From an uncultured Oscillospiraceae bacterium (GTDB taxonomy: Bacteria; Bacillota; Clostridia; Oscillospirales; Acutalibacteraceae): DNA of 64,000 bases. The stretch is taken from the NCBI GenBank assembly GCA_900541565.1, contig UQKB01000007.1, forward strand, positions 16,875 to 80,874, read 5' to 3'. The notes beneath the pieces were generated by a model. It ran no database searches. It worked only from the letters and a program-made list of their open reading frames with translations, and was not told the DNA's origin. The translations under genes and the position numbers were made by a program. Shown piece after piece: positions 1 through 64,000 of the stretch (position 1 is its first letter; every line of letters begins with the position of its first letter).

Positions 1-82
1 ACGTTGTAAAAATTTTTTGTGCTTTCAGCAAATCATAAGCTGCCGCATCGCTGCTTTAACCGGCAGCTTTATATATTATATA

Positions 83-114
83 GGGACGGCGCAGCCATAT
101 AGCCGCGCCGTCCC
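83..114 (-). terminator. Hairpin after leftward pilin operon
   Basis: A 10-bp perfect stem (GGGACGGCGC with GCGCCGTCCC) and a 12-base loop lie about 25 bases past the stop of the last leftward prepilin gene. The tail is AT-rich, not a clean T run, so intrinsic termination is plausible but not certain. A second, weaker inverted repeat (AGCTGCCG/CGGCAGCT) lies at 38-68. Confidence 0.45.
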
Positions 115-139
115 ACTCTGCACAAATTCCCCTGCTCTT

Positions 140-763
140 TTACATCTGAAAACAAAGCATTATTTCAGAAGCGGTGGTGCTGTCGTATCTTACGGCTTGC
201 TGCACAGCATCAGGGCCGTCATAAAACGGCGTTCCCTCCGTCATGTTGTTGACCTCTACACCGCCGGTATAGGACATATTCCCTTCCGATATAAACGTAT
301 AGGAAAACCTGTACCGGCCGCCGCCTTCCGTAAGCGTGCTGTCAGTCAGTTCAAACTTTGCCGTCTTAATTCCGTCAAATGCCGCCAGCGGTTGCCATTC
401 CAAATTATCGCCAGACTCCGTATATACATACATTTGCAGCCTGTACCGGCCGTCTATTGGGTTGAGCATCAGCACGCTGTCACCCTCGTTTGGATTGTAC
501 ACCGCTTCTGTGGATGGACCGGAAGGCGCCGCAATCACTTCAATGTTTTCTGCAACCTCCGCCATGCTGTGCAGTATATCCTGCGCCCCCACAATGCTCT
601 GCCGGTTTACAGACATGTCCGTATTGGTTTGGAAGGCCTGCATAACAATCCAGACAATCGCCGTGCTTGCCGCTGCAAAAATAGAAAGCAGCGCAATGGT
701 AATGACCAGCTCTACCAAAGAAATTCCTTTCTTGCTTTTAAAACGCGCGCCCGCCTTTCTCAT
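140..763 (-). CDS. Minor prepilin, PilW/ComGF-like
   Basis: About 207 residues. The short basic leader ends KSKKG and is followed by ISLVELVITIALL, a class III signal peptide with the conserved Glu at +5, so prepilin peptidase should cut after the Gly. The rest is a globular periplasm-facing-type pilin domain without recognisable motifs. I chose the ATG at 763 because AAGGAGG sits 9 bases upstream; an upstream ATG at 793 overlaps the preceding gene. It is the last gene of the leftward minor-pilin unit and probably helps prime assembly of the pilus. The exact minor-pilin subtype is inferred from order and size only. Confidence 0.8.
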   Translation of the reverse strand: MRKAGARFKSKKGISLVELVITIALLSIFAAASTAIVWIVMQAFQTNTDMSVNRQSIVGAQDILHSMAEVAENIEVIAAPSGPSTEAVYNPNEGDSVLMLNPIDGRYRLQMYVYTESGDNLEWQPLAAFDGIKTAKFELTDSTLTEGGGRYRFSYTFISEGNMSYTGGVEVNNMTEGTPFYDGPDAVQQAVRYDSTTASEIMLCFQM

Positions 764-785
764 GCTCTTCCTCCTTGCCATGCTT

Positions 786-1244
786 TTAAGCATCCTCTGC
801 CGTTATTTCGGGCGCGAACGCGTCTATTGTCACATATTCCGTGTCGCTGTAATAAACCGCTACTGTAATAGCCGTACCCGTCACACTGGTCATCCCAGCC
901 GATGCAGACTGCTCCCGGATCGTATACTGCGCTCCCCCCACCGTTTTTGCTTCGGGAAAATCCCCGGCTCCCACATATACTGCGCCGTTTAATAGATCGG
1001 GATCGTAACGGGTAAGCTCGTCTGCGTTGTCTGCAAAGCTTTTTCCGGACATTTCCTCTAACAATGTATCTGCAATCTGCTGCGCCTGCAGCGATGCATT
1101 CTCCTGCAGATCGTCGCCCAACATCGCCTGCTGTGCAAGAACTACGGCCGTTACAGTTCCTATAACCACCATGGACAAAATTGCAATCGCAGCGATCAGC
1201 TCAACCAGCGTAACGCCCTTTTTGTGTTTTGTAAAATCAGTCAT
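786..1244 (-). CDS. Minor prepilin, PilV-like
   Basis: 152 residues with leader MTDFTKHKKG and mature start VTLVELIAAIAIL: a classic prepilin peptidase site with Glu at +5, followed by one hydrophobic helix. The ATG overlaps the last codons of the giant pilin gene upstream by 8 bases, which implies translational coupling, and GGGGGAAG serves as ribosome site. Likely a minor pilin in the initiation complex at the pilus tip. The globular part is short and low in recognisable motifs, so function rests on signal peptide and context. Confidence 0.8.
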   Translation of the reverse strand: MTDFTKHKKGVTLVELIAAIAILSMVVIGTVTAVVLAQQAMLGDDLQENASLQAQQIADTLLEEMSGKSFADNADELTRYDPDLLNGAVYVGAGDFPEAKTVGGAQYTIREQSASAGMTSVTGTAITVAVYYSDTEYVTIDAFAPEITAEDA

Positions 1245-4200
1245 GGCTGTAGCTTCCCCCTGTCAGATTCATAAGATCCACACTGCGCACCTTTCCGTCC
1301 GTACCCTTTTCCAGCTCCTCGTTAAAGGCAAACAAGTCAACCTCCCCCCGCAGCTTATACGTTCCGCTGCGAATCATAAACGATTTTTGGGTATCTACCG
1401 AGCCGTCCGGCTTTATTATATTGATCTGCACGTCTGTATAAAAACGGATCGTATGGTCAAAATTCCCCGTACCTTCCGCCTTTCCCACTTTAAAAGAGCC
1501 GCGCAGCACGCCGGATCCCGTTTCATATACAGACAGCTCTGTACAGGCAAAGGTTATATTGTCGGAATAAAACGACACGTCTTTATCCGTTAAGTCCGGC
1601 ATTTCCCCGGTAACGCCCTGCTGCACCCAACGAAAATGGATGCTTTTGGCATAATAAACGGCAAAAGAAGGGAACTGCCCATTGCTTCCCGTCATGCTGT
1701 GCCCGGCCCCGGCCGCCTCCAGCTCTGCCGCCGTCAGCGATGCATTGCTCAAGCCCTGTGTCGGTGTGTATGCGGCAAGCTTTCCTCCAACCAAAAAATT
1801 GACCGCTTCGTCTATAGATCCTGCCGGTCCCGCAGAGGCCAGCGTCCCGTCGTCTGCCACCCAACCTACGTCGGCTGCAGAAGCGTCCTTTCCTCCGGCC
1901 GCCATGCCAAACTGCTCCGGGTTTGTAAAAAAATCCTTGGCTTTTGCAGAAAAAAGATTGATCCCGTCCGGATAATCGCTGGCGCTGATCGGATACACAC
2001 CGGCAAAAATTACATAAGAAGCGCCGTCGTACGTCACCGTTGTATCATACAGAAAAACCAGCTGAAAGCCTTCTCCCGTTTCCGACTGATATATTTTTTC
2101 TTCCCCGCGGCTGCCGCTTATGGATGAGGTATAGATCACTACAGAATCATCGCTGCTGCTTTCGCTCCACGTTTCCTTTTGATTGTCATATACCCATATT
2201 TCTCCCGCTTTGATTTTATCAAGCGGAACAGACTGGTTGGCGTTGACTGTAAACTGCACATTCCTTGCCGTGTCCTGCTCTCCGGTAAACGAAATATAAT
2301 ACAGGTAATACCCCTGACTGTTTGTATAGATTACCTTTTCATCAAACCCTGCAACATTCGTAATTTGGGTACCATCCTTGTATTTTTCCCCCTTTACCCT
2401 ATACAGGGGGGAAGCTTCTCCGGTCCAGCCGGCTCGGTCCATCAGGGCAACAATCGCCTGAGAAGCACCCGGCGCGCCGCCTTCCTCTGCCCCTGTCAGA
2501 ACCTGCTCCATATTGTCCATAACCCTTCGCAGCGCCAGTGCGCTGGACGCAATTTCTGTGTAGGATACGCCGCTGTCCTCATACACCAGCATAACCTCTT
2601 TATGCGCATCCTTTAACGTTTGTAAAGAATCCTGTGTAAATACAATATTGTCCGCATGGTACAGCGCGTATTCATCATAGCCGGGCAGATAGGTGCGTGC
2701 CTGGTACACCGCTTCGCTGCAGGAACGAACCGCAGCAACATAGCGGTTAAGCGTTTCTGTCTGCTCCCGGTACTGCTCCGAAGTAGACAATGGGTCATTT
2801 AAAATTTCCTCGGCCTCCTGGATGATTCCACTGCTGCCGTCTACCCCCTGCAGTACCGTAAAGAATACTTCTTCTATCCCCTGGTTGCCGTCTGCATCCA
2901 CTCCCTTGACAGTGGAACGGTTGAGCGCTGCTACCGCGTCCTGTATCGCCTGCTCCAGCTGTGTTTTGGGATGTATATAATTTTCCCATGTTGCAGTTTT
3001 GTTGTCATAAAGAATTTTTCCCTCTACGCCCTGCAAAGAAAGGATCTCCGTCTGCTGCGCTGTGGCGCGGTCCTGTGTTCCGTCGTTAAAAATAATAAAC
3101 GGGAAGCTGCTCGCAAGCTCAATATAATACAGCCCTTCTTCCCTGTCATACTGCATTCTTGTACCCGGCCAGTCGGCAGTTTCCGTTCCCCAGCTGTAGG
3201 CATATATGCCGCCACCCTGCTCTGTCCACCCCAGCGTATCCCTGAAATACACGTTGGTCGTACCCTGCGCATAATTTTCTTCGGGGTCAAACGTATATAC
3301 AGAAAGATCAGAAAGCTGCCCGTTTGTTTCCTGGTCTGTGTCCAGCGTAATCCAAATGTTCCCCGTCATATTTTGGACAGGTACGGTTTCCTGGTCCGGG
3401 TATTGGCCGGAAAGCCCGCGGAAGGCTACCGTATAATTGCCGGTCGTAGGAATTTTAAAACTGTACCATTCCTCATAATAGCACGTCCTACTGTTGCCCG
3501 CCCTGACCGTTTCATCGCCATAGGTCGTATAGCTTCTGCTTTGCAGCTGATTTTCACTGTCCTTATACTTTTGCATATAAACATTGTAATACTGCACCTT
3601 GCCGCCCTTGTTGGAAGCCATTGGCTGTCCCTGCATGGTCCACGTACCGGTAAAGCCGCTGTCATCCTGCGGCAGATAATAATCTATCCCCACCTGTGCT
3701 GCGCTGTCCTCCCCCAGCGCAAGCCCTTTTACGTTTACGGTCGTATAGTCACCGGCCGTACTGTCGCCCCATTCCTGGAACTTCCTGTTGGCGGACGCCT
3801 CGTCATTTTCTACAGCCGCCGTACCGTTTTTGTTCACGGCAACCCATATCTCGTTATCGGTTCCGCCGTTGACAGTGCCTGCGTCAACTTGTATATTCTC
3901 ACCGTCAAGGCTGCCTGTCAGCGTAAAAACAAAGTCGCCGTCGGTAGGAACGTCGATCCTGTACCAGCCGTAGCCCTCATACTGCATGGCTCCGCCTGTA
4001 TAAACCGTTTCCACCGTGTCCATATAGCTTGTCAGATTTCTATCCACAAGCACGCTGCCGTCCACATTTTGTACGGCAAGCTGCGGCGCGGCAGACCAGC
4101 TGTCGGTAACCTCGCCCTGCATCCGCACATGCACGGTGGTATGGTCGGCCTCCACATAAGAGGTAACATACTGCGTCAGCGAATTCGGCTGTGTTTTTCC

Positions 4201-5136
4201 GTCCAGCGTCGTACCGCGGAAATCGGTAAAATCGTTGGTTTTATTGTTGAGCGTTATATATACGTCCTGGTAGGTTTCCTGCGTAACCGGCAAATTAAAC
4301 AGCTCGTGCGTCTGCGCATGGTTGTCGCCGCTTTCGCGCAGCGCGCCTTTTTTGGATATAATGGCATTAAAATAATGGATCTGTGGATCGGTAATTTCCA
4401 GCGTATAATAGTACCAACCGTTGCCTTCTTCATCCATGGCGCCCTGCGGCCCTTGTAAATCTGCCGGCATATCGCTGTCTCCCCAGCCGCCGGAAAGCAG
4501 CGTTTCCGCACGGTCCAAATCGGGCTGCTGGTCCTCCGTGCCGTCGCCGTAGGCCCATGTGTACAGATAGGGGCTCAGCGCAGATCCCGGGTACGGCCTG
4601 ACATGCACCGTTACATAACGGGTTCCTCCTCCCGTTTCTACCCTGCGCACGGCTGTGGTAATACGGTTATTCTCATCGTATCCTACGTCATATGTACGGG
4701 AAAGCTGCAGGCTTTGGTTCGCCGCTTGTCCACCCCCCATATATTTTGCAACAGCCGTCAGCTTCAGCGTATGCGCTTCTTCCGTATATGCGGCTTTCAC
4801 ATACGTTTTTTTTCCGCTCGCTTCATCAAGGCCGGCAACCTTTGTAAAGCCCTGTGCAAACGTGCCGTCGTCCGCGTCAAAAACAAAATAGTCCGCCTCT
4901 TCTCCAACCGGCAGCCCGCTGTTGTCCGGGTCATCCGGCGAAGCGTTTAAGTAGTACGCAGCAACCACTCCCAGCGCACTTTTGGCATTTAAATAGGCCT
5001 GTCTCTGGTCAATATTCTCTGTAGTCAGCCGCATGCTTAAAACAGCCGCTGTTAAAAGCGCGGCCGTTAAAATAAACAGCACGGCCGCTATAACAATCGT
5101 TGTAACAAGGCCAAAGCCCCTTTTTGTATTTTTCAA
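1237..5136 (-). CDS. Giant pilin-like tip protein with starch-binding-type modules
   Basis: About 1299 residues, several times the usual minor-pilin length. The TTG start at 5136 is preceded by AAGGTG at 8 bases and gives a prepilin leader LKNTKRG then FGLVTTIVIAAVLF; longer starts exist to 5184. The mature +5 residue is Thr, not Glu, as in GspK/PilX-type tip pilins. Beta-rich modules follow. The one near residues 627-717 has the layout of CBM26 starch-binding modules (VYF..., GW, YAYSWG, WPG, M, then FNDG). The modules near 175-295, 335-445 and 465-610 look like divergent relatives (for example GNGWYYYTL, EGYGWYRI). Residues about 724-894 are helical, and a further beta-rich part ends the protein. 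First gene of the leftward unit. Binding of starch is inferred, not shown. Confidence 0.75.
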   Translation of the reverse strand: MKNTKRGFGLVTTIVIAAVLFILTAALLTAAVLSMRLTTENIDQRQAYLNAKSALGVVAAYYLNASPDDPDNSGLPVGEEADYFVFDADDGTFAQGFTKVAGLDEASGKKTYVKAAYTEEAHTLKLTAVAKYMGGGQAANQSLQLSRTYDVGYDENNRITTAVRRVETGGGTRYVTVHVRPYPGSALSPYLYTWAYGDGTEDQQPDLDRAETLLSGGWGDSDMPADLQGPQGAMDEEGNGWYYYTLEITDPQIHYFNAIISKKGALRESGDNHAQTHELFNLPVTQETYQDVYITLNNKTNDFTDFRGTTLDGKTQPNSLTQYVTSYVEADHTTVHVRMQGEVTDSWSAAPQLAVQNVDGSVLVDRNLTSYMDTVETVYTGGAMQYEGYGWYRIDVPTDGDFVFTLTGSLDGENIQVDAGTVNGGTDNEIWVAVNKNGTAAVENDEASANRKFQEWGDSTAGDYTTVNVKGLALGEDSAAQVGIDYYLPQDDSGFTGTWTMQGQPMASNKGGKVQYYNVYMQKYKDSENQLQSRSYTTYGDETVRAGNSRTCYYEEWYSFKIPTTGNYTVAFRGLSGQYPDQETVPVQNMTGNIWITLDTDQETNGQLSDLSVYTFDPEENYAQGTTNVYFRDTLGWTEQGGGIYAYSWGTETADWPGTRMQYDREEGLYYIELASSFPFIIFNDGTQDRATAQQTEILSLQGVEGKILYDNKTATWENYIHPKTQLEQAIQDAVAALNRSTVKGVDADGNQGIEEVFFTVLQGVDGSSGIIQEAEEILNDPLSTSEQYREQTETLNRYVAAVRSCSEAVYQARTYLPGYDEYALYHADNIVFTQDSLQTLKDAHKEVMLVYEDSGVSYTEIASSALALRRVMDNMEQVLTGAEEGGAPGASQAIVALMDRAGWTGEASPLYRVKGEKYKDGTQITNVAGFDEKVIYTNSQGYYLYYISFTGEQDTARNVQFTVNANQSVPLDKIKAGEIWVYDNQKETWSESSSDDSVVIYTSSISGSRGEEKIYQSETGEGFQLVFLYDTTVTYDGASYVIFAGVYPISASDYPDGINLFSAKAKDFFTNPEQFGMAAGGKDASAADVGWVADDGTLASAGPAGSIDEAVNFLVGGKLAAYTPTQGLSNASLTAAELEAAGAGHSMTGSNGQFPSFAVYYAKSIHFRWVQQGVTGEMPDLTDKDVSFYSDNITFACTELSVYETGSGVLRGSFKVGKAEGTGNFDHTIRFYTDVQINIIKPDGSVDTQKSFMIRSGTYKLRGEVDLFAFNEELEKGTDGKVRSVDLMNLTGGSYSHD

Positions 5137-5450
5137 TCGCCAACACCTTTTTTCGTAAGCCTCTATGTATTTTTTCGATAACAATTACAGCCAGCCTATG
5201 CTGCGGCAGCATATGGCATTTTGCAGCATGCTTTTAAAAATCCAGTATCTCATGATACAATACACAACTATTATACCGTATCTTGATGTACGGACCAACA
5301 AAAAGACACAGATTTTTTATACAAATGTCCGGTATCATTTTTGTAAACATTTACAATGATTATGCTTTTTCTTTCTTTTGTATCAAGTATTTGTCTCTTT
5401 TCACCATAAATTGCTTTCTTTTTTCTACAAAGCAATTTTTATATAAAAGA

Positions 5451-5485
5451 TTGACAATCTCTTACGCAGTAAAGTACACTATATT
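5451..5485 (+). promoter_or_regulatory. Promoter of major pilin gene
   Basis: TTGACA at 5451-5456 is a consensus -35. TACACT at 5475-5480 gives an 18-base spacer; TATATT or TATTAT just downstream are alternatives. It lies in the 440-base AT-rich gap (5137-5576) between the divergent pilin units. No clear leftward promoter stood out there by eye. Confidence 0.6.
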
Positions 5486-5492
5486 ATAGTTG

Positions 5493-5525
5493 GCAAAAGC
5501 GGCCATAAAGCATGGCCGCTTTTGC
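5493..5525 (+). promoter_or_regulatory. Perfect stem-loop at 5' end of pilin transcript
   Basis: Fourteen perfectly paired bases (GCAAAAGCGGCCAT with ATGGCCGCTTTTGC) and a 5-base loop begin a few bases after the predicted transcription start and end about 50 bases before the pilin start codon. No T run follows, so a transcript-stabilising or regulatory role is more likely than termination. Confidence 0.6.
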
Positions 5526-5576
5526 TTCATTGGTTTTCTGTTTTGTAACGCAGGGTTAAAAGAAAGAGGTAAAAGC

Positions 5577-6080
5577 ATGCAAAAATTGGCAACAGCTCCT
5601 ACAGTGCTGCAAAAGCTGCAGGCAAAAAAAAATAAAAAAGGTTTTACGCTGGTCGAGCTTGTAATCGTTATCGCAATACTGGCCATTTTGGCGTCCATTG
5701 CAATTCCGGTCGTTATCTCAACCATCAATTCCGCAAACGTCAGTACCTTTACAAGCGACACAGCAACGATGGAAATGCTCCTGAAGGCTGCAATCAACGA
5801 ACAAATTGCAGACGTACAAACTACATATACCGACGGAACGAGCGAAGTAACAACAGGCGGGGATGAATCTGTCACAATTGCACAGATTGCTCATACAAAC
5901 GGGTTTAGTACCGAAAACCTGACAAAAGAAATTGACGGCGTGCGGTACGGCATGGTCTGGGATGGAGCAACAGGAACGCTGACTGCAACCCGCGGGACCT
6001 CGTCGACTGCTCCACCGGGCTCACTTCTGGCTACCACTACCATAGACCCAGACGGCAACGTCACCGGGACACAGGCATAA
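5577..6080 (+). CDS. pilA: Major type IV prepilin
   Basis: 167 residues. The leader ends KKNKKG and is cut before FTLVELVIVIAILAILASIAIPV, the classic type IV pilin N-terminus with Glu at +5. The ATG at 5577 is preceded by GAAAGAGGT at a good distance; an ATG at 5490 lies inside the 5' stem-loop and is rejected. The gene has its own promoter and its own terminator, so it can be expressed far above the assembly genes, as expected for the main fibre subunit. The C-terminal half is a short Thr-rich globular domain with no cysteine pair. Confidence 0.88.
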   Translation: MQKLATAPTVLQKLQAKKNKKGFTLVELVIVIAILAILASIAIPVVISTINSANVSTFTSDTATMEMLLKAAINEQIADVQTTYTDGTSEVTTGGDESVTIAQIAHTNGFSTENLTKEIDGVRYGMVWDGATGTLTATRGTSSTAPPGSLLATTTIDPDGNVTGTQA

Positions 6081-6098
6081 CCGTTTTCTTCGCTTTTC

Positions 6099-6130
6099 AA
6101 GCCCGCCAAAGCGGGCTTTTCTTTTTCTTT
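6099..6130 (+). terminator. Terminator of major pilin gene
   Basis: Eight-bp stem AAGCCCGC/GCGGGCTT with a 4-base loop, followed by a T-rich tract to about 6130. It separates the pilin gene from the assembly operon. Confidence 0.85.
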
Positions 6131-6139
6131 CATAAAAAT

Positions 6140-6168
6140 TTGACAAATATATTTCTTTTAGCTAAAAA
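6140..6168 (+). promoter_or_regulatory. Candidate promoter of pilus assembly operon
   Basis: Consensus TTGACA at 6140-6145, a 17-base spacer and a weak -10 TAAAAA at 6163-6168, about 110 bases before the first assembly gene. A second weak pair lies further downstream. Confidence 0.45.
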
Positions 6169-6280
6169 ACCTATACAGATTTGTCTGTAAAATATACACA
6201 GGCTTATATAGGATAAAGCATTTTTAGTTACGTATGATTTATACAGCCCGTTTAACCGATTATATAAGGTGGTGCTCCAC

Positions 6281-7966
6281 TTGAAATTTACCATATTACA
6301 GATAAGCAGCCAGTATATCTGCCTGACACCTGCAGAAACAGTCAAAGCAAAATATACTGGGGAAAAACGCAAAAGAAGCCTTTTTGCGCAGCCGGGCAGC
6401 CAAACGGTATTTGGTCCCTCCCTGATCTTTGCGCTTCCGCAGGAACTGAAGGACGACCCCCTGCACGGCGGCAGCCGGTTTGCAGAATTTGTTTTAAGCT
6501 GCGGGCGGCAGGCAGGCTTTTCTATGGAAGATATCATCCTTTGCCCCGACCGGCAGAACATTGTCACAAAAGAATACCAGCACGCCGCCGCCAAGGAAAA
6601 GTTTGTGCATTCGTTTGCCGTGCTCGAAACGGAATCGGTCATTTCAGACGATGTAGCCGACTACTCGATCATCAGCTGCGAATACGGCAGCGAACACGGC
6701 AAAACAACCAACAGCAACGAGCTCAACGCTGCGCTGTTTGCCATGCCGCTTTCTCTGATTGAAGCGCTCAAAAAGGCCTTTGAAGAACAGCACATGCGCA
6801 TTTACAGGATCATCCCGCCAGGCGCCGCCATATTGCGCGGCGCACGCCGGATCGTCAACAGCATCAATTTGGTTGCGGCCATTTTAAGCCTGGATGCTTG
6901 CGACATGCGGATTACCGTTGTTAAAAACGGTGCGATCTTATACTCGCAGTCCTTTGATTCCCCTGTAGGTGATTTTGCACAGGTCGTCGCTAAAATCCGC
7001 GGCATTCGCCTGACCGATGCGGTACAGGCCGTAAATGAAGAAGGCATTTTGGAAATTATGGAAAACCTGCAATCGCCGCAGGCGGTCCGCAGCTTGCAAA
7101 CGATTCTGGACTATGCAACGGGCGATATTTTAAGAAACCTGCGTATGGTGCTTGGAAGCCAACGGCTTGAGCTGGATAAAATATACCTGGCAGACCATTT
7201 TGCCGGTCTTCCCAACCTGCCCAAATATTTGCGCGAACTTGGCTTTTCCATGGAAATTGACAGCGTAGATACCTCCTATACGCCTGAAAACATCCCCATT
7301 ATTACAGACGTTGCCGTAGAAAACGGGTACAGGTCGTCAAGCTATTATATGCTTTCCGGTCTGGTTGCACTTGCAAACGCCGGCCAGTGCGATTTTTTAA
7401 ACGGTATCCACTCTGCAAAACGCCGCAGCTCCAATATCGGCAAATATGCTACCATTGCGCTTGGCGCAACGGTAAGCGCTGTTATGCTGGCCGTCGGCGG
7501 CCTGTATGGCTTCTCCTATTTGCAACAAGCTATCGATTATTCCAAACTGTCCGACCCCCAGTACGCCGAGGTACGGGAATGGATTGCAAAAGACCAGGAA
7601 CTTTCCACCAGGATCGCCAATGTAGAAAGCGACAAAGCCGCGCTTCCCCAAGCTCCTGCCGCCGTACGGGAAATTGTCAGCCAGCTATACACGCAAATCA
7701 CCGACGAGGTGTTTTTTGTAAACTCCTACAGCATCAACAATGACGAAAACCTGATTACGCTGAACTTTTATGTAGACGACTTTGACGCTTATGTAAAGCT
7801 CAAAGCAGAAGTGGAACGCAACGCATATTTTACAATTGCCATTCCCTTCTCCTATACAAGCAACCCGGAACAGGGCAACGGCAGCTGCACCGTAACACTT
7901 TCCGTAAATACGCAAAATTCCCGCGGTGAATCCGTACAGTCCATGCAAGGGGGTGCCGGCCAATGA
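6281..7966 (+). CDS. PilM/PilN-like fusion, pilus inner-membrane platform
   Basis: About 561 residues from a TTG start at 6281, with AGGTGG 8 bases upstream; two in-frame GTGs at 6269 and 6272 overlap that site. Residues 1-370 resemble the actin-like cytoplasmic PilM fold (for example the segment LDACDMRITVVKNG). A single membrane helix lies near 389-410, then a short coiled segment and a PilN-like periplasmic-type domain (NLITLNFYVDDFDAYVKL). In proteobacteria PilM and PilN are separate proteins that bind each other; here they seem joined in one chain. It overlaps the next gene by 4 bases (ATGA), indicating coupling. Confidence 0.72.
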   Translation: MKFTILQISSQYICLTPAETVKAKYTGEKRKRSLFAQPGSQTVFGPSLIFALPQELKDDPLHGGSRFAEFVLSCGRQAGFSMEDIILCPDRQNIVTKEYQHAAAKEKFVHSFAVLETESVISDDVADYSIISCEYGSEHGKTTNSNELNAALFAMPLSLIEALKKAFEEQHMRIYRIIPPGAAILRGARRIVNSINLVAAILSLDACDMRITVVKNGAILYSQSFDSPVGDFAQVVAKIRGIRLTDAVQAVNEEGILEIMENLQSPQAVRSLQTILDYATGDILRNLRMVLGSQRLELDKIYLADHFAGLPNLPKYLRELGFSMEIDSVDTSYTPENIPIITDVAVENGYRSSSYYMLSGLVALANAGQCDFLNGIHSAKRRSSNIGKYATIALGATVSAVMLAVGGLYGFSYLQQAIDYSKLSDPQYAEVREWIAKDQELSTRIANVESDKAALPQAPAAVREIVSQLYTQITDEVFFVNSYSINNDENLITLNFYVDDFDAYVKLKAEVERNAYFTIAIPFSYTSNPEQGNGSCTVTLSVNTQNSRGESVQSMQGGAGQ

Positions 7967-8607
7967 TCGTTATGGGCAAAAAAATCCCGTCTTACCTGGT
8001 CGGGCTTTTTATCATCCTTCTGGCGTTGGCGCTGTTTGTGCCGCTTGTGCTGATGCCATATCTTTCAAACAGGCCAGTCATGGAGCAGCAGCATGCACAG
8101 GCGCAGGCCACGCTGCGGCTGTATGAAGCCAGACGCAACAGTATAGAAGAATACAAAAACCATGTCAACGACCTTCAGTCGCGTTGGGACGAGCTGGAAG
8201 CGGAAATGTTTGTAACGGCCGACAGCACAGCCAACGATTTAAACCAGATGTTTTCCGACCTTGGCATTACGCCCATGTCCATCAATATATCGGACGAGCA
8301 GGAAGTTCTCCCGGCAGAAACCTCTTCTACCGGCGACCCGCTGTGTTCTATAGATATTGCGTTAAGCTTTACGGCTTCTCCCAACAAGGTGCTGGATGTA
8401 ATTGATTTTTTTGAGCAGGAATCCGACGGCTCCTACTATATCCGTACCCTCAACTTTTCAACCGTTACCCAGACAGACAGCCAAAACGGTGTTCCCGTTG
8501 CAAGGGGCGACTTAAACACCTCCATGAATATTTCGCTTTATTACTTTCAGGCGGATGCTCCCTCCGCACAGGCACAAACACCGTCGTCTGCAAATACAGC
8601 GGCATGA
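7963..8607 (+). CDS. PilO-like pilus alignment protein
   Basis: 214 residues: a short cytoplasmic N-terminus, one membrane helix near residues 11-33, a charged coiled-coil stretch and a ferredoxin-like C-terminal domain ending in a Ser/Gln/Ala-rich tail. Size, topology and position right after the PilM/PilN-like gene match PilO, which dimerises with PilN to align the platform with the pilus. Overlaps both neighbours by 4 bases. Sequence identity to named PilO proteins cannot be judged by eye. Confidence 0.65.
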   Translation: MIVMGKKIPSYLVGLFIILLALALFVPLVLMPYLSNRPVMEQQHAQAQATLRLYEARRNSIEEYKNHVNDLQSRWDELEAEMFVTADSTANDLNQMFSDLGITPMSINISDEQEVLPAETSSTGDPLCSIDIALSFTASPNKVLDVIDFFEQESDGSYYIRTLNFSTVTQTDSQNGVPVARGDLNTSMNISLYYFQADAPSAQAQTPSSANTAA

Positions 8608-9359
8608 TGTACCGTCCATTTTCTGCCGCTTTTGCTGTAAGCCTTGTGCTGGTCGTACTCTCTACAGCCGGGATCGTCTATCTTGCGTTTCTTTTGTGTA
8701 ACCGTGCGCCTGCTGCCTGGTTTTGCGACTATGGAGAAACACCTTCGCCAAAGGCCGCATGCGGCACGCGCTTTTCCTACCGGCGTGTTGGGATCCCCTG
8801 CACGGTTTTGCTTTGTGTTTGTAACGCGCTGTGTTTTTTTCTATACGGGGTATGCCTGTACAGCGCTTTATTGTGTCTGTCCATGATACTTATGCTCCTG
8901 ATTGCGCTGAGCGACAGAAAATATACCATCATTCCCGACCAGTTTACCGCCGCGCTTGCTCTTCTTTGCGCCGCCGGTGCCGTATGCGATCTGCTGTCCG
9001 GCCAGTTTTTTATTACAAGCTGGTGGTCGCCGCTTGCAGGCGGTGCCTGTGGGGCTGCGCTTTTTCTTCTTTTAAACCTTTTCAGCCGCGCGCTTTATAA
9101 AAAGGACGGGATCGGTTTTGGTGATGTAAAGCTTTTTGGCGCACTTGGGATTTTATTGGGCTTTCCGGCCGTCTTTTTAGGCTTTATTTTTTTACTGTTT
9201 ACGGCGTTTTTCCATATTCTTTTTTTACTGGCGGCAAAAAAGATCAAAAGTGGGTTCTACCTTCCCATGGGACCGTACATTTGCGCAGGCTGCGCGCTGC
9301 TGATCCTATTGCGCACGCCCGTTTACCGTCTTGCCGCATGGTATTTACAGCTGCTTTGA
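8604..9359 (+). CDS. pilD: Prepilin peptidase, A24 aspartic type
   Basis: 251 residues with about seven hydrophobic segments. The two catalytic aspartates of A24 peptidases are visible: ALSDRKYTIIPD near residue 103 and GFGDVKLFG near residue 174. It should cleave all four prepilins in this window after their leader glycine. The N-terminal segment that in bifunctional enzymes carries the methyltransferase domain and its paired cysteines is short and degenerate here (isolated Cys only), so N-methylation may be lost or done elsewhere. Coupled to the PilO-like gene by an ATGA overlap. Confidence 0.88.
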   Translation: MMYRPFSAAFAVSLVLVVLSTAGIVYLAFLLCNRAPAAWFCDYGETPSPKAACGTRFSYRRVGIPCTVLLCVCNALCFFLYGVCLYSALLCLSMILMLLIALSDRKYTIIPDQFTAALALLCAAGAVCDLLSGQFFITSWWSPLAGGACGAALFLLLNLFSRALYKKDGIGFGDVKLFGALGILLGFPAVFLGFIFLLFTAFFHILFLLAAKKIKSGFYLPMGPYICAGCALLILLRTPVYRLAAWYLQLL

Positions 9360-9399
9360 CTGTAACCCGATTCCGTTGTAAAGGAGCAAACAAAACCAT

Positions 9400-11091
9400 A
9401 TGAAAGCATCCAATCTTAAGCTTGGTGAAATTCTGATCAAGTCCGGCGCAATCACCCCCGATGTTTTACAGCAGTGCCTGGACAAACAAAAACATGCAGG
9501 AAAACGCATTGGCGAAATTCTCACAGAGGAAAAGTATATTTCTGAACAAACACTTTGCAAGGCGCTGGCCCAGCAGTTTTCCATGCCGTATATAGATCTG
9601 CAAAGCGTAGAGATCGACCCGAAAATAGCAGAAATTGTGCCTGAAAATATTTCTGTTGCAAATCATATTATCCCAATCTCTTTTGATGACAAATCCCTGA
9701 CGGTCGCCATGTCCGACCCTCTTGACTATAAGGCGATCAATACCCTGGGTAATTATACCCGTCATCGGATTAACGCGGTGCTGGCCGAGGCCTCTTCTAT
9801 CCTGGAAAAACAGCGGGAGCTGTATGCGACCAAAAAGGCGTTCAGCGAAGCGCAGGAGTTTGTCAGCGCGCAAATGTCAAAAGGGCAAAGCGAAGAACAA
9901 AGCGCCATAAATACCGTATCGGAAGATCAACCCATTATCCGTTTTGTCAACAATATGATCGAGCAGGCCGTCTATATGAAGGCCAGCGATATCCATATCG
10001 AGCCTATGGAAAAGAAAATGCGCATCCGTTTTCGCATTGACGGCAGGCTGATCCAATACCTGGAAACAGGGCCGGATCTGATTCCTTCCGTCACCAGCCG
10101 TATCAAATTTATCGGCGGCATGAACATTGCCGAAAAGCGTCTGCCGCAGGACGGGCGTCTGCATTATCGTGCGGGCAACACAGAGGTGGACATGCGTATT
10201 TCTGTTATGCCGAGCGTTTTTGGGGAAAAGGTCGTGATCCGTATCACCACGGCGCTTGGTATTACAATGGACAAATATGGGATTGGCTTTTTGCCGGAAA
10301 ACCTTGCCGTTTTCGAATCCCTTCTAAAAAGCAACCGCGGCATTATTTTACTTACAGGCGCGACAGGTTCGGGCAAGTCCACAACCCTGTACACGGCGCT
10401 TAAAGAAATACAGCGCGACGACATCAATATCGTCACAGTAGAAAATCCCGTTGAAATGATTATCCCCGGCATCACCCAGGTAGATATCAACGACAAAGCC
10501 GGCCTTACCTTTGCAAACGTTTTGCGGTCCATTTTAAGGCAGGATCCGGACATCATCATGATCGGTGAAATCCGCGACCGCGAAACAGCCGAAATCGCCT
10601 CCCGCGCCGCCATCACCGGGCACCTGGTTCTGTCCACCCTGCATACCTACAGCGCTGCAAGCTCCGTTATACGCCTTGTGGATATGGGTGTTGCGCCGTT
10701 TATGGTCACTTCGGCAGTATTGGGTGTCGTTGCCCAGCGCCTTGTCCGCAAGCTGTGCTTAAACTGCCGCGAAGCCTATTATGCAAATGAGGACGAGCTT
10801 CGCTTTCTCAGCCTGCCTTCCGGAACAAAGCAAAAAATTTACCGTGAAAAGGGCTGCGATAAATGCAACCGGACAGGCACGAAGGGTCGAACCGCCGTAC
10901 ATGAGATCATGCGCGTTACCGGCCCAATCCGGGCTGCAATCCACGCGGGCGAAAGCACGGCGCGCATCAACGAAATCGCGCTTAAAGAAGGCATGCTTCC
11001 CATGCGCGAAAATTTAAGGCGGCTTGTGCGTAACGGCACAATTTCCATTACAACAATGCTGGACGCCGCCATGGACGACGACATACTTTAA
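9400..11091 (+). CDS. pilB: Pilus extension ATPase PilB
   Basis: 563 residues. The N-terminal MshEN-type domain (LGEILIKSGAITPDVL) may sense a nucleotide second messenger. The motor domain has Walker A GATGSGKST near 320, an Asp-box and Walker B region (DPDIIMIGEIRD), and a His box (GHLVLSTLHT). A zinc site is formed by CLNC near 453 and CDKC near 485. These are the features of GspE/PilB ATPases that drive pilus polymerisation at the cytoplasmic face. AAAGGAGC lies upstream of the ATG. Domain order and length are normal. Confidence 0.95.
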   Translation: MKASNLKLGEILIKSGAITPDVLQQCLDKQKHAGKRIGEILTEEKYISEQTLCKALAQQFSMPYIDLQSVEIDPKIAEIVPENISVANHIIPISFDDKSLTVAMSDPLDYKAINTLGNYTRHRINAVLAEASSILEKQRELYATKKAFSEAQEFVSAQMSKGQSEEQSAINTVSEDQPIIRFVNNMIEQAVYMKASDIHIEPMEKKMRIRFRIDGRLIQYLETGPDLIPSVTSRIKFIGGMNIAEKRLPQDGRLHYRAGNTEVDMRISVMPSVFGEKVVIRITTALGITMDKYGIGFLPENLAVFESLLKSNRGIILLTGATGSGKSTTLYTALKEIQRDDINIVTVENPVEMIIPGITQVDINDKAGLTFANVLRSILRQDPDIIMIGEIRDRETAEIASRAAITGHLVLSTLHTYSAASSVIRLVDMGVAPFMVTSAVLGVVAQRLVRKLCLNCREAYYANEDELRFLSLPSGTKQKIYREKGCDKCNRTGTKGRTAVHEIMRVTGPIRAAIHAGESTARINEIALKEGMLPMRENLRRLVRNGTISITTMLDAAMDDDIL

Positions 11092-11109
11092 AAAAGGGGC
11101 TGCAAAGCT

Positions 11110-12204
11110 ATGGATTTTTATGCCTTTATCCGCGACGCCGTAATCGCTGGTGCATCGGACATCCATTGTGCCGCGGGCAATAAGCCCGCCCTGCGCATAC
11201 ACGGAAAAATTTGCTTTTCAGAAGACCATCCGCTTTTAACCGATGAGGAAGTCCTGGACTGCATTCGTCAGGTGCTGTCTTCTGCACATTACGCCCGTTT
11301 TCAGGAAGCAGGCGATATAGACGCCGCCGCAAATATAAAAGACTTTGGCCGCTTCCGCATCAACGCATTTCATCAACGCAACGGCGCTGCACTGGTTATG
11401 CGTGTCGTTCACGCACAACCGCCCGAAATCAACACACTAAATCTTCCTGCTTCTATCGATAAAATTTTAAACCTGCAAGAAGGCCTGGTGCTTGTAACAG
11501 GCCCTTCCGGCAGCGGAAAAACCACAACGCTTGCAGCCTTGATCCACGAAATGAACAAAAAACGCTGTCTGCATATTGTTACGATTGAAGACCCCGTTGA
11601 ATACATCCACACGCCCATCCGCTGTATAATCAACCAGCGGGAGGTCGGGACAGACAGCCTGAGCTATTCCACTGCGCTGCGCGCAGTCCTGCGTGAAAAT
11701 CCCGATGTTATTCTAATTGGTGAAATTCGGGATCCAGAATCCATGACCATGGCCCTTTCTGCAGCCGAAACGGGGCATCTTGTCTTTTCCACTTTACATA
11801 CAGAAGGCGCTGCAAAAACAATTGACCGTATGGTCGACCTGTTCCCGGTAAGCCGTCAGCAGCAGGTGCTCGGTCAGCTTTCCACCACGCTCAAAGCGGT
11901 TATTTCACAAAGATTGCTCCCCCGGGCGGACATTTCCGGGCAGATCGGCGCTTTTGAAATGATGTTTGTAAACTCTGCGGTCGCAAACCTGATCCGCGAA
12001 AATAAAACTGCGCAAATCGACCAGATCATCCAGCTTAATAAAAACGCAGGTATGCTTACCAGAAACGCAAGCATCCAGCTTCTTCTGGAAAACGGCTATA
12101 TCACACCGGAAACGGCACGGCGCTACAGCCTTCATACAGACAGCCCGTCGGCTGCGGGCATGCCGCCGTATCCAAATATTTCACTTTATCCAGAGCAGAG
12201 GTGA
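11110..12204 (+). CDS. pilT: Pilus retraction ATPase PilT
   Basis: 364 residues. N-terminal PAS-like part with GASDIHCAAG, Walker A GPSGSGKTT near residue 131, Walker B region ENPDVILIGEIRD, His box GHLVFSTLHT. The C-terminal SAVANLIRENK corresponds to the AIRNLIRE motif that marks PilT retraction motors. Its presence means this is a dynamic, retractable type IV pilus (twitching, pulling on a surface or DNA uptake) and not just a static fibre or a secretion pseudopilus. The C-terminal tail is short and Pro/Ser-rich. Confidence 0.93.
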   Translation: MDFYAFIRDAVIAGASDIHCAAGNKPALRIHGKICFSEDHPLLTDEEVLDCIRQVLSSAHYARFQEAGDIDAAANIKDFGRFRINAFHQRNGAALVMRVVHAQPPEINTLNLPASIDKILNLQEGLVLVTGPSGSGKTTTLAALIHEMNKKRCLHIVTIEDPVEYIHTPIRCIINQREVGTDSLSYSTALRAVLRENPDVILIGEIRDPESMTMALSAAETGHLVFSTLHTEGAAKTIDRMVDLFPVSRQQQVLGQLSTTLKAVISQRLLPRADISGQIGAFEMMFVNSAVANLIRENKTAQIDQIIQLNKNAGMLTRNASIQLLLENGYITPETARRYSLHTDSPSAAGMPPYPNISLYPEQR

Positions 12205-12210
12205 CCCCGC

Positions 12211-13467
12211 TTGAAATACACATATATCGCCGTCAACAGCAAAAACAGAAAATATAAGGGCGAAATGACTGCCAACTCCCGCGACGAAGTCAGGAAAAAC
12301 CTGCGTTCGCGCGGCCTTACGGCCCTTTCGGTCACGCAGCTGCAGGACCCGGCCGAAATCAACGCCGGCAAAAGCATTTGGGAACGGGAGCTCAATATAA
12401 AAGATATCCATGATACAAAAATCAGGAAAAAACGCATGCTCGCGATGATGCACCAGATGGGCCTGATGATGAAGGCAGGGATTTCCCTCTCTATGGCTAT
12501 GGAGGTCATGGTCGATACAGAATCGGACAAAAATCTGCGCAAGGTTCTTACGGAAATTACAAAAGAGCTTTACAACGGCGTACCGTTGTCTGCCGCTATG
12601 AGCAGGTTTAAAACCTTTCCCCATATCGTCATCAATATCATACAAGCAGGTGAAGCAAACGGGCGGTTAGATCTTTCCTTTGCCCAGTGCGCTTCCATTT
12701 TGGAAAAAGAAATCGCCCTTTTCGGCAAGATCAAAACCGCCCTGGCATATCCGGCTTTTCTGCTGGGCCTTACAATTATTTTGATGATTGTCTTGTCCGT
12801 ACTGGTCATCCCTTCTTTTTCTACCCTCTTTAGCAGCTTTGGCGCCGAACTGCCGGCTATTACACAGTTTACAGTGGGCGTTTCCAATATGCTGATCAAC
12901 CACTGGTATATCATCCTTTTGATCATTGCCGCGCTTGTTTTCGGGCTGCGGTGCTTATACAAATATAACGAAAGCTTTTGTATGTGGTGGAGTCGTACGC
13001 AGCTAAAGCTCCCGTTAATCGGTAAGGTCATGCGTATTTCCCATATTGCGCGCTTTTGCCGTATCATGGCCACGCTTACAGACGCAGGAATCCGCATTAT
13101 AAAAGCGCTGGAGCTTGCAAGGGATGTCATTGCAAACGCATATATGAAGGACTGTATGAACCAGATTATCGAGGATGTAAAGATCGGCACACCCATCAAC
13201 GTAGCCATGTCGCGGTATCCCGTGTTTGACGCTTTGCTCGTTTCCATGATCCGTGTCGGTGAAGAAAGCGGCATGCTTTCCGATTCCCTGCGTAAAATGA
13301 CCGATATGTACGAGCAGCAGGCGGACGAATCCACCAAGCGTCTGACCGGCGCTATAACGCCTGTTTTGACTGTACTCATAGCCATCGTGGTGGCAACTGT
13401 TGTGATTTCCATTGTGGTTCCCATGTTTGGCATGTACGATGTCATTGCCACCAGCGTAAATTCTTAA
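12211..13467 (+). CDS. pilC: Pilus platform protein PilC
   Basis: 418 residues with the duplicated T2SSF architecture: two helical cytoplasmic domains (near residues 70-190 and 275-395) alternating with three membrane segments. The repeated signature IQAGEANGRLDLSFAQCA / IRVGEESGMLSDSLRKM is clear. TTG start with GAGGTGA at 7 bases. Last gene of the assembly operon; it couples PilB/PilT rotation to pilin insertion. Confidence 0.93.
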   Translation: MKYTYIAVNSKNRKYKGEMTANSRDEVRKNLRSRGLTALSVTQLQDPAEINAGKSIWERELNIKDIHDTKIRKKRMLAMMHQMGLMMKAGISLSMAMEVMVDTESDKNLRKVLTEITKELYNGVPLSAAMSRFKTFPHIVINIIQAGEANGRLDLSFAQCASILEKEIALFGKIKTALAYPAFLLGLTIILMIVLSVLVIPSFSTLFSSFGAELPAITQFTVGVSNMLINHWYIILLIIAALVFGLRCLYKYNESFCMWWSRTQLKLPLIGKVMRISHIARFCRIMATLTDAGIRIIKALELARDVIANAYMKDCMNQIIEDVKIGTPINVAMSRYPVFDALLVSMIRVGEESGMLSDSLRKMTDMYEQQADESTKRLTGAITPVLTVLIAIVVATVVISIVVPMFGMYDVIATSVNS

Positions 13468-13488
13468 ATTAAATCATCTGCAGCCATT

Positions 13489-13516
13489 CCCCCGCATACA
13501 TTTATGTATAAGGGGG
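13489..13516 (+). promoter_or_regulatory. Hairpin enclosing ribosome site of pdaB-like gene
   Basis: CCCCC (13489-13493) pairs with GGGGG (13512-13516), which is the Shine-Dalgarno core of the next gene; six inner pairs ATACAT/ATGTAT close a TT loop, with a 2x2 internal loop. No T run, so it is more likely translational control than a terminator for pilC. Confidence 0.4.
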
Positions 13517-13523
13517 AGTCTTT

Positions 13524-14324
13524 ATGAAATTTTTTGTTTTTACAAAGCAGCGGCTTATCATCATCGGCTGCTGTCTGCTTGTGGGAGTCCTTGCGCTGTC
13601 CGTCTGTTTTTCCAGCTACAATGGCGTTATAATGGCCTCCACAACCGCAAGGAAAATTCCTATATATTGTGTAGAACAGGAAGAAAAAGTCGTAAGCATA
13701 TCGTTTGATGCCGCCTGGGGGAACGAGCAAACGCAGGGCCTTCTGGACACGCTGGACGAATACAACGTAAAAACCACCTTTTTCCTTGTGGGGGAATGGG
13801 TGGATAAATACCCCGATTCCGTAAAGGCCATTCACGACGCGGGGCACGACGTGGGAAACCATTCCGACACACATGCGCACATGCCGCAGCAAAGCCGGGA
13901 AGATATGCTGCAGGAGCTCAACGGCTGCAACGACAAAATTGAAAAAATTACAGGCGTACGCCCCACCCTCTTCCGGCCGCCTTACGGCGACTATAACAAC
14001 GCATTGGTCGAAACTGTCAACAGCATCCATATGTACTGCGTACAGTGGGATATCGACAGTCTTGACTGGAAGGATCCTTCACCCCAGCAAATGGTAGACC
14101 GCATTCAGAACAACCTGTCACCCGGCAGCATCATCCTGCTGCATAACGGTGCAAAAAACACGCCGGAAGCGCTCCCGATGATTATAGAAGCCATCCGCGC
14201 ACAAGGGTATGAGATCGTCCCGATTTCCGAAATTTTGTTAAAAGGCAGTTATACCACAGACCACGAGGGCCGCATGCATACAGACACAGCCTCCGTAAAC
14301 ACAGACCCTTCCGGCTCTGCTTGA
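13524..14324 (+). CDS. pdaB: Polysaccharide deacetylase, PdaB-like
   Basis: 266 residues: one N-terminal membrane segment (about 10-29) and a NodB-fold domain. Visible motifs are SFDAAWG (motif 1), HSDTHAH (metal His pair), RPPYGDYN, DSLDW and ILLHN. Motif 1 has Ala in place of the second Asp of the canonical FDDG, as is known for the PdaB sporulation family, so the activity may differ from a standard zinc deacetylase. PdaB acts on spore cortex peptidoglycan; its presence is the main sign that the host sporulates. Ends in a Thr/Ser-rich tail. Confidence 0.82.
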   Translation: MKFFVFTKQRLIIIGCCLLVGVLALSVCFSSYNGVIMASTTARKIPIYCVEQEEKVVSISFDAAWGNEQTQGLLDTLDEYNVKTTFFLVGEWVDKYPDSVKAIHDAGHDVGNHSDTHAHMPQQSREDMLQELNGCNDKIEKITGVRPTLFRPPYGDYNNALVETVNSIHMYCVQWDIDSLDWKDPSPQQMVDRIQNNLSPGSIILLHNGAKNTPEALPMIIEAIRAQGYEIVPISEILLKGSYTTDHEGRMHTDTASVNTDPSGSA

Positions 14325-14385
14325 TCCAAACAAGAAAGCAGCTCTCAAAGCCATGTCAGCACATAACTACATAGATACAAATCCG

Positions 14386-14412
14386 GCGGACAGCTCTTCT
14401 GTCCGCTTTTTT
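14386..14412 (+). terminator. Terminator after pdaB-like gene
   Basis: Perfect 8-bp stem GCGGACAG/CTGTCCGC, 5-base loop and six T. The following stretch to 14569 holds no gene I can support. Confidence 0.9.
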
Positions 14413-14569
14413 ATCGAATTTTTAAATTTTATACAGCCTGCTACGGCGCCGGTCTCTTTTTCTTTATGCAAAAGACTGGTTTTTTCTGTAAAAGGCGGTA
14501 AAAAAATCTGTTTTTTCTTTTTTTTGACACCCATGGAACAATTTTAGCAAGAGATTTGACGATTTTTAG

Positions 14570-14598
14570 TTGACCTGCGCCCTCCGGCAATTTATAAT
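14570..14598 (+). promoter_or_regulatory. Strong promoter of BIG2 protein gene
   Basis: TTGACC (14570-14575), exactly 17 bases, TATAAT (14593-14598). The transcript would have an untranslated leader of about 100 bases before the ATG at 14704. Confidence 0.85.
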
Positions 14599-14703
14599 AA
14601 ATTTATAATTGACAAAAGCAACGGAAACAATATAGTAAAAACAGCGCCTTCCAGATAACGCGTTTGCCGTTTTTGGAAGTTTATTTTTGAAAGGAACCTG
14701 GTT

Positions 14704-16443
14704 ATGAAACATAAGGCAGCAATTATCACCTTTATTTGTCTGGCTGTCCTTTCCCTGACAGCCGTGGGTGTTTTTCTGTTCAATCCCACGCTTGCAGGAA
14801 GGCTGATCGCTTCTGTTTCCGTTGTGCAGACCCCAACCGAAGCGCCCACCGAACCCACCACACAGCCGCCCACCTCCTCAGACGTACAAGCCCTGCAGGC
14901 TGAAAAAACATCCAGTACGTTAAAACGGGGCGACACACTCACTCTCAGCCCTGTCATTGTACCTGAAAACGCCAAAAATAAAGCGCTTTCGTTTACAAGC
15001 TCCAATCCAAACGTCGCTTGTGTGGACAGCACGGGCAAGGTAACGGCCCTGTCTGCGGGCGAGTGTACCATTACCGCCGTTTCATCCGCCAATAAAAAAG
15101 CCACGGCTGCATATAAGTTTACCATTACAGACGAGCGGATCGACGAAATCAAGCTTTTAAACGACTATCTACTGGAAGTCCCAGCCAGCCAGAAAGTCAC
15201 CTATGGGAACAAAAAATCGCAGACCGTCAATCTGGTGCAATGCAGAATCACAAACGAAGGGACCGACGGGCATTATATACTGCTGCTCAAATACCAGGCC
15301 GGTGCTTCCATCACCGCGGTAGAGATTGTCACGCTGCAAAACGGCAAGCCTGTTTCGCTCAAAACCTTCGACAGCTTTTCCTCTCTTTTAGAAAAACAGA
15401 CAAACACCTCGTACAGCGAAACCGTCTGCACAGGTAAAACAGCAGCCTTCTATATAAAATCCACCGCTATCCAAAACAGCACCACACAAAGCAAGCGAAC
15501 CGTTACGCTTTACAGCGCGTCGGGCAGCACGCTTTCTTCCGTCCAAACCATGACCGATGTCTATCGTTATAAGGACGGAGAAAACGTCCCGCTTAGCGGA
15601 GCCTTCTCTATGGACGGCAGCAATACAACAGAAGAAGCGTATCTTTCCTCCCTTTCCGCGCTGGGTGAAAATTATCCGGAATTTACAGACTGGGTCAACC
15701 GGACAATCACCGTCGCACAGGGTAAGTACGAAAAAGCACAGCCTGTGGTAAAGCTGGAAGAAGTCTATTTAAACCGTATAGAATGGACAACCTCTGACAA
15801 AGCGGTGGCCACCGTCAATAAAAACGGAATTGTCACCGGCAAAAACGCCGGCAGCTGTGAAGTACAGGGCATTTTATCCTGCCTTTCCGGTGCCGTATGC
15901 AGCGTTCAGGTAACGGTTCAGAGCAACTCCGAAGCGTTATCGCGCTATCTGGATTCCATAAAAGACGATACCATTAAAGCGCAAAACGGCACTGTGCTTG
16001 CATTGTATGCAAGCAAGGCCATCGATGTAGACGGCGATGGCACAAACGAGCTTTTGCTGTATTACACAGGCGGGCACAGCTGCCAGATCGACGTTGCAAA
16101 GGAAACCAGCAACGAAATCAAACGCTCTACTGCCTTTTTTGCCGCAACCGACAGCAGCAAGACCTGCCGGCTTGATATTTATATGGATAACACCACCGGC
16201 AATGTGGTATTATGTGAAAATGATCTGTCTGAAAGCGGCTCGTCCAAAACCACGGAGTTTTCCTTTAACGCATATAAAGACGGCAAATACACGCCTGATT
16301 CACAAACCTATAAGATCGTCGCAAACGGTAGCGGCGAAGAAAACGCCGCATATTATATAGACGGCCAGGAAGTCAAAAAAGACGCCTTTGACCTTGCAAC
16401 CGGCCATTACGGCCAATATGCGCAATGGGATGTAAACAAATAA
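14704..16443 (+). CDS. Secreted or membrane-anchored Ig-like (BIG2) protein
   Basis: 579 residues. An N-terminal hydrophobic segment (about 5-25) serves as signal or anchor, followed by a Pro/Thr-rich linker typical of cell-wall spacers. A BIG2-type domain lies near 80-140 (LSFTSSNPNVACVDSTGKVTA) and a second near 345-405 (EWTTSDKAVATVNKNGIVTG). Near residue 440 a DVDGDGTNE loop looks like a calcium-binding FG-GAP/EF-hand type loop. AAAGGAACC lies before the ATG. Surface-exposed by all signs; specific role unknown. No enzyme motif seen. Confidence 0.75.
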   Translation: MKHKAAIITFICLAVLSLTAVGVFLFNPTLAGRLIASVSVVQTPTEAPTEPTTQPPTSSDVQALQAEKTSSTLKRGDTLTLSPVIVPENAKNKALSFTSSNPNVACVDSTGKVTALSAGECTITAVSSANKKATAAYKFTITDERIDEIKLLNDYLLEVPASQKVTYGNKKSQTVNLVQCRITNEGTDGHYILLLKYQAGASITAVEIVTLQNGKPVSLKTFDSFSSLLEKQTNTSYSETVCTGKTAAFYIKSTAIQNSTTQSKRTVTLYSASGSTLSSVQTMTDVYRYKDGENVPLSGAFSMDGSNTTEEAYLSSLSALGENYPEFTDWVNRTITVAQGKYEKAQPVVKLEEVYLNRIEWTTSDKAVATVNKNGIVTGKNAGSCEVQGILSCLSGAVCSVQVTVQSNSEALSRYLDSIKDDTIKAQNGTVLALYASKAIDVDGDGTNELLLYYTGGHSCQIDVAKETSNEIKRSTAFFAATDSSKTCRLDIYMDNTTGNVVLCENDLSESGSSKTTEFSFNAYKDGKYTPDSQTYKIVANGSGEENAAYYIDGQEVKKDAFDLATGHYGQYAQWDVNK

Positions 16444-16504
16444 GCTTTTATCAAAGTGCTGTCTGCGGCTGTCCCATAGCTGCGCAAACCGGGAGGAACG
16501 TTTC

Positions 16505-17398
16505 ATGCCTTCAGTCATTACGCATTATCTGCTTGCACAACGACTGCTTGCTCATATAAAGCAGACATATAAAGACTGCAAAATTCATCAAAACGCCTTG
16601 CTGTGGGGTGCGCAGGGGCCGGATTTCCTTTTTGCTGCACAGTCGGAAAGACTGCGGTCGCTGGCTTCGCTTTTGCACACCGCTCCGTCTGGTCAAACCC
16701 TTTCTTTTTTGTCCCGCTTTGCCCTTGATAGCAAAAACAACATGGACCAAAGCTATGCGCTCGGCTTTTTTACCCATTACGCACTCGACAGCATTGCACA
16801 TCCGTTTGTTTTGTCAGGCGCAAGGCAAATGGCGGCGCAGCGCAGTGAAATTTCCGCAGCCGTCGCACACAATATGATAGAAGTCAATCTCGATGTCATT
16901 ATGGTGCGTTATGAAAAAAGCACGCTTGCAAACAGCATTCGGCTGCAAACCTGCGCGCCAAAAGACCCTGCTGTTATGCAGCATATGGCTTTGCTTTATT
17001 CTGTTTTACTCCATTCTGTTCTGCAAGAAAACGCTTCTGTAAAAGAAGTGTTTGAAAGCGCCCAAAGCTACCGCAAGTGGCTAAAAAAGCACACAGATCG
17101 CACCGGGCTTAAAAAGGACTTTCTTCTGCGAAGGGAAAAGAAACGCCATCTGCCGCCCGGCGCTTCTGTCATGTACAGAAGCATTACAGAGGACGATACA
17201 TACGATTATGCAAATATAAACAACAACGACTGGGAAGAAAACGGGCAAATACGCACCGATACCTTTTTTGACCTGTTTGAGCAGGCGGACCGTTTGGCAA
17301 CCGCCATGACAGACCTGTTTTTCAGCGGCGGCGATATCTGCTCCCCCACCGGCGGCAAGCCGTTTATACAAACAACCGAAGCTACGGCTGCCAAATAA
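16505..17398 (+). CDS. Zinc-dependent phospholipase C-like protein
   Basis: 297 residues. The N-terminal MPSVITHYLLAQ, the GAQGPDFLF segment and FFTHYALDSIAHPF match the zinc-dependent PLC fold, where His and Asp residues of these motifs bind metals. No signal peptide is visible, so it may act inside the cell or the family assignment may mean a hydrolase of unknown substrate. GGGAGGAA precedes the ATG. It lies between a surface protein and an esterase gene with short gaps, suggesting co-transcription. Confidence 0.75.
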   Translation: MPSVITHYLLAQRLLAHIKQTYKDCKIHQNALLWGAQGPDFLFAAQSERLRSLASLLHTAPSGQTLSFLSRFALDSKNNMDQSYALGFFTHYALDSIAHPFVLSGARQMAAQRSEISAAVAHNMIEVNLDVIMVRYEKSTLANSIRLQTCAPKDPAVMQHMALLYSVLLHSVLQENASVKEVFESAQSYRKWLKKHTDRTGLKKDFLLRREKKRHLPPGASVMYRSITEDDTYDYANINNNDWEENGQIRTDTFFDLFEQADRLATAMTDLFFSGGDICSPTGGKPFIQTTEATAAK

Positions 17399-17429
17399 CC
17401 ACCTTACCAACCTGTAATGGAGGATTTCT

Positions 17430-18467
17430 ATGCAAACCTTAAAGCTTTTTGCCATTGCGCTTGCTTTTCTGGGCGCGATTGCGGCAGGTTTTTTTGCTAC
17501 TATCCGATATAAAAGAAAAACACAAATGCAGTTTTTAGATTCCCTGGCCTCCCAGACCATCAGCTATTTTTGCCGGACCTCCCACATGCAAAACGGCGGG
17601 ATTATTGATCTGGGGCAAAAATCGGCGATGCGCCCGTCAAAATGGAAAACACCCAAGGGCTATACAAACCATGCTTTTAAAATCAACGGCGTACCAGCAG
17701 AGCTTTTAAAAAGCAACGCCTCAAAGGGCGACAAAGCTATTTTACAGCTGCACGGCGGTGCATATATCGTAGGCTTTTCCGATACATACAGAAGCACAGC
17801 GCTTAAGCTTTCCAAAGTCAGCGCCGGTGCGGACGTTCTTTCTATCGATTACCGCATTGCGCCGGAGCATGTACATCCCGCGGCGCTCGAAGACACAGAA
17901 AATGCCTGGAACTGGCTTTTGGACAATGGCTATAAGCCGGAAAATATTATTTTGGTCGGCGACAGCGCCGGCGGCAATCTGGCCTTGTCCCTGACTGCCA
18001 AGCTGCGGGACGAAAACCGGCCGCTGCCAAAAGCGCTGATCTGCATGTCTCCCTGGGCAGACATGTCCGCGCAGGGGCCGTCGTTTACATACAATCTTTA
18101 TAAAGACCCCATGTTTGGGCGTGCCAAAGGCGCGCATAGCGGCAGCTGCCTGGACAATCCGGAAAAACTGCTTGCCTATGCCGGCCAGACCGACCTGCAG
18201 GACAAATACCTTTCGCCCGTTTACGGCGATTTTGACCGCTTTCCGCCCATGCTGCTCCAGGTGGGGACCTATGAGCTTTTGGAAAGCGATTCCATTACCA
18301 TCCATGACAAGGCCAAAGCAGCCGGTGTGGATGTAACGCTCACGCGCTACCCGGGCATGTTCCATACATTCCAGCTGCTGGAGGACCTTCTTCCGGCGTC
18401 CAGAAAAGCCTGGTACGAAATCGAATATTTTTTGAAAAAGCAATTTAGCTGCCTTTTAAGCCACTAA
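17430..18467 (+). CDS. Alpha/beta hydrolase, HSL-type esterase
   Basis: 345 residues. An N-terminal hydrophobic helix (about 5-24) anchors the protein. HGGAY near residue 108 forms the oxyanion hole, GDSAGG near 178-183 holds the nucleophile Ser, and GTYELLESD and a His in YPGMFHTFQ near the C-terminus complete the likely triad. This is the pattern of hormone-sensitive-lipase-type acetyl esterases/lipases. TGGAGG precedes the ATG. Substrate is unknown; the neighbouring phospholipase-like gene hints at lipid or glycan acyl groups. Confidence 0.85.
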   Translation: MQTLKLFAIALAFLGAIAAGFFATIRYKRKTQMQFLDSLASQTISYFCRTSHMQNGGIIDLGQKSAMRPSKWKTPKGYTNHAFKINGVPAELLKSNASKGDKAILQLHGGAYIVGFSDTYRSTALKLSKVSAGADVLSIDYRIAPEHVHPAALEDTENAWNWLLDNGYKPENIILVGDSAGGNLALSLTAKLRDENRPLPKALICMSPWADMSAQGPSFTYNLYKDPMFGRAKGAHSGSCLDNPEKLLAYAGQTDLQDKYLSPVYGDFDRFPPMLLQVGTYELLESDSITIHDKAKAAGVDVTLTRYPGMFHTFQLLEDLLPASRKAWYEIEYFLKKQFSCLLSH

Positions 18468-18511
18468 GCGGCTTTTTTGCAGCTTTTTGGCTTGATACGT
18501 TTCATAAAGAT

Positions 18512-18543
18512 AAAAAGAGGGAACCTGGGGTTCCCTCTTTTTT
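18512..18543. terminator. Bidirectional terminator
   Basis: Perfect 14-bp stem with a 3-base loop, flanked by A5 on the left and T6 on the right. It closes the esterase unit and marks the border to the accessory island. Confidence 0.92.
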
Positions 18544-18565
18544 CTTTCTCCAAACTTTCTGCGGG

Positions 18566-18767
18566 GTGCTTTATGCAGGTTTTTATCTTACCCGCCGGGT
18601 TTGTACGTTTATATACATTTCTTCCAAAAAGACTTTGGTTCATTTCTTATGGAAGAAACGAACCAAAGACCACTAAGGGGGAAAACTTGCGATGTTTTCC
18701 CCCTTAGAACCCCCTTTTGTACGCCTCAAGGGGAGTACCCCCTTAAGAATCCCCCTGACGGTTCTTA
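18566..18767 (+). repeat. Dispersed structured repeat, copy A
   Basis: About 200 bases shared with copies at 20533-20714 and 63066-63255. It contains three successive hairpins: 18634-18667 (15-base arms, one mismatch, loop ATGG), 18673-18707 (14-bp perfect stem, loop TTGCGAT) and 18725-18747 (CTCAAGGGG with CCCCTTAAG). It ends in CCCCCTGACGGTTCTTA. No credible open frame; short frames through it are by-products. Likely an untranslated element or structured RNA. Confidence 0.8.
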
Positions 18768-18839
18768 TACAATCGTTTTTGCACACTTACAATGTATGTG
18801 TTTAAAGTTGTAATTTGGGGTTGGCTTGTTGCAGAGTTT

Positions 18840-19139
18840 TTAGTCCTCCAATGTTTCATGGCGTTCCCGGTAATCCACTAGCTCGTCAATGTCTGCAAAT
18901 GCTTCACGGGTCAGAGCACCACCCAGACGAAAGCCTGTAATAAAGGCGTATAGTTCATCGTACTGCCTGGCCCGGTCTAGCGCTGCCTCCATCGCTTCCA
19001 GCTGCCGCTTTTCTTCTTCGCAGTAGCGCGCAATTGCCTTTTGGTGCCCGGTTTTCTTTCCAGCCTTTGTTTGTCCGCGCGAAATTCCACGTAGAAAATG
19101 TCTTTTAATACGCCTTACATTATGGGCCTCCTTCATCAT
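18840..19139 (-). CDS. Small DUF6809-like hypothetical protein
   Basis: About 99 residues from the ATG at 19139 (a start at 19190 would add 17 residues; neither has a good ribosome site). The N-terminal half is very basic (RRIKRHFLRG, KAGKKTGHQK); the C-terminal half is an acidic helix pair with YAFITGFRLGGAL, resembling the F-x-x-GF-x-LG signature I associate with DUF6809 phage/accessory proteins. Function unknown. It is divergent from the XRE gene at 19298 and shares its operator region. Confidence 0.5.
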   Translation of the reverse strand: MMKEAHNVRRIKRHFLRGISRGQTKAGKKTGHQKAIARYCEEEKRQLEAMEAALDRARQYDELYAFITGFRLGGALTREAFADIDELVDYRERHETLED

Positions 19140-19217
19140 TTTTTTGTTAATACGTTTGCTATTATGAAAAATCAAAAAACATAATTTCATGGCACAGGTA
19201 AATTTTTATAATCATTA

Positions 19218-19264
19218 TATAACCTATAGGTTATATTGTCAATATAATTTTCAGGTTATATTGT
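19218..19264. promoter_or_regulatory. Operator of divergent XRE/hypothetical pair
   Basis: A perfect 18-bp palindrome TATAACCTATAGGTTATA (19218-19235) is followed by a second copy of its right half: AGGTTATATTGT occurs at 19228-19239 and again at 19253-19264, 25 bases apart. It lies between two divergent genes, one coding an XRE repressor-like protein. Confidence 0.65.
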
Positions 19265-19297
19265 AAAATAAATAAAATTGGGAAAGGTGGAATTATC

Positions 19298-19513
19298 ATG
19301 TATTTTTTACCTAGAATTCAACAGTATAGAAACAAAAAAGGATGGACACAAAATTATGTGGCAGAAAAAATGAATATTAAACAATCACAGTATAGCAGAT
19401 ATGAATCAGGTGAAGATGAAATGAGAATAGGAACATTTGTAAATTTGTGTAAAGCATTAGAAGTATCCGCCGATTATCTTTTTGCTTTTTCAGACGACCC
19501 TCAAATTAAATAA
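19298..19513 (+). CDS. Small XRE-family regulator 1
   Basis: 71 residues that are almost entirely a helix-turn-helix domain: WTQNYVAEKMNIKQSQYSRYESGEDEMRI. The C-terminal SADYLFAFSDDP is typical of phage/ICE-type Cro/CI-like proteins. AAAGGTGG precedes the ATG. Codon use is more AT-rich than the flanking core genes. It likely binds the palindrome just upstream and represses itself and the divergent gene. Confidence 0.82.
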   Translation: MYFLPRIQQYRNKKGWTQNYVAEKMNIKQSQYSRYESGEDEMRIGTFVNLCKALEVSADYLFAFSDDPQIK

Positions 19514-19647
19514 AATCCTATTTTTATTTATTGTTTTTTCTGGTGGAAAAGATTTTTCTTATGTATTTATATAAAACGGCTGAGAAAAGAAAGCTGTATA
19601 AAGTACCATAAGAAGCAAGGCTGCAAGTCTAAAAAACTGTTATATAA

Positions 19648-19943
19648 GAATCCCCCCGACGGTTCTTAAGTGAAAGTTTCTGCGCATTTGCGGCTTTGTC
19701 CTTTTTCATTTTTTCGGCAGTTTGTACATGCTTAAAAAGAAGCATTGCTTTTTATGCTCCATTTTGATTTTCTTTGTCTGTCTGCTCCGGGAACAGCACG
19801 CTTTCTAATATAGACACAAGCGCAAAGTTAAAGCTTGTGTTGTTTTTTGCTGCTACTTCCTCTATTTTCTCCGCAAGTGTTTCTGACAAATAGGTTGTTT
19901 TATAGATATGCGGTTTTCTTTTTCGAGGGGGGATCGTATACAT
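19648..19943. repeat. Duplicated 296-bp block with RHH gene, copy 1
   Basis: By eye only about three differences from 63234-63529 over equal length. The left end is the GAATCCCCCCGACGGTTCTTA tail of the structured repeat; the right end stops exactly at the start codon of the small RHH gene, beyond which the two copies diverge. Confidence 0.88.
19752..19943 (-). CDS. Small ribbon-helix-helix-like protein, copy 1
   Basis: 63 residues. The basic start PPRKRKPHIYK is followed by TTYLSETLAEKIEEVAAKNN and a helix FNFALVSILESVL: a beta-strand then two amphipathic helices, as in CopG/Arc-type DNA-binding dimers. AAAGGAGGAG precedes the ATG at 19943. An identical protein is encoded at 63338-63529. 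It could be an antitoxin-like repressor, but no toxin gene lies next to it. Function inferred from fold pattern only. Confidence 0.7.
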   Translation of the reverse strand: MYTIPPRKRKPHIYKTTYLSETLAEKIEEVAAKNNTSFNFALVSILESVLFPEQTDKENQNGA

Positions 19944-20118
19944 CAAAGCTCCTCCTTTCTGCTATTTATAAAAAATACCGACAAAATATTAATCAGATAT
20001 ATCTCAACTTAAATTTATTTAACTATTTTTCTCACCTCCCATATTATTATGCCACACTTGTGTTCCTTTTGCAACACTTTTGCAGCAAAAACTGGTATAA
20101 AAGAATAGAGGTGATACT

Positions 20119-20346
20119 ATGTACTATAACGAACGTTTAATTGCTCTCAGAGAAGCACACGGATTGACACAAGAACAGGTAGCAACTGCTATTGGTGTAA
20201 AAAGAGAACAATATAGAAGATATGAAATTGGCAGAAACGAAATAAAAGCGCACCACATAGTTGCTTTTGCAAAGTTGTATAAGGTATCTACGGACTATCT
20301 TTTATGTTTATCAAATTCTCCATATGAATCTTGGGTAAAAAAGTAA
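20119..20346 (+). CDS. Small XRE-family regulator 2
   Basis: 75 residues: LTQEQVATAIGVKREQYRRYEIGRNEIK is a canonical HTH_3 domain, followed by STDYLLCLSNSP. AGAGGTGAT precedes the ATG. It sits alone between the RHH gene and an RHH gene remnant. AT-rich codons. Similar in layout to the two other XRE genes of this island but not a close duplicate of them. Confidence 0.82.
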   Translation: MYYNERLIALREAHGLTQEQVATAIGVKREQYRRYEIGRNEIKAHHIVAFAKLYKVSTDYLLCLSNSPYESWVKK

Positions 20347-20361
20347 TAAGTGATGATAGCA

Positions 20362-20428
20362 AGCGCTTCTGACAAATAGGTTGTTCTATAGATATGCGGC
20401 TTTCTTTTCCGAGGGGAGCCTTATACAT
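20362..20428 (-). pseudogene. Truncated, frameshifted RHH gene remnant
   Basis: Reads like the first 20-odd codons of the RHH gene (start ATG at 20428, GGAGGAAGC upstream), but one base is missing in the Pro/Arg stretch and the gene stops matching near 20362, where it abuts the XRE gene 2 end. Its upstream sequence, including a CCGCCCG/CGGGCGG hairpin at 20449-20466, matches the region upstream of the intact copy at 63338-63529. Confidence 0.75.
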
Positions 20429-20532
20429 TTTGCTTCCTCCTTATTTTTCCGCCCGCTCCGGGCGGTTTTATTTTGTGCTTTTTTCTGTCATCCACTGCTT
20501 TCCCTCCTTCATAAGGCTTTTTATCCTTTATG

Positions 20533-20714
20533 TGGGTTTGTATTTTTTCCGTCGGCTTTGTGCGTTTCTATACATTTCTTCCAAAAAGACTTTGTTCATT
20601 TCTTATGGAAGAAACGAACCAAAGACCACTAAGGGGGAAAACTTGCGATGTTTTCCCCCTTAGAACCCCCTTTTGTACGCCTCAAGGGGAACGCCCCCCT
20701 TGAGAATCCCCCTA
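20533..20714 (+). repeat. Dispersed structured repeat, copy B
   Basis: Same three hairpins as copy A: first near 20594-20623 (one base shorter on the left arm), second at 20629-20663 with the TTGCGAT loop, third with a perfect CTCAAGGGG/CCCCTTGAG stem. The 3' tail diverges after GAATCCCCCT. The 5' flank differs from copies A and C. Confidence 0.8.
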
Positions 20715-20826
20715 GTCATTCGTATTCCTTATAGTTAGTAAAAAACATTTTGACTACGGCTCTGGCGGAACGGTATTAATGATTGAATGGGAAAAGAAAA
20801 TTTAACATAATTTGGTTTTCATTTCT

Positions 20827-20889
20827 CCTACTAACAGTAGTATACACTACTATTAGTAGGAAATCAAACTTTGTTTCTACTTTTAGTAG
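20827..20889. promoter_or_regulatory. Long palindromic operator before XRE gene 3
   Basis: A 34-base near-perfect palindrome (20827-20860) built from CCTACTAA, AGTAGT, ACTACT and TTAGTAGG, with only two symmetric mismatched positions; a further CTACTTTTAGTAG lies at 20877-20889, just before the ribosome site. Probably self-regulation by the downstream XRE protein. Confidence 0.7.
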
Positions 20890-20917
20890 TAACATATAAA
20901 AAAGGAGATGATAAAGT

Positions 20918-21139
20918 TTGAAACCTTATAACAAAAGATTAAGCGAATTAAGAACAGATCATGATTTAACACAAAAAGCCGTTAGCGAAATATGTAATGT
21001 ATCAGATGCGTCTGTAGGACATTGGGAAAAAGGAGTCCGAGAAATTAGCATAGATTGTTTAATTAAACTAGCCAAATTTTACAATGTATCAGTTGATTAT
21101 ATTTTAGGCTTAACTGATAACAAACAAAAGTTTTGGTAA
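20918..21139 (+). CDS. Small XRE-family regulator 3
   Basis: 73 residues with HTH motif LTQKAVSEICNVSDASVGHWEKG and C-terminal NVSVDYILGLTDN. The TTG start is fixed by AAAGGAGATG upstream. AT-rich codons compared with core genes. Candidate binding sites are the palindromes directly upstream. No other gene follows before the pnp terminator; the stretch to 21311 holds only a short inverted relic of the repeat tail at 21186-21206. Confidence 0.83.
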   Translation: MKPYNKRLSELRTDHDLTQKAVSEICNVSDASVGHWEKGVREISIDCLIKLAKFYNVSVDYILGLTDNKQKFW

Positions 21140-21311
21140 ATTGTAGCGGAGGCATTTTTGCTTTATTTTAAGCACGCAGAAGCTGTTGTATAAGAACTGT
21201 CAGGGGAAATGCCGCAAAGCGGTTGCATAAGAAATAAACCAATTTTATTAGAACAAATATATAAAAACAGAAAAAGCCGGAAAACAACAGAAACTTGCAT
21301 AAAGCACTATA

Positions 21312-21366
21312 AAAACCCCCGAAAGCCGCAGGCAACACATATCACCTTGCGGCTTTCGGGGGTTTT
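21312..21366. terminator. Terminator of pnp
   Basis: Nineteen-bp stem (arms AAACCCCCGAAAGCCGCA and its complement) around a 17-base loop, A-rich on one side and T-rich on the other. It ends pnp on the minus strand and could also stop rightward transcripts from the island. Confidence 0.9.
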
Positions 21367-21381
21367 GTTCAAAGCACAGCT

Positions 21382-23586
21382 TTAGCTTCTGTTATGATTG
21401 TTATGATTATGATGGCCGCCCCTGGGAGCCCTTCTGTCCCTGTCGCCCGTATGCGGACGCCTGGGCGCTACCTCGTTTTCCGGCTTTAAGCCTTCCACTT
21501 CAATCAGCGCCTCTCTTCTTGAAAGGTTCAGCCTTCCCTTATCGTCTATTTCAAGCACCTTTACAAGAACAATGTCATCCACATTAACCGCATCCGTCAC
21601 CTTTTCGGTACGCTTTACATCCAGCTGTGAAATATGGCACAGGCCCTCCTTGCCCGGCGCAATCTCTACAAACGCGCCAAAATCCATAATTCGCGTTACC
21701 TTGCCCTTAAAGATCTCGCCCGGCTGTGGGTCCTTCGCAATTGTATCGACAATCGAAAGCGCACGCTTGCAGTTTTCCACATCCAAACCGCTGATAAACA
21801 CATGCCCATCCTCTTCAATGTCAATTTTTACATCGCACTGCGCCTGAATCTCTTTAATCACCTTTCCGCTCTTGCCGATCACCTCACTGATCTTGTCAAC
21901 AGGGATCGTCGTGGTCACCATCTTAGGCGCATATGGGGAAAGCTCCGCGCGCGGCTGCGCAATCGCCTTAAGCATAATTTCATCTAAAATATAAACCCTG
22001 GCCTTATGCGTCTTTTCCAGCGCTTCCTTGATCATTTCCGGCGTAAGACCGTCTATTTTCAAATCCATCTGGATAGCCGTGATCCCCTCGTGCGTACCTG
22101 CCACCTTAAAGTCCATATCGCCAAAAAAGTCTTCCAAGCCCTGAATATCCACCATTGTCATCCAGCGGTCGCCCTCTGTGATCAACCCGCAAGAGATACC
22201 TGCAACCGGCGCCTTGATCGGCACGCCGGCATCCATCAGCGCCAGCGTGGAGCCGCAAATGGAGCCCTGCGACGTAGACCCATTAGAAGACACAACCTCC
22301 GAAACCAGGCGGATCGCATAGGGGAATTCCTCCACAGACGGAATCACCGGCACAAGCGCCCGCTCTGCCAGCGCGCCATGGCCAATTTCTCTTCTGCCCG
22401 GTCCCCTGCTGGGCCGTGTTTCCCCAACGGAATAAGACGGGAAGTTATAATGGTGCATATAGCGCTTATATTCCTCGTTGTCAATCCCATCCAGCAGCTG
22501 TTGATCGCTTACAGGACCAAGCGTTGCGGCCGTCAAAACCTGCGTTTGTCCTCTTGTAAACAAGCCAGAACCGTGCGCCCTTGGCAAAAGGCTTGTTTCT
22601 GCGGCCAGCGGGCGGATCTCGTTCATGCCTCTGCCGTCCACACGCTTTTGCTCGTCAAGCAGCCAGCGGCGTACAACATACTTCTGTGTTTTGTACAGGC
22701 ATTCGTCAATCTTCGCTTCCTGTTCGGGGTAGATTTCATCAAATTTCTCATGCACCGCCTCATAAATTGGCTGCAGCCTTTCGTCACGCACCGTTTTATC
22801 GTCCGTATCAAGCGCAAGCTTAATATCCTCCAGCGCAAAATCACGGATCGTATGGAACATCTCCTCATCCGGCTCGTTGCTTGGATAAGAAAATTTTTGT
22901 TTGCCAATCTGGGCCTGAATCTCCTTAATAAACGCAATGATTTTCTGGTTTGCCTCATGCCCGGCCATAATTCCGTTGAACATAACCTCGTCACTGACCA
23001 TTTCCGCACCAGCCTCAATCATCGCAATGCGGCTATCCGTAGAAGCAACCGTTACGGCCATTTCAGACCTTTCGCGCTGTTCCTCTGTTGGGTTGATCAC
23101 AAATTCGCCGTCTACATAACCGACAGAAACGCCTGAAATCGGCCCGTTCCACGGAATATCCGAAATAGAAAGCGCAATCGAGGTGCCCACCATTGCTGCA
23201 ATTTCAGGTGAGCAGTCGCTGTCAACCGACATAACAGTGCAAACAACAGAAACATCGTTGCGCATATCCTTCGGGAACAGCGGCCGAATCGGCCTGTCAA
23301 TCACGCGCGACACAAGAATCGCCTTTTCAGACGGACGGCCCTCTCGCTTCAAAAAGGAGCCCGGTATCTTCCCCACCGCATAAAGCTTTTCTTCAAAGTC
23401 CACGGAAAGCGGGAAAAAATCAATCCCTTCACGCGGCTTTGCAGATGCCGTTACGGCCACGTTTACAACCGTGTCGCCATAGCGCACAAAGCACGAACCG
23501 TTTGCCAGCTGGGCAATTTTTCCCGTTTCCACTACAAGCGGGCGCCCGGCAAAGTCTGTTTTGAATACCTTGTAATTTTCAAACAT
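21382..23586 (-). CDS. pnp: Polyribonucleotide nucleotidyltransferase (PNPase)
   Basis: 734 residues. Two RNase PH-like cores separated by a helical domain, then a KH domain (about 555-610, VIGKSGKVIKEIQ) and an S1 domain (about 625-690, GAFVEIAPGKEGLCHISQL), ending in an RNA-binding His/Asn/Arg-rich tail. The motif SNGSTSQGSICGSTLALMDA in the second core is diagnostic. The ATG at 23586 has AGGAGG upstream; a longer frame start is rejected. It degrades mRNA 3'-5' using phosphate and sits behind rpsO, the classic gene order. Confidence 0.97.
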   Translation of the reverse strand: MFENYKVFKTDFAGRPLVVETGKIAQLANGSCFVRYGDTVVNVAVTASAKPREGIDFFPLSVDFEEKLYAVGKIPGSFLKREGRPSEKAILVSRVIDRPIRPLFPKDMRNDVSVVCTVMSVDSDCSPEIAAMVGTSIALSISDIPWNGPISGVSVGYVDGEFVINPTEEQRERSEMAVTVASTDSRIAMIEAGAEMVSDEVMFNGIMAGHEANQKIIAFIKEIQAQIGKQKFSYPSNEPDEEMFHTIRDFALEDIKLALDTDDKTVRDERLQPIYEAVHEKFDEIYPEQEAKIDECLYKTQKYVVRRWLLDEQKRVDGRGMNEIRPLAAETSLLPRAHGSGLFTRGQTQVLTAATLGPVSDQQLLDGIDNEEYKRYMHHYNFPSYSVGETRPSRGPGRREIGHGALAERALVPVIPSVEEFPYAIRLVSEVVSSNGSTSQGSICGSTLALMDAGVPIKAPVAGISCGLITEGDRWMTMVDIQGLEDFFGDMDFKVAGTHEGITAIQMDLKIDGLTPEMIKEALEKTHKARVYILDEIMLKAIAQPRAELSPYAPKMVTTTIPVDKISEVIGKSGKVIKEIQAQCDVKIDIEEDGHVFISGLDVENCKRALSIVDTIAKDPQPGEIFKGKVTRIMDFGAFVEIAPGKEGLCHISQLDVKRTEKVTDAVNVDDIVLVKVLEIDDKGRLNLSRREALIEVEGLKPENEVAPRRPHTGDRDRRAPRGGHHNHNNHNRS

Positions 23587-23725
23587 TTCTTTTCCTCCTG
23601 AAAATAAAATATCTATTTTACAGGGAGGCACCGCTTAGCAATAAAACCGATATTCCAAGCATGCAAAATATCCGTTTCACTGCTAACCAAATGCTTCCGC
23701 TGTAAATTCCAACAAATGACCAACA

Positions 23726-23752
23726 GGGCAGACGGCACAATGCCGCCTGCCC
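23726..23752 (-). terminator. rpsO-pnp intergenic hairpin
   Basis: Twelve-base arms (GGGCAGACGGCA / TGCCGCCTGCCC, one mismatch) around CAA, without a strong T run. In other bacteria the rpsO-pnp gap holds an attenuating terminator and RNA-processing hairpin; this fits that place. Confidence 0.6.
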
Positions 23753-23764
23753 CGAAAATTGCCA

Positions 23765-24028
23765 TTATTTACGTATGCCAAGCTTAGCGATAATTGAGCG
23801 GTATCTCTCAATATCGGTCTTAATCAGATAATTCAGCAGGCTTCTTCTCTGCCCTACCATCTTCAGCAGGCCTCTGCGGGAATGGTGATCCTTTTTGTGT
23901 ACCTTTAAATGCTCGGTCAGATCGTTAATTCTCTTTGTCAAAAGCGCAATCTGTACCTCGGGGGAACCCGTATCGCCTTCATGCAGGGCATACTCCTGCA
24001 TAATTGCATTCTTTTCTTCTTTTAACAT
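23765..24028 (-). CDS. rpsO: 30S ribosomal protein S15
   Basis: 87 residues from the ATG at 24028 (AAGGTGG 8 bases upstream), matching the usual S15 size; the longer in-frame start would add 11 residues. Hallmarks: [32 protein letters not shown] and [11 protein letters not shown]. It binds 16S rRNA early in small-subunit assembly. Confidence 0.97.
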
Positions 24029-24158
24029 TGCATAATCCACCTTTTTTATCATTTTGCCCATAGGATTAAAAAAATATCCTTCAATCTCAGATCAAGGAAG
24101 GTGTCTTCCCGTAAATGGGCTTACTCCAAAATCCGTGAAAGGGGCATTGCACCAGTAG

Positions 24159-24187
24159 ATTATAGCACACGCTCCAAAAAATGTAAA
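24159..24187 (-). promoter_or_regulatory. Promoter of rpsO-pnp
   Basis: On the minus strand TTTACA (24187-24182), a 17-base spacer and TATAAT (24164-24159). The leader to the S15 start is about 125 bases, long enough for S15 autoregulation, though no specific fold was established. Confidence 0.85.
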
Positions 24188-24257
24188 GTTTTTTCTGGTC
24201 ATCTTCTAAAAAATCTTAACAAAAAACAGCTTGTTTTTTCATACAGCCTGTCCAAAT

Positions 24258-24686
24258 TTAATGTTCTTCCTTCAACCTGTTCCCCAGCCTTTTGAGCAGC
24301 TCCTGCTGTTGGTTTTTGGGCAACATGCGGTAATCGATCACAAGCTGCTGTTCATCCGCAGACAGCTCGTATATTTTTTCCCGCTCAGAGGTTGTCCGCT
24401 TCTTTATCCCGCTTTGCTGCGCGTGTTCAAAATCGGCAAGGCTTACTGACGCACTTGCAAGCTCCCCACCGTTGACGCATTGCAAAAATTCAACATACGG
24501 TATATTCAAAATTTTGATCAGCTTCATCATGGTATTGATGCTTGGCGCAGTTTTTCCAATTTCATAATATGTGTACGTTGATCGGTCCACACTAAGTGCC
24601 TCGGCAACCTGCCCCTGCGACAGCCCACAGTTTTCCCTGTAGCGCCTTAAAAGCTCCGGCAGCTTTTTTTTGACTATGTTTGCCAT
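24258..24686 (-). CDS. XRE-family transcriptional regulator with acidic tail
   Basis: About 142 residues from ATG 24686. HTH domain LSQGQVAEALSVDRSTYTYYEIGKTAPSINT in the first half, then a variable linker and a helical C-terminus (LSADEQQLVIDYRMLPKNQQQELLKRL) probably for oligomerisation or sensing. It is encoded back-to-back with nothing obvious; a TATAAT-like box and an AATCC-N6-GGATT inverted repeat (24746-24761) lie upstream and may be its own operator. Base composition resembles the core genes, unlike the three small island regulators. Confidence 0.8.
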   Translation of the reverse strand: MANIVKKKLPELLRRYRENCGLSQGQVAEALSVDRSTYTYYEIGKTAPSINTMMKLIKILNIPYVEFLQCVNGGELASASVSLADFEHAQQSGIKKRTTSEREKIYELSADEQQLVIDYRMLPKNQQQELLKRLGNRLKEEH

Positions 24687-24854
24687 TTTTCCAACTCCCA
24701 ACGGCGTGATCTATATTTACATTTTCCGTTGAGTTTATTATAGTAAATCCATATCCGGATTATGCAATTGTGTGACAATCCATCACGTATTTTTTGTCGA
24801 ATCTTTCACTATTTCCAGCCATTTTATGTGCTGACCGCTTTTTATCCTGCAAAA

Positions 24855-24882
24855 TTGTTTCACTTTTATTGTTTCACTTTTA
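24855..24882. repeat. Two-copy 14-bp tandem repeat
   Basis: TTGTTTCACTTTTA occurs twice head-to-tail with no spacer, about 40 bases before the tRNA promoter. Role unknown. Confidence 0.7.
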
Positions 24883-24921
24883 ATCTAAACCGCGGTAAAT
24901 AAAAAACTTTATGCATGACCC

Positions 24922-24950
24922 TTGACGAAATTCCCGTCCAATGCTATAAT
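24922..24950 (+). promoter_or_regulatory. Promoter of tRNA-Thr
   Basis: TTGACG (24922-24927), 17 bases, TATAAT (24945-24950), 20 bases before the mature tRNA 5' end. Confidence 0.88.
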
Positions 24951-24970
24951 ATCTTGGCAACAAAAAACAG

Positions 24971-25046
24971 GCTACTGTGGCTCAGTTGGTAGAGCAGCGC
25001 ATTCGTAATGCGCAGGCCGTCGGTTCGAGTCCGACCAGTAGCTCCA
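24971..25046 (+). tRNA. tRNA-Thr (CGT anticodon)
   Basis: Full cloverleaf: acceptor GCTACTG/CAGTAGC, D arm GCTC...GAGC, anticodon stem GCGCA/TGCGC with loop TTCGTAA (anticodon CGT, reads ACG), T arm GTCGG-TTCGAGT-CCGAC, and an encoded CCA end. Confidence 0.96.
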
Positions 25047-25049
25047 CGT

Positions 25050-25085
25050 CGGAGCAAAGTCCGCTTTGCTCCGGCTTATTTTTTG
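25050..25085 (+). terminator. Terminator of tRNA-Thr
   Basis: Ten-bp stem CGGAGCAAAG/CTTTGCTCCG, 4-base loop, then GCTTATTTTTT. Confidence 0.85.
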
Positions 25086-25333
25086 CCCTTGGCAGAAAAA
25101 TAGGCCATCCGCCCGCTCCCTTGCTCCTCCTCACCGAAAAAGGTCACGCTCACGTCGCCTGTTCGCTTGCAAGCGCGCTCACGACGGCTTTGGCTGTCTA
25201 CCAACTTTTTTCGGTAAAGAGCACTACCAGGTATCTTTTTTTCAACAAAACCCATGTCGTCGCGGACTATGTATCGCTTGCGACGACTTTTTGAACAATA
25301 TCTTTTAGATTATATAATTTGTACTCCATTTAA
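25086..25333. other. Gene-free stretch downstream of tRNA
   Basis: No supported gene. It holds a terminator-like hairpin (GTCGTCGC at 25256-25263 with GCGACGAC at 25280-25287, then five T) and short GC-rich inverted segments. I see no integrase gene or repeated tRNA 3' end, so there is no sign of an integrated element. Confidence 0.5.
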
Positions 25334-25362
25334 AAAGGCCCGGCTAAAAGCCGGGCCTTTCT
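25334..25362. terminator. Strong symmetrical hairpin
   Basis: Twelve-bp perfect stem AAAGGCCCGGCT/AGCCGGGCCTTT with an AAA loop; flanking A and T runs allow termination in either direction. Confidence 0.8.
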
Positions 25363-25407
25363 GATAAAACCCAATAAGCGCAGCCTCTCTTTCCATTTTT
25401 GTCTGGC

Positions 25408-25460
25408 AAAATGATCCCCCCGCGCGGCCGCTTGTTTGCCGTGCGGGGGGATCATTTTTT
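25408..25460. terminator. Terminator of DHHW protein gene
   Basis: Long stem with arms GATCCCCCCGC and GCGGGGGGATC plus inner GCGGC/GCCGT pairing; T run on the right, A run on the left. It touches the stop codon of the leftward gene. Confidence 0.8.
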
Positions 25461-26661
25461 AAGAAAACAAAGAATCCATGCTGTCCAGCTGCAAAGGCGT
25501 GTTTGCAGACATAATCCCGTTTAAGAACAGCACCTCTGTAATATTGTTGTCCTGACAATATTGCTTAAGGTTCCCTTCATAATAGCGGAAATCAATCACA
25601 TGCACCTCGTCATAATTATAAGCCAGGTACGGGGCAAACGCATTTCCGTATGATTCCTTGATCAGCGCAATCTTCTTACCGGACGTATCCTCCTGATTGT
25701 CAATCACCGTCAACGGATTGTCTCCCCAGATAAAGACGCCATAGGCATTGCTGCCCGGCTCTGCATTGGGATAATAGATATCAAGCGGTTCCTCCGATAT
25801 CGCAGGGATGGAACACGTATATTCTCCTGGAAATACATAATAGTCAACAGAATCCGGGTGCGCATTGAGCGCACTGTCGCCCGAAATCGTATAAAGCGAT
25901 CCCACAAAAGGCTCTATCGTCTGCTTCTGCGCGTCCTCTAAAGACAACGGGGTAAGCCCTGCCGTTTCTGCAAATGCCGTATAAGCATAATAGGCCCCCA
26001 GCCCCGTCCAATGATGATCGGTATTAAAATAAATATATTCCGTTTTATGCGCATTGAGTACATCATAAATATCTACGGCCTTTACGTCCTGTGTATAATT
26101 GTTAAATACTGCGGACATATTCTGCCGTTGGGATTTGGTCTCCCCCGTTTCCAAAAGCTGCTCGCTCAGGCGGCTGGGCAGGCCAAATTCCGTATGGTTT
26201 GGTACGACCATATTATAGACGGTGATATCATTTCCCAGCGCCTTTTTATAATCCGATATCCTCTGGGCGTACGTCTTTGCAGAATCGTCCTCGCCAAAAA
26301 ACAGCTCAAAACCTTTATTGTCCCATATATAAATACCGCCCGACATGTGCCCGTCCTCGCCGTTGTCTTCAATTTCCCTAACCTGCGGCTGGCTGGGCTG
26401 CTGCGTTGCCGCCTGGGTCGGCGCAAGCGCCGCTGTCGTAGTGGGCTCCGTTTCAGCCTGTGCAGCCGCCTTTTGCTCTTCTCCGCCGGAGGAGGTCCCG
26501 CAGCCCCTTACAATCCCCACAATCATCAATATCAGAACAAGCAGGATAATAATCCCCACAGAAACAATCAAAATTCTGTTTCTGCGGCGGCGCTTCAGCC
26601 GCTGTTTTCTTAAATATTCCTGCCGCCTTGCATAATTTCTCTGCAGTCGATCTTCACTCAT
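25459..26661 (-). CDS. DHHW-family membrane protein, putative acyltransferase
   Basis: 400 residues: Arg-rich cytoplasmic start, membrane helix about 30-52, a Thr/Pro/Gln-rich linker (60-95), then an extracytoplasmic SGNH-like domain. The family's catalytic Asp-His pair is intact at residues 215-218 (DHHW in FNTDHHWTGLGAYYAY), and a Ser near 337 in KESYGNAFAPYL is the expected nucleophile. Relatives (AlgX, DltD-like) O-acetylate or otherwise acylate surface polymers. ATG 26661 has GAGAGGGGAG upstream. A paralog lacking these residues lies at 29304-30554. Confidence 0.82.
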   Translation of the reverse strand: MSEDRLQRNYARRQEYLRKQRLKRRRRNRILIVSVGIIILLVLILMIVGIVRGCGTSSGGEEQKAAAQAETEPTTTAALAPTQAATQQPSQPQVREIEDNGEDGHMSGGIYIWDNKGFELFFGEDDSAKTYAQRISDYKKALGNDITVYNMVVPNHTEFGLPSRLSEQLLETGETKSQRQNMSAVFNNYTQDVKAVDIYDVLNAHKTEYIYFNTDHHWTGLGAYYAYTAFAETAGLTPLSLEDAQKQTIEPFVGSLYTISGDSALNAHPDSVDYYVFPGEYTCSIPAISEEPLDIYYPNAEPGSNAYGVFIWGDNPLTVIDNQEDTSGKKIALIKESYGNAFAPYLAYNYDEVHVIDFRYYEGNLKQYCQDNNITEVLFLNGIMSANTPLQLDSMDSLFS

Positions 26662-26784
26662 ATAAACTCCCCTCTCGTACTGTCTTCCCGCTGGCTTTCC
26701 ACGCAGGCAGGCTTCTTCAAACAACCATCTTTGCCCTTTATCACATGGCAAAAAGGCAGCATGCTCAAACATGCTATCGTATAT

Positions 26785-27804
26785 TTACCGCATGACAAAA
26801 CCAATCTTCTTCATTGCTTTGTCAAGCGTCCGCTGCGAAAAGCGCAGCGCTGTCTGCGCGCCCTTGTCATAACATTCTTTTAAATAGGCCTTATCGTTAA
26901 TCAATCGTTCATATTCTTCCTGTACAGGCCGCAAATGATCAATCACGCTTTGCGCAACGGCCTCTTTAAACTGCCCATATCCTCTTCCTTCAAATTCCTT
27001 TTCAATCTGCCCGGCCGTTTTCCCGGTCATGGCAGAATAAATGCCAATCAGATTGTTAATGCCGTCCTTATTTTCCCCATAGCATACCTTTGCTTCAGAA
27101 TCTGTCACAGCACGCTTGAATTTTTTCATAATCGTTTCCGGCTTATCCAGTACGCCGATCCACGCGTTGCTGTTTTCATCCGACTTACTCATTTTCTTTT
27201 GCGGCTCCTGTAAAGACATAACCCTTGCTCCTACGTTCGGTATATAGGGCTCCGGTATTTTAAAGGTATTGCCGTAAAGGCCGTTAAAGCGCGCCGCTAT
27301 ATCCCTGGACAGTTCCAAATGCTGCTTCTGGTCGGCGCCCACGGGAACCATATCCGCCTGGTACAGCAGAATATCGGCCGCCATCAGGCTTGGATAGGCA
27401 AACAATCCCACGTTTACATTGTCGGCATGCTTTAAAGACTTATCTTTAAACTGCGTCATTCTGGAAAGCTCCCCAAACTGGGTATAGCAGTTGAGCACCC
27501 ATGCCAGCTGTGCATGGGTAGGCACATGGCTCTGGATAAAAAACACGCTCTTTTGCGGATCTATTCCGCAGGCAAGAAGCAGCGCATACGCCTGCAGTGT
27601 ATTTGCCCTGAATTTTTGCGGGTCCTGCCGCACCGTAATGGTGTGCAAATCTGCAAGCGCATACACGCAGTGAAACGTTTCCTGCATACTGACCCAGTTT
27701 TTAATCGCGCCCAGATAATTTCCCAAGGTGATTGTACCGCTGGGCTGTATCGCGCTGAAAATAATCTTCTTTTTCTCTGTTGTTTGTACATTGTTTTGCT
27801 GCAT
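26785..27804 (-). CDS. trpS: Tryptophanyl-tRNA synthetase
   Basis: 339 residues. Class I synthetase: PSGTITLGNYLGAI is the HIGH-region variant of TrpRS, KMSKS is present near residue 200 (PQKKMSKSDEN), and DADQK-type segment VPVGADQKQHLELSRDIA contacts tryptophan and ATP. ATG at 27804 has AGAGG upstream. Charges tRNA-Trp in the cytoplasm. No leader with T-box features was identified in the short gap upstream, so it may be read with the aminotransferase gene, 25 bases away. Confidence 0.96.
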   Translation of the reverse strand: MQQNNVQTTEKKKIIFSAIQPSGTITLGNYLGAIKNWVSMQETFHCVYALADLHTITVRQDPQKFRANTLQAYALLLACGIDPQKSVFFIQSHVPTHAQLAWVLNCYTQFGELSRMTQFKDKSLKHADNVNVGLFAYPSLMAADILLYQADMVPVGADQKQHLELSRDIAARFNGLYGNTFKIPEPYIPNVGARVMSLQEPQKKMSKSDENSNAWIGVLDKPETIMKKFKRAVTDSEAKVCYGENKDGINNLIGIYSAMTGKTAGQIEKEFEGRGYGQFKEAVAQSVIDHLRPVQEEYERLINDKAYLKECYDKGAQTALRFSQRTLDKAMKKIGFVMR

Positions 27805-27829
27805 GGTAAAAAACCTCTTGTTTTTTAAA

Positions 27830-29020
27830 TTACCGGATGATCTCGTCTGCAAGCTCCCCTAAAATACGTATCCCCTTTTCAAGCTGTGCATCTGTGGGGG
27901 TGGAAAAATTAATACGAAAATTTGCACAGGGCTGCGTTTCATCCGTCAAAAACGCGCTGCCCGGCACCGTACACACTTTGCGCAGTACCGCCTGTTTGCA
28001 AAAGTCCGGCATATCTACATCCTTTGGAAGTGTACAGTATGTAAATAAGCCTCCCGTAATTTTATTATAAGCAATTTTCGGCGCCAGGTAACGGTCCATC
28101 AAATCCATCGTCAGTTTTGCCTTTTGGCTGTAAAGATCGCGCAAATACTGCAGGTGTGCCTGGTAATCATAGTCACGCATAAAACGGTCGCAGACCATTT
28201 GCGACCATATATTGGTATGTACGTCCTGCCCCTGCTTGCACACAACCAGCTTTTGAATCACTGCCGACGGCGCTACACACCATCCTACGCGCATACCCGG
28301 CGAAATCACCTTGGAAAAGGATCCCGCATAAATTACAATGCCGTCCTCGTCCAGGGACTTAATACACGGAATATACTCCCCTTCATACCGCAGGTCTCCA
28401 TAGGGGTTATCTTCTATAATCATTACACCGTATTTTTTTGCAAGCGCATACATGTCCTTTCGTTTTTTAAGGCTCATTGTAATGCCGGAAGGATTTTGAA
28501 AATTCGGGATCGTATAGATAAACCGGACATTCTTTTCCGTTTTCAGCGCATGCTCCAGCATATTCATATCCATACCGTCACTTTGCAGCTCTACCCCTGC
28601 CAAACGGCAATTATAAGAACGAAACGTATTTAAAGAACCAACAAAGCTTGGCGCTTCACAAATAACGGTGTCGCCCTCGTTACAAAGCGCCTTCGTTGCA
28701 AGGTCCATAATCTGCTGCGCGCCGGAAGTAATAATCAAATCGTCAAACGCACGCCCAACCGCATGCTTTTCCTGCATATATGCTTTAAGCCCCTCACGCA
28801 AGGGGGTGTATCCCTCTGTAACGCTGTACTGCAATGCGGCAATTGGATTGTTCTGCAAAAGCTCCTGCGAAATCTCCGCAATCGCCTTAGCCGGAAACGC
28901 CTCCGGCGCGGGGTTCCCGGCGGAAAGCGAAATCACCTGTGGATCTGCCGCATATTTAAATATCTCCCGAATAGCGGAAGGCTTTAACGTGTTTACTCTG
29001 TTTGAGAATGTATACTCCAT
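27830..29020 (-). CDS. PLP aminotransferase, class I/II (2-aminoadipate/aromatic type)
   Basis: 396 residues. Fold type I: EDNPYGDLRY contains the cofactor-contacting Asp, GSFSKVISPGMRVGW has the Schiff-base Lys, and FRINFS holds the substrate-carboxylate Arg. The N-terminal SLSAGNPAPEAFP and NFQNPSGITMS match the MocR-like/LysN/ARO8 branch without the DNA-binding domain. Likely converts amino acids to 2-oxo acids; exact substrate unclear. ATG 29020 follows GGAAAGG. Confidence 0.88.
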   Translation of the reverse strand: MEYTFSNRVNTLKPSAIREIFKYAADPQVISLSAGNPAPEAFPAKAIAEISQELLQNNPIAALQYSVTEGYTPLREGLKAYMQEKHAVGRAFDDLIITSGAQQIMDLATKALCNEGDTVICEAPSFVGSLNTFRSYNCRLAGVELQSDGMDMNMLEHALKTEKNVRFIYTIPNFQNPSGITMSLKKRKDMYALAKKYGVMIIEDNPYGDLRYEGEYIPCIKSLDEDGIVIYAGSFSKVISPGMRVGWCVAPSAVIQKLVVCKQGQDVHTNIWSQMVCDRFMRDYDYQAHLQYLRDLYSQKAKLTMDLMDRYLAPKIAYNKITGGLFTYCTLPKDVDMPDFCKQAVLRKVCTVPGSAFLTDETQPCANFRINFSTPTDAQLEKGIRILGELADEIIR

Positions 29021-29166
29021 AACGGACCTTTCCTTTCCTGCGTACAATTATTAAAATTTTAACACAATTTCACACAATAATCAACCAATTAAAGCAAAAG
29101 CGCACCCGGTTTTTGCACAAAACAGAATTTTAAAAGACATAGCAGTATATTCGGTCATTTTCTGTA

Positions 29167-29195
29167 TTGTAATTTTCCCTGTTTTATATTATACT
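29167..29195 (+). promoter_or_regulatory. Promoter of second DHHW-like gene
   Basis: TTGTAA (29167-29172), 17-base spacer, TATACT (29190-29195), about 110 bases before the ATG at 29304. Confidence 0.65.
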
Positions 29196-29303
29196 GTTTA
29201 AATGAAGAAGTAGCACCATCTTTCTATTCTGTAGTTACATTTATGGCGCTCGCTTGTATTTTATGCGGTGAGGAAATGCCCGCCAGAAAGGATTGGAACG
29301 ATT

Positions 29304-30554
29304 ATGGCAGTATACAAGGCGCCCGATGGCGGGAAAAGGAAAAACCCGTCGCAGGGGAAATATTACAGATCGCCTTCCGGCAAGCACAGCATAGACGACC
29401 GCAAAACCTACTATAAGCAAAAAGAAGCCGCCCATAAAAAAAAGCGCAACTATGTGGTCGCCGTTATCGTTGTGCTTCTGCTGATTGCCGCTGTGATTTT
29501 TTCCATTGTTTTAATCGGCCGCGGCTGCAACGCAGAGCAACAGCAGGCTGTACAACCTACACAGCCAACTACAGCTCCTACGGAGCCGACTGTGCCGCTG
29601 TACACCCCCGCGCAGGTGAATCTGCCGGAGCTTGAGGACAACGGCGCCGACGGTTATATGGACGATAATATTTACATTTGGAACGCAAAGGGCTTTGATC
29701 TTTTCCTTGGGAATGAAAATTCGGCGCTGAGCTATGCAAACGCCCTATCCTCTTTTAAAGAAGCGCTGGGCAATGACATCACCGTATATAACATGGTCGT
29801 CCCCAATCATACAGAGTTTGGCCTGCCCACACGTTTATCGCAGGAGCTTAACTCCAACCCACAGCGCGACAACACGACGGTGATCTACAGCAATTACAGC
29901 GCCGCCGTCATACCCGTGGACATATATAACGCGATCGGCCAAAAACGCAACGATTATATGTATTTTAACACCGATCCCCGTTGGACCAGCCTGGGCGCGT
30001 ATTATGCCTATACTGTTTTTGCGCAGACAGCCGGCTTCGAGCCCGTAAAGCTTGACCAACTGGAGCAAAACACCCTGTCCGATTTTGCCGGCTCCTATGT
30101 CACCTCCACCTGGAACGAAGACCTGATGGAAAATCTGGACACCATAGATTACTACACACCGTCCTCCAACATTGAATGCTCATTGTATAGAACCGACGAA
30201 GACGGCCATACCTCCTCCTCTCCGGAAAAAGTCCCGCTTTATAAAGAGATTACAGACGGAGAAGACTACTACAGTGTGTTTCTGCACGGCGACAACGCCA
30301 GAATGGTCATCGACAATAAGGACCTGTCAGACGGCAAAAAGCTGGCGCTTGTAAAAGACGCATATGGAAACGCCATCGCGCCGTTTTTATGTGAAAATTA
30401 CGATGAGGTGCACGTGATCGATTTCCGTTATTTTGACGGCAATTTAAAGGATTACTGTACAGAAAATAAAATTGAAGAAGTGCTCTTTTTAAACGGCATC
30501 ATGTCTGCAAACAGCGCGTTGCAGGTAGAAAACCTGTCTAAGCTCTTCCAGTAA
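29304..30554 (+). CDS. DHHW-family paralog lacking catalytic residues
   Basis: 416 residues with the same layout as the protein at 25459-26661: basic start, membrane helix about 50-72, Pro/Thr linker, extracytoplasmic domain. Long stretches match it (for example ITVYNMVVPNHTEFGLP in both). However DHHW is DPRW at 224-227, and the Ser of SYGN is Ala at 353 (KDAYGNAIAPFL). Both parts of the expected active site are changed while the frame is intact, so this looks like a conserved pseudoenzyme, perhaps a partner or glycan-binding subunit. ATG 29304 has a weak AAAGGA; a GTG at 29268 is an alternative. Confidence 0.82.
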   Translation: MAVYKAPDGGKRKNPSQGKYYRSPSGKHSIDDRKTYYKQKEAAHKKKRNYVVAVIVVLLLIAAVIFSIVLIGRGCNAEQQQAVQPTQPTTAPTEPTVPLYTPAQVNLPELEDNGADGYMDDNIYIWNAKGFDLFLGNENSALSYANALSSFKEALGNDITVYNMVVPNHTEFGLPTRLSQELNSNPQRDNTTVIYSNYSAAVIPVDIYNAIGQKRNDYMYFNTDPRWTSLGAYYAYTVFAQTAGFEPVKLDQLEQNTLSDFAGSYVTSTWNEDLMENLDTIDYYTPSSNIECSLYRTDEDGHTSSSPEKVPLYKEITDGEDYYSVFLHGDNARMVIDNKDLSDGKKLALVKDAYGNAIAPFLCENYDEVHVIDFRYFDGNLKDYCTENKIEEVLFLNGIMSANSALQVENLSKLFQ

Positions 30555-30595
30555 AGCTAAAATCTCATATGAAAGGGAAGGAGGGAAACAGTCCA

Positions 30596-31303
30596 ATGCT
30601 TGGCACGCATGCAACAGCCGCCCTGTATGGGCAAATATCCCGCCGTGGCGTTTATGCCGGCTACCTGTGCAACGGACCGGCCAAAGGCAAATCCGCATAC
30701 ATTCTTGCAAGCAAAACGCCCTGCGAGCAGTTTGACTGCACCGTCATCGCGCTGGCGCCACAGCCCGGCGGAAAAGAAGTCAAAATTATTGTCGCGCCGG
30801 AAAACGACGTTTTTTACGAACCGCAAATCCGTGAAAAACTGAAAATCGTACGCAATCTGGACATTTCCCGCCTCTCCTGTCTGTACGAAAAATCCTGCGG
30901 CGCAGTGGTCTTTTACCGCTCCGCGCAGGGTATACGGATTTTATTGGTTAAAAACCATAACGGTAAATATTGGAGCTTTCCAAAAGGGCACGTGGAAAAG
31001 GGTGAAAACGAAAAAGAAACCGCCCTGCGCGAAATTAAAGAAGAAACGGGTCTTAGCGTAAAAATTTACGAAAATTACCGCCAGATCAGCGACTATTGCC
31101 CGTTTGGTAAAATTAAAAAACGTGTGATCTTTTTTCTTGCCGAAACCCCCACCGACCAGGTGCATATTCAGCATGACGAAATAGACAGCTATGTATGGGC
31201 AAGCTTTGCGCAGGCGCAGAAAATGTGCAGCTATGAAAACGACCTGCGTGTGCTGGAAACGGCGCGGCGCTATTTGGACGCCAACAGCCAGGCGCAGGAA
31301 TAA
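30596..31303 (+). CDS. NUDIX hydrolase with pyrophosphatase-like N-terminal domain
   Basis: 235 residues. The C-terminal half has a perfect NUDIX box (G-x5-E-x7-REIKEETGL, near residues 128-150), so it hydrolyses a nucleoside diphosphate linked to another group. The N-terminal half, with GYLCNGPAKGKSAYILAS and a KIIVAPEND segment, resembles the inorganic-pyrophosphatase-fold domain found alone in some Clostridia, but lacks the full set of metal-binding acidic residues. ATG 30596 is favoured by AAGGAGGG at 10 bases; 30569 has no ribosome site. Substrate unknown. Confidence 0.82.
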   Translation: MLGTHATAALYGQISRRGVYAGYLCNGPAKGKSAYILASKTPCEQFDCTVIALAPQPGGKEVKIIVAPENDVFYEPQIREKLKIVRNLDISRLSCLYEKSCGAVVFYRSAQGIRILLVKNHNGKYWSFPKGHVEKGENEKETALREIKEETGLSVKIYENYRQISDYCPFGKIKKRVIFFLAETPTDQVHIQHDEIDSYVWASFAQAQKMCSYENDLRVLETARRYLDANSQAQE

Positions 31304-31381
31304 GCGCACACCCGTTTATGAAAAATAAGATTGTGGGCGGCCCGTTTTCCGGTCTGCCCGTTTTTTGACAAAAAGGATGGT

Positions 31382-32401
31382 ATGAAAATGATTATTGTTA
31401 TGAAGCGCACGGCAACGCAAGATGACATTGCAAACGTAGAAAAGGTTTTAAAAAACCATGGATTGGGCGTACACCTGTCTGCGGGCTCTGACGCAACCAT
31501 TATCGGCGTGATTGGCGATAAGCAAAAGCTGTGCGGGACCAGTATAGAATCTATGGATGGCGTAGAAAGCTGTGTGCCCATTATGCACAGCTATAAGCTG
31601 GCAAGCCGCGACATCTGTCCACAGGGCAGAACGGTAAACGTAAAGGGCTTTGAAATCGGCGGCGGTACACTTGCTATGATGGCAGGGCCCTGCGCGGTAG
31701 AAAGCGAAGAGCAAATTACAAAAGCAGCCTTTGCCGTAAAAGAAGCCGGCGCACAGTTTTTGCGCGGCGGCGCGTATAAGCCGCGTACGTCGCCCTATGC
31801 CTTTCAAGGGCTGGAAGACCAGGGCTTTAAGCTTTTAAGAATGGCGGCGGATTTAACCGGCCTGCGTGTCGTCAGCGAGGTCATCAGCGAAAACCAGCTG
31901 GACGTTGCCGCCAAATATTGCGACATGTTTCAGATCGGCGCGCGCAATATGCAAAATTTCCGTCTTCTGCGCGCAGTGGGGAAAAGCGGCGTCCCCGTTT
32001 TGCTTAAACGCGGGATCGCCTCTACAATTGAAGAATGGCTGGATGCCGCTGAGTATATTATGAGCGAAGGAAACTATAACGTCGTGCTTTGCGAACGCGG
32101 CATTCGCACATTTGAAACCGCCACCAGAAACACACTGGATCTTTCCGCCGTTGCCGTTGTTAAAGAACGCAGCTGCCTTCCCATTATTGTGGATCCGTCG
32201 CACGCGGCAGGAAAACGGGCCTATATCCCTTCTTTGTCCCTTGCGGCTGTCGCCGCAGGTGCAGACGGCCTGATCATCGAGGTACATCCAGACCCCAAAA
32301 AAGCGCTGTCCGACGCAGCGCAGCAGCTGCCGCCGCAGGCATACAAAACACTGTCCGCACAGGTTTTTGCCGTGCATCGCGCCTTGCAAAACGCGCTTTA
32401 A
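31382..32401 (+). CDS. aroF: DAHP synthase (3-deoxy-7-phosphoheptulonate synthase)
   Basis: 339 residues. First step of the shikimate pathway: PEP plus erythrose 4-phosphate. The N-terminal 70 residues form the ferredoxin/ACT-like regulatory domain of type I-beta enzymes ([14 protein letters not shown]), and the barrel shows [38 protein letters not shown] and DPSHAAGKR. Aromatic amino acids probably feed back on the N-terminal domain. ATG at 31382 or 31388 both possible. Confidence 0.95.
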
Positions 32402-32422
32402 TTTTATATATTAACAAGATAA

Positions 32423-32458
32423 GCAGCGGATGTAACAAAATATATCCGCTGCGTTTTT
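32423..32458 (+). terminator. Terminator of DAHP synthase gene
   Basis: Stem GCAGCGGAT/ATCCGCTGC around a 12-base AT-rich loop, then GTTTTT. Confidence 0.85.
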
Positions 32459-32471
32459 ACCAATTTAAAAA

Positions 32472-32509
32472 CAGGAGGCGCTGTGCATCGGCACAGCGCC
32501 TCCTGTTTT
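32472..32509. terminator. Convergent-gene terminator
   Basis: Perfect 15-bp stem (CAGGAGGCGCTGTGC and complement), ATCG loop, A4 before and T4 after; serves the leftward EnvC-like gene. Confidence 0.9.
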
Positions 32510-32539
32510 ATGCTTTTTTATAATTTGCATACCATATTT

Positions 32540-33832
32540 TTATACATTCGGGTAATTGGGGAACTCATTAAGCGGGTTGTATTTCTCCCCCATATACCTT
32601 GTCTCAAAGTGCAGATGCGGCCCGGTCGAATGCCCTGTAGTGCCTGCATAGCCTATTACCTGTCCCTTCTGTACGGTGTCCCCCGCAGATACCGCCAAAG
32701 ACGAAAAATGCGCATATAAGGTAGAATACCCATTGCCATGGTCGATCATTATGTAATTTCCATATCCGCCGCCACAGCCGCAGCTGTAGCTCATGGGCTT
32801 GCCCCAGTTGTGCGTGCAGCCGGAATAAGCAAACGCGACCGTTCCTGATTCTGCCGCTACAACCCTGGCGCCCATGATTCCTGCGCCTGCAATATCAAGC
32901 GCGCCGTGGTTGGCATAGCCCCTGTCCTCATCCCACAGAGAAGTCAACGTTAAAAAGCCGGGCGCAGGCCATTGGTACCCAGAGCCTGTCGGCGTTACAT
33001 CGCCCGACCCGGAAGAATTCCCGTCTGACGACCCTCCGCTTTGCTGTTCTTGCTGCTCCTGTTGTTTTTTCAGCTCCTCCTGCCGTTTTTTCTCTTCTTC
33101 CGCCTTGCGTTTTTGTTCAGCGTAATATTCCTGAATCTCGCTTTCAAGCTTTTTAAGCTCCTCGTTGTTTTCATCCAGCTCGTCACTGATCTGTACTTCC
33201 TCATCGTGCAGCGCATTTAAAAGCTCCTTGTTTTCCTCTACAAGCGCTTGATAATTTTCCTGCTCCTGGTCCAGCGCCTGCTGCTCCTGCTCCTGCTCTG
33301 CTTTGGCCTGGTCCAGCGCAGACTTTTCTTCTTGCTGCCGGGTAAGGTCCTGCTTCAAACGGTCTATCAGCTGCGCATCGTGTGTAGAAATACTTTCAAC
33401 CAGCTCCAGCTTGTCCAAAAAATCTGAAAAGTCGCGCGCGCCCAGTATAATTTCCAGATTGGTCGCATCTCCCGCCATATAAATGGCTCTAATCCGCTGC
33501 TGCAGATTTTTTGTACTCTCCTCCACATCCTGGTCGGCTTGCCGGATGTCCTCCTGCTTTTCTGAAATTTTTTTATCAAGCTCTAAAAGCTTTGCACGGC
33601 TTGCGCGGATTTTCTCATCGATCTCTGCAAGCTGCGCCATCAGTTCCTCCTGCCTGGCCTCTTTTTCCTCTATATCCTTTTGGTTTTCTTCCTTATCCTT
33701 TTCAAGCTGCTCAAGCTTGCTTTCCGTTTCACTTTTGTCTTCTTCCAGTTGCGAAATATCCGTCGCGGAAAACGCCACAGTCTGCATACATAGCAGCAAG
33801 GCGATCAAAAGCCCCAGTCCCTTTTTCAACAA
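32540..33832 (-). CDS. EnvC-like murein hydrolase activator, M23 peptidase
   Basis: About 430 residues. Signal peptide (1-23), a long coiled coil (about 25-245), a Ser/Gly linker, and a C-terminal M23 domain. Zinc ligands appear intact: NHGALD (His...Asp) and GPHLHFE (His-x-His), so it could be an active endopeptidase rather than a degenerate activator. Four cysteines cluster in the insert around SCGCGGGYGN. It follows ftsX and ftsE on the same strand, and such coiled-coil proteins are switched on by FtsEX during division or growth. Start codon is TTG at 33832 or 33829, with AGGGTGAT upstream. Confidence 0.9.
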   Translation of the reverse strand: MLKKGLGLLIALLLCMQTVAFSATDISQLEEDKSETESKLEQLEKDKEENQKDIEEKEARQEELMAQLAEIDEKIRASRAKLLELDKKISEKQEDIRQADQDVEESTKNLQQRIRAIYMAGDATNLEIILGARDFSDFLDKLELVESISTHDAQLIDRLKQDLTRQQEEKSALDQAKAEQEQEQQALDQEQENYQALVEENKELLNALHDEEVQISDELDENNEELKKLESEIQEYYAEQKRKAEEEKKRQEELKKQQEQQEQQSGGSSDGNSSGSGDVTPTGSGYQWPAPGFLTLTSLWDEDRGYANHGALDIAGAGIMGARVVAAESGTVAFAYSGCTHNWGKPMSYSCGCGGGYGNYIMIDHGNGYSTLYAHFSSLAVSAGDTVQKGQVIGYAGTTGHSTGPHLHFETRYMGEKYNPLNEFPNYPNV

Positions 33833-33913
33833 TTCTCATCACCCTTCCAGTTTATGGATGTCTTCATTTTTTATATCTTTTTCCCTTGGTATATAAAAAC
33901 ACTTTAACCCTGC

Positions 33914-34810
33914 TTACCAGCCAAGGATTTCATTTCCTTCTTTTTTCAGATATTTGCGGATCGATATAAATCCGCCGACTGCGCCGATCAACATCCCCGC
34001 AACAATAAACGCCGCGGTAACCGGTACAGCCACCGTATTGTAGCTGATAGAGGTAAAGGGAATAATATGCTGTGCCGCGGACATAACCGCATTGTATAAA
34101 AACATAATTCCTACGGAAGATATCACGCCGGACAGCAGGCCAATGATCATCCCTTCTACCACAAACGGAATCCGCACAAACGCGTTGGTTGCCCCAACCG
34201 ATTTCATAATACTGATCTCAAAACGGCGGGCATACATCGTCATGCGAATCGTATTCGAAATAATAAACAACGATATAATGCCAAGTATCACCACAATCCA
34301 AAAGCCCATGGTGGCTACCAGGTTATTCAGGCTGGTCAGCTTGCTTGCTATGTCGCTTCTGTTGCTGATCTTGTCCACTCCGTCAATCTGCTGGATGCGC
34401 GTTGCGGTATCCTCATACTGGGAAAGATCCTTCATCGAAACATGAAACGCGTCCGGCAATGGGTTTTGGTCACCCTGCATTTGGGAAAAAACATCGCCCA
34501 AAGCCTCCTCAAACTCCAGTATAGCAACATCCTTCGGGTAAAACTCGCATGTTGCCACATTCTCTATTTCGGCAATCTGGTTGCCTATCACATCCGCCTG
34601 CGCTTGCGTAATGTCATCCTTTAAATAAACGCTCACCATGTTCGTATCGCCTACAGACTCTACCACTGCCTGCACGTTCATACAAATCAAAACAGCCGTT
34701 CCCGTCAGCAACAGGCAGGATATCAGAACACCAATAGAGGCAAAGGACATCATACGGTTATGCCATACATTTTTAAAGCCTTCTTTTATTAAATAACCAA
34801 AGCCCTTCAT
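33914..34810 (-). CDS. ftsX: Cell-division ABC transporter permease FtsX
   Basis: 298 residues, four membrane helices: one at about 20-45, an extracellular domain of about 120 residues, then three near 170, 220 and 265. The KSVGATNAFVRIPFVVEGMIIGLLSG segment is the typical FtsX signature (shown here in two parts: KSVGATNAFVR and PFVVEGMIIG). Works with FtsE to pass ATP-driven movement to a peptidoglycan hydrolase outside, here probably the EnvC-like protein downstream. Confidence 0.95.
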   Translation of the reverse strand: MKGFGYLIKEGFKNVWHNRMMSFASIGVLISCLLLTGTAVLICMNVQAVVESVGDTNMVSVYLKDDITQAQADVIGNQIAEIENVATCEFYPKDVAILEFEEALGDVFSQMQGDQNPLPDAFHVSMKDLSQYEDTATRIQQIDGVDKISNRSDIASKLTSLNNLVATMGFWIVVILGIISLFIISNTIRMTMYARRFEISIMKSVGATNAFVRIPFVVEGMIIGLLSGVISSVGIMFLYNAVMSAAQHIIPFTSISYNTVAVPVTAAFIVAGMLIGAVGGFISIRKYLKKEGNEILGW

Positions 34811-34858
34811 ACATCATTTCCTTTCCCTGGCGCAGTGCGCCGCCGCATTCTTCCAAAA

Positions 34859-35611
34859 TCAACTTTCCTGGTCGATTTCCCGAATCAGGTCTTCATATTT
34901 GGATGTGTCCAGCACATCCTCTGCCATGTCTGGACTTTCTGCACCAGAGGCGGCCGTATCCTTTACTACCCTTCCACGCTCAATCTCTATCACTCTTCTC
35001 CCAAACTGGGAAACCAGCTCGTGCTCATGCGTCACGACCAAAATTGTGGTTCCCATTTTATTAATCTCACTGAGCAAATCAATAATTTCATACGACATCT
35101 CCGGGTCAATATTTCCCGTAGGTTCGTCGGCAATGATCATCTTTGGATTGTTGACAAGCGCTCTGGCAAGGCTCACTCGCTGCTGCTCCCCGCCCGAAAG
35201 CTCGCTGGGACGGCTGTCTGCCTTATCGCGCAGTCCAACCAGACCCAATATATAAGGCACGCGCCTGGACACCGCCCGCTTGGAAGCGCCGATCACACGC
35301 ATGGCAAAAGCCACATTGTCAAATACCGTCATCTTGTCAATCAAGCGGAAGTCCTGGAACACAATGCCCATCTTTCTGCGCAGGTATGGAACCTGCCTGC
35401 GCTTCATATGGACAATTTCCTGCCCATCTATAAAAATTTCCCCTTCAGACGGCGTTTCTTCATGCATGATCAGCTTTAAAAACGTACTCTTCCCCGCGCC
35501 CGATGCACCTACAATAAAGACAAATTCCCCATCTTTTATGGAAATATCGACATTGTTCAGCGCATGTGTACCGCTCGGATACGTTTTTGACACATTTTTT
35601 AATTCTATCAT
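34859..35611 (-). CDS. ftsE: Cell-division ABC transporter ATPase FtsE
   Basis: 250 residues. Walker A GASGAGKST, signature LSGGEQQR, Walker B MIIADEPTGN, H-loop VVTHEHEL. ATG 35611 has AAAGGATT upstream; the longer start is rejected. The C-terminus carries a short acidic extension beyond the usual FtsE end (SPDMAEDVLDTSKY). First gene of the ftsE-ftsX-hydrolase unit. Confidence 0.95.
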   Translation of the reverse strand: MIELKNVSKTYPSGTHALNNVDISIKDGEFVFIVGASGAGKSTFLKLIMHEETPSEGEIFIDGQEIVHMKRRQVPYLRRKMGIVFQDFRLIDKMTVFDNVAFAMRVIGASKRAVSRRVPYILGLVGLRDKADSRPSELSGGEQQRVSLARALVNNPKMIIADEPTGNIDPEMSYEIIDLLSEINKMGTTILVVTHEHELVSQFGRRVIEIERGRVVKDTAASGAESPDMAEDVLDTSKYEDLIREIDQES

Positions 35612-35766
35612 ACCGTAATCCTTTCCCAACTCGCAATGTTAAACACAAATCCTTACAAGCTTCCAACAAAGCCCGGCCTGCAAAACCCCAAAACAACTGC
35701 AATATAAATCCTTCTTTTGCAACAGCTGCCGCTGTCTATTGGCTCTTTGCCGGCATCCATAGTAAA

Positions 35767-35801
35767 CGGGAGTGTGCATATCAAAACACCCACTCCCGCA
35801 A
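35767..35801 (-). terminator. Hairpin after CdaR-like gene
   Basis: CGGGAGTG (35767-35774) pairs with CACTCCCG (35791-35798); a short TTT follows on the minus strand. Probable but weak terminator. Confidence 0.55.
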
Positions 35802-35822
35802 ACATATCCGCTTTAAAAACAA

Positions 35823-36908
35823 TCAGTACTTAATGGGGTTCGCCGTAAGATACTTTTTAACCATCAATGCCACTTTAAATACAATCGCGTCTTCAAATTC
35901 CCTTAAATCAAGGCCGGTCAGCTTTTTAATCTTTTCCAGCCTGTATACCAGCGTGTTGCGGTGTACAAAAAGCTTTCTGGAGGTTTCTGAAACATTCAGA
36001 TTGTTTTCAAAGAAGCGCTGAATCGTAAAGAGCGTTTCCTGATCGAGCGACTCAATCGAACCGCGCTTAAATACTTCCTTTAAGAACATTTCGCATAGGG
36101 TTGTCGGCAGCTGGTACACCAGCCTTGCAATCCCCAGGTTGTCATAGCTGACGATTGTGCGCTCCGTATCAAATACCTTTCCAACCTCCAGTGCAACCTG
36201 TGCTTCCTTAAAGGAATGCGCCAGATCCTTAATGCCCGTGACCGTGGTACCAATGCCCACCACACAGTGCGTGTAAAATTCACTGGAAAGCGTGTCCACA
36301 ATAGAGCTTGCCAGCTTTTCCAGATCCTTCGAATCAATTCCCGACCGTATTTCTTTTACAAGCGCAATATCTGTTTCATTAATATTGATCACAAAGTCCT
36401 TGGACTTATCCGGAAAAAGATTCTGCACAATATCATATGCAGAAATATCTGTTTTGGAAGTAATCTTAATCAGCATACATACCCGGGTAACCTCAGAATT
36501 AAACCGAAGCTCCCGCGCTTTCAGATAAATATCCCCCGGCAAAATATTGTCCAATATAACATTCTTAATAAAATTGCCCCTGTCATACTTTTCATCGTAA
36601 TACTGCTTAATGCTTGCAAGGGACACTGCCAGCAGCTGTACATACTTTTGCGCCACCTCGTCATTACCGGAAACAAACACGGCATATTCTGCGCGCGCAC
36701 TGCTGCCAAAGGACTTAAACGTCTGTCCGTTGATCACAAACGGGGCGCTTGAGCCAAGTGTTTCTGACGTTACGCTCTCGATCACTTCGCCAATTCTTCC
36801 CAGCTCGCTGCAGGCAATTACCACGGAGGTTTCATCAATGACCCCAATTGTTCTGTCAATCGCATCTCTCATCTGATGGATAACACCCTGAAACAGTCTG
36901 TTTGACAT
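35823..36908 (-). CDS. CdaR/PucR-type transcriptional regulator
   Basis: 361 residues. The C-terminal 60 residues form the PucR-type HTH_30 domain (FVHRNTLVYRLEKIKKLTGLD followed by DAIVFKVALMV), and the middle is a GGDEF-like regulatory fold seen in CdaR proteins. The N-terminus resembles a sugar-diacid recognition domain. Such proteins activate genes for glycerate or sugar-acid use, but no target operon lies next to it. ATG 36908 has GAGGG at 8 bases. Confidence 0.85.
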   Translation of the reverse strand: MSNRLFQGVIHQMRDAIDRTIGVIDETSVVIACSELGRIGEVIESVTSETLGSSAPFVINGQTFKSFGSSARAEYAVFVSGNDEVAQKYVQLLAVSLASIKQYYDEKYDRGNFIKNVILDNILPGDIYLKARELRFNSEVTRVCMLIKITSKTDISAYDIVQNLFPDKSKDFVININETDIALVKEIRSGIDSKDLEKLASSIVDTLSSEFYTHCVVGIGTTVTGIKDLAHSFKEAQVALEVGKVFDTERTIVSYDNLGIARLVYQLPTTLCEMFLKEVFKRGSIESLDQETLFTIQRFFENNLNVSETSRKLFVHRNTLVYRLEKIKKLTGLDLREFEDAIVFKVALMVKKYLTANPIKY

Positions 36909-37192
36909 TACACAATCCCTCAATTCTTTGAAAAATAAAACAGATAAAACTATCAGTTCGGGGTTAAAAGTATATTCTGCCCCATTAAGAATGTTAACAT
37001 ATACATTTTACACAAATTTTTTTTAAAAAGCAACCTCTAAGGCCATTAAAAAATGTATTTTTTCCTAATATTTTTTACTTTTAATCTATTTTTATCTATT
37101 TTTGGAAAAAAAATCTATCAAAAGCGTCCGCTCCGGCAGGATCGCGCCGTCCAAAACGGCACTTTTGTCTTTCAAATCCTAACACGGCCGCA

Positions 37193-38059
37193 TTATTCCG
37201 CCGGCACCAGATCCGCCACCGTAATTTCAGGCGGGTTGTTAATCCGGGGCAGCCACCAGAAGTTGCTCCCCAGCCCCTTTGAAATCAATATGGTCGCGCT
37301 GTCCGAACTGTGAAGCCCGTCGTCATATTCCGGAAAAAGCCCAGACTGGTTTGGCGCAATCATCCCACCCAAAAACGGTATGCGCACAACGCCTCCATGC
37401 GTATGCCCGGACAGCATAAGGTCTATATCGTATTCCTGATAACGCCATATATAATGCTCGGGAAAATGGCATAGCAAAAGCTTAAAATTTTCCTTTTGCG
37501 TAAAAGCATCCAAAAAATGGCGCTGGTCGTTGTCATAATCCGGGGCATATCCGTCATAAAACGGATATTCGCTCATACCTCCAATTGTAATCGTCTGCGC
37601 CCCTACATGGTAATCCACCATTGCATTATCCAAAAACACCGTTCCTGTCGCCTTGATCTTCTCAATAAAATCCTCCAGATTATCCAGCTTATATTCATGG
37701 TTTCCCAAAGAATAATAGACAGGCGCCAGGTGCACAAGCTTTTCAAGAAGCGCAAACACCACCTGCTCCTGGTCGGAATCATCCGCGTTCATGTCGCCCG
37801 TAACCGCTATTATATCAGGTGACAGCGCCTGTACCTTTTCTATAAGCGCTGCATGATCCTGGCCAAATTCTTTATTATGCAGATCGCTCAATTGCACAAT
37901 GCGAACCGGCGTATCCAGCTTTTCTGTACGGATTTCATACTGCGTCACCGTTAAGTTCCACTGGTCCCAAATCACAAAAATACACAACGCCAAAAAGATT
38001 GCCAGCGCCACCCATATTGCCGTTTTTTTCTTTTTTCTTTTTTCTTTACACTTCCCCAT
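37193..38059 (-). CDS. Membrane-anchored metallophosphoesterase
   Basis: 288 residues. Lys-rich cytoplasmic start, one membrane helix (about 13-32), then a calcineurin-like domain with all dimetal motifs: QLSDLHN, TGDMN, LGNHE, CHFPEH and SGHTHGG. Resembles YkuE/YaeI-type enzymes that act on lipid or envelope phosphoesters outside the membrane. It lies 6 bases past the end of the long polysaccharide operon and is probably its last gene, so it may trim lipid-linked intermediates. Confidence 0.88.
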   Translation of the reverse strand: MGKCKEKRKKKKTAIWVALAIFLALCIFVIWDQWNLTVTQYEIRTEKLDTPVRIVQLSDLHNKEFGQDHAALIEKVQALSPDIIAVTGDMNADDSDQEQVVFALLEKLVHLAPVYYSLGNHEYKLDNLEDFIEKIKATGTVFLDNAMVDYHVGAQTITIGGMSEYPFYDGYAPDYDNDQRHFLDAFTQKENFKLLLCHFPEHYIWRYQEYDIDLMLSGHTHGGVVRIPFLGGMIAPNQSGLFPEYDDGLHSSDSATILISKGLGSNFWWLPRINNPPEITVADLVPAE

Positions 38060-38065
38060 ACCTTT

Positions 38066-39249
38066 TCATCGCCTTTTGTGCTCTCTATTCAGCATACGCT
38101 TGACTCTGTTTTTAACCCGGCTTACAGAATAAGCCGCCTTTTTGGCAAGCCGTGTCGTTGCCGGCGACTTTAAGCACCTTTCCACAAGCATATCAAACGG
38201 ATACTTCTCAAGATTGGAAAAGAAAAAAGCTCTTTTTCCGTGCGGTGCAGAAGCCTTGACCAGCGACTGATTATATAAAACGGCCTTATCCATATCTGCC
38301 GGCCTCCATACTATCGCGTCGTGTATGCTTTCAAACAGTCTCTGCCCTTTTTTAGAATGGATAAACACCAGGGACAACCCCCCTTATCGTCGTCCAACTC
38401 CGGCGCAAGCTGTTCTACACCCCAATAATCTGCAAGCGTAATATCCGCCACCTGCTCATAGCCCTTAAAAGCACACGTACCGCACGACGGGCGCAAAGCC
38501 AAATTTCTGACAAACGCTTTCATATAAGGGTCTTCCCATACCGTCGCGCCATAAGTGCCGTCCTTCTTCATAATTTTCAGTTGGTATTTTTTCCATCCGG
38601 TTTCCTTATTTCTAAACTGTACGCTTTGCACTGTATCCTTTCCGGCAATAAAATTTAAATATTTCTTCCATATTTTCGGGGAAGGTACGCCATGGCAGAT
38701 CATGCTTTGCGTTATCAAATTTTCATAATCCTTTTTTAAATAGGCCCGCAGCCCCGCAATCTGGCAGGGCGTTCCGCTATAAAGCACCAGCCGTCCCTGC
38801 TCCAGCAGTGCGCGCGCCTGCCCGTATGTTCCGCCGGTTCTGCTTTGTACATATTTTGATGACCGCAGCTTATAAAGCGCCTGCTGCCGTTCTACACAGA
38901 TATGCTCTACACAAAACGCCCCGTCAAAGGCAGCGCCAAACACTGCGCCTCCATTCTCAAGAACCCGCCTTGCAAGCTCTGTAAAAACACCGCCGGAGGA
39001 GCTTTCCCTGCGCACTGCCTCATCCCGGCTGTATGCAGAATACGTCCCCTGTATAGGCAGGCGCTGCGGCATATGTAATACCGGGCAGACCGTCCGGCAT
39101 GCCTGGCAGCTTGTACAGCGCTGTGTATCCATCTGCGGGTAAAGAAAGCCCTCTTCGTCCGGCTGCATGGTAATACAGCCCTGCGGACATACTGCACCGC
39201 AGCTTCCACAGCCGCAGCATTTTTCCTTATCTATGATCATAGCCATCAT
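38066..39249 (-). pseudogene. F420-hydrogenase-beta-like glycan protein, frameshifted in G6 tract
   Basis: The N-terminal 300 residues show two 4Fe-4S ferredoxin motifs (CCGCGSCGAVCP, CTSCQACRTVCP) and the FrhB-like domain with SSGGVF, SGTPCQIAGL and ADITLADYWG. The family normally continues DDKG-x-SLV, but after a run of six G near 38378-38383 the frame shifts; SLVFIHSKKGQRLFE and the remaining C-terminus are readable in another frame to 38066. Four or seven G would restore it. Proteins of this kind occur beside polysaccharide pyruvyltransferases in surface-glycan operons; their reaction is not known to me. ATG overlaps the flippase stop. Confidence 0.8.
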
Positions 39250-40781
39250 ACTTTTTCCTTTTTAAACAACTTGTTTTTTAATTTTATTACCGGGTCCCTG
39301 ACCATATTCCTTTCATATTGGTTCATCATCAGAAAATAGGCCAGCGGCATAAACAGCAGCGTATAAACGATTGCCCCTAAAAAGAAACGCCCCCAGGAAT
39401 CTATACTGTAATACTGGGTTGCAAACAGCCCTAAAAGGGTCATTCCTACCGCCACCGGGCTCATCTTTATAATATTGCGCCAAAACAGCGGGATATCAAT
39501 CCCCGTCTTCTTATAATAATACCAGTTCATAATCAACCCGTTGCCCAAAATATAAGCGGCACACGAGCAGGCCGCCGCGCCAATTATTCCAAAATACTGC
39601 ACTGCAAAAACGGTAGAGATTGCGTTTACAACGGCAATAACAGCATACATAACAGAGCGGAAGCGGTGCTTGTTTTGCGCAATCACAATGCTGATTCCCG
39701 TATTCTGTATCAACGGGATCAAAATCGGAACCAGCGTCAGCAATGCCACAGGGTACGCCTGTGCATACGCTTCCCCGGCCCAAAGCCGTATAAATTGCTG
39801 CCCAAAAACAATAAAGGCAGAAATAATAAACGACACAAGAATATACTGCAGCCTTCCCACCCGGATAAATATATCTGTCAATTCCTTTTTCGAGCAGTCG
39901 GTAAACACCATATTGGTAATGCGCGGCGTTAAAACACCGCTGATCGCGGAAGAAACAGACGTCACAATCGTGTTGAACGTAGCGCCCACATTATATACGG
40001 CCACCGCCGCGGTACCAATCATCGCTCCAATAATGAGCTTGTCGGTCGCCCAGTAAAGCATATCGCCCACCATGCCCAGAAAAACAAAAGCAGAAAAAGC
40101 AACCAGCTCTTTCATGATACCAAACGGCATATTTTTAAACCTGGGCCGGATTTTCAACACCCGCAGGCAGTAAAATAAATTCGAGCCATACATAAGCAAA
40201 TGGACGATCGTTGTTGCAATAACCAGTCCGACCGAAGCAAACCCCATAAAGAGCATCAGCAGGTTCATGCAGGGCGCCAGTACGGTGGACAGCATTTCCG
40301 TCAGCTTTTTAAATACATACCGTTCATGCGCCAAAACCACAGAGGTAAACGCACTGAACAAAAACGTAATGGCGGTATTGATGGTCATTAAGAAAATCAG
40401 AAGCTGCATGCGGCTGAGTTCTTCCTGCGTCAGCTTTGCAGAATATACCAAACCACAATTCAGCGCACATATCGTACCAACAATCAAAACAAGCAGCGTC
40501 AGCGCGCCGTAAATCACAACAAAAAGGCCAAGCATCCGCTCTTCGCCATCCTTGTCGCCCTGCGCCCGGCATTTGGTCAAATACCGCACAACCGTGCTTC
40601 CAATCCCAAAATTCAACAGGGAAAGATAGCCCACCACAGAGTTTGCCAGGCTGTAAAGCCCATATTCGGACTGCCCAAGTATCTGCAGCATAACAGGGGT
40701 ATAAAGAATCGGTATTATGCTGCTTATGGCCAAATTGATATAAGACAGAACCACGCCTGACTTCAACTGATTTTTCTTCAA
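39246..40781 (-). CDS. Wzx-type polysaccharide flippase
   Basis: 511 residues with about 12-14 hydrophobic helices and the early signature SYINLAISSIIPILYTPVML (MVF/MATE superfamily, RfbX-like). It should flip the undecaprenyl-linked repeat unit across the membrane. It overlaps the pyruvyltransferase upstream and the F420-beta-like gene downstream by 4 bases each (ATGA), consistent with a tightly coupled operon. Confidence 0.9.
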   Translation of the reverse strand: MKKNQLKSGVVLSYINLAISSIIPILYTPVMLQILGQSEYGLYSLANSVVGYLSLLNFGIGSTVVRYLTKCRAQGDKDGEERMLGLFVVIYGALTLLVLIVGTICALNCGLVYSAKLTQEELSRMQLLIFLMTINTAITFLFSAFTSVVLAHERYVFKKLTEMLSTVLAPCMNLLMLFMGFASVGLVIATTIVHLLMYGSNLFYCLRVLKIRPRFKNMPFGIMKELVAFSAFVFLGMVGDMLYWATDKLIIGAMIGTAAVAVYNVGATFNTIVTSVSSAISGVLTPRITNMVFTDCSKKELTDIFIRVGRLQYILVSFIISAFIVFGQQFIRLWAGEAYAQAYPVALLTLVPILIPLIQNTGISIVIAQNKHRFRSVMYAVIAVVNAISTVFAVQYFGIIGAAACSCAAYILGNGLIMNWYYYKKTGIDIPLFWRNIIKMSPVAVGMTLLGLFATQYYSIDSWGRFFLGAIVYTLLFMPLAYFLMMNQYERNMVRDPVIKLKNKLFKKEKV

Positions 40782-41950
40782 GACAAATTACTCCTTAACA
40801 GGTCGATTTCCTTTCCGGCCTCCATTGCCTTTGCACAATAAGCGGGCATGGTGGTGCGCAGACGGTTCCGGATAGAGTCTTCGTTTTTCAAAAGCCATGC
40901 AAATGCACAAGCCATATCTTCCTTGTCCTTAATCGCCTGTACGGGGAGCACATAGTTTTCATATGTTCCAAACAGGTCCTTAGCAATACCCTTTGCTTTG
41001 ACAGAGTAGCCGATCACCACTGTCGGCACACAGCAGGAATACGCCGCAATCGTTGCGTGCGTCCTGGAACCAATAAACATCCTGCACCGGGCAATGTACC
41101 CTTTAAGCTCCATACAGTTGTGGTCCTCCACACAAACAACCCGGCCCGTATCCTTAAAAATATCGTACAGCTTTCTATGAACCGTGCGGTCGTCTTTTCC
41201 TTCCCATACAACATGGGGAATCAGCGCAATCTGCATCTTGGTAGCCCGCAGAATATACTCCATCAAGGCAATTGCGCTGTCAAACGTTTTTCCTTTATTT
41301 TCTTCATAGCTGATTACCGTAGGGCTGATATTAAGCCCTACTACATTTTTTCCGTCAAAGCCGTCGGGCCAGGGCAACTCCTTTTTCTCCAGCACAAACG
41401 CAGGGTCCGGATACAGCCTTGTCCGGGGGTTAATTTTTTTTAACGCCTCAAAGCTGATACTTTCCCTTGCCGTAATCAAAGAATACCCCGCAAGGTCCGC
41501 CTTCATAGAAGCGTCCATCATTTCCGGCTCTACCGAACAGCCCCACAAAACGGTTCTGACGCCCTTTTTCCGAAAACCGTCGTTCAATATCCGGTATTGC
41601 TCAAACCCGCGGTAGCAATAATTGTCTCCGCCAATCGACAGCGCAATATCCCCCCTGCCATATGTTTCAAACAGATGCTTCAGCGGAAGACGCTCTGCAT
41701 AAGCCGGTCTTTTCAGCCGAACCATAAAAGACGCCCACATACGCTGCGGCGACAGTCTGCTGTATGCCCTTCTGTGGTCTTCAACCTGCAAAAGGCGCTG
41801 TAAGCCGTATCTTTCGTCCTCCTGCCTTTGCAGCGAATACAACACAAGCTTACGCTCATCTGCCTGCAGGATTTTGCATGTTCCTCTTACAATCGCTTCA
41901 CAGCCGTGGTTTCCCGCGCCGCCATGCGAATAAAGAACAATTCTGCTCAT
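40778..41950 (-). CDS. Polysaccharide pyruvyltransferase family protein
   Basis: 390 residues. N-terminal GGAGNHGCEAIVRGT binds donor as in WcaK/CsaB-like enzymes; later SIGGDNYCY and SRTHATIAAYSCCVPTVVIGYSVKAKGI are family hallmarks. It should add a pyruvate ketal or act as a related GT-B-fold transferase on the exported sugar chain. Pyruvyl groups give negative charge and often anchor S-layer-type proteins. Confidence 0.88.
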   Translation of the reverse strand: MSRIVLYSHGGAGNHGCEAIVRGTCKILQADERKLVLYSLQRQEDERYGLQRLLQVEDHRRAYSRLSPQRMWASFMVRLKRPAYAERLPLKHLFETYGRGDIALSIGGDNYCYRGFEQYRILNDGFRKKGVRTVLWGCSVEPEMMDASMKADLAGYSLITARESISFEALKKINPRTRLYPDPAFVLEKKELPWPDGFDGKNVVGLNISPTVISYEENKGKTFDSAIALMEYILRATKMQIALIPHVVWEGKDDRTVHRKLYDIFKDTGRVVCVEDHNCMELKGYIARCRMFIGSRTHATIAAYSCCVPTVVIGYSVKAKGIAKDLFGTYENYVLPVQAIKDKEDMACAFAWLLKNEDSIRNRLRTTMPAYCAKAMEAGKEIDLLRSNLS

Positions 41951-41986
41951 AACTTTGTCCTTCTCCTTTATCCGTATACACCGTCT

Positions 41987-42511
41987 TTACAGGTCATAAC
42001 CAATCCTTCCATCCAGCTCCCTGAACATGGTTTCCTTTTCCTGCGGCGTTTTCTCTGTAAACAGCGTATTGTAAACAGGGCCTGTCTGCATCTGCGCTTT
42101 ATTTTTTTCCATATACTCATCAAATGTACAAAGCACCCGCCAGGGGTTCCCTGCAATCACCACGTTGTCCGGAACATCCTTTGCAACCACCGTGCCGGCC
42201 CCCACAATTACCTTGTTCCCAATCTTTGTATTCGGGAGGATTACGCTTCCATACCCGATAAAAACATCGTTTCCAATGGTTACACGCCCCACCTTACTGT
42301 AGCCCAGCGTTTTTTTTGTGCTGGCGTCGTGCGCAAGCACCGTAGAATTTGTAATGGTCACATTATCGCCTATTGTAACCAAAAAAGAGTGGCAGGCGTC
42401 TATTTTGCTGTTCACCAGGTCCACATTTTTGCCTATTTTACATCCGTTTTCACGCAGATATTCTATCTGGCTTTTCGGCTTTACAAACAGTCTTTTAATC
42501 TTTCCAAGCAT
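41987..42511 (-). CDS. Hexapeptide-repeat acyltransferase 1
   Basis: 174 residues of left-handed beta-helix repeats (IGDNVTITNSTVLAH, IGNDVFIGYGSVIL, IGNKVIVGAGTVVAKDVPDNVVIAGNP), typical of sugar O-acetyltransferases using acetyl-CoA. Located between pyruvyltransferase and glycosyltransferase genes, so the target is most likely the growing polysaccharide or its precursor. Confidence 0.88.
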   Translation of the reverse strand: MLGKIKRLFVKPKSQIEYLRENGCKIGKNVDLVNSKIDACHSFLVTIGDNVTITNSTVLAHDASTKKTLGYSKVGRVTIGNDVFIGYGSVILPNTKIGNKVIVGAGTVVAKDVPDNVVIAGNPWRVLCTFDEYMEKNKAQMQTGPVYNTLFTEKTPQEKETMFRELDGRIGYDL

Positions 42512-42517
42512 TGTCCA

Positions 42518-43708
42518 TCATACTCCCTTTCCCGTATCCTCCAGCAGGCTATAAAATTTTTGCAGCACCCTTTCGGGACTGTATGCTTCTACCGTTTCCG
42601 TTGCTTTTTCTTTTATCTTTTGCAGCAACGCCGCATTGTGTGCAAGAGTAATAATTCCGTCGCATATGCTTTTCGCCGTTGGCTCTGTCAGCAGGCCGTT
42701 TTCTCCATTACGGATAAATTCCTCCGGCCCCAAAGACCGTACCACAACGACCGGCTTTTCAAGCGCCATGGCTTCCAATATGGAAAGCCCCTGCGACTCC
42801 ACCAAAGAAGGGTGCACATAGATATCCGCCGCATTTATATACGGGTACGGATTCTGCAGGCTGCCGGTACATACAATTTCCGCTTGCAGCGCATATTTGC
42901 AAATTTGGTCCTTAAGCTCCTTTTCCTGTGCGCCGCCGCCGACAATATACCATTTTACCCTGTAGCCGCGTTCCTTTAAAAGCCTGCAGACCTGCGGGCA
43001 GACCAACATGTTTTTTTCAGGCGACAGCCTTCCTACGCTTACAAGGTTCAAAAAACGGCCGCTTATGTCAGCCTTTGGCTGATAAAGCCCTGCTTTTTTC
43101 TCTATTTCTCTTTTATCTACCAGGTTTGGAATGGTTATAAATTTCTCCTTTAAATCCGGAAATGCATTTTCTAAAAAAAGCCGGCAGCCCTCTGAAACCA
43201 CCACTACGCAGTCCATTTTCCTATAAGCGCGCTGTAAATTTTTTTGGCTTTTTTCACCCATATCCAGCGCGCCGTGATGCCACCAGCTTATTTTTTGCCC
43301 CGCCTTAACGGCATAAGCCGCAAAATCCGTGCAAAAGCCCGACCTGTACGCAATCACACAGTCATAGCGTTTTTGCAGCCTTTTAAATAAAAATCTGCAA
43401 AGGCGCAGGCTTTTTCCTCCAAACAGCTTTTCAAGCAATATAGCATTTCTAAGCACAAAAGTAAAGCCATCTCTGTGCCTGACCGCACGCTTGATACAAG
43501 CCATGTAAGAGCCAAACGCTTTTGTAATATCGTAAAAAATAACACCAACCTCGTCTGGCAGCTCCTGCGCATACGGTCCAATGTCTTCAAACAGCAGAAG
43601 ATCTACATCATATTTGGAAAAATCCATATGGCAAAGCAAATCAGCCAGAGACCGCTCGCAGCCCCCCGGCTTCATATGACCGTTAATGAACAAAAGCTTC
43701 TTTTTCAA
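42518..43708 (-). CDS. Glycosyltransferase, GT4 family (a)
   Basis: 396 residues, GT-B fold. KPGGCERSLADLL near the N-terminus, SVGRLSPEKN in the linker, and the donor-binding ESQGLSILEAMALEKPVV with the E-x7-E motif. Retaining transferase of the polysaccharide operon, working on the cytoplasmic side. Sugar unknown. Confidence 0.9.
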   Translation of the reverse strand: MKKKLLFINGHMKPGGCERSLADLLCHMDFSKYDVDLLLFEDIGPYAQELPDEVGVIFYDITKAFGSYMACIKRAVRHRDGFTFVLRNAILLEKLFGGKSLRLCRFLFKRLQKRYDCVIAYRSGFCTDFAAYAVKAGQKISWWHHGALDMGEKSQKNLQRAYRKMDCVVVVSEGCRLFLENAFPDLKEKFITIPNLVDKREIEKKAGLYQPKADISGRFLNLVSVGRLSPEKNMLVCPQVCRLLKERGYRVKWYIVGGGAQEKELKDQICKYALQAEIVCTGSLQNPYPYINAADIYVHPSLVESQGLSILEAMALEKPVVVVRSLGPEEFIRNGENGLLTEPTAKSICDGIITLAHNAALLQKIKEKATETVEAYSPERVLQKFYSLLEDTGKGV

Positions 43709-43721
43709 AACATCACCCCAA

Positions 43722-44972
43722 TTACCGCCAAAGCAATGTCTTTACAACGTGATAAGGGGAAAAATCTTCCAGAGGCTTTGCCTGTAAAGGAATTTCCTTT
43801 TGCAAAAATTTCTGGATCGTCTGTAAAATGGCGTCCGTTTCGTTGCTGCAAAAATAAAATCTGTTGTACGGCTTAAAATACTGCACGATCTTTTCCTGCT
43901 CCTGCGCAGTTCCGTCCAAAATAAATAAAATTGGCTTATTTGTAGCGCTGTAATGATAAATTTTCCCAGGGATCTGTCCGCCCTTTACATTGGATAAATG
44001 CACCAGCACGGAAGTTTTTTTCTGAATAGGGTTGAGCTTTTCCAGCGTCAGACGTCCAAAAATTTTCACTTGCTCCGTACTGGTAAAATGCTCGTTTGTA
44101 TCCCCGCATATGTAGCCGGAGGCTCCCGACCTGCAAAGTGCCTGATAAAACGGACGCAAATTCCTTACATGCGAATAATAGTCCCCAAAATAACCAAACG
44201 AAATCTGCAACGGCTGCTCTTCGTTGCTCCCCTCCAGAGCGTCCCGGTCTGTAACAAGGTACGGCAACGGTATAAACCGCATCTTTGCAGCACAGCTTTT
44301 AAAATATTTCTTCTGGTTTTCCAGCGTCAGCGGGCTGACATAGTATATTTCATCCGCCTGCTCCAAAAGATGCCGCTCTTCCTTCCATACGGCTTCTTTT
44401 TTTTTCGTTGCATACAAGTCATAATACCAGGGATCCTCCCAAATTTGTATCCATTTCTTATATTTTATGTGGTTTTTGCGTTTTAAAATGGACACCAGCT
44501 TATGTCCCGAAGCAGGGGACGAATTGGAAATTACAACGTCATACAGCGTATCGCTTTTAAAACGCGCGGCGCTTTTTAGCCATTTCTTATCCAAAAGATA
44601 GGGATGATCCCTGTGCAAAAAAACGGTATAAAGTTTCTTTAAAATTTTCCTAAGCCTTGCCCTTCCTGTTACCGGCCTGTTTTCCTGCTGCGCGCCTGCC
44701 GGTGGGGCCTGCACGCTCTGCTGCACGGGAGCATCCACTCTTTTTTTGACCTTGTTTTTCAGTTTATTGGAAAACGGTACAGAATTATATTCAAAATAGT
44801 TCGCCTCACGGAAAACGGGCATGGCATTGTCCACCTCGCCAAAGCTGATGTTTTCCATAATAATGTCAACCTCAAACCCGTTTTCTATCAGTCCCTGCAC
44901 ATAGCCGTTATGGCTCATATTTGCAGATGTATTGCATCTAAGGCAGCTTCCCACAACATACAATGCTTTCAT
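43722..44972 (-). CDS. Glycosyltransferase-like protein, GT-B fold
   Basis: 416 residues. N-terminal ALYVVGSCLRCNTSANMSHNGY resembles group 1 transferases; a Lys-rich insert and a Gln/Pro-rich linker follow near 80-105; the C-terminal half has ISFGYFGDYYSHVRNL, CGDTNE, LVHLSN and IPGKIYHYSATNKPILFI, as in GT4-like donor domains though the E-x7-E motif is reduced. Membership is likely but more distant than for its neighbours. AAAGGAG precedes ATG 44972. Confidence 0.75.
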   Translation of the reverse strand: MKALYVVGSCLRCNTSANMSHNGYVQGLIENGFEVDIIMENISFGEVDNAMPVFREANYFEYNSVPFSNKLKNKVKKRVDAPVQQSVQAPPAGAQQENRPVTGRARLRKILKKLYTVFLHRDHPYLLDKKWLKSAARFKSDTLYDVVISNSSPASGHKLVSILKRKNHIKYKKWIQIWEDPWYYDLYATKKKEAVWKEERHLLEQADEIYYVSPLTLENQKKYFKSCAAKMRFIPLPYLVTDRDALEGSNEEQPLQISFGYFGDYYSHVRNLRPFYQALCRSGASGYICGDTNEHFTSTEQVKIFGRLTLEKLNPIQKKTSVLVHLSNVKGGQIPGKIYHYSATNKPILFILDGTAQEQEKIVQYFKPYNRFYFCSNETDAILQTIQKFLQKEIPLQAKPLEDFSPYHVVKTLLWR

Positions 44973-44983
44973 GCGTATCTCCT

Positions 44984-46081
44984 TTATAATCTGGTTTCCA
45001 ATATATCCGCTATGCGCCTGCAGGCAAAGCCGTCTCCATACGGGTTTGAAGCGCGGCTCATCGCATGGTATGCCTTCTCGTCCTGCAACAGGCTTTGCAG
45101 TTCGCTGTAAATTGTCTGCTCCTGCGTACCTACAAGCTTTAAGGTTCCTGCTTCTACACCCTCCGGGCGCTCTGTTGTATCGCGCATAACAAGAACCGGC
45201 TTCCCAAGAGAAGGCGCTTCTTCCTGAATCCCACCGCTGTCTGTCAAAATTAAATATGCACGGGCCAGAAAATTATGGAAATCCAAAACGTCCAACGGCT
45301 CTATGATTCGGATCCTGTCACAGTTCCCCAGTATGTCCTTTGCTGCCTTTCGCACCTCCGGGTTCATATGGATCGGGTAAATCACCTTTACATCCGGCGT
45401 TTGATCAACAATTTTTTTGATCGCACAAAACATATGAACAAGCGGCTTTCCCAGATTTTCCCGTCTGTGTGCGGTTAGCATAAGCAGCCTGCTGTCAGAC
45501 GCCCAGGCAAGCTGTGGGTGGGTATAATCCTTCCTTACAGTCGTTTTTAGCGCGTCTATGGCGGTGTTTCCCGTCACAAAAATCTGCGCAGCCTGCTTTC
45601 CTTCTTTCAGCAGATTTTCTTTTGCAAGCTGCGTAGGCGCAAAATGGTAAGCTGCCACAATCCCCACTGCCTGCCGGTTAAATTCTTCCGGGTACGGAGA
45701 ATAGATATTATACGTGCGCAGCCCTGCCTCTACATGTCCAACGGGAATCTGCAGATAAAAGCAGCAAAGCGCCGTCACAAAGGTTGTTGACGTGTCGCCA
45801 TGTACAAGGACAACGTCCGGCTTTTCTTTTTCCAGCACGCCTCTTACGCTGCGCAGCAGGTTTTCGGTAATGTCAAACAGACTCTGCTGCGCCTTCATAA
45901 TGTTCAGATCATAATCGGGCTCTACCTGGAACGCCGCCAGCACCTGGTCGAGCATTTGCCTGTGCTGTCCACTGACACAAACTTTTACATCAAAAGCGGC
46001 GCGCTGCTTCAATTCATTGACCAACGGGCACATTTTAATCGCCTCCGGCCTTGTTCCAAATACCAGTAAAATCTTTTTCAT
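44984..46081 (-). CDS. wecB: UDP-N-acetylglucosamine 2-epimerase
   Basis: 365 residues from ATG 46081 with GGGAG 8 bases upstream. Motifs: FGTRPEAIKMCPLV, GQHRQMLDQ, VHGDTSTT, HVEAGLRTYN, TAHRRENLG, DSGGIQEEA and RDTTERPEGVEAGT. It makes UDP-ManNAc, so the polysaccharide very likely contains ManNAc or a derivative. Cytosolic precursor enzyme. Confidence 0.95.
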   Translation of the reverse strand: MKKILLVFGTRPEAIKMCPLVNELKQRAAFDVKVCVSGQHRQMLDQVLAAFQVEPDYDLNIMKAQQSLFDITENLLRSVRGVLEKEKPDVVLVHGDTSTTFVTALCCFYLQIPVGHVEAGLRTYNIYSPYPEEFNRQAVGIVAAYHFAPTQLAKENLLKEGKQAAQIFVTGNTAIDALKTTVRKDYTHPQLAWASDSRLLMLTAHRRENLGKPLVHMFCAIKKIVDQTPDVKVIYPIHMNPEVRKAAKDILGNCDRIRIIEPLDVLDFHNFLARAYLILTDSGGIQEEAPSLGKPVLVMRDTTERPEGVEAGTLKLVGTQEQTIYSELQSLLQDEKAYHAMSRASNPYGDGFACRRIADILETRL

Positions 46082-46196
46082 AGCCACTCTCCCATGTACT
46101 GTTGGGTCTTTTCCTTCCCGCATAAAGTGCCGGTTACAAAGCTTATTCATATAGATAGCCTCGCCTGTTTCATAGGCGCAGATGCTTTTCTATCCG

Positions 46197-46934
46197 CTAT
46201 TCCTGCTCGTTCTGCCCCCGCAGCTTATTGCGCAGCGCAACCAGGTTTTTCTTTCCAATTCCCGCCGTAATTACCCTTTTGATGGTCTTTTTCATCTGGG
46301 TCTTCCACGGAAGCCACGTTGCATAAAAGTGGTGTGCGCAAATAGAATTTTCCGTTTTTTCCATAACACAATTGCCATAATCATAGGGTGAAAAATATTC
46401 CTTCGGATATATAGCAATTCCATCGGGCAGAAGCTGAAATGTATTATCCCGGACAAGCCCCTGCTTTTCCAGCAAAGCGGTAAGGCGTTCTACATTTGTC
46501 ACCATATTCATCCCGCCATCGGCCGTTTCAAAAGAGGCGCCTTCGTATTCCTGTTCAAACAGCCGCAGAATGCTGTGCCCCTTTTCGCAGGCTATAAAGC
46601 TCGTAGCAACCCAGTTTCTGTATTCAAACCCCAAAACACAGCGGTGCTCCAGCACACTGTCAAAGGGTTTAAAAACCTCCACATCCGTATCCATGTAAAT
46701 TCCGCCATATTCCTGTAACGCCTTAATCCTGGCTACATCGCTTACAAAGGCGTACTTCCTGCACGCGTAAGCCTGCCTTGTATAGGAATACGCATTCACA
46801 TCAAAACTCTGCTCATCCCAACGCATAATGGTATAACCGGGGAGCTGCCGCTTCCAGGACTCCATACATTTTTGCAGCTTTTCCGGCATATCTGCGCCGC
46901 CAAACCAGCAATAATGAATGATCTTGGGAATCAT
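46197..46934 (-). CDS. Glycosyltransferase, GT32-like (a)
   Basis: 245 residues. N-terminal IPKIIHYCWFGG and the catalytic DXD in YGGIYMDTDVEVF are the hallmarks of the GT32/Gly_transf_sug family (OCH1-like). C-terminal HHFYATWLPW is also typical. Overlaps the GT4 gene upstream by 4 bases. A second, AT-richer family member lies at 50866-51573. Confidence 0.9.
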   Translation of the reverse strand: MIPKIIHYCWFGGADMPEKLQKCMESWKRQLPGYTIMRWDEQSFDVNAYSYTRQAYACRKYAFVSDVARIKALQEYGGIYMDTDVEVFKPFDSVLEHRCVLGFEYRNWVATSFIACEKGHSILRLFEQEYEGASFETADGGMNMVTNVERLTALLEKQGLVRDNTFQLLPDGIAIYPKEYFSPYDYGNCVMEKTENSICAHHFYATWLPWKTQMKKTIKRVITAGIGKKNLVALRNKLRGQNEQE

Positions 46935-48136
46935 AGCGACCCCTCCTCCAAACGGTAAATTTTCTCTACTTCTGCGCGGTTGCTGTAATCTGCCTGCGCA
47001 CAGTTTTCACCAAGGCGACGCAAGCTTTCCGGGTCGTCAAGCAGCTTTTCAAGCGCCTGGGCGCAGCCATTGTTGTCCATAGGCACAATCATGCCGTCCA
47101 CACCGTCTGTTAACTGGCTTTTCGCTGTCGCAAAGTTTGCAATCGCTACCGGCTTGCAAAGCATTTGCGCTTCCCGCACCGTAACGGCCTTTCCCTCTGC
47201 GCGCGAAGGCTGCACATACAGGTCACAGCTTTCTATATAAGGGTACGGGTTGACCTTCTTTCCAAGCAATATCACATGCCGCTCTACACCGCATTGCCTG
47301 ATTTTTTCTTTTATCAGCTGCTCATCTGCACCATACCCAATGATATACCATTTTACACTGCATCCCTTTTCAAGCATGCGCCTGCATATATCGGGTACAT
47401 TGTCAAAATTTTTTTCCTTTGTAAAGCGGCCGACTGAGCACAAAATTTTATACCTGCCCGAAAGATCCATTTCCTTTGAAACGTCTGCCTGCCGCGCCTG
47501 CTGCCGAACAAAAGCAGGCGACAAAATATTTTCCACCGTAATGGCTTTTTTCTTATATTGCGGATATTTCTGCACAAAAATATTTGTACATTCCTGTGAC
47601 ACGTTGACGATATAATCCAGCCGGTCATATACCTGCCTGTCCATTTTGGGATTCGGCGCAAGCTGGCCGTAATCGGTATGAATCCATCCAAGCTTTATCT
47701 TTGCCGTAACCTTTTTTACAAGAATATCATGTATACCCAAAAAGCCAATGGCAATATCGTATGTACCTTCAATTTTCGGAAGCAAGGGCAAAATACAGCG
47801 TGTATTATTCTGCAGGGATACCCAAACCGTTTTTTTAATAGAATGTCTTTTACAATACAGCCGGGTTTTCACCTTTGCAATCAGCCTTGCAACGCCAAAC
47901 AAGAACCTTTTGCTGCACAAAAGGTTCTTGATCGGGCGGTCAAGCGTATCGTACTGCGGCATATAAGGAAGTATACGGACCTGCTTGGGAATAAAGGGCA
48001 AAAATTCCCCCTCATGCCTGTACAAAAGCAAGTCCACCTGATATTTTGTATAATCTATTGCAGAAAGCAGGCCAATCAGGCTCCTTTCCGCACCTCCAAT
48101 ATACATAGATGTCATGGTAACTAAAATCTTTTTCAT
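46931..48136 (-). CDS. Glycosyltransferase, GT4 family (b)
   Basis: 401 residues: SMYIGGAERSLIGLL at the N-terminus, CSVGRFTKEKN and donor motif PSRAEGKAVTVREAQMLCKPV. Similar layout to the GT4 at 42518-43708. The coding sequence contains a perfect 12-bp inverted repeat at 47900-47930 that could affect transcription through the long operon. Confidence 0.9.
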   Translation of the reverse strand: MKKILVTMTSMYIGGAERSLIGLLSAIDYTKYQVDLLLYRHEGEFLPFIPKQVRILPYMPQYDTLDRPIKNLLCSKRFLFGVARLIAKVKTRLYCKRHSIKKTVWVSLQNNTRCILPLLPKIEGTYDIAIGFLGIHDILVKKVTAKIKLGWIHTDYGQLAPNPKMDRQVYDRLDYIVNVSQECTNIFVQKYPQYKKKAITVENILSPAFVRQQARQADVSKEMDLSGRYKILCSVGRFTKEKNFDNVPDICRRMLEKGCSVKWYIIGYGADEQLIKEKIRQCGVERHVILLGKKVNPYPYIESCDLYVQPSRAEGKAVTVREAQMLCKPVAIANFATAKSQLTDGVDGMIVPMDNNGCAQALEKLLDDPESLRRLGENCAQADYSNRAEVEKIYRLEEGSL

Positions 48137-48157
48137 ACTACCGCCCTGCTGTAAAAA

Positions 48158-48700
48158 TCACTGGATTTCCCTGACCCGCAGCGTTCTGTCCTGCGTAACG
48201 ATCGAGCCGTCGGGGATTACGCCGCGCACTACGCAGCCTGCGCCGATCACACAGTTCTTCCCAATTTTTGTATCCTTAAGGATCACCGCATTTGCGCCAA
48301 TCCAGCTGTTTTCTCCTATGTATATTTCTCCGCAGCTGTGAACGCTTGTGCATACGCCTTTCTCTTTGGAAAAGGTGTGATTATTATCTAAAACCGTTAC
48401 ATTTGGGCCAAAAATACATCCGTCCCCAATCGTAACGCGGTTTTGGCAGCTAATATAGGCGTTCACATTAAAATATACCCGGCTGCCCAGCGTAAGGCTG
48501 CCGCTTTTCCCTACAAAAACCGTCCCGTTCCGGCTGACACAGGTATTATACCCCAATAAAATATGTGCGCCCCTTTGGGTCAAAAAGGCAACGCCCGGCC
48601 CAAGCCTTTGGACATACGCAGCCTCAAATGCTCCTTTATGCCGGATTTTTTTCCCAAGTATTTTGAAAAAGGACAAGGCCATTACAAAATATTCCCTCAT
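48158..48700 (-). CDS. Hexapeptide-repeat acyltransferase 2
   Basis: 180 residues: LGSRVYFNVNAYISCQNRVTIGDGCIFGPN then DNNHTFSKEKGV and IGENSWIGANAVILKDTKIG, the LbetaH fold with the catalytic-His region (DNNHTF) of maltose/galactoside-type acetyltransferases. GGGAGG precedes ATG 48700. Adds acetyl groups to a sugar of the repeat unit. Confidence 0.88.
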   Translation of the reverse strand: MREYFVMALSFFKILGKKIRHKGAFEAAYVQRLGPGVAFLTQRGAHILLGYNTCVSRNGTVFVGKSGSLTLGSRVYFNVNAYISCQNRVTIGDGCIFGPNVTVLDNNHTFSKEKGVCTSVHSCGEIYIGENSWIGANAVILKDTKIGKNCVIGAGCVVRGVIPDGSIVTQDRTLRVREIQ

Positions 48701-48729
48701 AGGTTCCTCCCATTTTCATCCGCCGTATA

Positions 48730-49824
48730 TCAACACAACGGAATATGCAGCACGTCGCTTTGATAAACATAGCCCGACGTATCCACAATAAAATAAATCA
48801 AATAACACACAATGCACAGCGCATAAAGCAGCGCGCGCTCCTTTTTTTCAAACGTCTTTTGCAACAGCCACGGCAGCAGCAGCATGCTATACATTGTAAA
48901 ATAAATTGGGATCCTTCCAATATAAATCCCGCTTGTAAAAGAAGACAACAGGTAAAAGCACGTCGTCACGACCGACATATTGATGCATATATCCATAATG
49001 GGCGAATCCAGCTGTACAATCTGCCTGCGCTTCCAAAATGCAAGCACACATGGAACGGCAGATATCACCACCCGGACCAAGCTGGAACCTCCCGTTTCCC
49101 GCATGTTGTCACCGTATCCCGTTGCGTCGGCAAAAAAGTCCGTAAACTGGTCTGCAAAAAACACACAGCCCAATATAACCACAATAAAAAACAGGATCTT
49201 TTTATTCCACGGCGGCCGAAATTTGACAACAAAATAAACGGGTATCAGCACCAGAACGGAATTGTGGATTGCAGATAAAATCACAATCAAAACAATATAC
49301 CGGACCGTCCTTTTTTCAAACAGCCAATCTGCAAACGCAAACAAAATGGCAACCACTAAAAATTGCCGGATACCGTTGATCATCCACATATACGTGCTCG
49401 TCGCAGAAAAAATAAATGCCGTAAGCGGAAAATCCACAGAATATTTATATAAGGTGCGCATCACGCACAAGCCGCTTACAGCGGCAATGGCAAACAGCCA
49501 TACCTGCGCGTCTGTAGATATAAGCGACTTAAACACGCCCGACAAAAACCAAAAGCCCCATCCCTTTTCAGCTGTATCAATATTTGCAAAGGCGTCAAAG
49601 AAAGAGCTGGACAGGCTGTTAAAATGGTCAACATACACGGGCGTATCTGCAATACCGCCGCGCAGCCCGCAAATCACAATGATATACCCAAAAATCAAAA
49701 GCGCAAAAAACAGCCTTGTGGTCTGCTGGTTATCCGTATTTAATTTTGATTGCGGCCGGGGGAAATAATAAGACACAACCCCCAAAAAAGCCGTGACCCC
49801 CAAAATAGACCAATAGATCGGCAT
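48730..49824 (-). CDS. EpsG-type polysaccharide polymerase
   Basis: 364 residues with about ten hydrophobic segments. Motifs of the EpsG family: GLRGGIADTPVYVDHF, EKGWGFWF and NGIRQFLVVAILFAFADWL. ATG 49824 is chosen because AGGAGA lies 8 bases upstream; an earlier frame start has no signal. Probable Wzy-like polymerase that joins repeat units outside the membrane, partner of the flippase at 39246. Confidence 0.85.
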   Translation of the reverse strand: MPIYWSILGVTAFLGVVSYYFPRPQSKLNTDNQQTTRLFFALLIFGYIIVICGLRGGIADTPVYVDHFNSLSSSFFDAFANIDTAEKGWGFWFLSGVFKSLISTDAQVWLFAIAAVSGLCVMRTLYKYSVDFPLTAFIFSATSTYMWMINGIRQFLVVAILFAFADWLFEKRTVRYIVLIVILSAIHNSVLVLIPVYFVVKFRPPWNKKILFFIVVILGCVFFADQFTDFFADATGYGDNMRETGGSSLVRVVISAVPCVLAFWKRRQIVQLDSPIMDICINMSVVTTCFYLLSSFTSGIYIGRIPIYFTMYSMLLLPWLLQKTFEKKERALLYALCIVCYLIYFIVDTSGYVYQSDVLHIPLC

Positions 49825-49844
49825 AGCGCATTCTCCTGCAAAGT

Positions 49845-50720
49845 TTATCTGGTTTTTATTTGAATGTATATATAAAGCGCAACACCAAACGGCAGTGCTA
49901 AAAGCGTCAGTGCCTTTTGCGGCGACTCCTTCACAAAATGCATCCTGCGCGCCAAAATCGCGCTTGACACATAGTGCACACAATTTTGGAATTTTGCTTT
50001 TGCAGATACGGCATACCGCATTTTGATCTTGCGCCACTGCATCCAGCCGTTCGGGTTCCTTTTATACTGATACAGCATCGTATTGGAAGAACCGTTGGGC
50101 TGGTATTCCACATTACAAACAATTTCGTTGAGCACCAGCATTTTATAATCCTGGTCGCACAGCAGGTATTTATAGGAAAGAGAAAAATATTTTTCTCCCG
50201 GATACACCGGATAAGGCGGGTATTGCTTGATAATATCTGTACGGTAAATCAGCTTTTTATCCCCTGTCCCCCCATGGTTATAATACCCGCTTACCGTCGT
50301 TTCCTGCAAATCCCCCAGGTCCTTTCCAATCACCTGGTTGTCAAAGGTCGCATCCAGCGCTATAATCCCGGCATATCTGTCGCTGCCATGCGCTTTCCAA
50401 AAGGAAAGTATTTTTTCCACCGCGCCGGGCGCCATCGTATCATCGGAATCTATACATACGTTCAGCGGCGTAGTTATATTCTCATATGCCGTGTTGTGCG
50501 CCGTGTGCATACCGCCGTTTTCCTTATAGATATATACAATCTGAAACCCGCAGTCCTCTTTTTTCCAGCTCTCAACCAGCTGCCTTGTATGGTCTGTCGA
50601 CCCGTCGTCAACCACCATCCAGATAAAATCCTTGTTCGATTGCGCGCAAAGGCTCTTATATGTTCTGCCCAGGGTATGCGCGCGGTTATATGCAGGTGTA
50701 AAAACGGTCAAGCTTTCCAT
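49845..50720 (-). CDS. Glycosyltransferase, GT2 family
   Basis: 291 residues, GT-A fold: TVFTPAYNRAHTLGRTYKSL, WMVVDDGSTD, and CIDSDDTMAPGAVEKIL with the metal-binding DSDD. A C-terminal hydrophobic segment (LALPFGVALYIYIQIK) may anchor it at the membrane. ATG 50720 has AAGGAG upstream. Confidence 0.92.
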   Translation of the reverse strand: MESLTVFTPAYNRAHTLGRTYKSLCAQSNKDFIWMVVDDGSTDHTRQLVESWKKEDCGFQIVYIYKENGGMHTAHNTAYENITTPLNVCIDSDDTMAPGAVEKILSFWKAHGSDRYAGIIALDATFDNQVIGKDLGDLQETTVSGYYNHGGTGDKKLIYRTDIIKQYPPYPVYPGEKYFSLSYKYLLCDQDYKMLVLNEIVCNVEYQPNGSSNTMLYQYKRNPNGWMQWRKIKMRYAVSAKAKFQNCVHYVSSAILARRMHFVKESPQKALTLLALPFGVALYIYIQIKTR

Positions 50721-50865
50721 ACTTTCTCCTTTTTCTTCATCCATTACTCACCATTTCTTGTAATTTGTATACGATCACAAATTTAGCGTCATCTAATTTT
50801 CTCATAGATTTTTGATATAATATTTTCTACTCCTACCTTATTTCATCTATACCCAATCAAATTTT

Positions 50866-51573
50866 TCACCTGCTCTGCTTTCTCAATGATGAAAAAATAT
50901 CTTTCCCAAACATTCTATGGATAGGTTTCATTATCTTTGTTCTTAAAACCGTCTTCTTATTTAACCAACTTTTCGCATACCAATGTATAGAGTAGGTATT
51001 CGTTGTTTTCCTTAATCTCCCGGTAGGATCGTCATAAGGATTAAAATAATCAATGGGAAATACAACAGCTCCTTTTATCTTTTGAAGTTCACCATTTTGC
51101 TGTAACCCCAATTTAAGCAACGCGTTGGTGTTTAATATGGGGCATCCAACTGTGCCATGCTTTCCATCCAACAAAACATCGTACTCTGCAAGCATCCGCT
51201 TAACAATTTCATTGCCAGATTCTGCACCAAAACCTAACCCGGTTGCTACATTTTTTTCATTTTCAAAACCAAAAAAAGCTTCACAGCCTAATAATGTATC
51301 AAAATTACGCACCAATTCGACATCTGTATCAAAATATATCCCACCATATTTATCTATAATAACAAGGCGCAAATAATCTGATAAAAACGCATATTTTTTC
51401 TGGTCATAGCACATTTTTGTATATGCGTTTGTATTTATATCAAAATTATCTTCATTCCATTCAATAATTTCATAATCTGGACAATATTTTCTCCAGCTTG
51501 CCAGACATTTCTTTGCTAATTTTGTTTTTTCTCCTCTGCCAAACCAACAGTAATGAATTTTTTTTGGAATCAT
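50866..51573 (-). CDS. Glycosyltransferase, GT32-like (b), AT-rich insertion
   Basis: 235 residues: IPKKIHYCWFGRGEK and YGGIYFDTDVELV (DXD). Clear paralog of the protein at 46197-46934, but its DNA and the flanks (about 50745-51600) are visibly AT-richer than the rest of the operon, and it joins a truncated acyltransferase at its start. This points to recent acquisition from another lineage. Confidence 0.9.
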   Translation of the reverse strand: MIPKKIHYCWFGRGEKTKLAKKCLASWRKYCPDYEIIEWNEDNFDINTNAYTKMCYDQKKYAFLSDYLRLVIIDKYGGIYFDTDVELVRNFDTLLGCEAFFGFENEKNVATGLGFGAESGNEIVKRMLAEYDVLLDGKHGTVGCPILNTNALLKLGLQQNGELQKIKGAVVFPIDYFNPYDDPTGRLRKTTNTYSIHWYAKSWLNKKTVLRTKIMKPIHRMFGKDIFSSLRKQSR

Positions 51574-51893
51574 AAATCATTCTCCTTCTTGTACACAGAA
51601 TGCAATATACTACTATACAATATGAACCAACAGCAAAAAAGCAAAAACAAATAATAGGGCACTAAAATACGAATAATCCTGTTTTTAAACCAAATTCTGT
51701 ACGACGCAGGCGCCGGCTTAAGCGCAAACAGAAAGCCGGAAAGCATCATAAACATCGGAACCCCTACGTTGAATATCTGACCGCTTTTCTGTAACAGCGC
51801 GCTGCCGGAAAGCTGTACGGCGTGACATAAAAAAATACAAAGCGTTGCAAATACCCGGATAACAGAAAGCGCATAGCTCGTTTTTTCATTCAT
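51570..51893 (-). pseudogene. Acyltransferase 3 family, C-terminally truncated
   Basis: About 107 residues: IRVFATLCIFLCHAVQL and FNVGVPMFMMLSGFLFA are the N-terminal signature of membrane acyltransferase-3 proteins (normally about 330-380 residues, ten helices). The frame ends soon after the third helix, where the sequence becomes the AT-rich GT32 gene. Most of the protein, including later helices, is missing, so it is probably non-functional. Start ATG 51893 overlaps the preceding stop. Confidence 0.85.
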
Positions 51894-53010
51894 GGACACA
51901 AGTGTTTGCATGTAAATAAAACGCCTCCAGCCACTTTACGTTTTTCTGAATATCAAACCCGGCCTGCGCAACCTGTGCGCACATATCCCGGCGTACATAT
52001 CCGTTTTGGAAACGCAGAATTTCCGCCGCCCAATCCTCCGGAGGGCGCGTAAGCGGCATCTGCTTTACATTTTGCGTAATCACGCACTGCGCCGGGATCG
52101 AATCAGACATCACGCACTGCAAGCCCGCCGCCTGCGCTTCTATCATCGTAACGGGGATCCCCTCGTTTAAAGACGGGAACACAAACACATCCATGGCCCA
52201 AAGCAATTCGGGCACGTCACTGCGCACCCCGGTAAAACGCACATCCCTTTCCAGTCCAAGCGCGCGCACCTTTTCCTTTACAGGCTCCATTAATTCGCCT
52301 TCCCCCACCAACAGCAGGCAGCTGTCCGGGCGCTTTTGCTTTACAGCATGAAATACATCTATTAAAAACATATGGTTTTTAACAGGGAAAAACCGCCCTA
52401 CGTGCCCAACTACAAACCGGCCCTCCAACCCCAAATCCTGCCGCATCTTCCGGGCTTGCTGTGCATTGTAGCTATAACGCGTTGCATCTATGGCGTTTGG
52501 CACAACGACCGCCTTTTTCTGCGCAAGCTTTTTTCCATACAGGTACAGCGCGGCCTCTTCCCCACAGGCAAAAAAGTCTGTGGCAACCGTGCGCAGCGGT
52601 ATACGCAAAGCCTTGCGGATCAGCCCATTGATCCCGCTTTCCGCTTTGGAGCTGTGCGAATGCGCAATCCGCACCGGAATATGGTTCTTCTTTGCAATTT
52701 TTAGCGGAAAGTAGCTTTTGCTGGACGTATGCGAATGCACCACCCTGTACTGCGGATGGCTTTTAAAAAAACGGTCCACATCCTGCATATACTCCCAGGG
52801 GCGCGCTTTGGTAAGCGGGCGGATCCTGCTGATCCTCCCCCCCAGCTGTAAAATTTCATCCTCATAATCGTACCGGCCGGGCGTAGTCAGCAAAAAGTCA
52901 AACTGTACCTTGCTTGTGTTTATATGCCTGTAATAGTTCATAATCATCGCTTCTGCGCCGCCCCGGTTCATAGAAGCCAGCATATGTAAAATTCTAATCG
53001 GTTCCTGCAT
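51886..53010 (-). CDS. Glycosyltransferase, GT4 family (c), EpsF-like
   Basis: 374 residues: ILHMLASMNRGGAEAMIMNYYR, HSHTSSKSYFPL, VGHVGRFFPVKNH and donor motif PSLNEGIPVTMIEAQAAGL. This is the pattern of EpsF-type capsular transferases. It follows a 111-base gap (53011-53121) that holds a short GCGGC-AAAT-GCCGC hairpin and no gene. Confidence 0.92.
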   Translation of the reverse strand: MQEPIRILHMLASMNRGGAEAMIMNYYRHINTSKVQFDFLLTTPGRYDYEDEILQLGGRISRIRPLTKARPWEYMQDVDRFFKSHPQYRVVHSHTSSKSYFPLKIAKKNHIPVRIAHSHSSKAESGINGLIRKALRIPLRTVATDFFACGEEAALYLYGKKLAQKKAVVVPNAIDATRYSYNAQQARKMRQDLGLEGRFVVGHVGRFFPVKNHMFLIDVFHAVKQKRPDSCLLLVGEGELMEPVKEKVRALGLERDVRFTGVRSDVPELLWAMDVFVFPSLNEGIPVTMIEAQAAGLQCVMSDSIPAQCVITQNVKQMPLTRPPEDWAAEILRFQNGYVRRDMCAQVAQAGFDIQKNVKWLEAFYLHANTCVHE

Positions 53011-53121
53011 ATCCTCACCGCTGTACTTTGTTCAATTGCGGCAAATGCCGCTTATATATCCTTTGTATTTTACAATAAATCCGCATATCCTGCAACTGTA
53101 TCCGCTTTATGGGAAGGCGAA

Positions 53122-54240
53122 TCAACAGTAAAACGCATATATATCCTTTTTCGTAGAAATCCCATTATTTTGTGGCAGCGGCAAATGCTTTAGCCCTTCT
53201 CCTGTAAACTGCCCGTTTTCAAAAAACGCAACCCTTTTCAGCGCCTGATACCACAAAAGCAGCTTGTCCATGCACGGCGTCTGCAGCTGTGCAAGCAGGG
53301 CAAAGCCCTTTAGTATACAAAGGCCGTAGGGAAAATCCTCCTCAAAATACCTGGAGTTGAGGTCAGGAATCCATTTCCCATCGCGCAAAACCATAGGTGC
53401 CGGGATCCCCTGAAAGCTTCGAATGCTTTTAATTTTATCCGTCATAGCCTGCACACTGTTGGCTTCATAATGCTTTTTTAACGACACAACGCCCGACAAG
53501 TCCATGCCGTCAAATGCTTTGCATATATTTTGCAGCTCCTGGTCGCATTGCAAAAGAATTTCAGAAGAAAAATTGTCCCACTGATCATAAAACCCAATCG
53601 GCGCATCCCAGCTCTTTCCCGCCTGATACGCATGAAAAAGGCCATAAAGCCTTGCCGTGTGCAGCACAGGGTTTGAAGGGGTTAGCGTTACTGTCAGGTA
53701 ATTTGCAAGGCCTTTGCAGGGAATTTCCAGCAGCCCTTCCAGCAATGCGCATGCTTTCGGCGTCCAATCCGCCGGAATCGCCGCCACCTGCAGCTGCGGC
53801 TTTGTGCTTAAGCAAGCAACAGATTTTCCATATTCCTTTACCCTTGCAATATACGGAACCCTCTGCAGCCCAAACACCCTGCAGCCTTTTTCAAGCAGGC
53901 TTTGGCAGTAAAATTCAACCCCGCCTGTTCCCGGTATAAACCCAACCGCCGCCCCGGGCTTGAGTAAATGAGCATAGGTACAAAATTTCCGAGCAATCAC
54001 ATTCGACGGCAGCGTTACAAAAACGATATCTGCTCCCGGCAATATTTTTTCGGGATCGTCTGTAACCGTCTGCACCTTTCCTGTGTATGTTGTATGCTTT
54101 TCCGTATCTTCCACATCAACCGTATGGCTCCAGACGTCCGGCCTGGATGTCAGCAACGACACCGCGCTGCCTTCCTGCCTTCCCAACCATCCAAGCAGAA
54201 CCGTGCCAATATTGCCGCCGCCAACAACACAAATCTGCAT
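53122..54240 (-). CDS. Opine-dehydrogenase-like oxidoreductase
   Basis: 372 residues. Rossmann start ICVVGGGNIGTVLLGWLG, then FVTLPSNV and GFIPGTGG, and a C-terminal helical domain with NPVLHTARLYGLF, the substrate-His motif of octopine/nopaline dehydrogenases. Such enzymes reductively join a 2-oxo acid and an amine. It lies 17 bases after the fused nucleotidyltransferase/PLP gene, so it may make or use an amine produced there. Substrate not deducible. Confidence 0.78.
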   Translation of the reverse strand: MQICVVGGGNIGTVLLGWLGRQEGSAVSLLTSRPDVWSHTVDVEDTEKHTTYTGKVQTVTDDPEKILPGADIVFVTLPSNVIARKFCTYAHLLKPGAAVGFIPGTGGVEFYCQSLLEKGCRVFGLQRVPYIARVKEYGKSVACLSTKPQLQVAAIPADWTPKACALLEGLLEIPCKGLANYLTVTLTPSNPVLHTARLYGLFHAYQAGKSWDAPIGFYDQWDNFSSEILLQCDQELQNICKAFDGMDLSGVVSLKKHYEANSVQAMTDKIKSIRSFQGIPAPMVLRDGKWIPDLNSRYFEEDFPYGLCILKGFALLAQLQTPCMDKLLLWYQALKRVAFFENGQFTGEGLKHLPLPQNNGISTKKDIYAFYC

Positions 54241-54257
54241 ACGCTGCCCCCCTGTGT

Positions 54258-56072
54258 TTACTCCATAAGATTTCGAACCGCTTCTGCAAGCCGGTTGTTT
54301 TCTTCCCGGGTTTTAACGGCTACCCGTATATATCTGTTTTCCGCAAACCCATTTTTTGACGCGCAGTCCTTGATTAGAATATGATACTTGTCCAGCAGCT
54401 GTTCTGTAAGCTGCGCGCTGTCATAACGGCCGCATACCTCGCACATAAAATAATTTGCCTGCGAGCGAATCACCCGAATACCCTTTATTTGTGAAAGCTT
54501 TTGCATAAAATCCTTTCTGACTTCTTTAAAACGCTTGATTGCCAGCGCATACGTTCCCTTATATTTTTCAAAAATCTGTAAATAAAACTCTGCAAAAGAA
54601 TTAATATTCCAGATTGACAGATCCTTTTTTATAAAAGCGATCAACTCCTGGTCACCACAGGCAAGAACCCCCAAACGCAAGCCGGGTACACCATAAGATT
54701 TGGAAATGCTTTTGACAACAATCAGGTTTGGAAATGCCCCCAGCAGCGTAGCGTCAAGCAGGGTCGCCGGCTCTTCTGTTTCTGCAAAATCTACAAAAGA
54801 CTCGTCCACAATCAAATGGATCTTCTTCTCCTGCGCCCATTTTGCCATACGCAGCACGTCGCTTTTTTCTATAAAATTTCCGGAGGGATTATCCGGGTTA
54901 ATCAGCAAAAGGCTTTGAATATCCTTATCGCTGTAAAAATCCATCAGCTCGTCGGCCCGGTACGCATAATCGGTGTGGTTTACCCAATAAGGGACAATAT
55001 CCTCCTGCTTTTTTCTATGCGGATATTCCTCAAAAGTAGGATAAATAATTCCTATTTTTCCCTGCAAATACAGCATAAGGGATTTGATCAGCTCCGCCGC
55101 GCCGTTGCCCACGCAGATCTGCTGCTGCCCAACCCCAAAATATTTCGCGGCCAGCAGGCTGTTGACCTGCTGCCCGGAAGGATATTGCGTCAGCAGCGTT
55201 TCAAAGTTCACCTTGATCTCATCCATCAGCCGCTGCTCCGGATAATACGGATTTACCAGATAGCAAAAATCCAAAATATTCGGATACCGCCAGTAACCGC
55301 CGTAGCGGCCCTGCATTTTTTGCAGCTTGTCCTTGCTGTCTGTAAAAATGGACTGCGCAATATCCAAATCCTGCAAATCGTCAATTTCATACCAGGCTTC
55401 GCCGTCAAGCCGCAGCGCCCAGATGTCCGGCTTTTCCAAAAGCGTAATCACCTTTAAAACCTGTTCGTAATACGCATTGTTTCCAAGCGCTTTGGTGTAA
55501 GCTTCTAAAAACGGAACGTAATGCGTCTGCGAAAAATACCGGCTGAATTTATAAAGATTGACCGTTTTATAGTACCCCGGTATATCCGCAAAATTAAATT
55601 TGCTGCCCGGCACAAACGACAAAATATTGTCGTTTTCATCCAGCGTTACAACCGTCCCGTCCATCCAGCTTTCATATTTATCCACCAGCGCAAGCGTCTC
55701 ACGGGGGTCGTCCAGCAGCTTATGCAAAACGGCGTCTTCAAAAATCAGGTCGGATTCAAGCAAAAGCGTATCATCTTCAAGCAGATGCGCCTTTGCAAGA
55801 AACAGCGAGTATATATTGTTGGTTTTGTCGTAAACCGGGTTTTCTATAAATACGACAGGGGTACAAATTGAAAGCGCTTCGACATAATCCATCAGCTTTT
55901 TCCCTTCATACCCCACAACCATTACTATTTTTTGAAGCTGCAACGCATCCAATTGCCGGAGCATACGTTCAATAAGCGTGACCCCGTTGACCTTTACCAT
56001 ACACTTTGTATTGTTTGCCGTCAGCTCCTTGAGTCTTTTGCCCATACCGGCCGCCAATATGATCGCCTGCAT
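54258..56072 (-). CDS. Fused nucleotidyltransferase and PLP-dependent enzyme
   Basis: 604 residues. Residues 1-235: LicC/PntC-like nucleotidyltransferase (ILAAGMGKRLKELT, then TKCMVKVNG). Residues about 245-604: fold-type-I PLP enzyme of the HisC/CobD branch (NGAAELIKSLML, NPDNPSGN, VDESFVDFAE, KSISKSYGVPGLRLG with the Schiff-base Lys). LicC-type enzymes make CDP-choline; PntC-aminotransferase fusions activate aminoethylphosphonate; CobD-type enzymes decarboxylate phospho-amino acids. Here the pair may form and activate an amino-alcohol phosphate for the neighbouring LicD. ATG 56072 follows GGAGAT. Confidence 0.85.
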   Translation of the reverse strand: MQAIILAAGMGKRLKELTANNTKCMVKVNGVTLIERMLRQLDALQLQKIVMVVGYEGKKLMDYVEALSICTPVVFIENPVYDKTNNIYSLFLAKAHLLEDDTLLLESDLIFEDAVLHKLLDDPRETLALVDKYESWMDGTVVTLDENDNILSFVPGSKFNFADIPGYYKTVNLYKFSRYFSQTHYVPFLEAYTKALGNNAYYEQVLKVITLLEKPDIWALRLDGEAWYEIDDLQDLDIAQSIFTDSKDKLQKMQGRYGGYWRYPNILDFCYLVNPYYPEQRLMDEIKVNFETLLTQYPSGQQVNSLLAAKYFGVGQQQICVGNGAAELIKSLMLYLQGKIGIIYPTFEEYPHRKKQEDIVPYWVNHTDYAYRADELMDFYSDKDIQSLLLINPDNPSGNFIEKSDVLRMAKWAQEKKIHLIVDESFVDFAETEEPATLLDATLLGAFPNLIVVKSISKSYGVPGLRLGVLACGDQELIAFIKKDLSIWNINSFAEFYLQIFEKYKGTYALAIKRFKEVRKDFMQKLSQIKGIRVIRSQANYFMCEVCGRYDSAQLTEQLLDKYHILIKDCASKNGFAENRYIRVAVKTREENNRLAEAVRNLME

Positions 56073-56094
56073 ACCATCATCTCCATTTTCGCCT

Positions 56095-56907
56095 TTATTC
56101 AAATTGAATCAAGATCGGGTCGTGCCCCGCTTTTCGCTGCTCCACCGGCGGCAGCTGCATATAATCACCGTAAGAAGTGGTCAGCGACAAATCCCAGTCC
56201 TCAAACGCCATATAATTTCCATCTTCAAACGGAAGCTCTGTCATATGGTCAAAAATATCATACGGCAATATGTTTTTCATCGTTCTTACAATGGAAAAAT
56301 CTGCGCACGGCAGGGTTTTGCACGCGTTATACTTTGTAAATCTTTTATAAAAAAAACGTATGCATTTTGGATACAGCCTTTTGGGCGTAATTGCCAAAAG
56401 CGCCTTGGTTCCCGCATGAAGCAGCTTACTGCTGTGGTCTGGATATGCGCGCACATACAGCTGGTAAAAACAGGCGTACAGCTTTTGCATTTTTCTTTGA
56501 AACGCACCGTTTGGGACCCTGTCAAACGGAAAAACATCAATAAAAATGCCGGTATGGTATTGCACGTCTGTTTCAAACGGCTGGATAAACGCCGTGTTAC
56601 ATTTTCTCACCTTTGTAAAAGATTGCGTAAAGTTTATGTTGGTGTCAATATTTTCCAGTATGTAATTTTCAATATTTTGCGACTGCCACACCTTGGTAAA
56701 CCGGTCGTATTCCTCACGGATCATACAAATATCCAGGTCGTCGTCCCATGGGATAAACCCCTTATGACGCACCGCACCTAAAAGCGTCCCGCCGTACAGA
56801 GAATAAGAAATCCCGTTTTCCCTGCAAACGCGGTCTACTACCTTTAAAATTTCCAGCTGCGTCAGCTGCAGCCTGCGCAGTGTCTGTTCGTCCATACCCA
56901 TCCTCAT
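56095..56907 (-). CDS. licD: LicD-family phosphotransferase
   Basis: 270 residues: SYSLYGGTLLGAVRHKGFIPWDDDLDI is the LicD signature (GG...GAVRH...PWDDDxD; the acidic DDDLD binds metal). LicD proteins move phosphocholine or similar phospho-alcohols from a CDP carrier to glycans or teichoic acid. The adjacent fused cytidylyltransferase-like protein supplies a candidate donor. Start overlaps the GT4 stop (ATGA). Confidence 0.92.
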   Translation of the reverse strand: MRMGMDEQTLRRLQLTQLEILKVVDRVCRENGISYSLYGGTLLGAVRHKGFIPWDDDLDICMIREEYDRFTKVWQSQNIENYILENIDTNINFTQSFTKVRKCNTAFIQPFETDVQYHTGIFIDVFPFDRVPNGAFQRKMQKLYACFYQLYVRAYPDHSSKLLHAGTKALLAITPKRLYPKCIRFFYKRFTKYNACKTLPCADFSIVRTMKNILPYDIFDHMTELPFEDGNYMAFEDWDLSLTTSYGDYMQLPPVEQRKAGHDPILIQFE

Positions 56908-58025
56908 TCCTTATAGATCGCTTTCAGTTCATTTAAAACGCTTTGATCTTTATACGGTTCCGCGCTCACCCTTGCACTTTCACAAAACTGCGCGTATAGC
57001 GTCCGGTCCTCCGTCAATGCGGTAACTTTATCGGCATAACCTTCTATATTTTCCGGCTCTACAATATAACCCGTAAGGCCGTTTTTCACCAGCTCGCGGT
57101 GGCCGCGGTTATTGGAAGCAATCACCGGCTTTGCACAAAGCATGGCTTCCATAACGTTCAGCGGCAGCCCCTCACGAAAGCTGCAGGTAACAATGATATC
57201 GGCAATATGTATATACCGCTGCAAATCTGTTCGGTAACCTAAAAACTCCACCGCATCCTGCAGCCCCAGATCCCGCACCAGCTGCATAAGCTGCGGGCGG
57301 CAGGGCCCGTTGCCTGCAAGCAGCAGCTTTGCCCTTGGAAAGCGCGCGGTTATGGTCTGCATTGCCCGGATGATCGCCTGCTGGTTTTTGTTTTTAAGCA
57401 GTTCGCCTATACATAAAAGCAGCGGCGTATTGCCCTCATAACCCATTTCCTGCTTCAAATGATCTGCCTGCGCTTGTGCAACAGGGTAATATTTTTCTGT
57501 ATTTGCGCCCATGCCGTGCAGGCGTACAACATTTGTGCAAAGCTTTTCCCGGGCAAGCGTATAGTCTTCCTCCGTTATGGTAATCAGGGTGTCTGTATAG
57601 CGGGCAAGCCATTTTTCCACAGGATAATACAGCAGCCAGTTTTGTATGGGTGCGCCCTTGTAAAAATGAAAGCCGTGCGCCGTATAAAACACTTTTGTCC
57701 CGCTTTTGCGCGCCTTCTTTGCTGCAAGGCGCGTGACCACACCTCCCACGGGCGTATTGCAACTGATAACCGCATACCTTGTGCCGTTTATAATTTCTTT
57801 TACCTGCCTGTATGCGCGAAAATTTGTCCTCCCAAACGGGGAACGGGAAAACGGTACGTCAAAAACCCGGTCTGCATATGCAAGCTGCAGCCCGTTCTTT
57901 TCCGCCAGATTATCCTTTGCGGCAACGTGCACCTCATATCCGTTTTCCTTTAAAAGCTTCATCAGGGGTTTATGGAACTGCGCAACATGGCTTTGCATGG
58001 TTGCTGTTATCAACGCTTTTTTCAA
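56904..58025 (-). CDS. Glycosyltransferase, GT4 family (d), EpsD-like
   Basis: About 373 residues from the TTG at 58025, preceded by GGTGG; GTG at 58037 is an alternative. LMKLLKENGYEVHVAAK, FYTAHGFHFYKGAP, GELLKNKNQQAII and FREGLPLNVMEAMLCAKPV match EpsD-type transferases that act early in repeat-unit assembly, right after the initiating enzyme. Confidence 0.92.
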   Translation of the reverse strand: MKKALITATMQSHVAQFHKPLMKLLKENGYEVHVAAKDNLAEKNGLQLAYADRVFDVPFSRSPFGRTNFRAYRQVKEIINGTRYAVISCNTPVGGVVTRLAAKKARKSGTKVFYTAHGFHFYKGAPIQNWLLYYPVEKWLARYTDTLITITEEDYTLAREKLCTNVVRLHGMGANTEKYYPVAQAQADHLKQEMGYEGNTPLLLCIGELLKNKNQQAIIRAMQTITARFPRAKLLLAGNGPCRPQLMQLVRDLGLQDAVEFLGYRTDLQRYIHIADIIVTCSFREGLPLNVMEAMLCAKPVIASNNRGHRELVKNGLTGYIVEPENIEGYADKVTALTEDRTLYAQFCESARVSAEPYKDQSVLNELKAIYKE

Positions 58026-58038
58026 AACTTCCACCACT

Positions 58039-58947
58039 TTATCTGTTCATATACTGCAAAAGGTTGTTATAGATGCACGCAAACAGCCGGTCGTTTACCC
58101 TGTCAGAAACAAAGCTGTTATGCGGCGTAATAATCACACGGTCCATGTCCCAAAGCGGGCTGTCCTGTGCAAGAGGCTCGTCTTCAAACACATCAAGCGC
58201 CGCGCCCAGCAGCTTACCGTCTGCAAGCGCGCGCACCAGATCTTCCTCTTTGATAACCGCGCCCCTTGCAACATTGACCAGCACGGCCGTATCTTTCATG
58301 TTTGCAAACCGTGCCCTGTCAAACAAATGCCTTGTGTCCGGCGTCAGCGGCAAAGTCAGCACTACAATATCGCTTTGGGCAAGCGCCGTGTCCAGCTCCT
58401 GTATGGGAAAAACGCGGTCAATAAACGGGCAGCGCACATCGCAAACATCCACCGCTATAACCGCAGCGTCAAAGGCCTGCAGCCGCCTGGCTGCCTCTTG
58501 CCCAATGCTGCCGGCACCAACAATACAGGCCGTTTTCCCATTGAGTTCCAGCAGATTCCTGTTTTTTTCCCACCGTTTTTCCTTTTGCTGGGCATAAAAG
58601 CCCTTGGAATCCTTATAAATCTCCAATATTTTCAGTACAATCCATTCCGCCATGGGAACACTGTACACACCGCGCGCGTTTTGCAGCGCAATTCCATGCT
58701 CCCGTATATAAACAAGCGGTGCCCGCTCCAGCCCCGCGCTTGTCAGCTGTATATACCGCAGCCTCTTAAACGCCTCTATATCATTATATAAAAACAAGCT
58801 GTTGCAAACCACCGCGTCAAACCAAGCGCAGTCCAAAGAAAGCGTTTCCCGTTCCTCCTGTACGAATTCCACGGTACAGCCAAGATTTTCAATTTTCCTG
58901 ATCTGCGCCGCATCATAGGGAAACGCTCCCGTCAGCAAAACGTTCAT
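58039..58947 (-). CDS. D-2-hydroxyacid dehydrogenase
   Basis: 302 residues. NAD-binding VGAGSIGQEAARRL, then VLVNVARGAVIKEEDLVRAL with the catalytic Arg and ALDVFEDEPL with Glu, and the catalytic His in ITPHNSFVSDR. Canonical DHDH family (SerA/LdhA type). Inside a glycan operon it probably makes or uses a 2-oxo/2-hydroxy acid building block for decoration, not central metabolism. That role is inferred from position. Confidence 0.88.
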   Translation of the reverse strand: MNVLLTGAFPYDAAQIRKIENLGCTVEFVQEERETLSLDCAWFDAVVCNSLFLYNDIEAFKRLRYIQLTSAGLERAPLVYIREHGIALQNARGVYSVPMAEWIVLKILEIYKDSKGFYAQQKEKRWEKNRNLLELNGKTACIVGAGSIGQEAARRLQAFDAAVIAVDVCDVRCPFIDRVFPIQELDTALAQSDIVVLTLPLTPDTRHLFDRARFANMKDTAVLVNVARGAVIKEEDLVRALADGKLLGAALDVFEDEPLAQDSPLWDMDRVIITPHNSFVSDRVNDRLFACIYNNLLQYMNR

Positions 58948-58971
58948 GACCTCTTTCCTTCCCTTTTCGTA

Positions 58972-60546
58972 TCAAAACGGCAAAACAGAGTTTAATGTAA
59001 AAATAATATTCAGCATAAAGGCCCTAAAGTCGGTTTCCTTCATGTTGACTACCCGGATATGCATATCATAAAGCGCTGGGTTTAAATACTTCTTCATGTC
59101 CAGATGGTGCTGGTCCGATATACGCTTTTCAAGCGGCACCCGGAAAAGCGTGTCTAAAAACACACGGTTGTTATAGGCCATGGTAATATCAAAACAAAAT
59201 TTCATTTCGCTGATGTTTACACCGCCCCAGCTGCCCCAGGTAACCTCCCAATAATGCATATCGGCGGGCGGGTATGCTGCAGGTATGCTTTCATATGCAA
59301 AATCCTTGATATATTGTGCGAAGATCCGGTCCACCTTATGGGCCAGGCTACGGTTGAAAATAAAAATTTTATACAGATTGCGAAACAGCTTTGGCGAAAG
59401 CTTCGGCATGGATTTTCTTCCATAGTGCTTGTACCAATAACCGCGGATCGTCTCCGACGCCCAGGATTTTACCTCCACATCCGCCGTGCATTCTCTTTGC
59501 AAAACACACCGCTTGCGCAGCTCGTTGGGCTTTCCGTCGGCTATATAGCCGTTATTATGGCGCAAAATCTGAACAATCTGGTCATATTTTTCAATTCCAT
59601 CGGCCGTTTGCGGCACCCGGTACAGGGTATGCTTTACGCCAAAACGCTTTGCAATCTTTTTCGCCGCCTCCACGTCCGGCACTTCCTTTTCCGCAGAAAG
59701 GTAGCTGAAGGTTTCGTATCGATCATAATTTCCATTTGCCGCGGCAAACGTGGTGTTGCTGTCAATTCCACCCGTCAGGGAAATTTGCGGGTGCTCCCAC
59801 TTGCGTGTAATCAGTTCCATATTATTTTTCAAAATATCGGCCGCTTTTTTAATCACAGCGTCATATTCCTTGTCGTTTGCACACTGTGCAATCTCTTTGC
59901 GCGGGTAAAAGCGGGTATGCTGCACCACGCCGTCTTTATAGCAAAAGCCAATATTTGGCACAATCCGCTTAAGCTCAGAAAACGGCGTTAAATCACCCGG
60001 CAGGTATGGCCCCATAACCCTGCCATACCATTTGTAGGAAACCAGCTCTTTTACAAAGCTGTCCATTGTAAGGCCGCACAAATCGCCCACCAGCTGCGGG
60101 TGTGAAGAAACATAAAACTTACCGTCTATCTTTCCATAGCAGCCCGACTGCATGCCAGACGGGTCAATTATAAAGTGGATCTGCTCCTGATCCACATAGC
60201 CAAAAAGAAAAATCCCCGTAATCTCGTCAACCGCGTCATAATACGCCGCTTCCCCCTGCGTATATGCCTGTGCAATCCGCAAAAGGACCTTTTCCTCGTC
60301 TGCCTCCATTGTAAAGGGATTGTACGCATGGCCAATCAGAAAAAATGTTTTATCCCCTTCCCTGACAGAATACAGGTTTACCAGACAATGCGTTAAAAAG
60401 AAATAGCCCTCCACCCTTTTACAGTTCCAGTTTCCATAAAACGGGTAGCCATCCATATCTGCAAACTCCCGGTCTGTAATCAAAAACCCCCGGGTAAACA
60501 AATGAATTTGCAGCTCTTTTTCACGGTCCATCAGCGCTTTGATCAT
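58972..60546 (-). CDS. Asparagine-synthetase-like ligase without glutaminase Cys
   Basis: 524 residues. The second half has the PP-loop LTGGIDSNT (residues about 275-283) of asparagine-synthetase-type AMP-forming ligases. The first 230 residues resemble the class II glutaminase fold (FGYVDQEQIHFIIDPSG) but the catalytic Cys at position 2 is absent (starts MIKALM), so ammonia or an amine is likely used directly, as in beta-lactam-synthetase-like enzymes. Start overlaps the aldolase stop by 4 bases. It may form an amide on the decorating acid. Confidence 0.82.
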   Translation of the reverse strand: MIKALMDREKELQIHLFTRGFLITDREFADMDGYPFYGNWNCKRVEGYFFLTHCLVNLYSVREGDKTFFLIGHAYNPFTMEADEEKVLLRIAQAYTQGEAAYYDAVDEITGIFLFGYVDQEQIHFIIDPSGMQSGCYGKIDGKFYVSSHPQLVGDLCGLTMDSFVKELVSYKWYGRVMGPYLPGDLTPFSELKRIVPNIGFCYKDGVVQHTRFYPRKEIAQCANDKEYDAVIKKAADILKNNMELITRKWEHPQISLTGGIDSNTTFAAANGNYDRYETFSYLSAEKEVPDVEAAKKIAKRFGVKHTLYRVPQTADGIEKYDQIVQILRHNNGYIADGKPNELRKRCVLQRECTADVEVKSWASETIRGYWYKHYGRKSMPKLSPKLFRNLYKIFIFNRSLAHKVDRIFAQYIKDFAYESIPAAYPPADMHYWEVTWGSWGGVNISEMKFCFDITMAYNNRVFLDTLFRVPLEKRISDQHHLDMKKYLNPALYDMHIRVVNMKETDFRAFMLNIIFTLNSVLPF

Positions 60547-61379
60547 ACCTTTTCCTCCCCTGACAGGTCTGCCACAATTTTGTTGACAATCTGCTCAACC
60601 GACTTATGGTTGTTTGCAAAAAACGTGTCGTCCGCGCTAAGCAGGCGCGTTTCATACTCCCGGATGTCCCTAATCCCCATAAGAAAATGCTCGTTGATCG
60701 CATGCAGGTCGTCAATTTTATCCGTATTGCAAAAGCTTCTGGACAAGATCGCCCTGGTTGAACCAAGCCTGTAATGCTCCGCAATCACATGCTCAGACGG
60801 CAGCAGCCCCTGCCCCAGGCTTGCTATGCCGCCAAACCCGTAAGGGATCCCCTTTTGCCGGAACTTGGCGCACAGCCGGTCCACCGTGCCGTTTGTCAAA
60901 AGCTCAAACATAAAGTGCATTTTGTACCCCAAATGCATGTCGTTGAGCCCAATATATACCTCGTCAATGCCGTCCAGCGCCAATATCTCATCTGCAAGCT
61001 CCACAGACTCCGGCGTTTCAAACAGCAGGCAGGTCCTTGCCCTTTTTCCAACATATTCTATAAATTTCTTCGGTTCCTCCACCGTTTTAAAAAACGGCAG
61101 CATGACAATGTCCGCGCCGTTTTTAACAATCGCATTGATTTCTTCTCTGGACCCGCCGTATATGGGGTTGCTCCTCACCAAAAGCTCCGCACTTTTTATA
61201 CAGTCCTTTATTGGGGCAATATCCGCAATGCTGTGCCGGGAGATCACCGTGTCCAAATGTCCCTGGCGTTCCAGCTTTCCAATAATTTCAAGATCCACAA
61301 AAACACGGTCCACGCCCGCTTTTTCCGCTATTTTAGCCACTTCCGGCTGGTTTGTAATATACATCAGCTTAATAGGCAT
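60543..61379 (-). CDS. HpcH/HpaI-type aldolase or citrate-lyase-like enzyme
   Basis: 278 residues of a TIM-barrel: DRVFVDLEIIGKLERQG near the start, the segment VRSNPIYGG, then LLFETPESVELADEI and IYIGLNDMHLG-like IGLNDMHLG, where the Glu and Asp would bind metal. The family cleaves or forms 4-hydroxy-2-oxo acids, and relatives include citrate lyase beta and PEP-mutase-fold enzymes. The start shares the A of the upstream stop (TAATG). Probably provides a C-C-bonded acid for the module. Confidence 0.82.
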   Translation of the reverse strand: MPIKLMYITNQPEVAKIAEKAGVDRVFVDLEIIGKLERQGHLDTVISRHSIADIAPIKDCIKSAELLVRSNPIYGGSREEINAIVKNGADIVMLPFFKTVEEPKKFIEYVGKRARTCLLFETPESVELADEILALDGIDEVYIGLNDMHLGYKMHFMFELLTNGTVDRLCAKFRQKGIPYGFGGIASLGQGLLPSEHVIAEHYRLGSTRAILSRSFCNTDKIDDLHAINEHFLMGIRDIREYETRLLSADDTFFANNHKSVEQIVNKIVADLSGEEKV

Positions 61380-62038
61380 TATCTTACCGCACGCTCCTTT
61401 TCTGTGGATTCTTCCTGCAAGGTAGCCGGCGCCACCGAGCCCGGTGCCGTTTGTGAAACGTTTACGTTGTCCGCGTTTGTAAAGACTTTTCCAATCGTTT
61501 TAAAAAAGATCCTTAGATCAAACCAAAAGGACATATGCTCCACATATTCTACATCATAGGCAATGCGCTGCTCCCATGGCAGACCCTTCCTGCCGTTTAC
61601 CTGCGCCCAGCCCGTTACACCAGGGCGCACCAGAAAACGCTTTTTCTGCCAGTCGGTATATTCCTCATACGGCCATGGGTGGTATGTAAGCACAGGGCGC
61701 GGGCCAATAAAGCTCATTTCGCCCTTTAAAATATTTACAAACTGCGGCAGCTCGTCAATACTCGTTGCACGCAGCACCCTGCCCACCTTTGTCACGCGCG
61801 CATCATTTTTACCGGAATACACACCGCTTCCCGTTCTTTCCGCACCTACGCACATGGAACGAAACTTGTAAATTTCAAACACTTTCCCATCTTTGCCGAT
61901 CCTCTTTTGTTTAAAGATCACCGGCCCTTCTGATTCCACCTTAACAGCTACCGCCGTCGCAAGCAGCAACGGGGACAAAACCAAAAGGCCGATACAAGAT
62001 AGGATCACCTCAAAAATCCGCTTTATTTTCTCATACAT
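61379..62038 (-). CDS. Initiating sugar-1-phosphate transferase
   Basis: 219 residues: one N-terminal membrane helix (about 10-33), [44 protein letters not shown] and [13 protein letters not shown], the core of WcaJ/PglC-type bacterial sugar transferases. It loads the first sugar phosphate onto undecaprenyl phosphate. It is the first gene after the operon promoter. A 30-residue Ser/Thr/Glu-rich tail extends beyond the usual end. Confidence 0.95.
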
Positions 62039-62123
62039 TTCCTACCAAACCTCACACCAGATTTTATAAAAATCCCTTTACCCCCAAAAAATCAATCCAA
62101 AAAAACAAATATATCTTGCACTC

Positions 62124-62151
62124 ATTATAGCATATTTTAATTCAAAATCAA
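62124..62151 (-). promoter_or_regulatory. Promoter of polysaccharide operon
   Basis: Minus strand: TTGATT (62151-62146), 16-base spacer, extended -10 TGCTATAAT with TATAAT at 62129-62124. Leader of about 80 bases, AT-rich. No other promoter of this quality was seen inside the 24-kb operon. Confidence 0.75.
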
Positions 62152-62280
62152 TAATCTTTTGCGGAATTTCTGGTTTTTTTCACATAAAATTCCGATGATT
62201 TTGTGCTTTTTTTCCTTTAGCATTGCATTTGTACCAAATTGGAGCACCCAATTTTGTAATTTATCCCATTTTTGTTTAAA

Positions 62281-62303
62281 TCTTCTATGAAATATGTTAA
62301 AAT
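62281..62303 (+). promoter_or_regulatory. Candidate promoter of alkD-like gene
   Basis: TGTTAAAAT (extended -10, TAAAAT at 62298-62303) with a poor -35 near 62275-62280, about 30 bases before the ATG. Confidence 0.45.
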
Positions 62304-62334
62304 ATAAACAAAAAACAGAAAAGGAGTTGCCCAA

Positions 62335-63036
62335 ATGGCATTTACGCAACAATCTTACCAACAGCTGCTTCGCACGCTCAAAGAGCTTGGCGAAGAAAGC
62401 TTTAAGGCGTTTAACTTAAAGCTGATCCCCGGCAAAACACAGGCCTGGGGCGTGCGTGTGCCCGTGCTGCGCCGTCTTGCAAAGCAGATTGCCCATGAAG
62501 ATGCGCAGGGCTTTCTTTCGATTGCCAGAGAAGACACACTGGAAGAATGCATGCTGCAGGGTATGGTTATCGGCGCAATGCGCTGCCCGCTGCCACAACG
62601 CCTTGCACTGGTAGAAGGATTTGTGCCCAAAATAGACAACTGGGCGGTATGCGACGTATTTTGCGGGGATTTAAAAGCAATAAAGAAAGACCTGCCGGCG
62701 GGCAGAGCCTTTTTGGAACGGTATGTATGCTCTGACAAAGAATTTGAACTGCGTTTTTTGGCCGTTATGCTTATGCAGTATTATACAGGGGATGCATATA
62801 TAGATGATACGCTCAAGCTCTATCAAACAATCCGCCACGAAGGGTATTATGTAAAGATGGCTGTAGCGTGGGGCTTGTCTGTCTGCTTTATTAAACAGCG
62901 CGAAAAAACGCTGCCGCTTTTGCAAAGCGGGGCCTTTGATTTGCTCACGCACAATAAAGCCATACAAAAATGCTGCGAATCCCGCCGCGTTTCACCGCAG
63001 GACAAGGACCTGCTGCGGGGGCTAAAACGCAAATAA
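62335..63036 (+). CDS. DNA alkylation repair protein, AlkD-like
   Basis: 233 residues, all-helical HEAT-like repeats: VRVPVLRRLAKQIA, ECMLQGMVIGAM, KIDNWAVCDVFCGDL and ELRFLAVMLMQYY. The NWAVCD segment holds the Trp and Asp that AlkD-type glycosylases use to remove N3/N7-alkylated bases without base flipping. AAAAGGAG precedes the ATG. It is divergent from the polysaccharide operon and unrelated to it in function. Confidence 0.88.
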   Translation: MAFTQQSYQQLLRTLKELGEESFKAFNLKLIPGKTQAWGVRVPVLRRLAKQIAHEDAQGFLSIAREDTLEECMLQGMVIGAMRCPLPQRLALVEGFVPKIDNWAVCDVFCGDLKAIKKDLPAGRAFLERYVCSDKEFELRFLAVMLMQYYTGDAYIDDTLKLYQTIRHEGYYVKMAVAWGLSVCFIKQREKTLPLLQSGAFDLLTHNKAIQKCCESRRVSPQDKDLLRGLKRK

Positions 63037-63065
63037 TTTTTTCGACATCAAACCTGTTTCTGTTT

Positions 63066-63255
63066 GTGCTTTATACAAGCTTTTATCTTACCCGCCGGGT
63101 TTGTACGTTTATATACATTTCTTCTAAAAAGACCTTGTTCATTTCTTATGGAAGAAACGAACCAAAGACCACAAAAGGGGGGTTGCGATCCCCCCTTTTG
63201 AAACCCCCAACCGCCTCAAGGGGGGCCCCTTGAGAATCCCCCCGACGGTTCTTAA
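63066..63255 (+). repeat. Dispersed structured repeat, copy C
   Basis: Third copy, 43-44 kb from A and B. Hairpin 1 near 63134-63166 is conserved. Hairpin 2 has a different stem, AAAAGGGGGG (63173-63182) with CCCCCCTTTT (63190-63199), but the same TTGCGAT loop. Hairpin 3 is CTCAAGGGG/CCCCTTGAG. The 5' part matches copy A from GTGCTTTAT onward. Confidence 0.82.
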
Positions 63256-63529
63256 GTAAAAATTTCTGCGCATTTGCGGCTTTGTCCTTTTTCATTTTTT
63301 CGGCAGTTTGTACATACTTAAAAAGAAGCATTGCTTTTTATGCTCCATTTTGATTTTCTTTGTCTGTCTGCTCCGGGAACAGCACGCTTTCTAATATAGA
63401 CACAAGCGCAAAGTTAAAGCTTGTGTTGTTTTTTGCTGCTACTTCCTCTATTTTCTCCGCAAGTGTTTCTGACAAATAGGTTGTTTTATAGATATGCGGT
63501 TTTCTTTTTCGAGGGGGGATCGTATACAT
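63234..63529. repeat. Duplicated 296-bp block with RHH gene, copy 2
   Basis: Partner of 19648-19943. Overlaps the tail of structured repeat copy C and ends at the RHH start codon; the sequence upstream of that codon instead matches the remnant at 20362-20466. Confidence 0.88.
63338..63529 (-). CDS. Small ribbon-helix-helix-like protein, copy 2
   Basis: 63 residues, identical in protein sequence to the gene at 19752-19943. The ribosome site differs: GGAGGAAGCAAA before ATG 63529. A frameshifted XRE gene lies directly upstream on the same strand, separated by a CCGCCCG-CTC-CGGGCGG hairpin (63550-63566), so the two may once have formed a two-gene regulator unit. Confidence 0.72.
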   Translation of the reverse strand: MYTIPPRKRKPHIYKTTYLSETLAEKIEEVAAKNNTSFNFALVSILESVLFPEQTDKENQNGA

Positions 63530-63568
63530 TTTGCTTCCTCCTTATTTTTCCGCCCGCTCCGGGCGGTT

Positions 63569-63884
63569 TTATTTTGTGCTTTTTTCTGTCATTCGCTGCG
63601 CAATTGCAAGCAGCAGCGCTTTGTCCTGTTCATTTAGCTTTTCTATGTTCGCCTTCAGGCTTGCAACCATAAGCGGGTCCTGGCAGCCTTCGTCAAAAAA
63701 ATCTTTCAGTGAAATCTGGAAATAGTCGTTGCACATATATATGAATTCCGACATAGAAGGCAGCCCCCCTGCCAGAGCTGATATTCTGTATATATCTTTT
63801 GTTATGCCCCAGCTTTAAGCTCATGGCATATTCTGAATCACCCTTTTTCATCCTTAGCTGCGTGATCCGCTCACGGATGTACAT
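63569..63884 (-). pseudogene. XRE-family gene, frameshifted in G6 tract
   Basis: First frame: MYIRERITQLRMKKGDSEYAMSL, then SKxYIQ-like NKRYIQNISSGR, an atypical XRE domain. After six G (on the minus strand, near 63765-63770) the frame is lost, but LPSMSEFIYMCNDYFQISLKDFFDEG and a helical tail to KSTK continue in another frame to 63569. Removing one G restores a protein of about 105 residues. Either recently broken, phase-variable or a read error close to the contig end. Confidence 0.75.
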
Positions 63885-63952
63885 TGTGCCTCATCCACTG
63901 CTTTCCCTCCTTAATACGTCTTTTGATCCTTTATGTGGGTTTGTATTTTTTC

Positions 63953-64000
63953 CTGTCTCTTATACACATCTGACGCTGCCGACGACTAGTCGAGTGTAGA
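63953..64000 (+). other. Illumina Nextera adapter read-through (not genomic)
   Basis: CTGTCTCTTATACACATCT is the Tn5 mosaic end; GACGCTGCCGACGA completes the Nextera read-2-side adapter as I know it; CTAGTCGA would be the reverse complement of an i5 index, and GTGTAGA begins the flow-cell sequence. Genomic similarity to 20533-20552 stops just before it. Confidence 0.96.

Follow-up and report, generated by a model that had tools for sequence, protein, structure and literature searches.

Here we describe a hairpin-rich element, about 215-230 nt long in full copies, which is dispersed through a 64-kb window (the whole stretch of DNA analysed) as three full copies (A, B and C), one diverged copy (D) and two partial ones (E and F). 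We tentatively read it as a non-autonomous, structure-conserved interspersed repeat of the BOX class that forms the 3' UTR and the boundary of accessory-gene modules. The original prediction had placed three copies with three successive hairpins in this DNA. All three were found where predicted, with the hairpins common to A, B and C, but alignment of A, B, C, D and F revealed shared ends which make the element larger than had been proposed. One end carries TAAGAACYGTC nearby (A, C, D and F) and the opposite end is ATAAAG(C/G)A (A, B, C and D); the outer end GTGCTTTATGC is conserved in A, C and D. Identity is 91.5% between A and B (189 columns) and 83.2% between A and C (202 columns). The core GAACCAAAGACCAC matched the window three times at ≤2 mismatches, as compared to 0.26 matches expected, and none of 100 shuffles gave three. 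Dispersed intergenic copies of a short repeat, as are typical of the BOX/RUP class, are thus found within the 64-kb window. The strand of the element, copy D, fragment F and the truncated fifth copy (E) had escaped the original prediction. Positions 63954-64000 at the contig end resemble what we take to be a Nextera transposon adapter (CTGTCTCTTATACACATCT...), so that the last bases would be contamination and the true end would lie inside a repeat copy. The coordinates of all features are given in Table 1.

Table 1. Positions of the repeat copies and of neighbouring features in the 64-kb window.
Feature	Position	Strand	Remarks
Copy A	18566..18796	-	Hairpin order on minus strand: 3 (18724-18747), 2 (18673-18707), 1 (18633-18668); 5' end near 18796 approximate
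Copy B	20526..20713	-	Hairpin 2 at 20629-20663; first bases of 5' part missing (without AAGAACCGTC)
Copy C	63066..63280	-	Hairpin 2 at 63172-63200, stem different and shorter; 5' end approximate
Copy D	21163..21307	+	Diverged, opposite orientation; both ends kept; hairpins 3 and 2 and 5' arm of hairpin 1 lost
Copy E (fifth)	63891..63953	-	3' end of a further copy and adjoining stretch only; truncated by contig end
Fragment F	19645..19690	-	5' part of element only, 3' of full RHH-like ORF
Islet	18566..21307		Bounded by inverted element ends (GTGCTTTATGC...GCATAAAGCAC)
Terminator-like hairpin	18512..18542	both	3' of A and of convergent hydrolase gene
DUF6809-like small gene	18840..19190	-	Directly upstream of A
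Promoter match TTGACA-17-TATAAT, exact	19214..19242	-	5' of DUF6809-like gene; sole exact one in window
HTH_3 (XRE-type) gene	19298..19513	+	
RHH-like ORF, 64 aa	19752..19946	-	Followed by fragment F
HTH_3 (XRE-type) gene	20119..20346	+	
Fragment, start of RHH-like ORF	20359..20428	-	Downstream of B
HTH_3 (XRE-type) gene	20921..21139	+	Directly upstream of D
Large inverted repeat	21312..21366		3' of D, before pnp gene end; terminator-like on + strand
RHH-like ORF, 63 aa	63338..63529	-	Directly upstream of C

The fold of A, B and C was assigned to the minus strand, because A-C mismatches on the plus strand turn into G-U pairs there. Such a pair is present in stem 1 of all three copies, and hairpin 3 of A (CTCAAGGGG with CCCCTTAAG) and the outer stem of C behave in the same way; stem 1 of B and C also contains a bulge of one base. 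The minus strand folded 5-13 kcal/mol better than the plus strand, the minimum energies (minus/plus) being -83.6/-72.6 kcal/mol for A, -66.3/-61.2 for B and -75.9/-62.6 for C, and it formed more G-U pairs (8 vs 1, 7 vs 0 and 11 vs 4, respectively). Hairpin 2 pairs perfectly both as CTAAGGGGGAAAAC-TTGCGAT-GTTTTCCCCCTTAG in A and B and as CAAAAGGGGGG-TTGCGAT-CCCCCCTTTTG in C; the predicted combination of a changed stem with a kept loop was thereby confirmed, the stem being one pair longer than first noted. Copy D showed no difference between strands (-23.4/-23.1 kcal/mol) and folded no better than shuffles (z-score 0.43). With the exception of D, the copies share a secondary structure, as do BOX/RUP-class repeats.

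Each copy with an intact 5' part (A, C, D and F; 4/4) lies about 25-60 nt past the stop codon of a small co-directional gene, namely the DUF6809-like gene (A), an RHH-like ORF (C and F) or an HTH_3 gene (D), although C and F come from one duplication, so that the co-direction rests on about three cases. The 297-bp unit of RHH-like ORF and F is 99.0% identical to the unit at 63233-63529. Neither B nor E stands behind a gene; each precedes AAGGAGG and the beginning of the next module. Terminator-like hairpins are located 3' of A and D; immediately 3' of C, none of that kind was noted. When the 3-kb region of the DUF6809-like gene was shuffled, an exact consensus promoter, as found ahead of this gene, arose in 5 of 2000 cases. 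The original prediction that the copies adjoin genes for small DNA-binding proteins held in part. Copy B does neighbour an HTH_3 gene, on the other strand; the DUF6809-like gene next to A scored 23.4 bits, below the cut-off of 27; and the 63-aa RHH-like ORF beside C gave no match in a Pfam scan, its ribbon-helix-helix label being a reading of the sequence. Five relatives of the RHH-like protein were present among the proteins searched, two of them internally shortened, and a change of frame follows residue 33 in relatives P0004 and P0005. Modules are duplicated and truncated, and the small-gene modules seem to multiply and decay.

Several further features were seen among these genes. Nested inverted repeats (ATATAACCTATAGGTTATAT) at 19206-19261, between the divergent DUF6809-like and HTH_3 genes, overlap the exact promoter and probably serve as operator for the HTH_3 protein. 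A further operator-like inverted repeat (TCCTACTAACAGTAGT/ACTACTATTAGTAGGA) stands at 20826-20861, before the HTH_3 gene at 20921. On the minus strand at 63569-63884, the overlapping ORFs 63693-63884 and 63569-63754, neither with a convincing Pfam match, appear to represent one HTH-type gene read in two frames.

In this genome, presumably that of a Clostridia-type host, the element mostly lies 3' of a small accessory gene, past the stop codon, with its three-hairpin fold on one strand, and the transcript of that gene would therefore carry it as a hairpin-rich 3' UTR. Such a 3' UTR would have a protective or attenuating effect on the message and would insulate the module, while the copies would provide homologous boundaries along which small-gene modules duplicate, fuse and decay. 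Here we infer transcription of the element, any effect on the mRNA and its mode of spread. The element seems to delimit small regulator-gene modules, and may hence be a handle on how such modules are shuffled. The 3'-UTR reading is weakened by B and E, which precede a module, and by D, which is devoid of the hairpins.

Relatives of the element were found in phage-like contigs. Searching IMG/VR with two hairpin 3 patterns led first to locus L004 and then to L005, L006 and L007, and a third pattern led to L008. In L004, L005 and L007, TTTCTT..AAGAAA followed within the next 100 nt on the predicted strand, as it did in 6, 4 and 20 of 5000 shuffles, respectively; L006 and L008 were dropped as simple hairpins, with TTTCTT..AAGAAA in none of their four flanks. 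A covariance model of 127 positions was built from A, B and C alone, the kind of search that the original prediction had proposed. It matched L004, L005 and L007 over its full length and in the same hairpin order, with 44.5, 36.7 and 33.6 bits, respectively; the highest score elsewhere, outside the window copies, was 16.8 bits. The E-values of the model are rough, and part of the three scores is circular, since the loci were chosen by hairpin 3 patterns; this selection did not bear on hairpin 1, on the loop or on the order of the hairpins. The match of 16.8 bits (23691-23810, minus strand, between rpsO and pnp) was discarded as a generic hairpin; matches to A and B in the wrong orientation (21.0, 19.9 and 17.2 bits) were also discarded. 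The loop of hairpin 2, preceded by GGGG-N-TTC throughout, is AUCGCAA in the window copies, AUCCGAA in L004 and AUCGAAA in both L005 and L007. A second hairpin 1, with an identical outer stem and a different inner end, is present at 3170-3201 of L004.

The relatives did not agree on strand or orientation. Energies favoured the same strand in L004 (-105.8/-96.8 kcal/mol), the other strand in L005 (-75.4/-80.0 kcal/mol) and were about even in L007 (-85.2/-84.8 kcal/mol). In L004 the element lies directly 5' of the portal gene, in the same direction; in L005 and L007 it lies directly 3' of the major head gene, antisense, and the agreement of these two positions may reflect one inherited insertion. 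Orientation to genes is therefore not fixed, which counts against a universal 3'-UTR role, and the antisense position in L005 and L007, together with the better fold of L005 on the other strand, weakens the reading that we favour. No relatives were detected in plasmids searched by DNA and by protein, in phages searched by DNA, or in viral contigs in further searches by pattern or by RHH-like protein. Matches of 57 and 42 bases in two plasmid records and of 35-50 bases in 11 proteobacterial records were taken as chance. One 19-mer pattern of the window-type core, blind to diverged relatives, gave three matches in genome contigs, all in proteobacterial MAGs, and these were judged to be chance since about two were expected by our own arithmetic.

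A somewhat unlikely alternative is that the element is mobile at the level of DNA, its hairpins being single-stranded signals for a transposase acting in trans and its fold being kept for movement and not for any function as RNA. Copies in both orientations, the conservation of GTGCTTTATGC in A, C and D, and the sense as well as antisense positions in phage-like contigs all fit such an element, as does the islet, whose inverted element ends (17 nt) are 94% complementary. These inverted ends are a feature of the islet and not of the single element. GC content was 0.26-0.42 in 8 of 9 segments of 300 bases across 18500-21199, and 0.50 in the remaining one. Against movement as DNA, neither a transposase nor an integrase was named among 57 distinct window ORFs that were scanned (Pfam or NCBIfam, E limits 0.1 to 1e-10), nor was a Y1 (HUH) transposase, and no target-site duplication was seen by eye in the flanks of A, C and D. 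The G-U pairs on one strand fit RNA, yet G-T pairs are tolerated in DNA too.

Known families and other origins of the repeat were also considered. Within the window only tRNA reached the Rfam gathering score; near the repeats and in positions 1-500 of L004, on which Rfam was run, matches were sub-threshold only, and a known RNA family was therefore rejected. Origin from a protein was rejected as well, as reading frames across the element differ between copies and peptides of the element found no scored homologue (none at E ≤ 10 for 70 candidates; none at E ≤ 1 for one candidate). Integron attC sites have the core pair RYYYAAC...GTTRRRY, which was present in 0/6 elements on both strands. REP/BIME elements with TnpA-REP are palindromic, intergenic and dispersed, as is this element; but REPs, as described in PMC8266576, measure 20-50 nt with GTAG ahead, and GTAG was found in the 8 nt before the hairpin in 0/9 window hairpins on both strands, so REP was rejected. 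Open-access papers, in mostly broad searches, yielded no description of the element.

The closest parallel is with BOX, RUP and SPRITE of Streptococcus pneumoniae, a likeness of organisation and fold. According to PMC3049150, these are short, modular intergenic repeats with strong predicted RNA structure, over-represented between convergent genes and thought to affect co-transcribed genes, and the 3' hairpins of BOX are proposed to protect messages. The same paper gives BOX and RUP terminal inverted repeats, target duplications and a proposed parent transposon, whereas no such duplications were seen in the flanks of this element and no parent was found among the window ORFs. Likened by description only are the stem-loop families of bacterial genomes, including ERIC, of which PMC2267715 reports 92 intergenic repeated families with predicted shared secondary structure in 40 genomes, in a survey that predates the sequence of this organism. 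The same holds for candidate structured RNAs of the human microbiome, a set which, according to PMC8040213, includes palindromic candidates near phage genes. As its relatives differ in sequence and keep the fold, the element appears to belong, as an undescribed member, to the known class of small structured intergenic repeats.

The original prediction took the paired changes within the window as a sign of selection. Among A, B and C, 3/33 pairs are changed on both sides, four hairpin 2 pairs are absent in C, and the observed covariation was reached in 13/500 shuffles. A and B are identical in hairpin 2; the window therefore offers one independent difference, too few to carry that claim. The conserved structure that it proposed is instead supported by L004, L005 and L007, where stems differ but still pair. 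Its two suggestions, a new non-coding RNA family and a mobile non-autonomous element, are compatible with each other, and either may apply. The fair comparison here is a hand register of stem 1. From inside outward, its five outer pairs are G-U, C-G, U-A, U-A, G-C in the window; G-U, C-G, C-G, A-U, A-U in L004; G-U, C-G, C-G, C-G, C-G in L005; and C-G, U-A, A-U, C-G, C-G in L007. Thus 20/20 were paired over four lineages; when the 3' arms were permuted in all 24 ways, the next best arrangement gave 16. Alignment A8, in which six sequences were fitted to the structure of the model, had 97.8% of its 183 cells paired (78.4% in shuffles) and 22/33 pairs changed on both sides, neither value being reached in 500 shuffles. 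A8 places L004 within a local palindrome of the 5' arm of stem 1 and out of register in helix 3 (10 of the 22 changed pairs), which inflates the helix-3 counts; the safer figure is thus 12/22 pairs, in helices 1 and 2. When MAFFT, which misplaces stem 1 of L005 and L007, was combined with RNAalifold, the signal was absent, with a slightly unfavourable covariation term of +1.42. Six sequences are few for a test of covariation.

Paired changes can also arise by mutation. PMC8794818 sets out how template switching can give rise to perfect stems and to multibase compensatory changes, and the process could explain some of the paired changes seen here. Accordingly, the copies might be old repeat debris devoid of present function, with hairpins made or mended by template switching during replication and with paired changes reflecting mutation and not selection. 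We consider this unlikely. The block change that separates hairpin 2 of A and B from that of C would suit it, as would the decay of D, F and the RHH-like fragments. However, one position of stem 1 is an imperfect G-U in the window, L004 and L005 alike (C-G in L007), which argues against template switching because copying of one arm would have removed the G-U, and the loop and the order of the hairpins are likewise conserved.

A role as a cis-regulatory attenuator or switch, in which hairpin 1 would be a terminator and its 5' arm would pair alternatively with a downstream copy of its 3' arm, is improbable. On the minus strand, hairpin 1 of A resembles a terminator, with 16 pairs and the tail TCTTTTTGGA, and CGTTTCTTCC can pair in A and B with GGAAGAAATG further downstream; but a T-rich tail behind hairpin 1 is absent in L004, L005 and L007, the competing pairing in C has one more mismatch, and the downstream gene is not constant. 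It is more doubtful still that fixed loop, fixed hairpin order and freely changing stems define a structured RNA family of bacteria and phages which, as RNA or folded DNA, bounds and moves small regulator-gene modules in a previously undescribed hairpin-bounded cassette system.

Under the preferred reading, as an interspersed repeat of the BOX class, the phage-like relatives bear on a wider point. If their relation to the window copies holds, the fold outlives the sequence, and it can then be tested what preserves repeats of this kind (a role as RNA, a role as DNA signals or mutation bias alone), an open question for the class of small structured repeats.

Two other gene clusters were observed in the window. 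On the plus strand, 8604-13467 carries type IV pilus or secretion genes, encoding a prepilin peptidase, an inner-membrane protein and two ATPases, one of which has a c-di-GMP-binding MshE-type start. A long polysaccharide cluster occupies the minus strand at 38311-62038, with glycosyltransferases, a flippase-like protein, EpsG, LicD and a 614-aa ORF combining a nucleotidyltransferase-like start with an aminotransferase-like end.
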